64,000 nt of DNA from Suillus spraguei (taxonomy: Eukaryota > Basidiomycota > Agaricomycetes > Boletales > Suillaceae): NCBI GenBank assembly GCA_016800925.1, contig JABCPU010000038.1, forward strand, positions 62,001-126,000, given 5' to 3'. The notes under the pieces were generated by a model, which saw nothing but the letters and a program-made list of their open reading frames with translations, was not told where the DNA came from and made no database searches. Position 1 is the stretch's first letter, and the number at the start of each line of letters is the position of its first letter. This document shows, piece by piece, positions 1-64,000 of the stretch. The position numbers and the translations under genes are program-made.

Positions 1-585
1 TTTCGGGAGTCGGGAATGTTGCCATTTGGTATGATGTTTGAATAGTCGGGGCAACCCGTTCTTCTCTCGGTCTTTATCCAGATCGATTTCGATCTCGTCT
101 GATTTGTCTGTCCGTGAAAGGACAAGCGTTTCAGCAGCCCAATCTATAATTGGGTTCATTGCTCGTAACCAAGGAATTCCAAGGAGGATTTGATCTCTCC
201 TTCCGAGTTTGGTGATATTGAATTTTCCATACATGGTTCGATCGTCAATCTTGACCACAAGGAGGCAGTAATGCGTGATTGGCCCTCCTTTTATGAGAGT
301 TCCATCTGCCGTTGTAACTCGAAATGGTTCCTTGAGTTTTCGTCGTGTGATTTGATGGAGTTTCACAAACTCTTCTGAGATGAATGTTCCTGCTGCTCCG
401 GAATCGATAACAGCAGTAGTGTCGACGGATTTCAAACGAGTACGCGAGTGGAGGGTGATTGGGACACGAAGTTCTTTTCTTTCACCTACAGCGCGTACAA
501 GTCTTAGTATTACATTGGGAGAAACATACGTCGAGTCTTTGTTTCTCCACATCAAAAATCCTCACAACCCGTCGTACAGTCTCTT
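1..585 (-). CDS. Start of Pol: retropepsin domain, partial
   Basis: This is the N-terminal part of Pol, continuing beyond position 1. The retropepsin active-site motif VIDSGAAGTF is encoded near 375-415, followed by a beta-strand-rich region matching the second copy (ITKLGRRDQILLGIPWL). The frame opens after a TGA near 590 and runs to the window edge without a stop. It is in a different register from gag. At 420-430 the sequence gtgtcgacggattt is the uninterrupted version of the site where copy 2 carries a solo LTR. Confidence 0.8.
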
Positions 586-1387
586 CATCTTCTTCTTCCC
601 CTTTGACTTCGGTTTGTCGGAGCGGGGTCTTCTTCTTTCTATCAGGACAATTATGGATGCGGTGTCCTGTCTTTCTGCATCCGAAGCATTGCCCTTTCTT
701 CATGCATTCGGATCTTTCCATGTCGGAGATTCGATCTACGACCATTGCGTTGGAATCACGGTTCGGAATATACCGTGCATTCCCATAGTTCTTCTTCTTC
801 TGTTGTGGAACATGACGTGTCCTCATGGCGTTAAGCCGATGATGGGCGTTGTCAATAGCAACGCATTGCAACACAACATCTCTGAATATCTCGGAGACAT
901 CTCCCGTATTGAAAAGCTTCGTGAGGATACCCCAATTAAGACCGTCTTGGAAGAACTGGATCTTCGTCGCGTTATCGGTGATATGAGCCTTGGCTGCAAG
1001 TGCCTCAAAGTCGGCGACGTAGGTGTGAAGATCTCCAGTTCCTTGTTTGAGATCTCTAAGACGTGTAAGTGCGGTCATCCTGGTATCCACTGGTTCGAAT
1101 GCTTCTTTGAAGCTCTTCATAAAATCCACCATCGTCCCATAACCAACTTTTTGTCCCGAAGTGTCGGTAGATTGGGCGTGTTCAAGGAATTGTTCCTTCC
1201 AAGACTTGGCATTCTTCTCGGTCATGAAGGATGTTATGTAGATGATCTTCTGTTTGTCGGTGGTGTAAAGCTTTTCATTGATGTCAAAGTGCAGATTGCA
1301 CGACTGGATAAACTCGCGAGAGTTATCACGATCTCCATCAAAACCAATCGGTTGACCGATCTTGTATTCGAATTCTTTGGTCGACAT
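482..1387 (-). CDS. Gag polyprotein of chromovirus copy 1
   Basis: This 301-residue structural protein would package the retrotransposon RNA in cytoplasmic virus-like particles. The N-terminal two thirds matches the retrotransposon Gag (capsid) type, with a WKEQFL motif near residue 63 and an FMKSFKEAFEP stretch near residues 88-98. A CCHC zinc knuckle, CFGCRKTGHRIHNC, lies near residue 235 (C-X2-C-X4-H-X4-C). The frame is open from ATG to stop, unlike the homologous copy at 43 kb. The protease frame begins before this stop, in the +1 register, so gag and pro overlap by about 100 nt. I see no reason to move the start, since the same ATG context is kept in the second copy. Confidence 0.85.
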   Translation of the reverse strand: MSTKEFEYKIGQPIGFDGDRDNSREFIQSCNLHFDINEKLYTTDKQKIIYITSFMTEKNAKSWKEQFLEHAQSTDTSGQKVGYGTMVDFMKSFKEAFEPVDTRMTALTRLRDLKQGTGDLHTYVADFEALAAKAHITDNATKIQFFQDGLNWGILTKLFNTGDVSEIFRDVVLQCVAIDNAHHRLNAMRTRHVPQQKKKNYGNARYIPNRDSNAMVVDRISDMERSECMKKGQCFGCRKTGHRIHNCPDRKKKTPLRQTEVKGEEEDEETVRRVVRIFDVEKQRLDVCFSQCNTKTCTRCR

Positions 1388-1585
1388 GGTTGATGATTCT
1401 TCTGATGAGTTATACTTTCTCGGTGCCTACACGCGCTGTCTTGCTGTCCGTCAGGGCTTTCTTCTGTCAGAGGGCTTCTCTTGACAATCTGCTCAGCGTA
1501 CGCGTACGCTAGTCTGCTGATCTAAGCGATCAGGGTTCAGGGTCGAAGACTGGATAGTCGACGATCAAAATAGACTTTAATCTTT

Positions 1586-2059
1586 TGTTACGAACTGGGG
1601 TGGCGTCACCAGCGACAGTGAAAAGACACAGGCGGTCTGCTGGGAGTTCTTACAATGTTCAAAAGAGAACAAGGTGAAAGTACAAGGAACGTGTTCCGAG
1701 TACGATCAAGGGTTCAGCCTCAAAGACAAGTCTAAGAGGTATCCGCGAGAATAGAGACTAAGGCTAAGGAGTGCTTAGACTTAGAGACGATTCAAGACGA
1801 CTTAGGTTGGAGACCTAAGCGAAGGAGATTCCAGGTAAAACCCAGTAAGATTAAAGTAGGGAATCTACTACAAGTACACTGTGCTTAAATAGGCCAATAT
1901 GTGCGCACAGACCAAGAGAGACGTGAGAACGTAAGTGCGTATCCAAAGGAGGAAGGCAACTATAGTACAGATGCGTTGAGCATATGAGTCAGAGTCATGT
2001 TATGTAATATACAAGGTAAATGAAGTAGAAAATGAATAGGGGCACGTACGATTGTAACA
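1586..2059 (-). repeat. LTR (family A, about 472 bp) of chromovirus copy 1
   Basis: Ends are TGTTACGAAC and TTGTAACA (TG...CA). It matches six other copies in the window at 7042, 10493, 27246, 36197, 42201 and 43829. Read on the minus strand it has a TATTTAAG box that could be its promoter. It directly abuts the gag leader of copy 1, so it is the 5' LTR of that element. Confidence 0.92.
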
Positions 2060-2064
2060 CCTAC

Positions 2065-3212
2065 AGAGAAGATCCGGGAGACTGCCAGCAGTATCCCAGC
2101 CAAACGGTCAGCTGTAGGACCTCCTGCCCCCGCACCCAAGAAAGCACTCATGCGCACCAGGAATGAAGAGCGTGACGACAACGACAGTGATGAATACAAC
2201 GCCGAAGAAGAAGCCCCTCCACTTGAGAATTTTACAGATGATGAGGAAGACGATGAGAACGAGAACGAGGAAGCTTACCAAAAGACGAAGAAGCCCAACC
2301 GTATGGAGAACCATTCCAGTGCTCGAATGTCTTCAAGACACTTTGCAAAACATGGCGAACACGTCAAAATTTGCCCGTTTCTCAACGGCCATTGAAGCTG
2401 GTGTCACTAATCTCCGCAAGTGGTATAGTAAGACTGACGACACAGATGTATATTTCATTTGTCTCGGTATGTATCTCGTATCTATTCTAATGCCTTTGAA
2501 CATCATTGACCTTGTTGGTGTAGCGCTGGACCCCAACTACAAGGTCGCGTACGCAAAAGACAAATGGACCGCTCATTTTTTCAAACAAGGCATGCAATGC
2601 CTCGAGAGCATGGTACGTCGCTCATCACTCATTTCTGTCAATTGTATACTAATCTTACATAGTTTGATATGTATCATCGCAGTAGTACTCCCTCGCAGGC
2701 TCCTGCAGAGCCGTCTGTTACTGCACCTCCCTCGCTTGCTCGCCAAGGCTCGTATGGCCATAATTGGATGCGAAGCTCTGTCAAATCGCGTGTCGTGAAT
2801 GACGCAACCACACGAAGGCCTCGTCAAGAACTCGAGGACTATCTAGATGCACTGCTCGAGGACGTCAACAATGTGGTGGCTTGGTGGGGTGTATGTCTCG
2901 TTATTTTATTTGTATTGCTTTCGTACTGACATGATTCAAAAAACTTTAAAGCACCATTCTATACAATACCCAACTATTTCCCGCATTGCAAAGGACTACC
3001 TCGCCATTCAGGGATCAGCTGTTGCGTCTGAGAGAGCATTTTCGAGCGGCGGTGTTACTGGGACCGTGCGTCGCAGCTGTTTGAAGCCAACAACATTCGA
3101 GGCTCTTCAATTGCTCAAGAGCGCATACCGCCAAGGTCACATCTCCGCAACAGCCCAGGCTGAATTCGCCGCTCCTTATGATAACCGCGTCGATGTCAAT
3201 GAAGAGTTCTAG
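2065..3212 (+). pseudogene. hAT-family transposase, C-terminal half
   Basis: This is the 3' part of a cut-and-paste hAT transposase. The region near 2990-3070 reads YPTISRIAKDYLAIQGS then SERAFSSGG, the hAT C-terminal dimerisation signature. Upstream exons read LRKWYSKTDDTDVYF and ALDPNYKVAYAKDKW. Introns with GT..AG ends fit near 2467-2520, 2612-2665 and 2891-2950. The first 300 bases encode an acidic, disordered stretch. The catalytic N-terminal part is absent: a chromovirus LTR ends at 2059, so the gene was cut by that insertion or lost its 5' part. The stop is at 3210-3212. Confidence 0.75.
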
Positions 3213-3224
3213 TAGCTATTCGTA

Positions 3225-3430
3225 TTGTACATGTCATTTTCGTTTTGATTTTTTTTGCTAATTAAATCAACGGTTCGAGGGTTCGAACGCGTTCTGAACC
3301 TGAACTGAACCCTTGCGAACGCGTTCGAAGGCGTCCGGTCCAGGGTTCGCCCATCTTGCTTGAACCTGACCACTGGTCGAGTTCGGGGTTCGCAGATATA
3401 GGGTGATGAACCTAACCGAACTGGACTTCG
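3225..3430. repeat. Putative hAT subterminal repeat region
   Basis: Just after the transposase stop the sequence is dense in short copies of GGTTCGA and GTTCGAAC in both orientations (for example ggttcgaacgcgttc and gcgaacgcgttcgaagg). Clusters of short direct and inverted motifs next to the transposase are typical of hAT subterminal binding sites. I could not fix the terminal inverted repeat, because the other end is lost. Confidence 0.4.
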
Positions 3431-3439
3431 GCAGCACTA

Positions 3440-4190
3440 CATCTGCACACAACCATGGTTTATCGGAGTGAAGGGGTCATCAGCATCACAGAGGCAGAGA
3501 TGCACATATATGATGCTGCTAGAGGACACTTCCCAAGAATGTCTTTCATGCTGAGCAGATCACAGTTCTCGGTTCCCAAACAAAGTGCAAAACGAGGAGG
3601 TGCATTCGAACAATACGACAAAGCAAAACAAGCAGATACTAGTGGACCAGATGCGGGACATATCTATACGCTCATTGACGTGTGTTCGTCGACGATGTAC
3701 TATTTCCGTGCAGAGCGACCGCCGACTGTATGTATATTTGCTGGACGGGAGCATCAGGAAATTCACACATTCCTTGACGTGCCCTTATGCGGACTTATTT
3801 ACACTTAACTGCCTTGGTGAAATTGAATCTACTTGTCCAAAATTTCAATGTGAATGAATTCAGAAAAAAAAAGTTGAGATATATTAATATCCATGTTTTA
3901 TTGTATTTCGCACTCAAAAAATATAAGATATGCCAGGTGAATGATGTGAGAGAGAGCAAACAAGTTTTGAGATAAGTGAGTTAAGCTGATTAAGCATGTT
4001 AAGGAATGTGTGAATTTCCTGATGAGGGAGGGCTTGGGAGGTTTGTGCTGTGTTCAGAGAGGTGTGATATCAATGAGCTGCATAAGGAGAGCGTGTTGAG
4101 GATGCCGATGGAGATTAGTGAGAAAATGGAGTTGTGTGGATGGGTCGCGCTTGGATGAGATTGTTTGCTAAGGTAGCAGATTCTACATAC
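3440..4190. other. No recognised gene
   Basis: An open frame at 3455-3808 (+, 117 codons) and overlapping shorter ones have no family I recognise. The stretch 3840-3980 is AT-rich. From about 3950 it may be the decayed 5' part of the Harbinger element that follows. Confidence 0.4.
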
Positions 4191-4688
4191 CTCACGTGAT
4201 AAGGATGCCATCGGTGCAATCGATGGTAGTTACATCCACGCACACCCCCCATCATCTGATCGCCCTGTGTATCGAAATCACAAAGGATTTGTGTTGCAAA
4301 ACTGTCTCTTTTCTTGTGATTTCAACCTCAAATTCTCATATGCTCTTACTGGCTGGGAGGGATTGGTTACAGATGCACGCCTCTATGATGAGGCTTGTTC
4401 TGGTGGCTTATATGTCCCTCCTGACAAGTATTTTTGTTAAGACTGTACTCAAAGGGTGAGATCCGAAGGGCTTTGGCCTCAGTTCATGCACTGTGCCCCT
4501 TTCCCCAGTAATGCCTCTTATTTCAGAGGGTAGGTATACATCCGAAGATCCGGAAGGAGTTGTGTAACAGGTCCGGATGTCCGAAGGTATCGGATATGAT
4601 ATGTCCGAAGGTTATCCAGAGCGTAGAGATGGAACGAGGATTAAGGCTAGCTTTGGAATGAGTTCCTAACTAGAAACTAACAGAGGTG

Positions 4689-4900
4689 CAGTGGCTCAAA
4701 AAACTGTCCGCATGTTTTGACATTTTTCACTATCTATGATATTGTGTGAGAATGAACAAATTCCTCAAGGACATACTTATACCACATTGTAGTATGGCTT
4801 CAGGGCTTTTATTTGAGCCCTACACCGTGGGAATCGGCGGAGATATGGTGGAGATATAAGGCTTATAAAATGATGACTCATGTGGACAGTTTTTTGAGTG
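4689..4900 (+). repeat. Left TIR of the Tc1-like element
   Basis: About 212 bp, the inverted copy of 6094-6305. Its outer end carries CTCAAAAAACTGTCCGCATG and its inner end carries the inverse, CATGTGGACAGTTTTTTGAG, so each TIR is bounded by two inverted copies of one 20-bp motif. Confidence 0.88.
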
Positions 4901-5048
4901 TATATTAAAACTATATAAATCATTATTTATGACACCATAAAAATCATGCCACTATTATATAAATTATAAAGTGGTGTCATTATGTTATTTTATGACTATA
5001 TCTAACTATATAAACCAGAATATCTCATGTATCATAGTCATAATCACC

Positions 5049-6065
5049 ATGAAAGCCATCTCCTCTGCTCAAAGAGATAATATCCTCTCTCTGTCTTATG
5101 CTGGCCTCTCTGCTCGCCAAATTTCCTCTAGAACTGGAGTATGCAAGTCCACTGTGGCCAAGTTCATCAAAGAAAGCCACCCAGACAAGGAAAACTCTTG
5201 TGGAGGACGTCCATCCAAGCTTACCTCTACTGACAAAAGGGCTATTATCCAACATATCACTACAGGAAAGGCTGATAATGCTGTCCAAGCCACCCATTAT
5301 ATCAATTCCACCATCACTACCCCTGTCTCTACACAAACTGTGAGGAATGTTCTCAAGGCAGCTCATCTCAAGGCAGTAACAAAGAAGAAAAAGCCTCTTC
5401 TCTCCATCAAACATAGGCAGAGAAGACTAGCCTTTGCCTTAGCTCATCAACACTGGACTGTAGAGGACTGGAAGCGTGTTATATGGTCAGATGAGACCAA
5501 AATCAATAGGATTGGGTCAGATGGGAAGGTGTATGTATGGAAAAAGAAGGGAGATGGCCTAACAGACAGAGAGGTTAATGGGACTGTCAAGTTTGGAGGA
5601 GGTTCTTTAATGGTATGGGGCTGTATGGGATGGAATGGTGTGGGAATGCTTGCTGAGGTTGAGGGGAAGATGAATGCTGAGCAGTATGTGGACATTTTAA
5701 ATGACCACTTGCTGCCTAGCTTGGCAGAATCAGGGATTGATGAAGAAGATATCATTTTCCAACAGGATAATGATCCCAAGCACACATCCAGAAGAGCTAG
5801 GGAATGGTTTGAAGAACATAACATCAATGTTCTTGACTGGCCAGCACAGTCTCCTGATGTCAATGTCATTGAACATCTCTGGGGAACACTCAAGAAAAAG
5901 CTTCAAGCCTATGAAAACCCCCCTAAAGGAGTATGGGAGCTTTGGGAGAGAGTAGCAGTGGAATGGGGGAAGATCACAGCTGAGGATTGCCAGAAATTAA
6001 TTGAGAGTATGCCTAGAAGGATAGAGGCAGTAATTAAAGCCAAGGGAGGTCATACAAAATACTAG
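5049..6065 (+). CDS. Tc1-like DD34E transposase
   Basis: This protein would bind the TIRs and catalyse cut-and-paste movement in the nucleus. I start it at 5049 (338 residues), where the paired helix-turn-helix region begins at once (SAQRDNILSLSYAGLSARQI). An in-frame ATG 26 codons upstream gives only an unlikely leader. An AT-hook-like GRPSK lies near residue 54. The catalytic core is WSDETK (D1), FQQDNDPKHTSR (D2) and SPDVNVIEHLW (E). The spacing between the second D and the E is 34 residues, the Tc1 type. A GGGSLMVWGCM motif lies between D1 and D2, as expected. No stop or frameshift is visible and the length fits the family, so the product could be active. Confidence 0.92.
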   Translation: MKAISSAQRDNILSLSYAGLSARQISSRTGVCKSTVAKFIKESHPDKENSCGGRPSKLTSTDKRAIIQHITTGKADNAVQATHYINSTITTPVSTQTVRNVLKAAHLKAVTKKKKPLLSIKHRQRRLAFALAHQHWTVEDWKRVIWSDETKINRIGSDGKVYVWKKKGDGLTDREVNGTVKFGGGSLMVWGCMGWNGVGMLAEVEGKMNAEQYVDILNDHLLPSLAESGIDEEDIIFQQDNDPKHTSRRAREWFEEHNINVLDWPAQSPDVNVIEHLWGTLKKKLQAYENPPKGVWELWERVAVEWGKITAEDCQKLIESMPRRIEAVIKAKGGHTKY

Positions 6066-6093
6066 AATACCTGGTTATTACTGTAAAATACTT

Positions 6094-6305
6094 GAGTCAA
6101 AAAACTGTCCGCATGAGTCACCATTTTGTGAGCCTTGTATCTCCACCATATCTCCACCGATTCCCACGGTGTAGGGCTCAAATGAAAGCCCTGAAGCCAT
6201 ACTACAATGTGGTATAAGCATGTTTTTGAGGCATTTGTTTGTTCTCACACAATATTATAGATAGTGAAAAATGCCAAAACATGCGGACAGTTTTTTGAGC
6301 CACTG
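6094..6305 (-). repeat. Right TIR of the Tc1-like element
   Basis: Inverted partner of 4689-4900, with the same pair of inverted 20-bp motifs at its outer and inner ends. It begins 29 bp after the transposase stop. Confidence 0.88.
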
Positions 6306-7041
6306 TAGACTATCCGAAGATAGAGTCGGAGATATAGACTAAAGGAATCAATCCCAAGTCTCAGAAGATGACTAGAGCGGAAAGTAACTCAAGTCCAGAG
6401 GAAACAGAATGAGCAGAATCTAAGATGATATTTGAACTAAGGTTCTATGGAGATCTACAAGTGGTTTATATACTGTAAGTATCTAGTATGGATAATCAAC
6501 GAGTCTGGGACCGAGGGCTATGTACGATGTATAATGGAAGTCTATTAGTTAATGCACAGCGAATCAGTAAGCATGAATCAGAAATGAAACACAGGTAACA
6601 GATCAGTGACACAGGACAGAAATATACACAGCCGTGATACCGGAAACAGGAGGAATGACGAAAGGAGATAGACACAGATATCCACAAGGGAGTTAGGGTG
6701 CGAGAAGTGGGTACATTTGGATGGGTGATCCGGACAGGATCTGTGGACCAGACGGAAATAGAATTGATCAGATCTGATTGGATGTGATTGGATCTGGGAT
6801 CAGAAGTATGGTATATGACAATTTTCTAGCTGATGCAGGGTTCCCTTTGTGCAATGAGCTCTTAGTCCCATACCACAGTGTATGCTATCATCTAGCAGAA
6901 TGGGGACGTGCCAATATCAGGTGTGTTTTATTTTCTTTGTACTTAAAGTCTTCTAATGTCTATTCTATGTTCATAGACCTGCAAATAAAGAAGAACTGTT
7001 TAATTTGCAACACACATCTGCTCGAAATGTGATTGAGCGTA

Positions 7042-7517
7042 TGTTACGAACTGGGGTGGTGTCACCAGCAACAGTGAAAAGACACAGACGATCTGCTGGG
7101 AAGTTCTACAATGTCCAGAAGAGGACAAGGTGAAAGTACAAGGAACACGTTCCGAGTGCAATCAAGGGTTCAGCCTCAAAGACAAGTCTAAGAGGTTCTA
7201 CAAGAATAGAGACTAAGGCTAAGGAGTGCTTAGACTTAGAGATGATTCAAGACGACTTAGGTTGGAGGCCTAAGCAAAGGATGTTCCAGGTAAAACCCAG
7301 TAAGATTAAAGTAAAGTATACAAGCATAATACAACATGCTTAAATAGGTCAATATGTGCGCACGGATCAAGAGAGTCATGAGAATGTAAGTGCGTATCCA
7401 AAGGAGGAAGGCAACTATAGTACAGATGCATTGAGCATATGAGTCAGAGTCATGTTATGCAATGTACAAATAAAGGAGTCAAAGGGGAAATGAATAGGGG
7501 CACGTACGATTGTAACA
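7042..7517 (-). repeat. Solo LTR, family A
   Basis: TGTTACGAAC...GATTGTAACA, 476 bp, flanked by the 5-bp target duplication gcgta (7037-7041 and 7518-7522). It interrupts the Harbinger transposase between the NVIER and IFGVLK motifs. No internal retrotransposon sequence remains, as expected after LTR-LTR recombination. Confidence 0.92.
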
Positions 7518-8053
7518 GCGTATCTTTGGCGTGTTAAAACACCGTTTTTGCATTCTCTTACTGTCACCTGAATATCCTATGAATATCCAGGCACGTATAC
7601 CTCACCCTATGCCATATCTGTAGTTGTATATCATTTTCATGTTCTCTTCAATCTTTATACTGTTTTTTCTTTCTCTTATTGTCACCTAAATGTCCCATCA
7701 CCATCTAGGCATGTATTCCTGCCACTCTATGCACTATCCATAATTTCATACATGCCCACAATCATAATGAAGGAACTCTTGTGGATGACAATGCCGATGG
7801 AGACTTCGACTATGATAACCCTGAGCACCAAGGGATCCCTGATGAGGATGACGAGTCTGATGGAGGCATGAGGGAAGTGCATGATGGTATTGCCCACAGC
7901 ATGTGGGAGGACTATCAGGGCATCTTGCAGCAGCGCGGTTTCTTAGATGATTCCCTCAGTAATAGTGACAATGACATGTAATAGTACAAGCTATATATTC
8001 ATTCATGTGACAAACAAAGTTGATATAGTGCTGCTAGTAAGACAATTGTACAA

Positions 8054-9346
8054 CTAATTAGGCCCAGGAGGGAATACAGTAGGTTGAATTCCCAGCCGCT
8101 GGGCTGTTGAGAGAATGAAAGCATGGCACATGTACTTGTCAGTAGTTTGCATGTATATATCAGTAGCTGCAGGGTCCATAGAAAAAACTTGCTGCATCAT
8201 CAACCGCTCCTCAAATGACCAGTCAGCATCCTCAACCTGCAACATATGCATGGCCCTTGAGCATTGGTCCATCACCCAATCCTCAGGATAGACCATGCAC
8301 TCTGAAATTACATCGGTCAGGTGATTTACAGAGCTCTGGAACCCCATCATAGCTACTGCAGTGGTAGCCTTTGTTACTACAGTAGAGGAGGCCTTTGCCA
8401 TCTTGGCATCAGTATTACCAATGCCACTACGAGTCTGTGCACAGCCTGATGTTGTTTTTGCCTTTTTGTGGGAGCCTAAGTCTGAGCAAGGTGGCAGTGG
8501 CAGTGGCAGCAGCATCTGATCAAAAGGTTCTCGTTGCATAGAAACAGATGTAGAAGGAAGTGGTACAGTTGATTCATACATCATGTCAGAGTGAGAGCAT
8601 TTGTTACTGCTTGTAATAGATGCAGGACAATGAGAAGTAGGGATAGAAGTGGCGGTAGCCACCACAGGGGCAGTGGCACTGAGACCAGTAGATGTAGAAG
8701 CAGCAATGGAACCTGTAGTAATATCTTCAGTTGGAACACCAGTGCTGGAGCTGGAGCTTAAGGGAGGGGGGATAGCAGTGTGAGGTTGGTACCCTGTACG
8801 CCCTCATGCACCACTACCTTGTGGTATTATGTTATCCATGTGCTCATAGTGTCTCCAACCTGATATGCGAAATAGATGCATGACTGAATTTCCCTGTAAT
8901 AAAGCAATGAGACCATTAATAAAATATTAGTGAACTTGACATACCTTCTTTGAAACATATTCATTCCATACTGATGCTGCAGCATCACCCTGAATGTTAG
9001 CCCCTGTGGTATTATTCCAGTGTACACCAGACTGCTGGCAGTATTTCTGAATAGCATTATATGTCTGTTTTAACTATATGATCTCTTATTAGTATATAAC
9101 TAAAGGATATATCAATATATGACATACCGATGCCCATTTTGTCTTGCACATCACCCCTGTCTTCTGTGGACCATGCTGCAGGTACTCAGAAATAGCCTCT
9201 GCAGCACCATTGTATGTTAAATCTTTGAAGTTCCCAGTGTCACCGACCTTGTCTTGATTGTTGAATAGATATAAGAGAAAGTGGTCAGTTTCTGTGTTGG
9301 TCCAGACAGCCCTGTCTGTATGAGATGATGATGACTCCTGAGCCAT
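8054..9346 (-). pseudogene. Myb/SANT-like protein of the Harbinger element
   Basis: Harbinger elements usually carry a second gene for a Myb/SANT-like DNA-binding protein that helps the transposase reach the ends. Here the start MAQESSSSH (ATG at 9344-9346) leads into WTNTETDHFLLYLF, then NFKDLTYNGAAEAI and KTGVMCKTKWAS. Two short introns follow (about 9062-9129 and 8895-8943). Later exons read YNAIQKYCQQSGVHW and GWRHYEHMDNIIPQG. A TGA at 8804-8806 interrupts the frame, after which a low-complexity Ser/Thr-rich tail and a helical C-terminus run to 8054. The gene is tail to tail with the transposase, 73 bp apart. Confidence 0.8.
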
Positions 9347-10492
9347 AGAGAGAATGTGGACTTGAGCTAATAACACTATAGATACAACACTAGCCCAGAT
9401 GTGATTCTGATCTTGTAAATCTTTAGTTGTATATTGAGGCATTATACAGCCAGACATTCTGGTGAAAGGGAAGTTCAAGCTCCATCATCGGGCTTCAAAC
9501 CAGGACTGCTATGCCGGTATTACATAACATCCTTGGCTGGCAAATTCATGTTACCTTAGGTTACCAAACTAGCTCTTAGTATTTGCATAAGAAAGAGGAA
9601 GTCAAGTCACTCACACATGTGGGCCCAATCAGATTAAAGTTGATGCTAATGGAACAGTCACTCACAGAATGAAATGAATGAACACTGAAGTGATCTCAAC
9701 AACTTGTTGCTGAAGACATTGTCAGATCTACTTGGTTAATCCAGGTTCTACATGACAAAACTAAGTAAAAGTGGTGTATACTGTGCTACTACATAGTCAG
9801 ATATAAAGTAAATATTAATGACAGTAAGTGCATACCTCAGCCACTATCCAAAGGAAGGATGAGAGAATGACTGAGGGAAAATTACATGAAAAGGGTCCAT
9901 TATATGATAAGAAAAACAAGCTTGCTAAGACACCATGAGGCTCGCTTGAGAAATCCCTAACCTCTCCACTATTACATGTGCATCCAAGCGCCTCTGAGGC
10001 ATGCTTAAGCATGCACATGCTAGTGCACACACAGTAGCACCAAAGCACAATTAAGCACAATTAAGCACAATGAAACACAATGAAGCACAATGAAGTGCAG
10101 TCAAATGTGAAAGGCACAAAAAAGGCACAGTGAGGTACACACTTCGCCAAAGGTGCAAACTCATCTGGTTTTGTCACTACACAACTGTGATATCAAAAAT
10201 GCTCTCACTCAGGTTGGGGAGTATAATAGCATATCCAAGGCCACTCAACATGGTCACATTATGTTAGCATGAAACCAGAAAAGTTAAAAACAAAAAGTAG
10301 GGAAGGTCTAAATGGAATGAATGGATAACTCACCTCTCCTACCCAGGCTGCTAACAACTCCTCAGAGCACATCTTTCCATACATAATCCACCCACTCCTC
10401 ACCACCCCCAGTACCTTTTGCCTTTGTGCACCTCATTGTTCTCTGCCTCCAGCAATTGGGCTAAAATGTCACAAATGTGCATAAAGCATAGT
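9347..10492. other. Non-coding, probably the outer part of the Harbinger element
   Basis: No convincing gene. It contains the exact 10-bp tandem repeat AAGCACAATK, five units, at 10043-10092, embedded in a region rich in AAGCAC and GAAGCAC. I could not find the Harbinger TIR. Confidence 0.4.
10043..10092. repeat. Five-unit 10-bp tandem repeat
   Basis: Five adjacent copies of AAGCACAATT/G with one changed base in the fourth unit. Confidence 0.85.
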
Positions 10493-10964
10493 TGTTACAG
10501 TCATATGTGCCCCTATTCATTTTTCGTCTCCTTTACCTTGTATATTATGTAACGTAACTCTGACTCATATGCTCAACACATCTGTACTATAGTCGCCTTC
10601 CTTCTTTGGATACACACTTATGTTCTCACGTCTCTCTTGGTCCGTGCGCACATATTGGCTTATTTAAGCACGTTGTATTACACTTGTATACTTTACTTTA
10701 ATCTTACTGGGTTTTACCTGGAATATCCTTTGCTTAGGTCTCCAACCTAAGTCGTCTGAATCATCTCTAAGTCTAAGCACACCTTAGCCTTAGTCTCTAT
10801 TCTACCGATCGTCTTAGAGTCGCAACTCTTCAACTGAACCCTTGATCCTACTTGGAACCTTTCCTAAGTAGTAGTCTTCGTTCTCTTTTGAACATAGTCA
10901 AACCTCCCAGCAGACCGTCTGTGTCTTATCACTGTCGCTGGTGACGCCACCCTAGTTTGTAACA
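10493..10964 (+). repeat. Solo LTR, family A
   Basis: TGTTACAGTC...TTTGTAACA, 472 bp, in the opposite orientation to most copies, with target duplication atagt at 10488-10492 and 10965-10969. Confidence 0.92.
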
Positions 10965-10969
10965 ATAGT

Positions 10970-11590
10970 CAGTGCTGTGTAACCCTGCTGAAAACCAATG
11001 CAAAATGTACAGCACCAAATCAAGCCTGTATATGATGAGTATGTGAGAGAACGGAGGCGGTTGAACTAGAAACGAAAGAGTGAGAACTCAGTCTTAGTTG
11101 GAAAGACTACACTATGACAGGTTCATACCTAGAAACAAAAGAGTGAGAACTATACATTGTTAGTACTAAGTATGATGTTCAAGTCGTGGTAAGTAGCTCA
11201 CCTCAGTCTTAGTTGGAAAGACTGAGGGAAAAGAATTCTATGGACGCTGAATATTAGAGGATTGTTTGAACGGAGAATGAAAATATGAACGTGGATGAAA
11301 CATGTATGATAAGTATGTAATGATAGATAAGAGGAACATATCTTGATAGAGTATAGATGCCTCATCAATTTGCACAGTCAGATATATCCCAGTCTTTGTT
11401 TTACACATGCCTGCATAACTACATGACCAAGAATGAAGGTAGTGGAAGGCTATGAATGAAAAAAGGGAGAACAAAGGTTGTGGGAACAGTACTATGCCTA
11501 GTAGTTTGCCACTGTGTAAATACAATGCAGTACTACTAGATTATGTAAAGCCAGAGAGCAATAATTGAGGTACACATGATCCTTATGAAA
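10970..11590. other. Non-coding with duplicated short segments and a hairpin
   Basis: The phrases gaaacRaaagagtgagaact and cagtcttagttggaaagact each occur twice within 11070-11227. At 11201-11227 CCTCAGTCTT pairs perfectly with AAGACTGAGG around a 7-nt loop. No gene is recognised. Confidence 0.45.
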
Positions 11591-11599
11591 CTAAAGCTC

Positions 11600-11960
11600 C
11601 CAGACAGAATACCATTTGGGCAATAGGCTGTGAGATATAACACAATGGCCTCCCATACAGTAGGAAGCATCCAACTCTTGGCATTCATGACTACTACAAG
11701 TCAATTATCTCAGGCTCAGACCCCCAAACTCAGAAGTGCATGGATGGGTGCCAAAAAAAATGACATCCTTTGGTATTTGTCAATGAGTCTCATGCACTAA
11801 AGTCTGACATCCATGATCAAAACTTACCAACTGAAAGATGTCTCATTATCATTGTGGCAATCACCATGCTGGTGATATTGACTGCCAAAAAGGTGACAGC
11901 TTGGAGACTGATACTGCTGATACATGTCATGTAAGCGAGCAATCATGTTAACTTGAATTA
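11600..11960 (-). pseudogene. Relic of the DUF6533-type membrane protein family
   Basis: On the minus strand, near 11640-11690, the sequence reads WMLPTVWEAIVLYLTAY, matching the WILxTVWEVLxLCLAVW helix of the full genes at 50 and 59 kb. The region near 11830-11930 matches the next upstream helix (MYQ..., MxIMIM). No continuous frame remains. Confidence 0.55.
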
Positions 11961-12572
11961 TTTATCAGTAAAGTCAGTATATCCTACATGTTGTAGTAGC
12001 TCACCAGCGTCGCAACGACGACAATCTTCTGAGAATGGCAGCGGTTCTTTGATCGTTTCATGACTTCTTGCCCCAGCGCCGCAGGCAAGACCTTCGACTA
12101 TGTAGCTCCACGAACCTGAGAAACACGAAATGTGGCGTGATAATGATGTTTCTTCTTGTTCCTCTCAGATAAGCTATCACCATTCTAGCGCTTTAAATGA
12201 GCGCAATGGAAAGGACATCTTTGCCCCCCGTTCCTGTTTTGACGATTGGCGGAAATGCATAGCAAACGCACAAACGCATATCTAGCCAACCTCCGTTGCA
12301 TCAATTTTCAGTGATAATCCATGACAAGTCTGCAAGCGCCTGTACTTGAGCAGGGAGGCGTTATGTCGTAGCCGGAGGTGGCGAAGGAGGAAATAGACCA
12401 TCATGGTCTCCAAGGTGCACAACGTCGGCAAAATGACCTCGAAATCTGATAAGAATAATGCGCCGCTTTTATCTGTCTGTTCGCCCTAATCAGCCAATTC
12501 CGAACAACATACTACTCTGCAGTATTTGAGTATTCTCAGTATATACAATGATTGTGAACTGCGATCGTGAAT
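11961..12572. other. No gene recognised
   Basis: Short frames only; this is the region between the membrane-gene relic and the 3' end of the sugar transporter. Confidence 0.4.
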
Positions 12573-15088
12573 TTATCTGGTAAACGCAACAGCAAATTCT
12601 TCAGACTGAGGTTCAAAATTCGATCGCGAAGCAGAACGCAAGGTCTGCACCGTTCCAGGACCATCCCGAAGTTCAGGGCATAGTGACATTCTGTCCAAGG
12701 TTATGGCAGCTTCACCAGTCCGTTGTACGATACCTCGACGGACTTTAACGCCGTCAAACAAAGCAGCGGTTTCTTCAAGAGTACAAGCTGACAAAAAAAA
12801 ACAGTTCATGAGAGCTCGACGAGGCGAAGAGATAACAATCACCTCTCGTCTCGACGATATAAACTATCACGAATACGAGCTCCAGGCCAAGCCATCCGCA
12901 GTAAAAGAGGTACTGTACAAAATAAGGTCGATCGATCAGAAGAATGAGATCTAACGACTTACGTATTTCCATCCTAGGGCATTCAATGCCACAGGATTTA
13001 TGAGCGAGGACAAAGCGTTGGTGGAATAGAGTGTAATATTCTGTACGCGATGTTAGGCAGCATGCAGAGACAGCGAAAGCGACCGACCATAATTGCAAAC
13101 CCTTTGGCACGAATATTATAAGGTAGAATCTCGAGTGTGTACAACACAAGCATCGACGTGTACGCAAAGTCATAGAAAAAAAAGTACATAAAAATGAGCG
13201 GTACAGTAGCTGTTCGAGTTTGATTATTAGCTTGTACCAGCATATGTGTAGGATGTTGAACATGCCTCTCGCAGCTACTACATTCCTGGATTGGCTAAAA
13301 AGAGCGGTCGTGACCGTCCACATGGAGAAGGCTGGACAGATGATAAGCCTTCAATTCAGCATCACAGAACGGTACTGACCTATCAGCATACCAATGTTTG
13401 AAATCAAGAAAACCTTCCTCCTGCCCAGTTTGTCCACCATCATCGTGCCTACCAGCGCGCTAGCTAAATTGAAAATCTGAACGCGCGAATTACGCATCAA
13501 TTTTGAGTTCGGCTTCTGAGAAACCATGGATAAACCTGCAGACAGCCGTTAATTGCTGCTTTCGTTCTAGTCTGAGTGATCCCGCTATTGAAACGTCTAT
13601 CAGGCCATGTACCATCAGATGTCCTCCAAAACGTACACCCCATTCAAGACTGTGTTGATATAATACGACACAAGACCATTGCCGCTGAGACGGGTATCAA
13701 TGCCAGTCCTCAAATTAGAACGGAATTGATCAAACCTCCACTGCGAGAATACTGTGATCCATATAATAGTAAACATGCGTTGTCTGTTGCCCGGAGTCGA
13801 GAAGCACCTCAAGTATGATTTGCCAGATGCAAACTCCCGTTCAACGTTCAAAGCATGTCGAATTTGAGCCATCTCGAAGGATACTAGAGGACTGTGGTCG
13901 TCTCGCCCATTTGAATGGCACTGAGCAAGAATGCGCGCAGCTTGCGATTCCTGAAAAGAAATAGGTGAATGTTCGATGATTTGCTCGATGGAAGGTATCT
14001 TCATGAATGCTCACCAAACCTCTAGCCATTAGAAATCGAGGACTCTCTGGGATGAACCTGGAGGCGTTGAGTCACTTTGAGCAGGACATGAGCTAGTGGT
14101 CCCACCATATCAGCCCCATCTGAACGACAGGAATGGCTGCTTGAACGAATGAAGGGACCCTCCATGACCACGATGACGTCGCCGCACCATCATAACTACC
14201 CAGGGATATCCAGGCCGCTGCCAGACATATGAGAGACCAAATGTGTGATACCGGACCTCACATACAGATGATGCTGCCAGAATACCACATAGAGTTGTAC
14301 AGAGAAGTCATTTTTCCGCGCTTAAAATAAAATTAGAGCCGATGAATGAGATATGGGGTGAATTGTCGCACATGCGTTGGATAACTAAGTTCGCTAATGA
14401 GTAAGGGAGCAGCATTGATGGAAAAAGCCATCCCGAAGCCGACTGAGAAATGGGGTATGAGTATATGAATGACTCTTTTGAATGTGCATCATACTAAGCA
14501 CACGAGCGCCCAGAAAGACTTGCAAGGTCGTGGATGAGGCTTGTGTGATAACACCAGCTAGCATGATGACTGCCCCGATGAATATAGTTGCCCGCCGTCC
14601 TAATAGGTCAGACACATAGGGAGAAAATGGAGTTCCCTGAGAGCCAACATGAGCTTTGTGGTAATACAAACACAGTGCTACAGCTTACGCCGAGGATGCC
14701 AATGTCATGCGCGGAATTAATAGCTCCTAACGAGCGTGAATAGAGTTGCTACAGTAGAGTCGGCAGCAGCCTACCTAACTTCATGCCCTGAGGTTGATGG
14801 AAGTACTCTCGCCATCCGGGCAAGATCTGCAGATCTAAGGCAATGCAAGTCAACCATCTATGACCATGATAACAGATGTGTATGACTGACTATTTATCGT
14901 TGATGAATCAAGGCCATTGAGCGTTGATGACAAGAGCGGTAATATCAAACAGATGTTTAACATCAGGATGGCTGGGCGGTCAAGCACGTTATTTTAATTT
15001 GTATGAACTCAATAAAGCTCGTACCACGAATTTTCCACCATGAGTCCCGATAAGTAAGGTCTTTGATCGTCCATTGCGGGGCTGGCAT
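12573..15088 (-). CDS. MFS sugar transporter (sugar-porter family, lactose permease-like)
   Basis: A plasma-membrane proton-sugar symporter of the 12-helix sugar-porter family is encoded on the minus strand in about nine short exons. Start MPAPQWTIKDL at 15088. Next come an LNGLDSS-type helix-1 segment and the loop LQILPGWREYFHQPQG. Helices 2-3 include the family motif DLLGRRATIF (about 14580-14610), and the end of helix 6 gives PESPRFLMARG (about 14020-14060). After an intron, ESQAARILAQCHSNG and the cytoplasmic loop lead to a TIIWITVFSQW helix. Later exons give FFFYDFAYTSMLVLYTLEILPYNIRAKG-like sequence (the PYxIRAKG motif, about 13080-13200), then VETR and, after an intron, LEETAALFDG. The stop is at 12573. 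Introns with GT..AG ends fit each join I checked. No neighbour suggests a sugar cluster. Substrate cannot be read from sequence. Confidence 0.85.
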
Positions 15089-16551
15089 TTGAGTTGGTGT
15101 GTGAAGCGACGTAAAGATTAAACGACGGATTGTGGGGCATTTATAAAGGACATGAGCGCGCGGACGCACTTGGCCGGCCACACTGTCGAAGAGATAAACC
15201 GTACTCCGGACCTTGCTGTGAAACGTGGCATCACGGTGACGAACACACCAATCGATCAGAGATGTGCTGGGAGGTACGTCACGACACCTGCTGACAGCTT
15301 GTTTCCCTTAATCATTTACCCGGGTTGCGGGGTTCCATGTGAAGTCTATCATAATGTTACACGGTACAAATGTTGAAGTACAGGGCGTGTGCAACTTGAC
15401 TTGACTTCAACTTTACTAGTAAATGTCCAGCATATGCATGTGCGCTGCGGAAGGCCAGACCAATATGAATCAATGAGGACATATCAGAATATTGTTTACC
15501 GGTAAGGGGATGGTATCTGTTACAGCGTTGAACTTACTTGGCCTCAAATTTTCCGAATCGATAATAAGACGCCTACGTACTAACTTACGTAAAATGGACC
15601 GGAAAAGACCGGAAACCCCACAGCGAATCTCCGCTGCGAGTCTTTCCCAACAGCAACGAGGTCATAGTAATCACTACCCGATATATGAATCACAGCTAGT
15701 CCCTCCACAATGTTGCATGAAAAAACTGCAGTACAAGTTTTTCAAAATTTAGGCCTTTGCCGGGACCCTTAATTTGAAATCAGGTCAAGTGATTCGGACG
15801 CAGTGAGTCATGTGGTGCTAGGCCCGGTATGTGATGTTGTGCTATTTCACTACTCATCATGAGCTGGAAGCTCTTATATCTCCCGATCACTGAATAATTA
15901 TTGAACTCTGGGCGCACTAGACTGTACTGTCCGTACAAGTCGCTAGCAGGTTCCTTCCGTGCTCATGCTCATGATGGTGCGTATTTCAACATCACTAAAA
16001 AGCTGACTCCGAGTCGAACACGCGTAGTTTTCCCATCGTGAGGAGGTCGCCGCCAGGTGTTACAGGCTGCTGTTTTGACAACTATTATGTGAAAACTCCC
16101 CGCATGCTCATATATATAGTGAGCCTGTCTCTTTTGTTTCCGTTTTTTTAAATTCCAATTTATGTCCTATTGAGAGAAAACTCTATGGAGGACAGTACGA
16201 CCTAGTCTAAGGGCCCTCAGTGCCCTGTGTGCGACTCTGAATTCGCGAATGCCCTGACCTAGGACGTACCCAGCCAGTCCGCCGTTCCCGCTGGCCGTTT
16301 TAGACGCGCAATTCATTGGGTGAGGCTTGTTTCCGATTAATCTTTCATCGATCTAAATCCATGGCCCGGCGATTGTTTCGATAACACCTCCAACTCTCGA
16401 GTGTGTCGAATTCTCTTCCCACTCGAACTGGCTATTAGTACGCAGCATGCATCCCAAGGGTTGATTTTGCGGTAGTACCACGACAAAACTTTGAATAAGC
16501 AAAACAAAAACCGCTGCCTACAGACTGTCCCCCAATCGAGCATCTCCCGCG
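15089..16551. other. Intergenic, presumed promoter side of the transporter
   Basis: Only short unrecognised frames (for example 15152-15376 and 15492-15752, both +). I see no repeats shared with other parts of the window. Confidence 0.4.
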
Positions 16552-18243
16552 TTACGCACTGCTGCTAGTTGACGCCTGGACGCGCTCCTGGAAAGCAATT
16601 GATGTCATGCTGATCGGTCTGTCGGAGTTGGCCACAAGCTTAGCGTGAGATTCTCAAATGCTAAGTATAGGCGTGGTCCCAGCACAAAAACCTGCAACGG
16701 TTGGAGGATTTGAACGAAACCAGCATAAATCTGATTTTCCAGCGACTGTCCATTCTATAGAAATAATGAATCATGACCACACGTAGAAGTCAGCGACAGA
16801 TCAGCATACCGTCCAGATCATTGGAGAAAAATGACTCATTTCAAAGGAAGAAAATGCAACGAAGCTTGCAAGTACAGAACTTCAGGAAAAAAGAGAACCA
16901 CACTGATTTCATGAGCTCACCTCGCAAAGCAACTAACGTGAGTTTGCACTAACACTGTGAACCATTTTCCAATAATGCTTCTTGATGAGCGTTGTCGCAG
17001 TTCACGGAAGTGTTTTACAGCAATCAAGGCTGCAAGACACAGTGCAAGGACCTCCCATACAGTGGCAAGTATCCAAGTGGTAGAAGCCAGAAATAAGGAA
17101 TCTCCTGCATAGCGAATCATGCACTGATAGGTGCCAGAGAGAACGAGTTCCTCTTGTATTTGTCAATTAGATTGATGTACTTGAGCATGATTAAATCTTA
17201 CCCCCTGAAATCTTCATCATTATCATTACGATCATCACTGCGTTGGCGATTCTGATGGTCATAAAGATGACAACGAGAAATGTCAGCACCTTTCTGGATC
17301 GCTGATACATAGCATAGCATGTAACCGAGCGATCATGAACACTTGCATGATGTTTCAGTCAAGTCCATATCACGGAGGTATAGCTCACCGCCCAGTATTA
17401 TATTCACAACATTATCCATCCAAACAAGTGTGTTGTTTATCATGAGCCTGACAATCAGTTATCAGCCTCAGATGGTCACACGCTCGAAACAGACTCACAG
17501 CTGTGGCAACTGTTATATTGAACCAACGGTTATTCGAGAATCTCACTCACCCCTACATGGTCAGTTGTTTGGGCGGGAGTGGAACGCATTAGGGTGGAAT
17601 ACTCACTGCATCTGTCGTCGAAAATGTTGGAAGAGCGGCTGTGTGCTGTAGATCAGAAGAAATGATCGCGATAAATGGGAGGACACATACACGATATGCC
17701 AATCCTGATTATGAGAGACGAGTAAACACAATACCAATTGCTCAGCCTTCCAAACGTACATAGCATAGAACATTCCATAATAGCGCACGGTGCGCATAGG
17801 ACACTTTGAAGTCGGTTTCACTTGCTAAACACACAAGCTACATACAATGAGATACAGAATGATCATCAGGGACCAGCGTTGCCTCTGCCGCGAGTTACGG
17901 TATTCTCACGTTGTTCTTTTGACGAGTGGGAGTCCGCTTACCCAGATTAATTCAACCAATGTAAATATTCTTAGCAAGACGGCTGACCTAGTAATGGATG
18001 GAGCTACCTCTTGTTCGAACGTGAGTACTGAAAATACCTAGATAAGGATGTCGGTGGTTCTTTCACACTTGAACCTGCTCACCCCAATCGTACATTAGCC
18101 CAACATAGGCAGTAACTGCAACGTCGCAGCAAAAAAATAGTTGAATTATCACGGACATCATGCGGCTGGCTCCACGAACCTATAAAATAGCTAGAAACAC
18201 GATATGAATGGCCACCACTGGGATCATTCGAGACTAGTGTCAT
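16552..18243 (-). pseudogene. DUF6533-type membrane protein, copy B, decayed
   Basis: This is a multi-exon, seven-helix-type membrane protein of the basidiomycete DUF6533 class; function unknown. It starts MTLVSNDPSGG at 18243, where sister copies have MTIVSNDPIWW. The helix WILATVWEVLALCLAALIAVKHFREL lies near 17000-17080, and the C-terminal exon holds the VLGPRL block near 16675. Two lesions lie close together: a missing base at about 16666-16672 in the GPRLILS block, and a TGA at 16654-16656 where the sisters have CGA (Arg of IRE). The expected stop is TAA at 16552-16554. The rest keeps good exon-intron structure, so it is probably a young pseudogene. Confidence 0.75.
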
Positions 18244-18436
18244 CTATTAGAGTATGGGAGTGAACGAAACTGATGGAAAGAATCACAATAAAACTGCAAG
18301 CAGAGACATACATCTACTGATGACTTCACAGACAGGAACGCATGCTTCGAAGTACCGGCAAATACAATATAACACTGCTCAAATACAAATGAAGCGACTG
18401 AAACATCCACGTACAACCTGAGCAGACTTCGAGATA

Positions 18437-18470
<34 letters not shown>

Positions 18471-20671
18471 GTGTCTCACAGCATCACAGTGCCAGGAACA
18501 TGTCAAGACCAAAAAAATATAAGAAAAACAAGAATACATGAGAATTAAATAGACTAGAACAAAAAAAAAAAAAAAAAAAAAAAAAAAACTTGATGCATGT
18601 ATAACGATGTATTCCTGCTTGATAACCACCGTCCAGCGCTTACATCGCCAAAGTGAGATTTGAGGGTTGATATCTGATCGATCGAAGTGACTGACTGTTC
18701 CGGTCTGAATTCCAGTGGAAAGACATGTGCATCCAGGGGTATCAACTTGTAATTTGTTGGTGAAATGGCAAAGCAGCGACTCATACGGAATGGTTGAACG
18801 GTACTGTGTTTTTACCAGGCCAAAGACCTCTGAAGCCAGGCCCAGGCTATAATTCATGGCATTCAGGCCAAGCAAGGGCTGGCACATCACTAGATGTTGG
18901 AAACATACCAGGCGACCTTTGAAGCATTCTTTTGGTATTCGGCATTCTTGCTACAGTTGAGTGAGGGATCCGACCTTGGCCTATCGATGCCACCATTGAT
19001 CCAACACAGGAATGGCACCTTTCACATCATGGGAAACATCACGACACGAGTAAATCCACAAGCTTTCTTTTAAATCAGGTTAGTACAAATACCACCGAAA
19101 GTACATACATAGGTCATATCCAATTCCTTGCCATAAAACACGATCAAAGTGGGTAGCAATATGACAGTCGTGCAATGAAAGTGGAAAGCTGTACAAAGAC
19201 AGAGGGGAAGCGCAGTTGTACAAAAGAGGATGTCCTGAGAACTCACGAGTTTTGCCAACCGGAACTCCAGGGTAGGGTATCCGAGACTCCGGGGAGATGT
19301 TGATAACGCAGTTTGAATCCAAGAGAGCATGGAAACTGATGATCCTAATGTAGGGTGGTGCATGCTGGAAAGCGCCCCCTTGTGTCATTTATCAACGATA
19401 ATTTCGGGCACCTGGAATCAGTTGACAACATGCAGCTCGAATCACCACTCCTGGAAATGCAAACGTTGCAGTGATATAACTCTCAGGAAGGGGCTATGAA
19501 AGTAACGATCAAATGATATGTCAGTGAACAGAATAGGAAGCAGTAGGAACAAAAGTGATGACGAATAGGATAGGCGGCGATGGTACTAGTAGTACTGCTA
19601 GTGGTGTTGCCTGGCAGTGGAATGCCAATTGCCAAGCGACAGGAAGTCACTATAAACCTTATTTTGTACTTAATATGGTCCCTCACGTGCACGACGTCAC
19701 ATGATACCAAAAATGTTCCACCCCTTCGTTCAAGTTGCAGAACATGGTTCTGCCGGTTCTGCAGCACTACTCTTAGACCACTTTCCCGTGACATAGAAAG
19801 TGGGCCTCTTAGATCCTTTATTGGTACCGAGAAGTGATGCCTGAGGTGCATCATATCATGCTAAGTGGGTTTCAGTGATGGTCATGCTTCCGAAACCTTC
19901 ATCCAAATTAATACCTCACACGTAAGGCTTCGGTTGCCTTTGTCCCTCTTCTCGCTGTCTCGACAATACACTGCGCATGTGGGATGATATCTCATGCAGG
20001 GAGGAGGTCTGCTCTAGGGAAGGCTAAGTGTTTAAGTCCCAGGCCCATTTTCACTCATTTGATGGTTTAGTAGAGGGAGAACTCGTGCAGTGGTCAATGA
20101 CAGGCTCGTTCAATATTCGTTGTGCAATCCCACGAAATGATCGATGTACCCACAGTCGCATGTGCATGTCAAACTTTTTCAAATTCAGACCGATCGTACT
20201 TAGGACATGGTTCTTCGTCACACAAGATCACCCACGCTGCGAATTACCGTGTCGAGCCTCGAGATCTACATATCTGGTCAAAGCAGAGGTCACCGTAGTA
20301 GCAAGGAAAGAACAGTTAAATAGGAGATCAAGCTATGAACACGCAGCAACACAGCAGGGTAAATAGAATTGGAGACCTATGACGCCATGGAAAGAAGCAG
20401 AAGTCGCCATGGTAGTCAATAGAAAAAAGAGCACGAAAAGGAGAAAGAACGGTGAAACACACAATCAAGCTGTCCGAACTGAAATAGGATTCTATATGGT
20501 CTACGAAAGCTGTGAATTGCGGGTCCCCCATGGTTTGAATTGATGTTGTTGAAACTCAAGATGCGAATGCTAAGCCACAACGTCGATGACTTGGGAGTCA
20601 ACCATCCGTACAAATCTGTATGCTGCTTTGCGTCGGAAAAATGATGCCTTGTATATTTTGGCAGTTCCATA
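18244..20671. other. Long intergenic stretch with two poly(A) tracts
   Basis: No gene is recognised. Two long A-runs lie at about 18440-18469 and 18561-18588, with a smaller A-rich segment between them. Frames across these runs encode Phe or Lys homopolymers and are artefacts. Confidence 0.5.
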
Positions 20672-22157
20672 TTAGTTGGTGTCAGCAGGAGTGAACGGGG
20701 TGGGGGCAAAACCGACCCTGCGGTTGTCGCCGTCTAACACAACGTAGAAGCGCTGCATAAATGTGTAGCCAACAATAAAGTCAAGCCCTGCGCCAGTTTC
20801 CGTAGGCAGCTTTTCAACGATGAGATATATGCCACCATTCTCACCACCACCACGAAGCTTGTGGTTGAGAGAACGAGGCCAGATTTGTGCGTTAGGAATG
20901 AGACTGAAGATTTGCTGTGCAAAATGGTGAACAAGGGGCGTGAGGGTTGACAGAATTGACATACTGTGTTAATATGAAATTTCAACTCCCGTAGGTCATT
21001 GTACTGCTGAGGGGTAATACGGAGAAGACCAGTCGGCTGATCGAAAGTAGCTCCGGTTTCAGTCTTGTACTTGTCATAGGCATCTATCGAACGCTAATCA
21101 GACCATTATTACTCGCTGCACTCTAAAAACACACCGGAGGCAAGGGAAATATAGTGGCTGCCAGTATCGATGATACCAGCAAAGTCATCCAAGATTGCTG
21201 TGTCGCCGTAAGTGATGCTCTGTTTGATACCCCAGAACTCCGATGAGGGGGAGATGTCGGTGATAGGACTGAAACAGCATAATTACTAAGTGTCTTGATT
21301 GATCTAGGAGCTGAGGTAGCTCACGTGTACACAATGTTATCAGTGCACTTGGTATAGTCAATTTCACCAAAGGAGAGCTCTCCGACGACATCGGTGTCTC
21401 GATCCCTAATGATGGGTTGGAAAAAGATACCAACAAGGTTCTGACCAATGGCGCTGTCGTCGACCAGGCACTCAGTAAAAGTCGGGTACGTGCCAGGGTT
21501 ATCTTTCATGGTGTTCGCTGTCAAATATCGAGGCCCGATGCCAAGGATACCGTCATATCTGATGTTCCTCCGGGTCCGAGTAGAAGCAACAGCCAAATCG
21601 TAGACGATGGTGAGGTCACCACCGAGAGTGACGGTCTCGGAAAAGATAGTTCCTACAGATAATTGTAGGTATTTTGAACTTATGATATTGTTGTATGTCA
21701 TACCAGAGAAGGAGACAGTAGAACTTCCGAGACCGCCGTAGGTTGTCCGTACACGCTGTCCAGTGGAGACGCCGGTGTTGTCGTATGGAGTGCGGCCGCC
21801 AATCCATGTGATCGCACTACCGGAGTCGACAACCAAGTTGTCTTTAATAATACATTAACAGCCGCATTTTTTCTCAATGTTGAACTAACACTTTGTGGGG
21901 GGGCTGCCAACGCCAAGTGCTACGGTGTATTTCAAACGGGAGAATAGCACAGGAATGCTTTCAGCACGTCGACCATGCGTATGGTAGTCCCCGAAGGCCG
22001 CCACACGAGCTTTATCGTGTTGCACGAGGTCGATAGTAGCATTGGAGAAGTTCAGTCTCCTGGTAAGGGGGATGATAGGGGAATTGCGAACTTCAACGGG
22101 CGATCCCGTGATTGATAAAGCCAGGAGAAGCGCCAACAACGATGCAAAGAGGAACAT
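20672..22157 (-). CDS. Secreted pepsin-like aspartic protease (family A1)
   Basis: This is an extracellular or vacuolar acid endopeptidase. Start MFLFASLLALLLAL at 22157 gives a clear signal peptide, cut near residue 19-20, and a propeptide with basic pairs (RR at about residue 33-34). The first catalytic motif is VVDSGSAITWIGG (about 21800-21836), reached after a short intron. The flap region is GLGSSTVSFSGMTY. FDG-type ILGIGPRYL follows, and the second catalytic motif is IIDTGSHYISLASG (about 21135-21175). The C-terminal exon gives the FIVGYTFMQRFYVVLDGDNRRVGFA block (about 20700-20790), where GYTFMQRFY is the usual A1 ending. Both catalytic Asp residues are present, and about five short introns are consistent. 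No lesion is visible. Confidence 0.9.
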
Positions 22158-22609
22158 GGCTTATTGCAGTTGAAGTAATATCATACTCAGTAGCCCATTA
22201 TATACTTCAAGTTATGTGCCAGCGAACGCGATGACCGTGAACGATGACACGTACTTGTAAGCTAACCACATCTATAATGTGTGCTTTGATCATAATTGAG
22301 CACACATCCCTTCACGCCTCAAAGTTCTTAAAGGGTCTAACCTGAGAATCGGCGCCTTATTCTCTTTTGTCCTCTGCGCTCATCCCCATTTGCACGTCGT
22401 TCGATGATTTTGTCCATTATCGGGAATCTTCGAGATCGATGGCGCAATATTAGTGGTAGTCAGAGTGAATGGAGCGATTCTGCGTGCGATTATGAGACGA
22501 TTCAAAATTCGATAATCGTGTGAAAATCGCTGCTTACTTTGAACTCCCCAAATTATTAATATTAATGTTTGACCGTCAAAGAAGTCACGGTATGGAAACC
22601 TAGACGTCA

Positions 22610-23689
22610 ATTGAGGCTTCCACTTCTCAGAACCTTCCTAATAAGGTGGTCGCTCCACAACGGATCACGAACTTGCGAGTGTTGACGGGTGAAGCCGGGC
22701 CTTCGTAGCGTTGTCATGGAGATCCTCCCCCACAGTGCTTCTTCCATAACGAAGCACTGTGGCCCGTGCGTCCCTCTTAAAGACGGGGTCTTCGAAGATT
22801 CTCGTCTGCCTCGTTTTCTCTTCTCAACCTCATCTTCCTGTGCGACGCGCATTCGATTTTTTTCGACCCACCCACCATCCCATCTTCATCCTAGCGTTGT
22901 TTTTGGTTGGGACTTGTGTCTCCTTCAGGCCTGAAGGCTGCTCACGTCCTAGATCAAAACGCGCTCAGAAGGTCTGTCTTTTGCTCTCGAATCCCGACTC
23001 TCAATTTTAGTCTTCAATCATTCTTTTCTCGGGATTCTCACTTCAAGCACAAATCCGACGCGTCTTGCGTCGGTCTGGCAAAACCAGACCTTCCCACACA
23101 AAAACCGAATTCTTAGCACTTCAACCTGCTGGATTCGTTCTTATCTTTATCGCATCTCCAGCGCAGAAAGTCACTACTTTAGCATTAGAGATTCATACTC
23201 CTTAACACATCTATTTGCTTAGCACTCGTGAGCTTGTCGTACGAAGATCACTCTCCTCGCTCCACACTTTTCAAAAACGCAATATACGAAGGTAAGTGCT
23301 TCCATTGGCCTCCAAACACCCTGTGCGACCCATGTAGATTTATTCCCGCTACCATAGAGGAAAGACGAGATTCCCGTCTCTAATCCTCTATGTCTGACCT
23401 TCAAGGTGGTGACAGTGTCTCATTGTCCTCGTTTTTTAATATCTGCTTATTTCCTTTTGTGTATTTAGAAACTTCATGTATACTTAGTGGTAATGTCGAT
23501 CATATTGAACCTACTAATGATGGTGAATTAGGATTACCCCAGTCTTCGTCCCTCGTCGAGGTAATTTTATTGTCTCGTAGACGTTCAGACTCAAACTTTA
23601 TCGTCCATGTCATCTTTTGCGGGCCGTGTCAATCAGGGTCACCATAAGTTTTTAACTTAGGAAGTCTCATCGAGGGAAAGGGTTAAAGC
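22610..23689 (+). repeat. Repeat module R, copy 1, gene-like part, rearranged
   Basis: Matches module R at 48.1 and 63.7 kb (minus strand). The left end gcttccacttctcagaacc lies at about 22616. It is followed by about 640 bp of unrelated sequence (about 22645-23282). The shared part then resumes at ggtaagtgcttccattggcc (about 23290). An internal deletion joins the tagatttattcccgctacc part to acgagattcccgtctctaatcc. The segment keeps a 3' splice-like end (tgtatttag at about 23468) and a following exon reading SGNVDHIEPTNDGELGL. That reading is conserved with one in-frame codon difference in copy 3, suggesting decayed coding sequence. I do not recognise the protein. Confidence 0.65.
22730..22762. 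other. Perfect 12-bp hairpin
   Basis: CCACAGTGCTTC (22730-22741) pairs with GAAGCACTGTGG (22751-22762) around a 9-nt loop. It lies in a segment that interrupts repeat module 1. Confidence 0.7.
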
Positions 23690-23985
23690 AGTCTGGCCAG
23701 TGTGATAACCACAGCGAAATCGCAATCTCTTTCTCTTGGACTGTGCAGGTTCGAAACCTGCCGATGACAAGATTTTTTTCTATCGGAACACACATTTATA
23801 TTTACTCATGGATGGTTTCTTTAAAAGTTCACCGCAACTGCTCTTAGCGAGGTGGAACTCTTGAGCTGTATAGGTTCGAAGCTGTCCTACGCCGAGGTTT
23901 TTTGCTATTGGAACACACCTTGGTATTCACTCATGGGTGGTTTCTTTGGAGGTTCACCGTAACTGGTCTTAGGCAAGTGGTTGGG
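23690..23985 (+). repeat. tRNA-like tandem array, copy 1 (two units plus a fragment)
   Basis: Unit 1 (about 23690-23778) has an A-box-like TGGCCAGTGTG, a B box GGTTCGAAACC inside GCAGGTTCGAAACCTGC, and a T-run at 23773. Unit 2 (about 23838-23903) has lost its anticodon arm but keeps the A-box region, GGTTCGAAG and a T-run. A third A-box region begins at about 23962. The period is about 145 bp. Confidence 0.75.
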
Positions 23986-24106
23986 AATGGCGGACATTGC
24001 TGGTGAGGGAATTTACAGCCATTTGCAGAACACTAGGCCAAAAAAATTTCACTACATACACAGTGGTATTTTAACTTCTACTCTCCGATCAAATATGTAG
24101 GGTATG

Positions 24107-25093
24107 CTAATCGTGAACTGGGCTCACAGGTGCAATAGGAAAAATAGCAAGAAATTCATGTCTGTCGAGGAGCTCACCCAAGCACCATTGATCTTTCTTC
24201 TTGTATTGTTCCAACACTGCTAAAGGCTCAGTATGGTCAACATAGAACTCAGTAAACACAGATAATATGGCATCACTGTTGCAGCTGTCTTGGAAGAGTG
24301 AACCCCTCAATTGAGCGGCCTTCAGATAGCTAATGGGGGAAGATGCCAGGATGCCCTTTGCATGTTGACGGATGAAGTCCAATTCAACGTCCTTGATATT
24401 AGCAGCTTCGTAATTTTAGTCATAACATCTGAATATAGTGAGGATGATAACTCACAAGCATATTTTGCCAGAGCATTGCAAGCAGCAGGGTGAGACAAGA
24501 CAAGACCAACAATGTTAACGTGGGAGAATAATGCATGATACTTCAGAGTTTGCAAGAGGTGGGTTGCAATGTAATGCTGATGGACTGCTGCATCGACGAC
24601 AAGCTGCATCACCCAGCCAACTTAACAAAATCACAAGGTGAGCTTTGCAATAAATTGAGATACCTACCTTTGTTTTCACCATAGTCCCAGACCATGGCAA
24701 ATGTGTGTCCATAAAGTTGAGGACACTCACTCTCAAGTGGATCAACTTGGATGTAGCAGGTTACCAAAACACTACTCTCTGGGTGAGACAAACATTGGAA
24801 TTGTAGTCTTGCACCGGTCATCTTGACCTTTTCCCCTGTGTAAATGATTCAGCAATGGCCAATGATCAACATCTCAATTACTGACCAGCTACAGTAAATT
24901 TGGAGATTGTAGCTGCCTGATCGCCCCAAATGCCATAGTTGGAACTGAACAAATTGGTGCACAGTTTCAGTGTATCATCAGAGACTTCAGTACCCAGTGT
25001 CATCTTATAAGAGAAAAAGGCTTTGGACGGAGAAGTGGGACAGGGGAGGACAAGGCCTCTTGTTGGGGGAGTTACAGGTGTCGACTTTGACAT
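24107..25093 (-). CDS. GNAT-like acetyltransferase domain protein
   Basis: A four-exon gene of about 270 residues. Start MSKSTPVTPPTR at 25093; exon 1 ends at about 24888. Exon 2 contains KMTGARLQFQCL and GHTFAMVWDYG. Exon 3 contains WVMQLVVDAAVHQHYIATHLLQTL, with a spacing like GNAT motif A (beta strand, basic loop, helix with LL), and then GLVLSHPAACNALAKYA, resembling motif B. The last exon runs from VELDFIRQHAKGIL to the stop at 24107. Introns fit at about 24838-24887, 24617-24665 and 24384-24435. This resembles uncharacterised basidiomycete GNAT-fold proteins; the acetyl-CoA-binding loop is not canonical, so activity is uncertain. It lies just upstream of the DIRS element and has no lesion. 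Confidence 0.65.
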
Positions 25094-25323
25094 TATTGAA
25101 GAAGATGTACAATTAGGTAATTCATACAGACATATATATTATCAAGCATGGTCCGTGCACTTGGAACCTGACAGTAAGATTGACTCATAAAAAATAGCGA
25201 CCATTTTTTGTTCTGACGGACAGTGTGCCACAGGCATATGGATATGTAGATATTATGGTGTAATACTGTAAAAAAAACTATAAGAACCGCAAGCCCATCC
25301 TCACTTGCCCATCCTCACCTACT

Positions 25324-25683
25324 ATGTCAAGTACCCCTCCAAGTCGGTCTGGGACAGGCAATATTCACAACCTGCATCAGTATCCTCATCAGTATTGACA
25401 GTTGCCAGCATATCATCAGCAACCTTTCATACAACATTATCTGCAAATGCTGCACGTACTGCAGCACTATCTGCCACCTTTGCAGCATCAGTATTATCCA
25501 CCGCACTTCATTCACACTGGCCAGCCACCGTACCAACAGTACCATCCAATGCAACTGGCGAGGATGCAACCAGAAGTTCCAGCTCCAGAGTACCCTCCAA
25601 CCAAAGAACTGTCCCAGGCATCATCGAAAGCCCCAGTGTTGTCCCAAGTATCAGTGAGACTGCGACCAAATCCTGAACCACAC
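25324..25683 (+). pseudogene. DIRS ORF1, N-terminal part
   Basis: ATG at 25324 (MSSTPPSRSGTGNIH) leads into a Gln/His/Pro-rich, disordered region (YLPPLQHQYYPPHFIHTGQ). A TGA at 25396-25398 interrupts the frame. The frame ends where the TIR element begins (TGTAAAGATACAATC at 25684). On the far side of that element, at about 32800, ORF1 resumes with RSIEPGEPAQKRSKL. Confidence 0.6.
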
Positions 25684-26230
25684 TGTAAAGATACAATCTA
25701 GCCTGGGCTGTAGATAAACCACAGCCTAAGCTAGTATGCGAGTCTTGCGCTCTACCTAGTCTGCTTCACTTGCGAAGGCAAGAACGTTCAACCCTAAAGG
25801 GAATGCTAAGTTAATATAGTTTGATAATGCCCAATCTGTGGTGCGTGACTGCTGTCAGAGGTAGTGAGATGCTAGCGGTGACCTCCGGTCCATGGGAAAC
25901 TGGCAGTAAGTGCAGGAAAGCAGTAGACAAGTGGTAGTGAAAGTGGTAAAACTGTGGTAGCGCAAGTGGTAAAACTGCGGTAAGTGTGGGAACTTCTGTG
26001 GTAAAACAAGTGGTAGTGTAGCGGTGAAGTGTGAGAAAGTGGTAGCACTAGCGGTGAAGCACAGGAAAGCAGTAAAGAGTGGTAGTGCGTGCAGCAGTAA
26101 AGCAATTCTTAAGGAGACAGTGACTTCGGTAAAGGACTTTATTCAGTAGAGACAGTAGTGGTGACTATTCCTAAGTACTGTGTGTACTATAGGAGGGAAG
26201 TAAGGAACGAGTACAGGTACCTAGGAATTT
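25684..26230 (+). repeat. Left long TIR with GTGGTAAA-type subrepeats
   Basis: Inverted copy of the right TIR. Positions 25890-26110 hold about fifteen short copies of GTGGTAG, GTGGTAAAA and GCGGTGAAG, typical of arrays of transposase-binding sites. Confidence 0.7.
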
Positions 26231-26659
26231 TATACAAAAGGAATAGCTATGGAGACAGAAGGGATAAGATAAACATGCAGCAGACATGTAATAAGACTGC
26301 ACTTCAGTTTACAAAACATCACGTACCAGCGAGACTGGATGGACATAGGATGGATGGTAAATCTTACTTGTGGATGCCTAATGGGTTCGTGGAGATTGCC
26401 AAAAATCACCGCTTCATGGGAAAGTTGCCGCAGTACAGCCGCTAAGCTGCAATGAGGCTTCTGGAGTGCGGAATGATACTATTAGATAGGGGTAACACAT
26501 GGTAAAATGGTACAACATAGGACGGTGAAGCCAAGAGGTAAGGATAATGATTGCCGTGTGACACCTATACAAAAATGTGCCATTTCAAGCTCAGCGTGAA
26601 TTTGCTCGTCACAGCACCCTGGAGCTTTTAGTTTTGACATTGACATTATTACAGGTGAC

Positions 26660-28368
26660 ATGAAGTGCGGATTTTGTGGTGAGACTGACATGCCTTGGGA
26701 TGACTTCAAAAGTTGCGTTCTTGCATACCTCAATGTCCCTGAAGAAGTCCAGCTTGTGTATAAGTTCATGGGTGATAACAGTAAAGCTTCTCACCTAAAT
26801 GATGCAGAAGCATTTGGTATTGCTATGGATCGACTTTGTCACAAAGTGTCCAATGCGTGTACACGAGTCATTGCTTTAGAGGTAAAGAATGCAGCAGTAA
26901 GTGATTATTTGTCCTGCATCAATCAAAAATTACTTACAGTTACTCCAAGGCCAAACAGACTACCACCAAAGCGAAAAAGAGGATGCGTGAAGACAATATT
27001 CCCCCAGCAATCGAGGAGGATTCCATGCAGCTTAAAGTGTACAAACAGCTTGAGTGCCACATCCAATGTGAGCTTCACCATGGCCATTGTTTCATAGATT
27101 GCACCAGTGGCTATGATAACCATCGTCATCTTGATCATGCCAAGATGACTCTCTGGGCTAAAAAGATTGTAAGTTTCATGTTCATGCTTGCAGAAAAAAT
27201 AATAATACCCTTTAGGCTCTCAGTCACACAATAATTTACAACCCATGTTACGAACTGGGGTGGCATCACCAGCGACAGTGATAAGACACAGATGGTCTGC
27301 TGGGAGATTCGACTACGTTCAAAAGAGAACGAAGACTACTACTTGGAACGGTACCAAGTAGGATCAAGGGTTAAGTCGAAGAGTTGCGACTCTAAGACAA
27401 TCAGTAGAATAGAGACTAAGGCTAAGGAGTGCTTAGACTTAGAGACAATTCAGACGACTTAGGTTGGAGACCTAAGCGACAAATATTCCAGGTAAAACCC
27501 AGTAAGATTAAAGTAAGGTATACAAGCATAGTACAACGTGCTTAAATAAGCCAATATGTGTGCACGGACCAAGAGAGGTGTGAGAGTATAAGTGCATATC
27601 CAAAGAAGGAAGGCAACTATAGTACAGATGCGTTGAGCATATGAGTCAGAGTCATGTTATGTAATATACAAAGTAAAGGTGACGAGAAAATGAATAGGGG
27701 TACGTATGACTGTAACAACCCACCTCACTGCCTCAATTTTGACCATGGCCCAGCCAACAAAAAACCTTGTCACTCGAGGTTGGGATCATCACCTGAAGTC
27801 CATGTCACCATACAGAATATAACGGCTGAGCCTACCATAGCTTCCACATCCCAAATGCAGATCCCCACATCAAAGACTCCTAGTCCTCCACCGCTTCCAC
27901 AACAGTGCCACTTTGAGTCTGCACCCCAGGTCCCTAACACAACACTGCCAGACTACCCAAAAATTGGGGTGTTACTTGCGCTAGTCGATGCTGAAAAACC
28001 AGAACTGCAAATTCATGAGCTTGAAACATCCCTGCCAGATGCAGGGGTGGTTTTGTCGAGCCAAGTAATGCTTTTACCTGAGGATGTGTTGAGTGTCATT
28101 GGCAATATGGGACAAAAGCAGGCCAGAATCCTCTGCAATTGCACTAAATGGATGTTCTGCCGCTCCTTGGACTCGTCAATTCATATGAGAAGCCAGAGAT
28201 AGAGGAGCCAGAGGCACCTAGCTCAGGGACTCAGAATAAAGGGAAGGAGCATGCTATCAAGACTGAAGATGACTTATGGCAGGAAGGAGAATTGGAGTAT
28301 GGAAGGCAAGTATGACAAGTATGAGAGTGATGATGAGACTGAGGGGGGTGGAGAATTCCTGACCTAAG
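26660..28368 (+). pseudogene. Accessory protein of the TIR transposon
   Basis: A multi-exon gene interrupted by a solo LTR (27246-27717). It starts MKCGFCGETDMPWDDF at 26660, with a CxxC pair at residues 3 and 6. Exon 1 continues to about 26895. Exon 2 (about 26960-27168) reads HIQCELHHGHCFIDC and DHAKMTLWAKKI, followed by ALSHTIIYNPP. Removing the LTR and one accca duplication joins this to HCLNFDHGPANKK without a frame change. The later part is Pro/Ser-rich and ends in an acidic tail (YDKYESDDETEGG, about 28305-28368) after a frame change. I have seen the LWAKxI...FDH pattern in basidiomycete transposon proteins; its function is unknown to me. Confidence 0.55.
27246..27717 (-). repeat. Solo LTR, family A
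   Basis: TGTTACGAAC...GACTGTAACA, 472 bp, target duplication accca at 27241-27245 and 27718-27722. It splits the accessory gene of the TIR transposon. Confidence 0.92.
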
Positions 28369-28466
28369 CTGTCAATCAGCAATATGAACTAACCACTTAG
28401 TAAAATAGCACCACCAGTAGTTTCAACACACCCACAAGGTACTTGCCAAATAAAAAAGTGCGCTCT

Positions 28467-29667
28467 CTATGCAATGTATTCACTATGCTTGTACCAGCCA
28501 TGAGCCTTTTCGCTCGTAACAACACCATATACAGCTTCCCATATCAGCACGTATGGATCACAAACTGGACCCTCAGTTTCCCCAAGTACATAGTCATGGT
28601 TTGAGCGAAGCCATGCCTTGATAGCTGAAAATGCCTCCTCAATAGGATTTAAATCAGGTGAATAAGACGGCAAGTACAGGAGACGCATGCCACTACAAAA
28701 AAAAGAGAAATCAGTATCATTTGAGCAGGAAATAAGGATAAGGTACCGCTTTTTGACCATCTCACGAATACCTCATACTTTATGGATACTTGTGTTGTCC
28801 ATGACCAACACCGAGTTTGGCATGGGCCAGGGCTGCATTTGGTCCAGTACACCGGCAACAAAATCCACAAATTCTTCACCAGAGAACGAGTGATCTAAAA
28901 CCTCCAAGTGGAGGATACCGTCAAGTGACAGAGCCAGAAGAATGGAATATCTAACGAAATGTCAAGGCACTGATGAGAAAGTTTCTGCAAAAGTACCTTT
29001 TGCCAAGTATGAAAAAGTCCTGCCATCATGCGCACTTTCCAATAGGAGCCCAAGCAAAATCACGGCAAAAGGAAACCCTGTTGAAATGACACTCATCCAC
29101 GAATACAAGGTGCTCTGGCTGGAAATACTCCCCCACAAGCATCTTATAGGCAGCTCAGTTGTCTTCGTCATGTTCGACAGAAGGGTGTGTAACCTAGATA
29201 GTACTGTATTGAATCAAACATATCAGTAAGGACATGAGTGATGACATACCTTCTTCTGTGTAAACCCTCGTCTATGTATTGTTCTGGAAATTGTTGCAAT
29301 TGAAACTTTGACACTACAAGTCTCCCTCAGTTGATCTTGCATCTCAGTGAGGTAGATATCTGGTTGTTGCTCAATACACACCTCAAGGAACTGAGAAATA
29401 ATATATAAGTAGTACTGAGAATAAGTAATAACTCACATTTGCATTGAGACTATCAAGGATGCGGTGTTGACCTGCACAAACTGGTGTCCTCACAACTTCG
29501 CCACTCTCCCGATACACCTTCCAAAGATATCGCAATGACCACTCACTAATCCCTGTGTAACGACGAATTGTTGGGTCCTTGACATTTAGCAAGCTCATTT
29601 GTAGAGCAACTTGCTTTCGTTCCTTAGATACATGTATGTATGTCCCATCTGAGTTGTAGTAGATCAA
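28467..29667 (-). pseudogene. IS630/Tc1-superfamily DDE transposase (DDE_3 type)
   Basis: This is the transposase of the surrounding TIR element. The N-terminal exon reads VSKERKQVALQMSLLNVKDP and RYTGISEWSLRYLWKVYRESG (helix-turn-helix). A second exon reads QLRETCSVKVSIATISRTI and ends RRGFTQKK. The catalytic blocks are LVFVDE (D1, about 29115), LVMDNTSIHK (D2, about 28790) and SPDLNPIEEAFSAIKAW (E, about 28640), with 34 residues between D2 and E once a short intron is removed. Introns fit at about 29388-29438, 29205-29250 and 28690-28745. Two in-frame TGA codons, at 28773-28775 and near 29138-29140, and probable frame changes show it is inactive. Ends at 28467. Confidence 0.8.
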
Positions 29668-30010
29668 GATTATCCGTCAGAAGTTGAAATTTTGTTGTCC
29701 TGACTTATTGCTGAATGTATGTAGTGAAAAATTTTGGCCTAGCATTCTGCAAATGGCTGTAAAGTATTGTCTCGAAGTTGTATGTGGTTTAAATTATTTA
29801 ACTGAGTTGAATCAATCTGCGACCCACTCAAATCTTACCATGACTCAGCCCCTGTGGCTTATACATAAGACCCCTCTAATTGAGGGGTATATATGTAAGT
29901 AATTGTCTGACAAATTAAGATTTCAAATCGTTGTTCTTGCCTTCGCAAAGCATCGTCTGCTCAATTGCTTTAAAGCTATTTAATAAATCTTTGATTTGAT
30001 CATTACATTC

Positions 30011-30500
30011 ATGTCTAACAATGCCAGTGCAATGTCAAACACAGCAGAATCTGCTGGATTGCTTACAGCTACAGGATCAGCAACAACAAGAAATACATCT
30101 CAGGCCAACATTAATGCAGCAGCTTCATCTCAACAAGACTTGGTGACAGCCTGCTTCCCTTTATTAATGACTACAGACATTCATGCATTAGCAAACTCAA
30201 AGCAAATTTTGGACTCATCAAGTCCATTTCAACAGAATTGTTCAATGTCCCTGGACAGAGCATCTCAACAGTCGCAGGACCCTACATCACAATGCTCGAT
30301 GAGATCGAGGCTGAGTTCAGAAGAACTGGTAACATGTCAACAAGGGACTGGAGATTGTGCTCGGTTGAACCAGCACATGCCGATGAAGAAGCCCCTTTAC
30401 CTGAGAATAGGAGTAGAGCTGGTGTAGCGAACAAAGTCACACTGACCATGAAAGTGCCATTTTACACAAGTGTCTCAATTAGCCTTTTCACTTCGCCGGT
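30011..30500 (+). CDS. Hypothetical Ser/Thr/Gln-rich frame inside the TIR transposon
   Basis: From ATG 30011 (MSNNASAMSNTAES) a low-complexity Ser/Ala/Thr/Gln-rich frame runs to 30427. An overlapping frame (30238-30549) reads ITMLDEIEAEFRRTG. The two may be joined by an intron. I do not recognise the product. It lies just inside the right TIR. Confidence 0.3.
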
Positions 30501-30956
30501 ACCATTTTTGCTCCGTGGATCCTTGCCCCTTACTGAATCTCGCTACTGATGTCCTCCTGTCCATTCCATTTCCATCTAGATCCATTGGTGCATAGCATAT
30601 TCATTTCCACCATTACTAAAGCTATGGCAAGACTTACCTTACCTTCCATGACACCGCTTGCTCGCTGTGTGCCTCTTTGCTAGTAATCACAGAGTACATC
30701 TTTATTTCACTACCGTTCTCGCTATGTATTCTGGCCATTCACGGTACATGTTAAAAAGGACTCTTTGCACATTCCAGTACTTTTACTTTCCCCCTATGGT
30801 ACACACGGTACTTAGGAACAGTCACTACCACTGTCTCTAACGGAATAAAGTCTTTTGCCGAAGTTACTGTCTCTTAAGAAACTCTTTACCACTGCATGCA
30901 CCACCGCTCTTTACCACTCTCCTGTGCTTCACCGCTTGCGCTATGCTTTCCTGCGC

Positions 30957-32413
30957 TGTCTTGATAACTGAGGGTCTTATATAAAAGCATGTAAGGAATG
31001 TAATGACACCACAATTACACTGGGATAAGACTTCTTGCCAGTCCTCGATTAACACAGTCTACGACTTTTCTAGTTTTCGTGGTAGATAACGTGTGAGTTC
31101 TTGGGAGGGCCACTAAACCAATCTAGTGATTAACTTAGCCGGAGCTATCTTCAGAAATCTGCTCTTGGAAAACTGAGCCTAGGGTAGACTGTCTAGGCTG
31201 GGAACTGGGTGTACGTGGATAGATTTGTCTAGGAAAGATCCTTCTAGACAATAAACTGGGTGTGAAATAGATTGGCCTAGGAATGAACCTTCTAGGCAGT
31301 AGACTTGGGAACTTGGGTAGAGTCGTCTAGGAATGAACCTTCTAGACAATAGACTTGGGCACTTGAATAGATTGGCCTAGGAATGATCCTTCTAGGCACT
31401 AGACTTGGGAACTTGGGTAGAGTTGTCTAGGAATGATCCTTCTAGACAATGGACTGGGATTGTATTCTCAAAGATATGAGAATAGAATATGTGGACCAGA
31501 TAGTGGCTGGTCAAAGATATGAACTGGAGAGACGTGGTCTCTAATATAACTGACTATTTTCCTAGGTATATCATATACCTAGCTTTGAAAATAGTATAAC
31601 AATGGTCTCAAGGGAATTTGTTACCCTGCACTTGGTTTAACAATGCTTCAAAGTGACTAACTTTGCAAGCTTTGAGAAATATTTACTCCTGAAATATAGT
31701 GACAAGTGGGAGATCCTATTTTTTGGGGGAGAATGGGCTCTCCTTTTATACATGTAGCATGGGAAAATAGTTATATAAGCTAATATAGAGAGAACCAATC
31801 AAAATATTCATCCAAACTCAAAAGAATAGGAATAAAAGGAAAAGGTGGAGCCATGACATCATATATGACATCATAGTGGAGCAGAACATTCTATAACATT
31901 CTATTCTGTGGAGCAGAATGTTCTAGAAGTGAAATGGAACTGTACAGAATGAAGTGATATCAGTATGATATCATTATGACATCATCATGATATCATACCC
32001 TGTGGGTACAATTTTATGAAGTGTTTGGGGTGTCAAAACATCCTAATAGTAAGAAATAGTAAGGGAAAAATGGAGAAGAAGAGACAAGAATAATAATACA
32101 GTGGAAACAGGTGAAACATAGGTTGTTTTTGGTAGGTTTTTGTAGGCTTTGAACTTTTCTCTATGGTTTTCTCTAGCCAAAGTGAATAAGCCAAAGGTAA
32201 GGCTATATCTGAACCTTCAATCTTCTTCTCACATATGACTTTTCTTCAAACAATGCAGATTTGTGAATCAGCAGAAATGTCTGGAAGTGTTTTGAACCAA
32301 GGTATGGTACCAAGGTATGTGTTGACTAGTCTGAGAGCTAAGCTAACAGACATGGTCTTTTGTGGGTCACCTAGCAGTCATGTCCATGCATGATTCCCAT
32401 ATCATGCAGGACA
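30957..32413. repeat. Solo LTR-like insertion, 1457 bp
   Basis: Ends are TGTCTTGATAAC and CATGCAGGACA (TG...CA, with TGTC/GACA inverted). It is flanked by the 4-bp direct repeat gcgc (30953-30956 and 32414-32417). It sits in the right TIR of the transposon, and removing it rejoins two segments that match the left TIR continuously. It has no coding capacity and carries the 50-bp minisatellite at 31176-31460. It could be a solo LTR or a large non-autonomous element; strand is unknown. Confidence 0.65.
31176..31460. repeat. 50-bp minisatellite with alternating hairpins
   Basis: Copies recur every 50 bp (CCTTCTAG at about 31288, 31338, 31388 and 31438), with slightly different earlier copies at about 31180 and 31240. 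Type A units hold GCCTAG...CTAGGC and type B units hold GTCTAG...CTAGAC, in strict order A B A B A B. The spacer of the hairpin is about 10-11 nt (gaatgaacctt). Confidence 0.85.
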
Positions 32414-32800
32414 GCGCTTCACTGCTTGCACTATGCTTTCCCACGCTTCACCACTTGCGCTACGCTTTCCCACGCTTCACCACTTGTTTTACCGCCAGTT
32501 TCCCATGCCTTACCGCAGTTTTACTGCTCACACTACCACTACTTTACCACTATCTTCCCGCACTCTACTGCTACTTTACCACAACTTTTCCACAGAGCAG
32601 AGGTCACCACTAGCATCCTGCTACCTCTGATGGCAGTCTTGCACCACAGGTTGGGCATTATTGAACTATATTAACTTAGCATTCCCTTTAGGGTCAAATG
32701 CTCTTGCTTTGCAAGTGAAGCAGACTAGACGGTGTGCAAGACTCGCATACTAGCTTAAGCCGTGGTTCATCTACAGCCCAGGCTAGATTGTATCTTTACA
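32414..32800 (-). repeat. Right long TIR, outer part
   Basis: Inverted match to 25684-26060, with the TTTACCAC/GTGGTAAA motifs at 32440-32590. It continues at 30700-30956 beyond the inserted solo LTR. Confidence 0.7.
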
Positions 32801-33615
32801 CCAGATCAATTGAGCCAGGAGAACCTGCTCAAAAACGTTCCAAGCTTGACTATTCATCTATTAAAGAAGCAATCAGAAGCAGAAAATACCAGCTGCTCTC
32901 TGCTAGCCTTGGACATACCAATGAAATCCTCAAAAATTGGTCACAAGACCAAAAGGAAGTACGACAGTACCTCATGTATCATAAATTTGCACCCAAATTC
33001 CACAAAAGCAGATGGGCTGAAATTGTTGTGGGAGAATGTATTAACCTTGACATTGTCCACACCATTATCAGTTCATCCCAAAATGTTGATAAGCAGACAG
33101 AAATCATTGGAGGAGTTGAAATCAAGTACGGAGTATCCAAAACAGCATCAAAGAAGATTGCCACAGACTCAGATTGGTACACAGCTTGGAATAAATCAGA
33201 AGACACCGTCAAATTTGCTTTCCCTCATTGAGAGGCTGAACTTAACAGATACTTTGCCTTCATCTCCAAATATTTCTCACAGGCTAACACATCAGCCCAT
33301 GGAAGAGTCATACACTTTGATAAGGCCGTCAGAAATTGAGTTGGATGCTCAAGGAGACTTGAACTTACAGACTTCAGAGAATTCGAGGACCTTATTTCTC
33401 GCATTTCAACTTTGATGGAAGGCAATGTATTGAACCAAATGACCTCAAATCCACCACAGGAAATACAGCCTTTGGATCAGGATCCAGCAAGCATGATCCA
33501 TGTCATAAATGGAACTCAGGAGAATGCACCCGTAGTGCAGCATCCTGTCACTATGCACATATTTGCTCATATAAACAAGAGGGGCATTACTGCGGGCGAC
33601 ATCACATCAAAATGA
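32801..33615 (+). pseudogene. DIRS ORF1 (Gag-like), main part with zinc finger
   Basis: The frame reads RSIEPGEPAQKRSKL, then KFHKSRWAEIVVGECINLD and SDWYTAWNKSED up to about 33230, where it shifts. In another frame, 33501-33605 encodes CHKWNSGEC...CHYAH with a following HYCGRHH. This is a C-X7-C-X6-C-X3-H zinc finger, as found near the end of Gag-like proteins in DIRS elements. The protein would bind element RNA. At least two frame changes separate the parts. Confidence 0.65.
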
Positions 33616-33629
33616 GACATCTTGAGGAT

Positions 33630-36196
33630 ACAAAGTCCTGTTCAAACTGAAATACCATTGAAACGACCATGACACCATCATGGGCTCATTTGGTCTCCTT
33701 TGGATATTAGTTTTATTCCCACAGCCTGCTCTACTGAATACACCAACCCAGTACCTGATGCTCCTAAAGGGCTTGCAGGTAGTGATTCAGAACATACAGT
33801 ACTCAATCATTTGGATCTATTCAAAATTATTTGTCCTATCAACGTTGATCAGTTTCAACAGTTATTATCTGACCACCCTAATTTTGTGTTGTCAGTTTGC
33901 CGAGTCCTTCGTGAAGGTTTTTGGCCATGGGCCGAAGTACCTGATAATTTCTATCCATCTATTAATGATAATTCTATGCAGACTTACCACAAGTCTGAAG
34001 ATAAATTGTCTTTTATAAAAGCACAAGTCACAGAAGAAATATGCCTTGGCTGTGTTTCAGAAAGTTTTGGGCGAGATTTACTCCCTGGAATGTACAGTGT
34101 TCCAATGCACAATAAGCTTCGCCTTGTGGTTGATCATATGGCAGGCGACTATTCGCTCAATTCAATGATTGATTCGGACACTATCAAGGGTACAAAACTT
34201 GATGAATTGCATTCACTAGGAGCTTCACTTCTTAATTTTTGGAAAACACATCCAACTGAGGAGCTTATCATGTTCAAGTTGAATGTTTCTCAAGCCTTCC
34301 GAAGGCTACCCATGCATCCTCTTTGGCAAACAAAACAGATTCTGACTGTTGACGGGAAATGACACGTTAATCCAAACAATAATTTTGGGGGTCACAGGTC
34401 TCCAAAGGTATGGATTTTGTTTATGTCTTTAGTTTCTTGGATTGCAATACATTGAATCCTGATTGAAGCGCTAAAGACATACATGGACAATTTCTTCTCA
34501 TATAAGCTTGCATCTCAGCAACTCTATTATGCTCCATACACATGCTACTTTCCAGCCAAGCAAACTCACTTGCTTCAGCTATGGAATGAGATAGGATTAC
34601 CTCATGAATGACAAAAACAATCATTCAGCTTGCCTTTAACAATAATTGGCTTCGATGTGGATCCAAATGCAATGACAGCAATGCTACCAGAGCATAAGAA
34701 AGCAGAACTAGTGACACATTTGCGATTGTTTGCAAGGAAAGGTTACAGGTGGTCTCTCTGGGAATTTCAGCAATTGGCAGGCTGGTGTGAGTGGAGTTTC
34801 AATGTTTTCCCTTTGCTCAAGCCAGGACTATCAGTGGTATACAAGAAAATCTGCGGGAAAACTGGGCCCTTTGCGCATTTCAAACTTATCTGGATGGCTA
34901 AACACATAGATAAATCGCCCAGTTTTCTTTTCTACAAATCTCTGGACTTCAATATGAGTTCTGTTAGCAACCTAGCCAGGCGCTAAGGAACTTGAGTGGT
35001 GTCTGTGACAGGTGCTCTAGAAAGAGCAGCAGCCCGTGCCTAGTGCAGAGTGTGCTAGTTGTGTCAGGTTGGAGGTGGGCATGATGCGCTGTCTCACAAC
35101 CACGTCTCAGCAATGGGTTCTATGATGACGAATAGACTTAGAAGCGATGAGCTTCTAAGAAGTCGAAGTATAGACAATAAACTTATTGAAGCTTATTGAA
35201 AGGAAGTTAGGGTCAAAGATCAAGTAGATTCAAGTTAATGAAGTACAAAGGCTATCTGCACGTATTTATATGTAATATTGAAGCAGAGCGCAAATACATA
35301 AGTATTGTTGAATTAAGTATGAAGTCAGATAGCCAATAGAAGGATGCATGCTCATGAATGAGTCAGAGGTGTATGGACCAATGAAAGCATGCATGTGTGA
35401 AGGGGAGTCATAGGTGCGGAGCCGAAGATATAAAGGGTACGAGTCAATGAGGCGACACACAAGTCAAGAAGGAAAATGCAAAGGAAAAGATAAAAGGAAA
35501 TACAACACCAATCGTAGTCTGAGAGCCAACAGATTGCTTGAGTGAATCAAAGGGTAGCGTGTGTTGAAGTGCAAGTGGAGGTGTGAAATGCGAAGGGCGC
35601 GCACGAAGTGCGAGGCACAGGAACGAGTGCATGAGAAGCGTGAAAGGCGAGAGTGAGCACAAAGTGCACGAAGAAGGTGATGCATGCATGAGGGGTAAGC
35701 GCTTAGCGATGACGATGAAGAAGACGGGCATAGGCAAGGTAGGGTGTGACAAGGGCGAGCCAGATGAGATAGTGGAGAATGAGTGTGGGGGCCTCATCAG
35801 GACGAGAGTAGACAGCGATGCATAGGAGGAAAAATGATAATAGGGGCGCAAGAAGGTGTTCTTGTAACAAGTTCAGACAATGTCATAGTGGCCTATACCA
35901 ATGTGTCAGGAATAGGTTTAGGTCTTTGGTTTCTGGATGAAGACTTTGCATGCCAAAGCACATTGCTAGAAGAAAGACCAAAGCATACTATATTCTTTGC
36001 CAAATCCCTGGCAGTTTGTTCAGCTATTCACACTATCAAAACCATGCCTGACACACCACAGTGTATGCTCATTTATTCAGATAATTCCAATGTTGTCTCT
36101 ATGTTCAACACACTGTGCACTCATCCTCCATATAACTCAATCCTGATATCAGCCATTAATGTGCTCCTTGCGTATCATGTGGATTTATGTGTCGAA
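33630..36196 (+). pseudogene. DIRS reverse transcriptase and RNase H, interrupted
   Basis: RT fingers and palm: KLRLVVDHMAGDYSLNSMI (about 34108-34165), then FKLNVSQAFRRLPMHPLW (the first catalytic Asp of the family is replaced by Asn in KLNVSQAF), and the catalytic box YMDN at 34480-34491 in place of YxDD. The connection reads WEFQQLAGWCEWSFNVFPLLKPGL. After the solo LTR (34962-35869) the RNase H part reads YSDNSNVVSMFNTL (about 36076-36117) and AINVLLAYHVDLCV, ending at the chromovirus. In-frame TGA codons lie at about 34360, 34453 and 34608. Changed catalytic residues and stops show it is dead. Confidence 0.75.
34962..35869. repeat. Solo LTR, 908 bp, separate family
   Basis: Ends TGTTAGCAACC and CTTGTAACA; 5-bp duplication agttc at 34957-34961 and 35870-35874. 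Removing it joins the RT connection to the RNase H frame (MS then SDNVIVAYTNVSG). Internal frames such as 35444-35851 are not protein-like. Confidence 0.85.
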
Positions 36197-36669
36197 TGTT
36201 ACAAACTGGGATGGCGTCACCAGCGACAGTGAAAAGACACAGTCGGTCTGCTGGGAAGTTCTACAATGTCCAGAAGAGGACAAGGTGAAAGTACAAGGAA
36301 CGCATTCCAAGTACTATCAAGGGTTCGGCCTCAAAGACAAGTCTAAGAGGTTCTACAAGAATATAGACTAAGGCTAAGGAGTGCTTAGACTTAAAGACAA
36401 TTCAAGACGACTTAGGTTGGAGACCTAAGCGAAGGAGATTCCAGGTAAAACCCAGTAAGATTAAAGTAAAGAATCTACTACAAGTACACTGTGCTTATAT
36501 ATGTACATATGTGTGCACAGACCAAGTAACCATGAGAATGTAACTGCGTATCCTAATAAGGAAGGCATGTATTGTACAGATGCGTTGAGCATATGAGTCA
36601 GAGTCATGTGACATGATATACAAGTAGGAAGATAATGAAGAATGAATAGGGGCACGTACAACTGTAACA
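36197..36669 (-). repeat. 3' LTR of chromovirus copy 2
   Basis: 473 bp, TGTTACAAAC...ACTGTAACA. It differs from its partner at about ten positions; nearly all are A here where the partner has G. Confidence 0.93.
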
Positions 36670-36857
36670 TTACCCCGTATTATATTGGAAGTCACCGACT
36701 TTCAAACATCTGTGTTGTCGTCATAGACGGGGTCATAGTCGTCATAGTTAGCGACGTCTTCATCAGCAGCACTTCCTCCCAACATATAGGCAGCTTCCTC
36801 TTCTGCTACAGTCCTTGCCCACCGACCTGCTTTTCGTCGCCGACGGTTAATAAGGTA

Positions 36858-38255
36858 CTATTCCCACCTACGAAGTGCATCATAAAATCCATCGTCCTTC
36901 CAGGTAAGCGTAAATGGGGGTTCTCCAAGACGCTGAGGGCAGTAAATGGACAGATGAGTGGGAGCATGTCGCAAACAGATTTGACACTGATAGTTGAGGC
37001 AATTCTTTTGCCGATGTCCAACTATGCCACAGAATCGGCATTTCATGTTCTCATCAGTGCTAGAGGTAGACATGCGTAGTGGTGATGGTGAAATAACAGG
37101 TTTGGGACTGGTGGATCTAGCACGCTTCTTCCCTTTCTGTCGCGTCATGCATTTTAAGGCGACGGCATTGTCACGCCTAAGCTGCGCTTGTTGTTTACTG
37201 GTTAGCGTGTATGCGGAGGCGGGGAGGTCAGGAGTAGTCCCTCGTTCAGCAACTGCAAGAAGTTCGTTAGAGGAGGAAGGGGATGTTATGCCGAAGTCTT
37301 TTACTAAGACTGGCAAGACAGGATCCATTGGACCAAATGAAGATGGGATAGACATGGGAGGATGGATCTGAAGGTCGCGAAGTCGAGGACCGAGTGCTAT
37401 TAATTCAGCAACAGGAATCCCTAATCGTTTTGCAGCTCCACACTGTTCTTCAGTACAGGGCTCGTATAGCCATGCAGGATGGTCATGAGAGACTATGACA
37501 GGAGACGGTGAGGTCGGTTTGTCGATAGGAGATGGGGTTCTGGGGGAAGCGAGGTCGGCTTGTGTTTGTTGTAGATCAGTGATGGCTTCTTCAACTAAGT
37601 TTCTGGCTGCTCTGGTTTCAGCGACTGATTGCTGGATGGTTTCGACAACCACGTTGGTAAGCTGCCCGATCTCTTGAACAGCAGTGCATAAGCCAGCAAG
37701 GGCGTCAACACTAGAATACACGCGCGAAGAAGAGGGTGCTGGAATAGGAAGTGGCGTATCTTTCTGCGGAGAGGGAGGTCAAGCAATGCCTGCTCGGCGT
37801 TCGGCCACGATGTGAATAGCTTCTTCAACATCGCTTTTAAAAGAACTGGGAAGCAGCAACATAGCGTAAGCACGAATACATTTTTGAAAATGTAGGAAGC
37901 GTTGACGACAGGTGGTGTCTGTGATCGCATTAGCAGTGGTTTCGATGAGGGCAGCGGTATGGATAATATTGATGAGGAGGAGGGCCAGGAAGGCACCTCT
38001 TTCTGTGAGGATTCTTTCAATTTCAAGGGCATGTCCTTCACATAGAAGGGCGGCCTCGACGTAAGAGGTGTTATCGATTTCAGTGGCAAGGGTTCCGTAA
38101 TGTTCAGCATCGGAGTCGGAATCATTGTTGGCAATGGTGACGGGGGTGATATAAGCAGTGGGGAAAGACATTTGAAGCGTTGTTAGTTGATCAAGTGCTA
38201 ATGTGAGTTGATTGACTGAAGGATAATCAGAGGGCGTGTTGCTTCTTATAAGCAT
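36858..38255 (-). pseudogene. ORF3 of the chromovirus: coiled region plus CCHC knuckle
   Basis: A third frame downstream of pol, about 465 codons, starts with ATG at 38255, which overlaps the last 25-29 nt of pol in another register. One TGA at 37779-37781 divides it; the two halves are in the same frame. The N-terminal half is helical and hydrophobic (RGAFLALLLINIIHTAALIETT), followed by a likely coiled coil (RAARNLVEEAITDLQQTQADL). A Pro/Ser linker and a basic stretch (RQKGKKRARS) follow. Near the end a zinc knuckle CRFCGIVGHRQKNC is followed by two further Cys pairs. I know of no named family. It could be an RNA-binding accessory or a captured second Gag. Confidence 0.7.
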
Positions 38256-41200
38256 TCAAGATTCGAGCGGAGTTCTTCAAGTTCTTTTCTGGGAGCCATT
38301 CGTTATCTCCCAATGAATATCCTTTCCAAGAAATGAGATAGCATCAGCGAGCGCCGGTTCCTTTGTGAGAAAGAATCGCTTCTATTTCATATTCTTCTTC
38401 TTCTTCGATGATGTCAGGTGGTGGTTCAGGGAAGTTTGGACTGTGTACATCTGTTTTGCTATAGGATGATAAGACAGAAGCGTGGAACGTGGGATGAATT
38501 TTCCACTGCGGAGGGAGTTTGAGTGTGAACGTGATGGGTGATAAGACATCGATGATCAGGAAAGGTCTGTATCGCTTTGGCGCAAGTTTCCTTGATGGGA
38601 GTTTGAGTCTAAGATTGGCAGCAGATAACCAAACCTTATCTCCGATCTTCCATGGAATGTACTTATCTCCTCGGGATCGTTCGGCCATTGTTTGCATTGC
38701 AATGTTATGACAGGCGATTGCTTCTTCTCTTGTCTTCTGCAGGGATCGTACTCGATCTTCTGCTGCGGGGACTGATGAATCAGGGATAAGGTGAGGGATA
38801 GTGCGTGGTTCGTATCCCATCATCAAATAAAAGGGTGATGCATTTCTTGCATCGTGTTTTTGGTGATTGTGGACAAATTCGGCGATTGGTAGGTGTTCTA
38901 TCCGATCTTCAGGATTGTTGCGGCAATAGATGCGTAGGTATGTTTCCAGTTCTTGATTAAGCCTTTCTGTTTGACCATCTGTCTGAGGGTGATAAGCTGT
39001 AGATGGAGCAATGACGTAATCGAGAAGTGGGCAAGCTCTTTAGAGAAGCGAGATAGGAATTGCGGACCTCGATCTGAAATGACTTTGTCATGGAGTCCAA
39101 ATTGACGGTAAACGTGTTTCAAGAATAGTTTAGCAACGCCTTCGGAAGTGATGGTTTTCAAACAAGGGATAATAATTACCCCCTTCGTAAGGCCATGGTC
39201 TACCACGACCATGACAAAGCCTCCAGAGACAGGGAGGTCAGTGATAAGATTAATGGAGATCTGGGAAAAGGGTCGAGTCGCAGAGGAGGGTATTGGGGCA
39301 AGCGGCGGTCGAACAGGATGTGTATCAGCTTTCATTTGCTGACAAAGGGCACAACCCTCAACGTATTTCCGAATATAGGAGCCCATAGCGGGCCACCAGG
39401 CTTCTCGTTTAACAAGTTCTTCAGTTTTGAATCTACCGGGATGTCCCGCGGTAGGATGATCGTGATACCTTGTCAGGATATCGGGACGATGTGCTGGTGG
39501 AATGTAGGCACGATTCTTAAAGTAGAAAACGTTCTCCTCAATTTTCCAGTCAGAGAGTGCAGACTTCATAGGGGGAAGGCACACGCCATCGAGGGCGTCA
39601 GATGCTGTTTTAAAGACAGGGTCGTCAAGGGGGTCAGAGGATGACAACACATCCTTCAGGTCGGTGTCAATAAGACGAACGAATAGAGCGTCAGGGAGAA
39701 GGGTCTGGTCCTCGTTATCATCTTTACCGGAGTCGTAGTCGGGTCGGCGAGATAGTGCATCAGGTATTGCTAATTTAGTACCTGCAACGTGATGCAGTTC
39801 AATGTCGTAAATGGACAGAATCAATTGCCAACGTGCTTGGCGACGGGTAAGCTTCTGTGCACTTCTAAAGTACAGAAGGTTCTTGTGGTCGGTGAATACC
39901 AGGACGGGGTGAGGGTTCCCTTCGAGATAATGACGCCATTCGTTCAATGCCCGGATTACGGCAAGAAGCTCCCGATCAAAGATCTGATAATTGCGTTCTG
40001 CGGGGTTCAAGGACTGTGAGAGATATGCACATGGGTGATAAACGCCATTTTCATCAGTCTGCAAGAGAACTCCGCCAGTTGCTACGAGCGAAGTGTCGGT
40101 AGCAATAGCAAATTGTCGGGAAGGATCAGGATTACGGAGTACTGGTTGAGATGTAAAGCATCATTTCAGTTCTTCGAAGGTGTCCATACATTCAGTTGAC
40201 CAGTCAAAGGCCTTATCTTTCTTTGTGAGGTCGATAAGAGGTCGGGCGACATCAGAATAGTGGGAAATGAACGTGCGGTAGAAGTTGCAAAAGCCGAGGA
40301 ATGACCGAACATCTTTTACAGATTTCGGGACTGGCCATTCGGAGATTCCCTTGGTCTTGGCGGTGTCCATAGCAACTTGTCCAGGGCGAATTATCATTCC
40401 GAGGTATTCCACTTCTTCTGCATCAAAGGTGCATTTCTCCGGTTTCAAGAACAGATGTTCTTTTCATATCTTCATCAAAACCCGTCTGGTTCGTTCACGA
40501 TGTTCTGCCATTGTTGTAGAGAAGATCAGGATATCGTCCATGTAGATAACCATCCATCCTTCGTTGATTTCCTGTTGAAAGGTGCGATTCATGTATGCTT
40601 GGAAAGTTGCTGGTGAATTGCAGAGGCCAAAGAACATGACGTTCAGTTCGAAGAGGCCGAATTCCGTAGTAAAAGCAGCTTTCCAGCGATCATCGGGATG
40701 GATGCGAATATTGTTATAACCAGACCGGATATCCATTTTCGTAAAGAACTGTGTGTTATGAAGGCGTGCAACAAGGGAGATAGGGAGTGGAAGCGGATAG
40801 GCGTTCTTGACTGTCCAATCATTGATGTAGCGATAATCTTGACAGGGTCGCAATTCTCCACTCTTCTTTCCCACAAAGAAGAAACCACTGGCTTGGGGTG
40901 ACTTCAATTCTGAGATAAAACCTTTCGCAACGTTTTCATCGATAAATGTTTTGACCGCAGCACGTTCTTTTTCCGATAGCGGGTAGACCTTAGATGTACG
41001 AGGGATGAAACCGGGTTTAGTATCAATCTGATGATCAATACCAGGGCGTTCGGGGGGTAGTTTATTTAATCTGTCTTTAGCAAAGACGTCTGCAAAGTCG
41101 TGCAAATAGTCCGGGACCAATTCTTCGAAGGATTTCTTTTTCTTTTCCTTCTCGTCCGTGGCGAATTCCTGGGCTTTGTTACTGTATTTTGGAGGAGGAA

Positions 41201-42810
41201 GGGAGATTGTGGAGTAGTTGGAAAGATGTTCGAGTCGGGAAGTTCCATCATGTGTAAGAGGCATGTCCATGGATACTTCTTCAATAATTCTCATGCTGAT
41301 TCCATCGGTATCATATTCCACAAGAAATTCTCCATCTCCAAGTTCATAGGAGGAAATTTCACGTACTTCTGGCGCATGCCAGACATCTTGCATTGTGTTG
41401 AATTGGTCATCATCCTCTGTTGGGATCAACGAGGGCACGGGTTCTTCTTTATCGGGGATTTCTTCAATTGAAGTTGAAGGAGTATCTTGAAGAGTTTTCG
41501 GAGGGACGTAGAATTTGGATAGTTTCGGTACATTGGTATCTCGTCCGGGGATCTCCTCTTCTGCTTTTCTTTTTCCATACTTCTGTTCTTCTATTGGCCG
41601 TTGTTCAATAGGTTCTTGTCCGACCCTATGCTCAGGTTCGGATTCATTCTTGCGCTTTTCTGCGCGAGGAATTGGTGATACTGCTCGCAGCAGTTGTACG
41701 CGAGGAGGGTCAATAGTACATGGCATTTGTACTTCCGGTTCAGGTTCTTTAGGAATAGGAATCGTGAGTGATCTCAGAAGCTGAGAGTGTTGCCATTTCT
41801 TAGGATGGTGACTGAAAAGCAGGGGTAATCCGTTCTCCTTCCGATTGCTGTCCAAATCGATTTCTATTTCGTCTGATTTCATTGTCCTAGGGAGGACTAG
41901 TGTTTCAGTGGCCCAATCTATACTTGGGTTCATTGCACGTAACCATGGAATCCCTAGAAGGATTTGATCTCTTCTTCCTAGTTTGGTGATATTGAACTTC
42001 CCATACATGGTTCGTTCATCGATTTTGACCACTAGCATGCAATAGTGCGTGATTGGTCCTCCTTTAATAAGAGTTCCATCTGCTGTAGTAACTCGAAATG
42101 GTGTTTTGAGTTTTTGTCGTGTGATTTGATGGAGTTTCACAAACTCTTCGGAGATGAATGTTCCTGCCGCTCCTGAATCAATGACGGCGGTGGTGTCGAC
42201 TGTTACAATCGTACGTGCCCCTATTCATTTTCTACTCATTTACCTTGTATATTACGTAATGTAACTCTGACTCATATGCTCAACGCATCTGTACTATAGT
42301 TGCCTTCCTTCTTTGGATATGCACTTACATTCTCACATCTCTCTTGGTCTGTGCGCACATATTGGCCTATTTAAGCACGGTGTACTTGTAGTAGATTCCT
42401 TACTTTAATCTTACTGGGTTTTACCTGGAATCTCCTTCGCTTAGGTCTCCAACCTAAGTCGTCTTGAATCGTCTCTAAGTCTAAGCACTCCTTAGCCTTA
42501 GTCTCTATTCTCGCAGAACCTCTCGGACTTGTCTTTGAGGCGAACCCTTGATCGTACTCGGAACGCGTTCCTTGTACTTTCACCTTGTCCTCTTCTGGAC
42601 ATTGTAAGAACTCCCAGCAGACCGACTGTGTCTTTTCACTGTCGCTGGTGACGCCACCCCAGTTCGTAACATCGACGGATTTCAAGCGAGTACGCGAGTG
42701 AAGGGTGATAGGGACACGAAGTTCTTTTCTTTCACCTACAGCACGTACAAGTCTTAGTAATACTTTGGGAGAAACATACGTCGAGTCTTTGTTTCTCCAA
42801 GTCAAAATCC
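38227..42810 (-). pseudogene. Pol of chromovirus copy 2 (PR-RT-RH-IN-chromodomain)
   Basis: The protease motif VIDSGAAGT lies at about 42160-42190, separated from its upstream part by the solo LTR. RT includes GELRPCQDYRYIND, FTKMDIRSGYNNIRI and VIYMDDILIF (YMDD at 40533-40544). RNase H includes FTDHKNLLYF (about 39870-39900). Integrase has the HHCC zinc site (HDHPTAGH and CALCQQM), with DRGPQFLS near 39060. A frameshift near 39030 separates this from YHPQTDGQTERLNQ, which holds the catalytic Glu. A chromodomain ends the protein (EYEIEAILSHKG, then [18 protein letters not shown], about 38390-38246). TGA stops lie at 40464, 40161 and 38344. The chromodomain places it among chromoviruses. Confidence 0.9.
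42201..42671 (+). repeat. Solo LTR, family A, inside chromovirus copy 2
   Basis: TGTTACAATC...GTTCGTAACA, 471 bp, flanked by tcgac at 42196-42200 and 42672-42676. The same site without an insertion is seen in copy 1 at 421-430. It is in the opposite orientation to its host element. Confidence 0.95.
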
Positions 42811-43630
42811 GCGACGATCCGCCTTACAGTTTCCCCATTGTCTTCTTCTTCTTCGACTTCAGTTTGTCAGAGCGGGGTCTTCCTCTTTTTGTCAGGACAA
42901 TTATGAATACGATGTCCTGTCTTCTTGCATCCAAAGCATTGTCCCTTTTTCATGCATTCGGATCTCTCCGTGTCGGAGATTCGATCTACACCATTGTGTT
43001 GGAATCACGATTAGGGATGTAATGTGCGTTTCCATAATTCTTCTTCTTCTGTTGTGGAGCGTGACGTGTCCTCATGGCTTGAAGACGATAATGGGAGTTG
43101 TCAATGGAAACACATTGCAGCACAATGTCTCGGAATACTTCTGAAACATCTCCTAGTGCGAAAAGCTTTGTAAGGATACCCCAATTTAGACCATCTTGGA
43201 AGAATTGGATCTTCGTCGCATTGTCACTGATATGAGCCTTGGCTGCAAGTGCCTCAAAGTCGGCGATGTAAGTGTGGAGATCTCCGCTTTGTTTGAGGTC
43301 TCTGAGTTTAGTGAGTGCGGTTCCTTTGGTATCCACTGGGTCGAAGGCTTCTTTGAAGCTTTTCATAAAATCGACCATTGTTCCATAACCAACTTTTTGT
43401 CCAGAGGTGTCGGTTGATTGAGCATGGTCAAGGAATTGCTCTTTCCAGGATTTGGCATTCCTTTCAGTCATGAAGGATGTTATGAAGATGATCTTTTGCT
43501 TGTCGGTAGTGTAAAGCTTTTTTTGATGTCAAAGTGAAGGTTACATGACTGGATAAACTCAGGGAATTGTCGCGATCTCCATCAAAAGCTTTTGGCTGGC
43601 CGATCTTGTATTCAATTCTTTGGTCGTCAT
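42672..43630 (-). pseudogene. Gag of chromovirus copy 2, decayed
   Basis: This is the homologue of the intact gag at 482-1387. The ATG is at 43628-43630. Lesions: a lost base near 43611, an indel near 43525, a lost base near 42989 just before the zinc knuckle, and a TGA at 42867-42869 where copy 1 has CGA. The knuckle CFGCKKTGHRIHNC is still readable near 42900-42945. The capsid part (43471-42986) keeps a continuous frame. Confidence 0.85.
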
Positions 43631-43828
43631 GGTTGGTGATTCGTCTGGTGAGTTATACTTTCTCAATGCCTACACGCGCTGTCTTGCTGTTCGTTAGGGC
43701 TTGTCTTCTGTCAGAGGGCTTCTCTTGACAATCGGTTTAGCGTACGCGTATGCTAATCTGCTTATCCAAGCAATCAGGGTTCGGGGTTGAAGACTGGATA
43801 GTCACGATCAAAATGGACTTTAATCTTT

Positions 43829-44300
43829 TGTTACGAACTGGGATGGCGTCACCAGCGACAGTGAAAAGACACAGTCGGTCTGCTGGGAAGTTCTACAATG
43901 TCCAGAAGAGGACAAGGTGAAAGTACAAGGAACGCGTTCCAAGTACTATCAAGGGTTCGGCCTCAAAGACAAGTCTAAGAGGTTCTGCAGAATAGAGACT
44001 AAGGCTAAGGAGTGCTTAGACTTGGAGACGATTCAAGACGACTTAGGTTGGAGACCTAAGCGAAGGAGATTCCAGGTAAAACCCAGTAAGATTAAAGTAA
44101 AGAGTCTACTACAAGTACACTGTGCTTATATATGTACATATGTGTGCACAGACCAAGTAACCGTGAGAATGTAACTGCGTATCCTAATAAGGAAGGCATG
44201 TATTGTACAGATGCGTTGAGCATATGAGTCAGAGTCATGTGACATGATATACAAGTAGGAAGATAATGAAGAATGAATAGGGGCACGTACAACTGTAACA
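43829..44300 (-). repeat. 5' LTR of chromovirus copy 2
   Basis: 472 bp, TGTTACGAAC...ACTGTAACA, about 98% identical to 36197-36669 and closer to it than to the other copies. It contains a TATATATG stretch where other copies have TATTTAAG. Confidence 0.93.
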
Positions 44301-45520
44301 TCGACACATTAGTGGAAAGGAGAACAACGTTGCTGATGCTTTGTCACATTTACAGAATGAACATGTATATGACTATGCGCCGAATGTGCAAATTTATGAC
44401 TTTGAACCCCCTCGGAATGCACTGGGGGTAATGGTGGAGAGGGGACCACTGACGAGGGACCGACGGGCTCAGACCAAGCAGATGGGACAAGGCTGATGGA
44501 ATGGGCAAGGAACAGCTACAAGACATGCACTAGCTATATGTACCTAAGTGCCTCAAGGTCCAGGCAAGACCCCTGGCACCTCTGGCAGACCCTGGAAGAC
44601 CCTGATGCCAAACCTCCTAAAACAACGGAAAAATGACTACACAGTCGGCTAGGTCCAGGCAACCCACAAGGGAGGCCTGGACGGAAGAATGCCTCTTTTA
44701 TGAATGTTCTATTGCAATTATATTTGCCATTGAACCCTCGACATCATCCGCATATGACTCACATCTTAATTCTTTCGTTGCTTTCTGCCACTTACATCAT
44801 TGCACCATATTGAACCCCATTCAGTGGATACCTATCTCTCAGGTATCGCAAACAAACTCGAATTCATGTTTCCTGAGGTACGAGCATCATGGTGTTCACC
44901 TCTTGTTTTTTGAACACTGCAAGGTTGTAAATGGCAATTATCACAACCTGTTCAGCAGAAGCTTCCCATCAGTGAACACGACATTATTCATATTATCAAT
45001 GCTATGGGCTTACATCCGAATTACAATGATTCGTTGTTCCTTGCTATGCTGATCACTGGTTACAAAAGCTTGCAACATCTCGGCGAGTTAGTTTGGCCAG
45101 ATTCAACAAAATTGCCGCCAATCGCCTTTCTGCCGTTTTTTCTGGTAGAACTCGCCCTAAAATATTTCTGCCCCCAACACTGTCACAACCTTCCATTAAA
45201 AGATCACATATGTACACTACCGGTACTCGGGACATAGATGGTATGAGAATTCAAGTTCATGCATGATGGGCCATGCTTATCAGTGTGCATGATATTGTAC
45301 ATAGACCTCCCCTCCGATGAGCCCCCAAGCTTACACATACCTTATGCGGTTCTTTATGCAATTATACTTTCTCGTTCATACTCAGGCTGTTCCTTGGACC
45401 TTCGATCTTGTTCCCATGCTTTGTACATTAACACTCCACTCAATCTCACCTCTATGGATTCCCACTAGAGTGCGATATCGTATGTTATTCGCACCTAGTG
45501 CTCCGCCAAGATCCTAGTGC
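44301..45520 (+). pseudogene. DIRS RNase H end and tyrosine recombinase
   Basis: Right after the chromovirus, 44305-44350 reads RHISGKENNVADALSHLQ, the usual end of an RT/RNase H protein. The recombinase begins near 44640: RQPTREAWTEECLFYECSIA, then STSSAYDSHLNSFVAFCHLHH (SAM-like core-binding domain), then SVDTYLSGIANKLEFMFPEV in another frame, and LLITGYKSLQHLGELVWPDS (about 45050-45100). That last block is the first catalytic motif, where the Arg expected before xGE is His. Frame changes and TGA stops (for example near 44912 and 45264) disrupt it, and the C-terminal catalytic R/Y blocks are barely recognisable by 45520. Confidence 0.7.
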
Positions 45521-45529
45521 TCCGACTTG

Positions 45530-46950
45530 AAGCAAGTACTGAAGTCGCATGGCAGTCCACCCTTTCAAAGTTGAACTGAGGCTACTTGACAAAATCGTAC
45601 AGCCGCTCGACAACCTATCTTAGATCTACGCTGAGCATCTCGTCCTTCAATTATTTTTCGCTAAGCAGAGAACCGGCTCTGTACAAACTCTTAACTTGCA
45701 AAGACCCTAATACCGGGAGACTTCCTAACTGTGTCATGGATCACCCCAAACTTCGCCTCTGCTGCCACCAAAATCCTTATTCTACTCCAATAGTTGGGTA
45801 TCCAATCACTTCATGCATCGTGTCATCAGCCATGCTGCACAGATGTGAAAGGCAGAAACACCACTCACCGCCGCACTAGTAGAAGCATACAAAGAAGATC
45901 TACCACGCTGGTGAGTTATGGGGTTAGCTACAAATTGCTCATACTCACACAAAGCGCCCCATCAGCGCAGACTTGGCACTGGCTTTTAAGAAAGCAGGCA
46001 GTAGGACACTTCTCATCGACAGCGTCAGTGGCAGATATTGATACTGCCAAAGCAGCAACAGCGGCGAGGACAAATGGACAACGCATTGTTTGTGAGGATG
46101 TGATACCAATATGGGCTCAGGTAGATATGAAGGGGAATGTGAGAAGATTTTAGGTGCTGAGTACTGTTCTTTATCGCTATGCGAGGGAACCAAGGCCATA
46201 TAAAATCCCTTTTCGAACTACTGATTGCCACCTGAGATCTACATCGTGAAGGAACTCAGCATAACAACATGTCCCAACGTCAAAGTTTGTCCAACAGGTA
46301 AACTCGCAATCAATATCACCATTTACAAATGCTCGCCATTGATAAAACTTCGTAAGCATTCCAAGGTCGGACACCGAAGTCGCACCGCCGATAAACAAGA
46401 GACACGTAAATGGAGGGCGCATCGAGGAGTGGACAGACTGTTGAGAGGTCGGCGGGTATGATTGATAAAATGAGGAAGAATTGACCAGAGAGCGTGAATC
46501 GATATGTAGATGAATCGTGTCTTTCGAGCATATTGGGAAAGCCGATCGATAAGTGCCTATCGGCTATTCAACCACGTCGAGCTTTGGTGACCATCAATAC
46601 CCCCATGACCCTAGTATAAAGAATCCAGAGAAGGTCCCAAGATACCCCTGCAGTGAATCTGTAAAAAAAATCTCGGATGACACTTCGATTTTATTGGATC
46701 CACTTACAGTAGTTATATATTCGTATACAGCTACGACAGCAGTCAACCAAGTGAGTCGTCATTATTACCCCCGGTAACGATGGTGCCAGCGCATCGCCAA
46801 CCCATCCTTCCTATGATCGTCATTCCCAAATCCCTATCCAATGTTTCACGAATTGAGAGGCAAAAACAACTCTCCTATCTTCATCTTTGTCTTTCCCGGA
46901 TTCATCTTTCTCTTCAGTAAGATCCCTATGACCAATTCTGATGGTATGAT
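45530..46950. other. No gene recognised
   Basis: Several frames of 60-120 codons (for example 45794-46153 +, 46177-46422 -) lack family features. The part from about 46200 may hold decayed downstream exons of the minus-strand gene that follows. Confidence 0.35.
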
Positions 46951-46959
46951 CGAGGATAA

Positions 46960-47823
46960 AATAGTAAACTGGCTGGCATTGCCATATCGGCATCGAAACC
47001 TATTTGAAAGACTCACCATTAGAATCCAGATGATGAAGGCACACGGGGCTGATGGCTGAATGGGAATGTGAGAGACGCAAGGTTGTCAAAAGGGTTGAGG
47101 TAATATCATAAAAGCGACCTTGAACATGCATGTCGCCTTGTATTGACAGAAGCGGAGGAGACAATGGAAGGTCAAGGGACTCAGAGAATGTTAGCAGGGA
47201 TTTTCCTCGAGAGACACTTACTATATTTTCCTCGATTTGTAGCGCCTAGAGTGACATCATGACTGTCATTGAAGTAGAACATGAATCCACCCATCCACGT
47301 GAAAAACCCATGAGTAACAGTCCATCCTGCGAGACATCCGTTGAACTAAGTTAGTCACCGCACTGAAATACCGAGCAGGTAGCCAACCTCTAAACTTGCG
47401 GCCTGCAACATGCGGAGCGCTCACATGTGAACTGTTCTTTCCATCTAATGTTGAAATTTCCGAAGAAGTTGCGCATGAAAGGCATAATTGAATGTCTTTG
47501 TGGTGTTTTGAACACTTGGAAATTGTGCAGTGGCCTCATGAGTTCTGGGGCGATGAGTGCGATCACCATGATGCCTATGCGACGAAGATAACAGCGAATT
47601 TCTCCTCGTCCATGCCCGGGATGCTTGGGTGAATTGCAGTCCATGTGCATGTGAACAGAGTTGCAGCACAACTCCAGATGATTTCCCGCAAGGTTCTGGT
47701 ATTGTTGTTGGATGGAGAGTCGCCGATGTCGAGTGTAGCAACACTGGTGCCATTGAGACTTGGCAGTGAGTAACCAAACTGGACGTATAATAGTGGTAGG
47801 ATAGCCGAGGCTAAGAGGGCCAT
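46960..47823 (-). pseudogene. Basidiomycete-type membrane protein with secretion signal, broken
   Basis: Start MALLASAILPLLYVQFGYS at 47823 is a signal peptide. The sequence then reads TRTLREIIWSCAATLFTCTWTAIHPSIPG, which I recognise from a large unnamed basidiomycete family. The next block, RRIGIMVIALIAPEL (about 47548-47592), is one base out of frame with the start, so a single indel near 47600 breaks the gene. A later exon (about 47240-47310) reads GWTVTHGFFTWMGGFMFYF, also typical. Downstream exons are not clear. A membrane location is likely; function unknown. The indel could be a sequencing error. Confidence 0.55.
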
Positions 47824-48082
47824 GATGAGGCTGAGGGCTTACGTTTGTTCAAAGTGCTCCTCTTTAAGAGTTCTATTATGTGACAAACCATGATTAAGCC
47901 CCAACCAAGCCTCAAGTTACCATAGCGACCACTGGCAGTGGTACGCGTAACGCAGGAACCCACATATGATGGTACACGTTTATGCTATGCGGAAAGGCTG
48001 CTACGCTGAAATTGCAGAATTGTGTGGGTGATCTCTCGTACGACGGACCATCACGTGAATCCTGCTACTACGCGATAGGGTC

Positions 48083-48648
48083 TTTTGTATGGAAAGCTAG
48101 ACCACCGTGTTCTACATACTTCCAAGCTTCCACTTCTCAGAACCCTCCTAGTAACTTGGTAAGTGCTTCCATTGGCCTCCGAACACCCTGTGCGACCATT
48201 CAAATGTGTCATGTAGATTTATTCCTGCTATCATAAGGGAGTGGGTTATATCATGTTTTACCACTGGGATCTCGTACTGCAAATCGGTCGACTTCCTGTG
48301 TCCGTTTCTTTTGACCTTGAATCGCATTCTTTTTCTTCTCTTCTTCGATTGCTCGTTCGCTCGGCCATTTGCGCCCAAGTTCGTGTCTCGCTGAAATCCC
48401 CATGCCCTCAACGATGCATTGCCGTGCGCTCACTACCGATGTCGAGTTCGAGGTCGCGTGTGGTCTCAATGTTGTGTTTGGGATGAACTGGACTGCTGCG
48501 TGGCCGCCGTTTTGTGGGAAGACGAGACTCCCGTCTCTAATCCTCTATGTCTGACCTTCAAGGTGGTGACAGTATCTCATTGTCCTCGTTTTTTAATATC
48601 TGCTAATTTCTTTCTGTGTTTCTAGAAACTTCATGTATACTTAGTGGT
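48083..48648 (+). repeat. Repeat module R, copy 2, gene-like part
   Basis: Shares long stretches with 63.1-63.8 kb (minus) and, with deletions, 22.6-23.7 kb. It begins at about gtatggaaagctagaccaccg. An exon-like end (TSQNPPS) is followed by a GTAAGTGC donor-like site at about 48160. A middle frame reads CRALTTDVEFEVACGLNVVF and MNWTAAW. A second intron-like segment ends in TTTCTAG at 48625. I do not recognise the protein. Compared with copies 1 and 3, about 120 bp are missing just before the tRNA-like array. Confidence 0.7.
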
Positions 48649-49165
48649 AGTAGCCTGGCCAGTTACTACAACGGAATCAAAATCCGTTTCACCTTGGACT
48701 ACGCAGGTTCGAAACCTGCTGAACTGCGAGTTTTTTTTATTGGAACACTTTGACATCCATTCATGGATGGTTTCTTTAAAAGTTCACCTAACTGGCCTTA
48801 GCCAGGTGGTTGCTACAACATAATCAAAACTGTTTCTCTTGGACTGTGCAGGTTTGAAACCTGCCGAGCACGAGGTTTTTTTCTATCGGAACACGCTTTG
48901 ATATTCGCTCATGGATGGTTTCTTTAAAAGTTCGCCGCAACTGGTCTGAGCCAGATGGTTGCCACAACAGAATCAAAATTTGTTTCTCTTGGACTATGTA
49001 GGATCGAAACCTGCCGATGACAACCATTTTTTTTCTATCAGAACACACATTGACATTCACTGATGGATGGTTTCCTCAGAGGTTCATCTTGACTGGTCTT
49101 CGCACCTGTGCAAATTGTTGTTGCAACATTGATATTTACTCCATGGCGAGTCGTGCCTTCGGATA
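48649..49165 (+). repeat. tRNA-like tandem array, copy 2 (three units plus a fragment)
   Basis: Units at about 48649-48739, 48790-48882 and 48939-49033, period about 148 bp, then a fragment at 49091-49117. Each full unit has a TGGCCTTAGCCAGGTGG-like A-box region, a 7-nt loop ATCAAAA closed by a 4-5 bp stem, an extra arm, GCAGGTTYGAAACCTGC (the third has GTAGGATCGAAACCTGC) and 7-8 T residues. The anticodon position reads CAA, as in tRNA-Leu. A matching acceptor stem is not visible, so they are tRNA-like rather than functional tRNA genes. The shared tail ends near gccttcgga (49163). Confidence 0.8.
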
Positions 49166-49639
49166 TGCGTTCAAAACACTGATTACATTGTGTCATGACT
49201 TGTGAGGCTGCCGCAGGGTGTATATAGTTTCTCTTCGGGCTTAATCGATGCATATTAGACGAATTGATGTCTGTGGACGTGTCTGCAATATCAGGCGCTG
49301 ATCTGTGAACCATTGCAGAGTATTTGGAATGCACTCGCGATCAAGAAGAACATTACAGGCAGGGAAATTTATTGGTATTTCAAACATTCTTTGCCATCGG
49401 GGCACATGCGAGGGTGTGTTTAAATTATCGCAGTCGCTGTTCACCAAGGTGGAACGTATGCATATGTCCAAACCAAATCTTCTCTGGAAGCCATTGCGTC
49501 TCGACATGGTTTATACTTTGCAGGCACAAATCAGTACTATGTTTTTTCATCGTCTGTTTTCACAAGATATATTTCTTGCAGCCGAAGGTCCTGCACATGC
49601 ATTATGACTGAAGGTCAATAAAATCATTTTTCGAACAGT

Positions 49640-49690
49640 CGAGGAAGGTTCTGAGAAGTAGAAGCCTTGTGGTCTGGCTTTCCATACTTT
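49640..49690 (-). repeat. Short fragment of module R
   Basis: Minus strand gtatggaaagccagaccac followed by cttctcagaaccttcct matches the start of the module R exon. It lies just downstream of a DUF6533 gene. Confidence 0.6.
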
Positions 49691-49807
49691 TGTGTCTTTG
49701 TCCCACGAAATAAATTATGCATAAGTAAGTACCACGATACAAAAATTAATCGTCCTGTTCCCTGTAGAGTACCCGACAAGTGTAGATGACAGCAAACATT
49801 TCCCATG

Positions 49808-51502
49808 TTACACACTACTGCTGGTTGACACATGCACGTGCTCTTGGAAAGAAACTGAAACGATGACGGATGCTGCATTAGAATTGGCCACGCTCTTAGC
49901 GTGGTATTCTCGAACACTGAGTATCAACCGTGGTCCCAGCACAAACAACTGTACAAGTAAGAAAATCTGAGTGAGACCAGGATATATCTGGCTTTCGAGC
50001 GAATATGGAACCTATAATATTGATGAACTGCGGTTGTGTGCATAGGTCAGACAGATTGACATACCGCTGAGATAGCTGGAGATAAATAACCGAAATTGAA
50101 ACAAGAGACAAAAACAAAGCTAGCGCGCGCAGAACTTTAGCCGACAAAGAGAAACCCATTCACATTATGAGCTCACCTTACAAAGTAAACCAAGTGACTC
50201 CTCGTCAACGCTGTGAAACAGTCACGGACAATCCATCCGGTCGATGGTCGTTGCAGTTCACGGAAGTGTTTTACAGCAATCCAGATTGCGAGAAATAGTG
50301 CGAGGACCTCCCATGCAGTGATGAACGTCCAATACATGGCATAAGAGAGATCTGCATCGCCCTCAAAGCTGGTAAAACACTGGTAGGTGCCGGAGAGAAC
50401 AAGCTCCACTGTTATTCATTAGTGAACCTGGTACATTAAGTCTTTCATCTGTAGTTAAAGCTTACCCTCTGACAAATGTATCGTTATTACTGCCATGGCC
50501 ACTCCATTGGCGATGGTGGCAGCTAGGAGGATGACAGAGAGAACTATCAGCATTTCTCTGCGTTGATACATGGCATGCAACCGAGCGATCATGATAACTT
50601 GCATAGTGTTTAAGCCAAGTCAATATCACTAGGGAAAATGCTAACTCACCGCCTAATATTGCATTTACGACTGTGATCATTGAATTTGATATGACATACA
50701 CAATATGACCTGGCAAATCCAGTTCATGATCAGCTTCGGAAGACACTATACTCCACCCATACTCACAACTGTAGAAGTCATGATACAGAACCAAGGTGGT
50801 GGTTAAGCACTTACCCCTATATGATAATGCAGCTGATTAGACTGGAATGACCGGCATCGGTACGGAATACTCACTGCATCTGTCAAGGAGATTGTTGGAA
50901 CATATACTGTGTGCTGCTGATCAGACGAGACAAAGACGGCGGTGTATATCAGGAGACATACTCAACAAGCCGATGCTGATATGAGATATGATTGATTAGC
51001 ATAGTGCCGATTGCTTGGCATTCCAAACTTACGCCGCGTAAACTATTCCAAGATAGCGCGTCTGTGAAAGTTTCAAGTCAGTAAAACTCGCCGACAGCAC
51101 TTGTGTCAAGCTACATACACTGAGATACAGAGCAGTCATGAGGGACCAGTGCTGCCTCTACCACAGATCAAATATTGGTTATTATAATGTGGGACTTCGG
51201 CTCACCCAAATCAGATCAACCTATTGGACCCTCCTTAGCGACAAAGCTGCTCCAGTAATGGCATAAACCCACCTCATGTCCAAATGACAATGCTGGGAAT
51301 GCGAAGAGGATAAGTATCAGTAGTTCTTCAATGCAATCTTGCTCACCCCAATCGTACATCACCCCAGCAGAGGCGGCAACTGCAAAAAGGTTGGATCAAG
51401 AAAGTCCTGCCCGACTAGCATTCACGAACCTATAAAGTAGCTGGCGGTACGATAGGAATTAATGGACGGCCACCAGATGGGATCATTTGAAACCACGGTC
51501 AT
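49808..51502 (-). CDS. DUF6533-type seven-helix membrane protein, copy C
   Basis: A multi-exon gene for an integral membrane protein of unknown function, restricted as far as I know to mushroom-forming fungi. Start MTVVSNDPIWWPSINSYRTASYFI at 51502 is followed by a GTTCGT intron donor. Exons further on give SNSMITVVNAILGG, the helix WTFITAWEVLALFLAIWIAVKHFREL (about 50245-50340), LTRSHLVYFVR, and a C-terminal exon with VLGPRLILSVREYHAKSVANSN and SFQEHVHVSTSSSV, ending in TAA at 49808-49810. I found no stop or frameshift in the exons I followed, so this is one of two copies that look intact. Signals that would reveal a ligand or pathway are absent. Confidence 0.7.
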
Positions 51503-52430
51503 GCTGCTGGAGGATGAATGATGTGAGAGAGCAACGAACGTCAGGGGGATGTGTACGATTGGTGCTCGTGCTCAGTACTGTATGATGATATAGCATCATG
51601 CAGTGCTTTTGTGGCCGTTATAGCCAGGGTGCTATCAGGAGAAGTGATGTCGCATGGAGTCAAGTAGACGGGGAAGCCGATCCGACGGTCTTTGATCGAA
51701 TCAAAGTTGGTTGCGGAATACAATCAAACACTGCACGAGATAGTGGATGTGGGCGTGGTAAAATACGACTATTCTTTAATCCGATGGACACGGAGAACTC
51801 TTGCCGTTCCAATCATCGACAAGCTTATGATGGGCCACCACTGATCGTTTCCTAGACTTGGTCAGTCAAGATGTCAACTCACTTGTGCCGACTGCCAACA
51901 CCCACTTCAACTTGAAACAGTGCACGGAGACCTCTGAGTCGTGATTTTAAGTCACCCTCCTTGTTATTCGTATCTATGATAAGGATACCATACATAGTAA
52001 GCTTAGTGTGGAGCTGTGCAATGACACCCACTGCATTCGACATGCCACGTAGTTTCCGATGATGATGAATTTATGTAATTCAGCCACTGGGACAACTTTG
52101 ACCCTGACACAGGAGGGGAGAATAATGAGGCTCGGATCTTGGCTTGTACGTACGCTGTACCTGGCTAGTACAGTGCAGCTGAGCAGACTGTTATAAGAGC
52201 GACAATATCTAGACTCTAGGTATATACTAGCTTACAACGGAGATGACAATACATAACGCTATCCTCTCGCCAATCCACGGTTTGACATTTGAACATTGAA
52301 TGTAGTGGCCCCGAATTTTTGATGTCAAGTTGAGGAACATCTCGAAAGCAAGCTGTCCATAAAGTTGCACAATACATAGTAATAAAAAAGCAAACGGCAT
52401 GATAAGGAATAAGAATACACAAACTCGGAA
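51503..52430. other. Intergenic, no gene recognised
   Basis: Between the 5' end of DUF6533 copy C and the 3' end of the nuclear protein gene. A frame at 51598-51855 (+) has no family features. Confidence 0.4.
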
Positions 52431-54473
52431 TCATTCATAACCCAATTCAGCATCAATTCGCGCTCTCCGCAAGCATCTCCTCTCCTCATCAGTCATACAC
52501 GACCACCCCTCAACAGTCTCCGACAAATCCTCCTCGATACGCTCCTCCATCTCTATTTGCTTCTTGCTCTTTTTCGGCGGGGGAGGTCTCGGTAACGGTG
52601 GCGGAGGGGTCCGTCGGTTGGGGTGAAGCGGCGCAATCCGCGAAAGCATCGTTCGCGAAGACTTCACCAATGGCGAATAGGAAGGCCCGTTTGAGAACGG
52701 TGAATTTGGTTGTGAATTGACGCGCCGGATGAGCTCTGACATTGGGGTCGACTTGGATTTGATCGTGAGCGCCCGTGACTTGAGAGTGGTGGATGGAATC
52801 TGCTTTGGTGGGGCAGCTACGCTTTGTGGGGAAAGCTTCTGGGAAGAATGTGAGGAAGGATATTAAAAAGTATAAAAATAGAGTACCTTGGTTGTCTCAG
52901 GGGCTGCGATGACTTCAGAGTCCTTCTTGGGGCTGTCTTCTCGAGAGTCTTCAGTCTCGGGCAAATAACTGCCTTGCTTAGGTGACCTCGATCGATGGGC
53001 GTCGTCGTCATCCGCATTGTCACTGTCTGAGAGAACCGCTTTCCCTTTGCCCTTTTTCTTAGGTTTCGGTTTCGATTTTGCAGTGGGGGTGCGTTTTGAT
53101 AGTGCTTTCTTCTTCGAAGTAACTTTCGGCGCCTCTTCAACAAAATCATCGTCTTCGAGAGTATTGTTACCGGCAGCTGGCTTATCCAAGGGGGATTTGT
53201 GTGCAAGATCGCCGAGCTCGACCTCGTCAACTTGTTTCCGACCTTTTCTCTTCCCCTTTGCCCGGGAAGACGGCTTGACTTTTTTCTTACCCTTGCTTGT
53301 AGCAGCAATATCTGCATCCTCGTCGTCTTCTTCAAGTGTGTGCGAGTTGTCGGTTGGCAGGACGACGGGCGACAATTGTGCAGAGACTAGAGGAGGTGCT
53401 ATAATGGAAGACGACGAAACGGCGGGGACGTCCACATCCATCTCTTCCTCAGGAACCTCTGACCAAAGCGGGGGAAGCCTCTTCCGTTTGCCAGTTATCA
53501 CGGGTGGAGATGAGGGTGGAGAAGACAAGTCAGGTAACGCTGGAAGAGAAGATGGTAGGTGTGATATAGAAGGCAGTTGAACCGAAAGCGCTGGCTCTTG
53601 CGGTGCAGAAATAACGATGTCGCTCGGCTGAGTATCGATGATGCTTTGTTCAGTGACCTTGGGAGAAGGCAATGTCCTAGCTTTCGGCTTGGGTTTAGGC
53701 TTTGGTCTCGGCTTTGGCTTGACGGACTTGTCTTGGGACTTCTGCCGCTTCCGTGGAGGTTTGAGGGATAGTTCGTCGAGGTCAGAGTCGGATGTTAACT
53801 CTATCACATCATAGTTGACAGGCGCGTAAGTCGGTTTCTTGGCCTGAGTCTTCCGAGTGCGCGTCTTGGCTCTGTCGGCAATGCTAAACACAGGATCGAC
53901 CTCCTCGATGAGTTCTGAGACAGCGGACGGTGTGGTTGGAGGGCGGATGCTATCTGCAGTCAATGCACTAGTGGGGATTGCAGATGCAGAACCGATGAGT
54001 GAGCCAGAGAAACGAGATTCATCATCTTTGATGAAGTCGTCATATATGGTGTTTGTAGTTCGAGACTTTCGCGGCACAGGACGTGGACGCGGTTTAGATT
54101 TCGGTATAAGTATTCCCGCGCCACGGGGGAGAGACGGAGAGGCGTTTGGTGGATCAGAGTCTTGATACCCTGGAGGTGGCGTAAACAGAGACACGTTGCT
54201 TATGTCGTGGGGTTCATGTCCTCGTTGGGGAGTCCGAGCTTGACTGGTAACAAGTGAGGCAGTCTGAATGAGTGACGCTGCAAAATCGTGTCCAGTAAGC
54301 GTGCGATAGAGCACATAAAGCATGAAGAATTCCTTACGCTGTAGTATCGTTTCCGGGCCTGCAGAAAACAAGTTTTCGCTCAAGAGGCTGCTCTGGTCGG
54401 AAATTTGAAGAGGTTGTAAGGCGTCTTCGTCCTCGCTGTCGGCAACGATCCAATCGTCTGTGATATCGGCCAT
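52431..54473 (-). CDS. Nuclear, mostly disordered protein with SUMO-interaction-like motif
   Basis: Two exons of about 660 residues in total. Start MADITDDWIVADSEDED at 54473; a short helical region (residues 41-75) is the only folded-looking part near the N-terminus. Basic, Pro/Lys-rich stretches follow, with an NLS-like PPRKRQK (239-245). Just before it lies VIELTSDSD (223-231), a classic SUMO-interacting pattern of hydrophobic residues followed by acids. A KPKPRPKPKPKPK run could contact DNA. The intron is about 52842-52890 (donor after APETTK, acceptor before KLSPQS). The C-terminus has PPPPLPRPPPPKKSKKQ and an acidic and aromatic helical end, TDEERRCLRRARIDAELGYE, which looks conserved. 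I cannot name the family. The DWIVADSEDE start recalls genome-maintenance scaffold proteins, but this is only a resemblance. Confidence 0.75.
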
Positions 54474-56409
54474 GTTTGAATTGATAAATGCTTGCAGTGA
54501 TTAGATCCGGTGTTGTTGTCGGTGACGATGAGTATGTAGAAAAAAGTCAAGGGCAAGACAAGATCGTGGACGCGAATCAAAGTCGCGACAGATTAAAGGT
54601 TCTCATGCACGTGATCGCGTCACTCTAAATGTGGACTCCGACCACAACCATCCACATCCCCGTCGCTAAAGCGGTAAAGCTTTCAAGCGTGTCATTAAAG
54701 TGCTATGCTCATGGACACGTAACCCAAATATTTTGTGGTCTTCTAGCCCTCGATTTCTTTAAACGCTCGATCTTCTGTTGTACTCGAGGAAAGAACAGCA
54801 GGCTTCATCAAACGCTTTGGCCTTTACTCAGTATGTCGGACGTACGTGTCTGTTTTGGAAAATGTTTATAAGTAACGTACATCGTTTCTATTCTCTTGAC
54901 ATGTTGTCAACTGGCTAAGCTAGGAGGCTGAGGCTAGCGTCTGCCTAATATGGCAGGATAAAAACAGCGGTATGAAAATCATCGTCCCTAACATGTTCTT
55001 CCATTGTGGGCTCAGTACATAGATTGCCTTCGATAACAAGAATGAATGCTACGTCGTCAACTGACACATGAGCCTGAGGGTCATGATGTCAACATCGGAT
55101 CTATATTCCGGACAGCCAACAAATGATGGACGGATCTCGGAATAAAACCACTTGACAGTAGGGTCAGATCAAGGACGTGCAGGGTGAAGTCCGTGAGGAG
55201 GATACGCATGTGGTTATGGTATCAAGGAATGGTTGATGAGTTGGTGCTGGTGGTGAAGACGATCATGTTCCAGACCCTGGAGCTGAAGGTTGAGGTCTTG
55301 GGGATTGTGAAAATATTAATATTTCTATCTTTGCGAATGCGGCTGGCGAGTAGGGAAAGTGATTTGACAGTCAGGACTCATCATATGAACATGGACGCGT
55401 GTTACTTGCAATTAAACTCGACTGGTAACTGGTGGACTGATACAGAGAGATTGGGTTCAGCACGACGGTATTGCTCAACTCGTACCCTGACTTGGTCGCA
55501 GTTATACGTGATTGCACAGTCTGCTGATACGGATCCCAAAACTTCGAAGATGTCAGGACAAGGCACTATGCGGGGACCTGAGTTGTTCAGCGCATAGTTT
55601 GGCCCAAAACGGATATAGTCAATTTTAATCTGATTAATCCGGGCCCAGATTTAGAGTCAGAAAATACTATTTTGCAAATTCATCCTAGCGGCACGAGATC
55701 TTTTTTATTTAATTCTATTTTATTCCGCAGTAATTGAGTCTACGTATAAATCACAATAACCGAGGCAGAGCGCTCATAAAGCGACAGATAGATATGTGCT
55801 CGCGCGCGGGTACTAGAACTTGTTTCGTATGGATCTCCACCTGGCGTTGGTAACTTGGCCTTCCGTCATTTACGATATTCAAAGTTTCTGTTCAACATTT
55901 ATGTGTAAAAGTCAGGGATCTCGCCCACTCCAGGGTAGCCCTTAAGTTATCTACAAGCAGTGACGGTCTTCGAAGTACATTCCAAACCTTGTGTCGTTCG
56001 TATTCTTAGCCCTCACTAGCCCAATTTCCCGAATCTTGACTCTTTTCATAGAACATATCACATATAGTTCGTGAATATAATTTACTACACTAATATTAGC
56101 GCCGCGCGTCGTAAGGTTTAGGGTACAAGTCCAGGTTTAGCGACGCTTAGGCTCAAAAGTCGAACTTTTAGAATTGAGCGGCCCCTCCTCCGTAAAGTAG
56201 CCCTGGAGTCGTACATTTCCTGGGCATTCTCATTTACGTTGAGCACTTTGGCTAATCAAGGCAGGAATGGACATCCCCTCGATTTCTTTGTGGTAATCCA
56301 AATACCAGATGGGTACCGTGCTGTAACTAGTACAACTGGGCGCCATCATGATCGTCATATATCTACCAAGTTCGCCTCTCAGGCTTATCTACAGCCATTC
56401 TCTAACAAT
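54474..56409. other. Intergenic, no gene recognised
   Basis: The longest frame is 55184-55597 (+, 137 codons) and has no family features, intron pattern or strong start context. The 5' side of the nuclear gene (54474-54620) should hold its promoter. Confidence 0.4.
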
Positions 56410-58129
56410 ATGACCATAGTATCAAATGATCCTATTTGGTGGTCGACCATCAATTCATATCATATTGCAAGCTATTTTGTAGGTTCGTGGAGAGCAATCG
56501 AGTGTTGAAGCTAATCTAACCTTGATGGCGGTTCCAAGTCGCCGCCTTTGTTGGTCTACTGTATGATTGGGGTGAGCATGGTAAAATCAGGGAACTGCTG
56601 ATAGCTTACAAGCATCTGCAGCACTTATATTCGGACAAGAGGTATGTTGATGCTATGAATGGAGCAGCCATTTCGCTAAGAATGGTTTTATAGGTCGAAT
56701 TGGTCTGGGTAAGTAGAGTCTCATGTCAGAGGAATACATAAAAACACACTTAATTTCAGAGGCAACGCTGGTCCCTAATGACAGTGTTGTATCTTGGTGT
56801 ATGTAGCTTATTTTTGCGGTTGTAATATTGTGCTGACTTGAAGTATCCCAGGTGCGCTACCTTGGAATCTTACATACTGCGTGTGTTCGAAAGGCTAAAT
56901 AATATATTTTGTGCTAATCGTCCATCTCTCATAACCAGTATGAACATGCTGCGTATGTCTCCTTAGTACATTCGCTGTCTTTGCTTCTTCTGACCAATGG
57001 AATACAGGCAATTTTCCGACCATCTTTCTGACAGATACAGTGAGTATGCCGCACAGATGGCTGTTATCCTCCTCTAATTAACAGTGATGCACTCCAGGAG
57101 TGAGTATGATTCTTTACTAAATTTTAGTTCACTAACGACTACCGCACTATACTGCATAGATGTGAGTCTGTTTGGAGTGTGCTACCCGAGGCTGGTCACT
57201 GACTGGATTGGTCAGGTTGGATTCTGTTCGTCCTATGGATTTGGACGTATTTTGTGGTATCTGTGATGCTATGGGGTGAGCTTGGCACTTGCGAAAACTC
57301 AGTGATATTGACTTGACTGAAATATACTACAAGTCATCCTCATTGCTCGATTACATGCCATGTATCAACAGTCTAGAAGGATACTGATATTTCTCATTGT
57401 CCCCTTCCTGGCTATTAACATCTTTAATGGAGTGGAAGTCATAATCACAACGATGAATGATCCAGGGGGTACACTTCATTTCGGATGACAAAAAATGTAC
57501 ATGGGGCTGATTGAGGATACCAGAGGAACTCATTCTCTCCGGCACACATGTGTGCTCGATTAACTATCCCGAAAATATCTTACTTCTGGATTCTATTGCC
57601 TGGATATTCGGGACTATGTGGGAGGTCTTCGCACTGTGTCTCGCAGTCTGGATTACGGTAAAACACTTCCGTGAACTACGACAGCATTCGGCAGGAGGGA
57701 TTATTAGGGACTGTTTCACAGTGTTGATGAAAACTCACATGCTTTACTTTGCGAGGTGAGCTCATATCGTGATTATTGTTCCCTTTTTTCGCTAAAGGGT
57801 CGGGCATACCAGCTTTGTTGCCGTTTCATGCTTCACTTTCATTGTCCTGTTCTCTCGAACACTCTCAGTGGTATGTCAATCTTTCACTTGCCTCTGCATG
57901 CGACCACGGTTCATCCTTTCTATAGGATCAATATTCCCTATATTTCCAGATTTATATCGGCTTGCTTCAGTTTTTGGAGGTCGTGCAGATGTTTGTACTA
58001 GGACCCCGCCTAATCCTTGGCATTCGAGAATATCACGCTGAGCTCGTGGCCAATTCTGACGGAGCAGTCAGTATGGCCTCAATCGCTTTCCAGGAGCGCG
58101 TGCATATATCGACTGGTCGTGGTGTATAA
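56410..58129 (+). pseudogene. DUF6533-type membrane protein, copy D, one frameshift
   Basis: Start MTIVSNDPIWWSTINSYHIASYF at 56410, followed by the GTTCGT donor. Exons read VAAFVGLLYDW, ASAALIFGQE, VELVW and RQRWSLMTVLYLG. The exon at about 57160-57275 has one extra base near 57206 relative to copy F (ACTGGATTGG versus ACTGATTCG). This destroys a membrane helix (GWILFVLWIWTYFVV would be read after correction). Downstream exons are intact: WIFGTMWEVFALCLAVWITVKHFREL, LMKTHMLYFAR, and the last exon QMFVLGPRLILGIREYHAELVANSD to the TAA at 58127-58129. It is convergent with copy F. Confidence 0.7.
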
Positions 58130-58539
58130 CACAGTAAATGCTCGATAGAGCTGACGGTCGTCTAGTGCTTCCCAGCGTAACAGCGGAAGAATTCGCTTTT
58201 ATTTATTCCGGCTTTCGTCTTGGTATTGATTTAAGCTATGTAGTGTTCCGAACTATATTTCGGCGAGACATTGGTCTGGACAGTGTTTTAGTTGTAGTAT
58301 TTGCTTAAGCGATTTGCTATGGGTTCTGATAATGTTTAAACTGATATCATGGATATCTCTACCGTGCGCGCATCTCACTTGCTTGTGTCATGCAGCTCGC
58401 ACTCCTTATTTTTCGGTTTCTGGATCTCATCAATTTTTGTCTCTGCGTCTCCTTGGGGTGGGTTCAGATTGTGAAAATTCGAAATTATCCCTCTCATCTG
58501 GCTATTTGCTCCTCAAGCTCATTGACGACTCTGATATAT

Positions 58540-58810
58540 ATACTATGATTCACCGGTGCATCCATCTCATCACGTCATCACGTCATTACTTATGAACCAC
58601 GAAACTGGAGCCATCGCACATTCATTGACTTCGCATTCAAAAGTGTATAATCACGGCGCATTCACTCTCGCTCTTGTTCTTATATTACTCAGAGCCTCCG
58701 TTCCTTGCACTGTGTTTCGCAGCATGGATCATTATTAAATACTTGTGCGAACTGCGACAACACTCAACCTGGTTGAAAACCAGCATCTGGATAGCGTATC
58801 ATAGAGTCGA
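58540..58810 (+). pseudogene. DUF6533 fragment, copy E
   Basis: The region near 58680-58790 reads PFLALCFAAWIIIKYLCELRQHST, matching the central helix of the family. The other exons are missing. It lies between the converging copies D and F and is probably the remnant of a tandem duplicate. Confidence 0.6.
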
Positions 58811-58961
58811 GACGTTAAGTAAAATACTACGGCAAAAACATTGTCCAGATTTATATCTCCTTAAAGTTTACTTACTTTAAAATATCATATAACTTAGATC
58901 CATACCATCACGAAAGTGGGAATAGATAAAAATAATAATCTCCCCTACTCCTCGTAGAGCA

Positions 58962-60730
58962 CTAGACGTTAATTTCATCGAGCATTATACTACTGGCGGT
59001 TGATATATACACACGCTCTTGGAGAGCGATCGACGTCATGCCTGCCGCTGCGTCAGAATCGGCTACGAGCTTAGCGTGATATTCTCGGATGCTAAGGATC
59101 AGGCGGGGTCCTAGCACAAACAACTGCACGACCACCCAAATCTGAAGCAAGCCATAAGAAGTCTGAGTGTCCATGTTATATATATTCTATATTATGATGA
59201 ACTTCATATGCAGAGGAAGTGAAAGATTGACATACCGTTGAGGACGTTGGAGAAAATTTAATATTGTATTCGAAGCAAGAAACAGCGGCGACAAAGCTAC
59301 CGCGTTCAACACTTCAGTGAAAAGGGAACAATGATCACAATATGAGCTCACCTCGCAAAGTAAAGTACGTGAGTTTTGATTAACACCGTGAAACAGTCCT
59401 CGATGATCCCTCCTGCTGAGTGTTGTCGCAGTTCACGGAAGTGTTTTACCGCAATCCAGACTGCGAGACACAGTACGAGGACCTCCCACACAGTCCCGAG
59501 TATCCAGTTAATGGAACTCAGAAGTAGGATATCTTCCGCATAGTTGATCGTGCACTGATAGGTGCCGGAGAGAATGAGTTCCTCTGGTTTTCATCAATCA
59601 GCTCCATGTACGTTTTTTTAGTATCAACAATTAAGCATACCCCCTGAACCATGCATCGTTGCCGCTATGGTTGCCACTCCATTGAAAATGTTGACAACCA
59701 CAGATGGGACAACGAGAAATATTAGCATCTTTCTGGACCGTTGATACATGGCATATAACCGAGTAATGGTGATGACTTGAAGCATGTTTGAGTCAAGTCA
59801 ATATCACTGAGCTCTGAGTCGCAGGTGCCAAGCTCACCCCACAGCAGTAGAACAACCACAATATATATCCAAATACATACGACATATAGAATCCAACCTA
59901 ACGAATCAGTCAGCGACCAACCTTGTGTAGTATACACTCCAAGTAGACTCACATCTGTGGCAGCATAGTGTGGCAGTGATTACTGAACCAAAATTTCGTA
60001 AAGAGCCATACTCACTCCTACAGAGCACCGCGGTCAATTGAAAGGGAATCATAGGCATCTGTGCAGAAGACCCACTGTATCTGTCAGAGAGTTGGTCGGA
60101 AAACTGCCTGTATGCCGTTGGTCAGAAGGACAGACAATGAATAATGTACTAAGGAGACATACGCCGCATGTCCAGACTGATTATAAGAAATAGATGATTA
60201 GCACAATACCAATTATTTAGCCTTTCGAACATATGTACGCAGCATAAAAGATTCCAAGGTAGCGCACCTAGGTTGCCTTCAAGTCAACACAACATGGCAA
60301 CAGCAATAAACAAGCTACATACACTGAGATACAGAATTGTCATCAGGGACCAGGGTTGCCTCTGGAATCAAGTGTATTTTCATGTGTTCCTCTGAAACAA
60401 GACTCCACTCACCCAGACCAAATCGACCTATGGAACCATTCTTAGCGAGATGACTGCTCCGCGGTCATACCGTCATAGCACCAACATACCTCTCGTCCGA
60501 ATGTAAGTGCTAGAAATGATTGTAACCTATCGGTAATGCCTTGATACTATCATGCTCACACCAGTCATACAACAGTCCAACAAAGGCGGCAACTGTGAAC
60601 CGGAGTCAAGGTTAGATTGAGACTTCAACATCCGACTGCTCAGGCTCCTTCACGAACCTATAAGATAGCTGGAAATACGGTATGAATTGATGGACGGCCA
60701 CCAAATAGGATTGTTTGAGACTATGGTCAT
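58962..60730 (-). CDS. DUF6533-type seven-helix membrane protein, copy F
   Basis: Start MTIVSNNPIWWPSINSYRIS at 60730, with the same GTTCGT first donor as its sisters. Later exons give VYTTQGWSLTDSLGWILYVVC and IYIVVVLLLW (about 59840-59945), ELILSGTYQCTINYAEDIL, INWILGTVWEVLVLCLAVW with AVKHFREL, and IKTHVLYFAR (about 59357-59580). The last exon is VVVQLFVLGPRLILSIREYHAKLVADSD to SIMLDEINV, ending at 58962. The usual end (STSSGV and stop) is replaced by a slightly longer tail. I see no lesion, so together with copy C it may be functional. Function unknown. Confidence 0.7.
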
Positions 60731-62310
60731 ATTGATAGAGAATGCGGGTGCGGGTGAGAAGGGAGCGCCGATATCACCATCCAGTGCTTGGATCACGAAA
60801 ATTGTGGAAGCCAGGATCACCGCACTCTATTTATCAGCCTTCTTGTGCAGGACTTCGGAAACCTCAGAGACGCAAATACTTAAAAGACACACTGGGGTAA
60901 ATTAATGCTCAATGCCACCCTGCTGTCAGTTACAAGTGTCAAGTACTGTAGTCTAGTGCTTATGGGGACATGACGTGAGTTACTTTTGCAAGCACTTACA
61001 TAAGGTGAGCTAAATATATAACGTAAAATTTACCCACTTCCGTATCTTATAAGTATGCCATGGGCTTGTGCCGGGCGCGCGCCGCGCACTGATCTGCGGC
61101 CAGCTGCACACATGGTGATAACTATCATCACCATCTGCAGCTGACCTTCACTACAGTCTACAAAGCAACGAAACCTTCGTCGTACAAGACATTACAATGT
61201 TGTCAAAGGTACGTTGTATTCATCCGAGTCAGCAGATGCGGCAACCTGAGCCCCACTTAGTTTCTGCAGCCCTGGCACTTTGGCGAGTTCACCTTTTCTT
61301 CGTCTCCGTCGAAAAAAATGGTTTTTAAATCATATGATGATGATCCATCTGGGCACCGCCTGGGTCGTTGTATAAGACGGCAAGCTTTGTCGAAGGGCTG
61401 CATCACGCTCAGGTCTTTATGGTTAGATTAATTTTGCATCGCTTTCATTTCAAGGGGTGCATATTGGCAGCTGAATAGCATGGGTGAGCTACTCTCTCAA
61501 CTCGTTCTATTCTGATGACATGCCAACAGCCTTTGGTCCATATATGGGCCGCCACAATCAAGAGCCCCAGCATCCAGACGACGTCGCTGAGGCTCGAGTC
61601 TTGAATCAAATTTTACAAAATCAGCCTGTGCCATGTGAAAAACAACAAATCATTCCTCATGCGGTCATATCGCCCCGCCAGGGTCTCTCTCGCTCATAGT
61701 TAGTTTGCAACTTATGGTGGACGATAGGTTACGGTTCGATTTGCCGATTTGCCGCGACGTATTTTGAAGTCCGATCAATGTTTGTTTTAATTTCAAGTTG
61801 AATATAATTTTGTGTCACAAAAAGTCACGAGTGTGGTTACTACTACATATCGCCATTGCCAATCCCCGACCCCGGAGCTCCGTGTCTTGAGCTGCATAGT
61901 GATGAATTCCGGCTTCAAAGGTTTGTGCATAAGACATAAGTATCTTAGACGGGGGTCACACGGTATACAATCTCGCTGTCAGTTCGGTTACGAAAGGGAA
62001 GCAGCGTGAGCACGTTATTAACACTTCCTACAGACAAAGAATTGTGAAGCTCAGAGCCTGCAGGCCTTGCGATTTGACTGAGAACCTATCAATGTATGAA
62101 CCCCTTGAAGCTGCTCAGGAATACACGAAGAAACAACCAACAGAGGCTGAGTTTGAAGTTTGCGAGTCAGTTCATAGATATCCAAGGCAGTGTAACGACA
62201 ATGAAGCTTCACCGGCTACGCGATCTACTGCAATCAAGGTAGTGAGGGGACTCAGAGGAGGGGGTTTACACAGAGCACAATATAATTAGTTTCAAACGTG
62301 TCCGAAGGCA
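60731..62310. other. No gene recognised with confidence
   Basis: Frames at 61484-61699 and 62044-62289 (both +) lack known features. A GC-rich self-complementary patch (gggcgcgcgccgcgc) lies at about 61071. The region is not shared with other parts of the window. Confidence 0.4.
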
Positions 62311-62314
62311 CGAC

Positions 62315-63095
62315 TCGCCATGGAGTAAATATCAATGTTACATCAACATTTTGCACAGGGGTTAAGATGGACCTCTAAGGAAACCATCCATGAGTCAAGG
62401 TGTGTTCCGATAAAAAAAATGCTGTCATCAGCAGGTTTTGAACCTACACTGGAAAGAGAAACAGATTTTGATTCTGTTGTGGTAACCATCAGGCTAAGAC
62501 TAGTTACAACGAACTGCCAAAGAAACCATCATGGGTGAATATCAAGGTGTGTTCCGATAGAAAAAACCTTGTCGTCGGCAGGTTTCGAATCTGCACAGTC
62601 CAAGAGAAACAGATTTTGATTGTGTCGTGGCAACCACCAGGCTAACACCAGCTACGGTGAACTTTCAAAGAAAACGACCACGAGAGAACATCAAAGTGGG
62701 TTCTGATAGAAAAAACCTCGTCATCGGCAGGTTTTGAACCCGCACGGTTCAAGATGAACAGATTTTGATTCTGTTGTGGCAACCGCCTAGCTAAGACCAG
62801 TTACGATGAACTTCTGAAGAAGCCATCCATGAGTGAATGTCAAGGTGTGTTTCAATAGAAAAAAACCTTGTCGTCGCCAGGTTTCAAACCTGCACAGTCC
62901 AAGAGAAACAGATTTTGATTCTGTTGTGGCAACACCTGACTGAGACCAGTTGAGGTGAACTTCTGAAGAAACCGTCCATGAATGAATGTCAAAGTGCGTT
63001 CTGATAGAAAAAAACTGTAGTTCAGCAGGTTTCGAACCTGCGTAGTCCAAGAGAAACAGATTTCAATTCTGTTGTAGTAACCAGGCTAAAGTCTT
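62315..63095 (-). repeat. tRNA-like tandem array, copy 3 (five units plus a fragment)
   Basis: On the minus strand five units lie at about 63094-63011, 62961-62862, 62812-62711, 62662-62561 and 62513-62411, period about 150 bp, each ending in 6-8 T residues. The B box reads GCAGGTTCGAAACCTGC or close variants. Four units have the CAA-type loop ATCAAAA. The first (63058-63072) has ATTGAAA, which would read UGA. The tail (62390-62315) is shared with copy 2 and ends at the same place, GCCTTCGGA. Confidence 0.82.
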
Positions 63096-63790
63096 TAACT
63101 TTCACTTGACGACTCATCCGAAGTTGAAAGCCTATGGGGCCCCTGATTGACACTGCCCGCTAAGATAATTCTAATTCACCATCATTAGCAGCAAGTTCAA
63201 TGTGATTGACATTACCACTAAGTATACACGGAGTTTCTGTAAACCCAGAAAGAAATGAGCAGATACTAGAAAATGGGGACAGTGAAACACTGTCACCACC
63301 TTGAAGGCCAGACATGGAGGATTGGAGACGGGAGTCTCATCTTCCCACAAAACGGTGGTCACGCAGCAATGCAGTTCATCCCTAACATAACATCGAGACC
63401 TCACGCGACCTCGAACTCAACATCGGTAGTGAGAGCACGGCAATAAATCACTGAGGCCATGGGGATTTCAGCGAAACGCGAACTTGGGCCCAAATGGCTG
63501 AGCGAACGAGCAATCGAAGAAGACGAGAGAAGAATACCATTCAAGGACAAGAGCAACAGACGCAGGAAGACAATCGATTTGAATGATGTCCCATAAAACA
63601 CGATATAACCCACTCCCTTATGGTAGCGGGAATAAATCTACATGACACATTAGCACAGGGTGTTCGGAAACCAATGCAAGCACTTACCTTACTAGGAAGG
63701 TTCTGAGAAGTGGAAGCCTTGGAAGTAGAGCACGGTGGTCTGGCTTTCCATAGAGCAACAGTCTTCGTACGAATCTCTGCTCTCTTCTGC
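63096..63790 (-). repeat. Repeat module R, copy 3, gene-like part
   Basis: The most complete copy of R. On the minus strand an exon-like part reads CVQKRAEIRTKTVALWKARPP and ends TSQNLPS at a GTAAGTGC donor-like site (about 63690). The middle region matches 48.2-48.6 kb, and the final exon reads SGNVNHIELAANDGELEL (about 63170-63220). Both intron-like borders are kept. I do not recognise the protein. Confidence 0.7.
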
Positions 63791-64000
63791 ACACAACGGG
63801 GGCAACAAGGGTCAGTACAAATACGGACAGAGTTTGCAAGCCGTCGTGATAATATTGATCGTCGTAATGAGACCATACATGATTGTCATGCTGTCTCCAA
63901 GCCATATGGGATGCGGCAGAAGGAGAAAAGACAGTGGGAATATACTTCAGGCTAGACAGACCGGTCGAAATGTCTGTTAAGAATTATACCAACTGTCGAT
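63791..64000. other. Sequence upstream of module R copy 3
   Basis: Short frames only, cut by the window edge. It may be the 5' part of the source gene of module R, because the frame with the Cys-rich CCPRC motif begins here. Confidence 0.3.

Follow-up and report, generated by a model that had tools for sequence, protein, structure and literature searches.

What are the short tandem repeats with tRNA-like features that recur in this stretch of Suillus spraguei DNA, and by what means were they multiplied in the genome? The window, by which we mean the whole 64,000-nucleotide stretch that was analysed, is C569:62001-126000 of an 86.2-Mb assembly in 1,256 contigs. A preliminary description of it had reported three modules with units of about 150 bp in 2, 3 and 5 copies, and TRF and a count of the units bear this out. 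Five direct repeats with a unit of about 149 bp lie at 62.4-63.1 kb (TRF: period 149, 4.6 copies, 62395-63083), three units at 48.65-49.04 kb (TRF: period 152, 2.8 copies, 48662-49074) and two at 23.69-23.91 kb. The array at 62 kb is on the minus strand and those at 48 and 23 kb are on the plus strand, and the plan of the unit is common to all three: a tRNA-like part, then an oligo-T run, then a spacer of about 55-60 bp. Among other arrays in the fetched loci, that of L016 has six units including a fragment and that of L035 has seven, and the sizes seen range from 2 to 7 units. The whole-genome search for the unit that had been suggested at the outset found a 29-base core of the unit 1,148 times with as many as three mismatches allowed, and the control 0 times. 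This is at least the number present; since the core pattern recovers 163 of the 235 units in the 47 copies of the element described below, the true genome-wide number is probably higher. Other repeats share the window. A Tc1/mariner-type transposase frame at 4941-6065 (374 amino acids, no stop, closest public protein 92% identical) is flanked by inverted repeats of 209 bp that are 93% complementary (4689-4897 and 6097-6305), and a retrotransposon frame with RVT_1 and RVP_2 lies at 40464-42224 and 42.0-44.3 kb, with further copies of this repeat at about 0-2, 7, 27 and 36 kb. The array units of the window are:

63009..63100, minus strand: unit u0, loop ATTGAAA, tRNA-Ser-derived; the same-position unit of copy L014 was scored against tRNAs
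62860..62952, minus strand: unit u1, tRNA-Ser-derived; same-position unit of copy L014 scored against tRNAs
62711..62803, minus strand: unit u2, tRNA-Ser-derived; same-position unit of copy L014 scored against tRNAs
62562..62654, minus strand: unit u3, tRNA-Ser-derived; same-position unit of copy L014 scored against tRNAs
62413..62505, minus strand: unit u4, tRNA-Ser-derived; the u4 position is outside the set scored against tRNAs
48650..48740, plus strand: first of the three 48-kb units, tRNA-Ser-derived, scored against tRNAs
48795..48882, plus strand: second of the three, tRNA-Ser-derived, scored against tRNAs
48945..49035, plus strand: third of the three, tRNA-Ser-derived, scored against tRNAs
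23690-23778 and 23840-23905, plus strand: the two units of the 23-kb module, kin of the other units by sequence, outside the tRNA scoring

When ten units from four arrays were compared with 17 tRNA loci, the best score was always that with the tRNA-Ser(AGA) of this genome, at 51-82, whereas shuffled sequences gave means of 20-22 and maxima of 27-32. The two Leu-like tRNAs scored 14-27 against the same ten units, which is the level of the shuffles. Of the term tRNA-Leu-like that had been given to the units, the tRNA derivation therefore stands and the leucine part does not; a tRNA-Leu origin was rejected on these scores among the 17 fetched loci, which contained no tRNA-Leu(CAA) gene and in which the Ser(AGA) names are from ARAGORN and the Leu labels were assigned by eye from the sequences. 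CAA does occupy the anticodon position in most aligned units, in the majority within a seven-base loop, and unit u0 of the window has TGA there. In 17 units, 98% of the cells of the anticodon helix, 95% of those of the T helix and 50% of those of the acceptor stem were paired. The named structure as a whole was paired in 78% of cells compared with 25-48% when it was slid, and the acceptor stem paired no better than its slid versions (0.52 versus 0.16-0.67). What the units retain is the anticodon arm, the T arm with its B box and the oligo-T stop, and what they have lost is the acceptor stem. Comparison of the flanks of three tRNA-Ser(AGA) genes with the spacer gave no significant match (best p 0.11). 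Nine JGI proteins match a frame across the units with E values of 2.6e-19 to 4.4e-3, and all six of these that were inspected by eye have at least two unit-like repeats; the nine may come from the same or related fungi.

The limits first set for the module at 62 kb, 62315-63790, cut through a larger element at 61713-64563 that is bounded by terminal inverted repeats (TIRs) and target-site duplications (TSDs). We label it family A, and its parts are:

61707..61712: left TSD, GCAACT, found by TSD comparison; the right copy follows 64563, beyond the window
61713..64000, on to 64563 beyond the window (locus L009 1714-4564): TIR element of family A, 2,851 bp, delimited by TIRs and copy borders
61713..61786, plus strand: left 74-bp TIR, TATGGTGGACGATAGG..., 90.5% to the right TIR (64490-64563)
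62276..63752, minus strand: homologous core that corresponds to the left end, the array and a portion of the right side of the 48-kb element, by sequence comparison
63694..63752, minus strand: internal copy of a second TIR type (TATGGAAAGCCAGACCACCGTG...), by sequence comparison

The 74-bp TIRs of family A have the termini TATGG..CCATA, and the first 33 bases of this TIR (TIR1) have 107 matches in the genome at up to three mismatches and 0 for the reversed-pattern control. A search with the array stretch, in which all 40 scored places matched out of 680 candidates, gave 40 copies, the window copy included, and TIR pairs gave 7 more; these 47 copies have the common borders 61713 and 64563 in window coordinates. 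Both TIR1 were recognisable in 17 copies, and the 6-bp TSD was exact in 13 of them, had one mismatch in 1 and had 3-5 mismatches in 3, compared with 0 of 561 control offsets; with L009 and L010 being near-identical duplicates, the exact TSD sites that are independent number 12. No transposase was found in the family A element, which has 16 stop-to-stop frames of at least 60 amino acids, the longest of them (163 amino acids) running out of the element, and three element frames had no match in Pfam. In the sense direction of the array one frame was open in most copies in 7 of 19 blocks of 150 bp, no frame was open in most copies past two adjacent blocks, and no codon position was consistently more variable. 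With frames so short-lived, no codon signal and no Pfam match for the three frames, coding by the part of the module that had been called gene-like is unsupported. One frame of the flanking part has two protein relatives, one 93% identical and the other, in Suillus decipiens (Boletales), 49% identical, and since the latter match takes in translated TIR2, the second TIR type (a reading by eye), the frame looks like a spurious one over the same element type. CpG sites in family A are more variable than the rest, with a majority share of 0.931 versus 0.976 elsewhere, mostly through C-to-T and G-to-A changes, which is decay of the methylation type.

The arrays at 48 and 23 kb also lie within elements. 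The element at 48 kb, which we label family B, has TIRs that differ from those of family A (TATGGAAAGC..), and that at 23 kb is a damaged relative, the right end of which was searched for and not found:

48082..48087 and 49687-49692: left and right TSD of family B, CTTTTG, matching exactly
48088..49686, plus strand: second TIR element, family B, 1,599 bp, delimited by TIR arms and the exact 6-bp TSD
22591..23983, plus strand: damaged relative with its left end TATGGAAACCTAGAC at 22591 and two units inside

The start of TIR2 has 326 matches in the genome at up to one mismatch, some of which fall on the copy inside family A, and the reversed-pattern control has 0. Exact 6-bp TSDs were found in three TIR2-type elements among ten pairings, and the other seven, several of which are chance or internal partners, had 3-5 mismatches. 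One TIR2-type element, L016 134-4516, has the TSD GTTTGG and a family A copy nested within it, and a TIR2-like element, L023 4484-5829, has the exact TSD CGGAAC and is itself nested in a family A copy. The L023 element has an alpha-kinase fragment (Pfam E 4.9e-7) and no detected unit, and past its first 25 bases no similarity to family A, family B or the window was detectable; TIR2-like ends together with this fragment show that such ends do carry host DNA. Families A and B nest in each other. Family A copies are inserted in family B-type elements at L035:1542-6001 and L016:134-4516, and at L072 a family A copy is inserted in the spacer of another array, with the duplication ATATTC. C1008:16000-22500 has a second version of this region of the window, with the 48-kb element, at about 99% identity; it is probably the alternative haplotype or was duplicated recently. 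The internal left TIR2 and the homology to family B over 62276-63752 make family A itself look like a composite that would have been built around a truncated B-type element.

The history of the array can be read from the copies. All 47 family A copies have five units, although 40 of these were found via the array stretch so that copies without an array would be missed. Units at the same position in different copies are 94% alike and those at different positions 78%, and with 3 of the 235 units left out for shortness, 231 of the remaining 232 have as their closest relative in any other copy the unit at the same position; in L040 and L072 one unit each took its best label from a unit at a different position. 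Five units in all of these copies and this positional orthology imply that the array formed before the family spread.

The explanation we favour, to which we give a probability of about 0.8, is that non-autonomous DNA transposons of the IS3EU type carry the arrays as cargo, a piece with tRNA-Ser(AGA) having been captured, duplicated, decayed and spread within a composite. It rests on the 74-bp TIRs and 6-bp TSDs around the whole element, the five units in 47 of 47 copies, the positional orthology, the tRNA-Ser(AGA) scores, the host DNA carried by the L023 element and the nearly flat conservation among recent copies. Against it speak the three of 17 copies with no matching TSD (3-5 mismatches), the lack of an IS3EU transposase with these TIRs among the sequences read, the tRNA-Ser(AGA) flanks that did not match the spacer, and the better preserved arms and T-run of older paralogous units described below. 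A DNA piece with a tRNA-Ser(AGA) gene would have come to lie inside an element, presumably by capture, and would have been duplicated in tandem, perhaps by unequal exchange, into the several units that are now observed as repeats. The units would then have decayed to the state in which they are found, with the acceptor stem lost and the anticodon changed. A transposase supplied in trans would act on the observed TATGG..CCATA ends and make the observed 6-bp duplications. An element of the small array-bearing kind, in truncated form, may have ended up as the central part of one with different TIRs, as the internal TIR and the shared core suggest, and this composite would then have spread as one unit with five repeats, as is seen in the copies read. 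The array is now most likely a passenger; B boxes and terminators that could recruit TFIIIC and Pol III persist in some units. We take the units to be decayed tRNA genes, carried by DNA transposons, of which some are perhaps still bound by TFIIIC. In their ends and duplications, with 6-bp TSDs and 74-bp TIRs with TATGG..CCATA ends, the elements fit IS3EU. The profile PF24764, a putative one for the IS3-like DDE transposase of an autonomous partner, has 16 matches in 8 contigs, and none lies in a TIR pair among the matches listed (100 of 107 for TIR1 and 100 of 326 for TIR2). Two candidate intervals for full-length elements are bounded by inverted TIR2 starts, C302:24987-30932 (5.95 kb) and C292:114104-120025 (5.92 kb), and none of the Tet_JBP matches listed, at least 150 from 197 candidates, lies inside these two pairs. 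Most of the Tet_JBP dioxygenase frames are about 181 amino acids long and many have identical scores, and the set looks like a large recent expansion. Together with the retrotransposon frame and the Tc1-like transposase of the window, these matches suggest an Agaricomycete. Host gene fragments between TIRs and TSDs, as in Pack-type elements, are present in the form of the tRNA-Ser-like units and the alpha-kinase fragment of the sister element.

It could be that the array does more than travel, and serves the transposon: TFIIIC and Pol III at several B boxes would keep chromatin open or block silencing, and the ends would stay accessible to the transposase. We consider this unlikely, though several observations point that way. 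The consensus sequences used were GWTCRANNC for the B box and TRGYNNARNGG for the A box, and the signals were counted on those 178 of the 235 units in the 47 copies that were found by an anticodon-arm pattern. The B box was exact in 125 of the 178 units and had one mismatch in 53, and an oligo-T run of at least five was present in 173. The A box was exact in 3, had one mismatch in 115 and two or three in 60, and for the A box by itself the control is weak, as 25% of control positions reach two mismatches or fewer. That the units have Pol III-type signals, as had been noted at the outset, is borne out. An exact B box, an A box with up to two mismatches and T5 occur jointly in 89 of 178 units versus 0.08% of the 1,249 positions that served as controls within these elements, and at least one such unit survives in 42 of the 47 copies. 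A use for the transposon is also favoured by the occurrence of arrays with at least two TIR types and by the pairing of the anticodon and T helices and of the whole structure given above. Among 15 older paralogous units (7 of 22 were dropped as truncated or having another spacer), the anticodon arm, T arm and T-run are at 0.90 versus 0.80 for the spacer (column-permutation p 0.003), and the tRNA part as a whole is weakly better than the spacer (p 0.08). A pure passenger does not predict this pattern, and recent capture or gene conversion could cause the same. On the other side, the D arm, where the A box lies, is at 0.77 between the old units and so below the spacer (the 3' acceptor side is at 0.71 and the 5' acceptor side at 0.92), covariation in 17 units was not above that of shuffles, and the TIR2-like element of L023 has an exact duplication and no detected unit. 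Conservation among the 47 recent copies, outside CpG, is in raw values nearly flat, at 0.977 for the T arm, 0.979 for the T-run, 0.980 for the anticodon arm, 0.973 for the spacer and 0.976 for the element, which favours a passenger. That there is a class of DNA transposons that would recruit TFIIIC and Pol III through an internal tRNA-derived promoter array and would profit from it by open chromatin or a silencing barrier, a cut-and-paste counterpart of the Pol III-promoted TRIMs, is, on sequence evidence, slightly less likely still.

tRNA-derived SINEs have a tRNA origin, A and B boxes and a high copy number, and the preliminary description had named a tandem SINE-like element as one possibility. 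The tRNA origin, the B box and the T-run are shared, but the unit itself was not seen to be mobile in the copies read. That each 150-bp unit retroposes alone and that arrays arise by repeated insertion is very improbable: all 47 copies have five units in positional orthology and the duplications flank the whole TIR element, which is the mobile unit that is seen, and no tRNA-headed unit with TSDs of its own was found in these copies. The SINE reading is rejected for the 47 copies; elsewhere among the 1,148 core matches, of which 100 were listed, single units outside arrays may exist.

That the units are functional tRNA or tRNA-like RNA genes (tRNA-Leu CAA) is scarcely credible in spite of the seven-base loop with CAA and of RNAalifold, which gave D-, anticodon- and T-arm helices in 17 units with a double change in 2 of 14 pairs, for the acceptor stem is at the level of its slid versions and in folding four units are hardly more stable than their shuffled versions (z -0.4 to -0.9), whereas z is -2.4 and -2.9 for two genuine tRNA-Ser genes. 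The tRNA gene scan proposed at the outset gave nothing in the window, ARAGORN finding 0 tRNAs and Rfam 0 matches above cut-off, and a cloverleaf with a paired acceptor stem was not recovered. At a permissive Rfam threshold the one match of tRNA type was to tRNA-Sec (19 bits, E 1.3); a miRNA at E 0.12 and a snoRNA at E 0.7 also appeared. None of the three reached the cut-off, and they were taken as chance.

If the arrays are transposon cargo, as we favour, hitchhiking in DNA transposons would be a route other than retroposition by which derivatives of tRNA genes reach high copy number, and annotators of such fungi should bear in mind that tRNA-like arrays and 'SINEs' may ride in transposons as cargo. 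Were any unit still to bind TFIIIC, every insertion would add several binding sites for Pol III factors, and it could be tested directly whether transposons make use of these against silencing. Judged by titles and the openings of abstracts in the open-access literature, no report of a tandem array of tRNA-derived units within a DNA transposon was found. Already known are tandem repeats inside MITEs and tandem tRNA-related SINE parts (PMC9659126) and tRNA promoters in LTR miniatures (PMC10886601). The last are Helenus/TRIMp3, miniature LTR elements whose Pol III promoter is tRNA-like and which are found in Agaricomycetes too, with tandem arrays mentioned for one zebrafish family (PMC10886601). 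Like the units here they are tRNA-derived, have kept promoter boxes, have lost the tRNA structure and are mobilised by a machinery different from the one that SINEs use; Helenus has direct LTRs, 5-bp TSDs in fungi and its tRNA-like part in the LTR, whereas here the ends are inverted repeats, the TSDs are of 6 bp and the array is internal. Hy/Pol III of Hydromantes and Satellite 1 of Xenopus laevis, both tandem repeats that stem from tRNA-related portions of SINEs (PMC9659126), consist of tandem tRNA-derived units as here, but they are listed as SINE-like in origin and class I, whereas here the units are in TIR transposons. Internal tandem repeats also occur in MITEs and further class II elements, for example in miDNA4 of Xenopus tropicalis (PMC9659126), where the repeat likewise lies within a TIR element that is non-autonomous; that repeat becomes satellite DNA, whereas here the unit is a derivative of a tRNA gene and the arrays seen have 2-7 units. 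Pack-TYPE transposons (PMC8903248) are, like the elements here, non-autonomous DNA transposons with pieces of host genes, described there for plants and coding DNA and found here with a tRNA gene in a fungus. Complete IS3EU elements have TA..TA termini and usually 6-bp TSDs (PMC10045372), and those of fungi have 6-bp TSDs, TIRs of more than 30 bp and the termini TAYGG..CCRTA (PMC12730594). The elements of this study share these last three features, and they differ in having no transposase or TET gene and in carrying a tandem tRNA-Ser-derived array, a cargo that the parts of PMC12730594 at hand do not mention.
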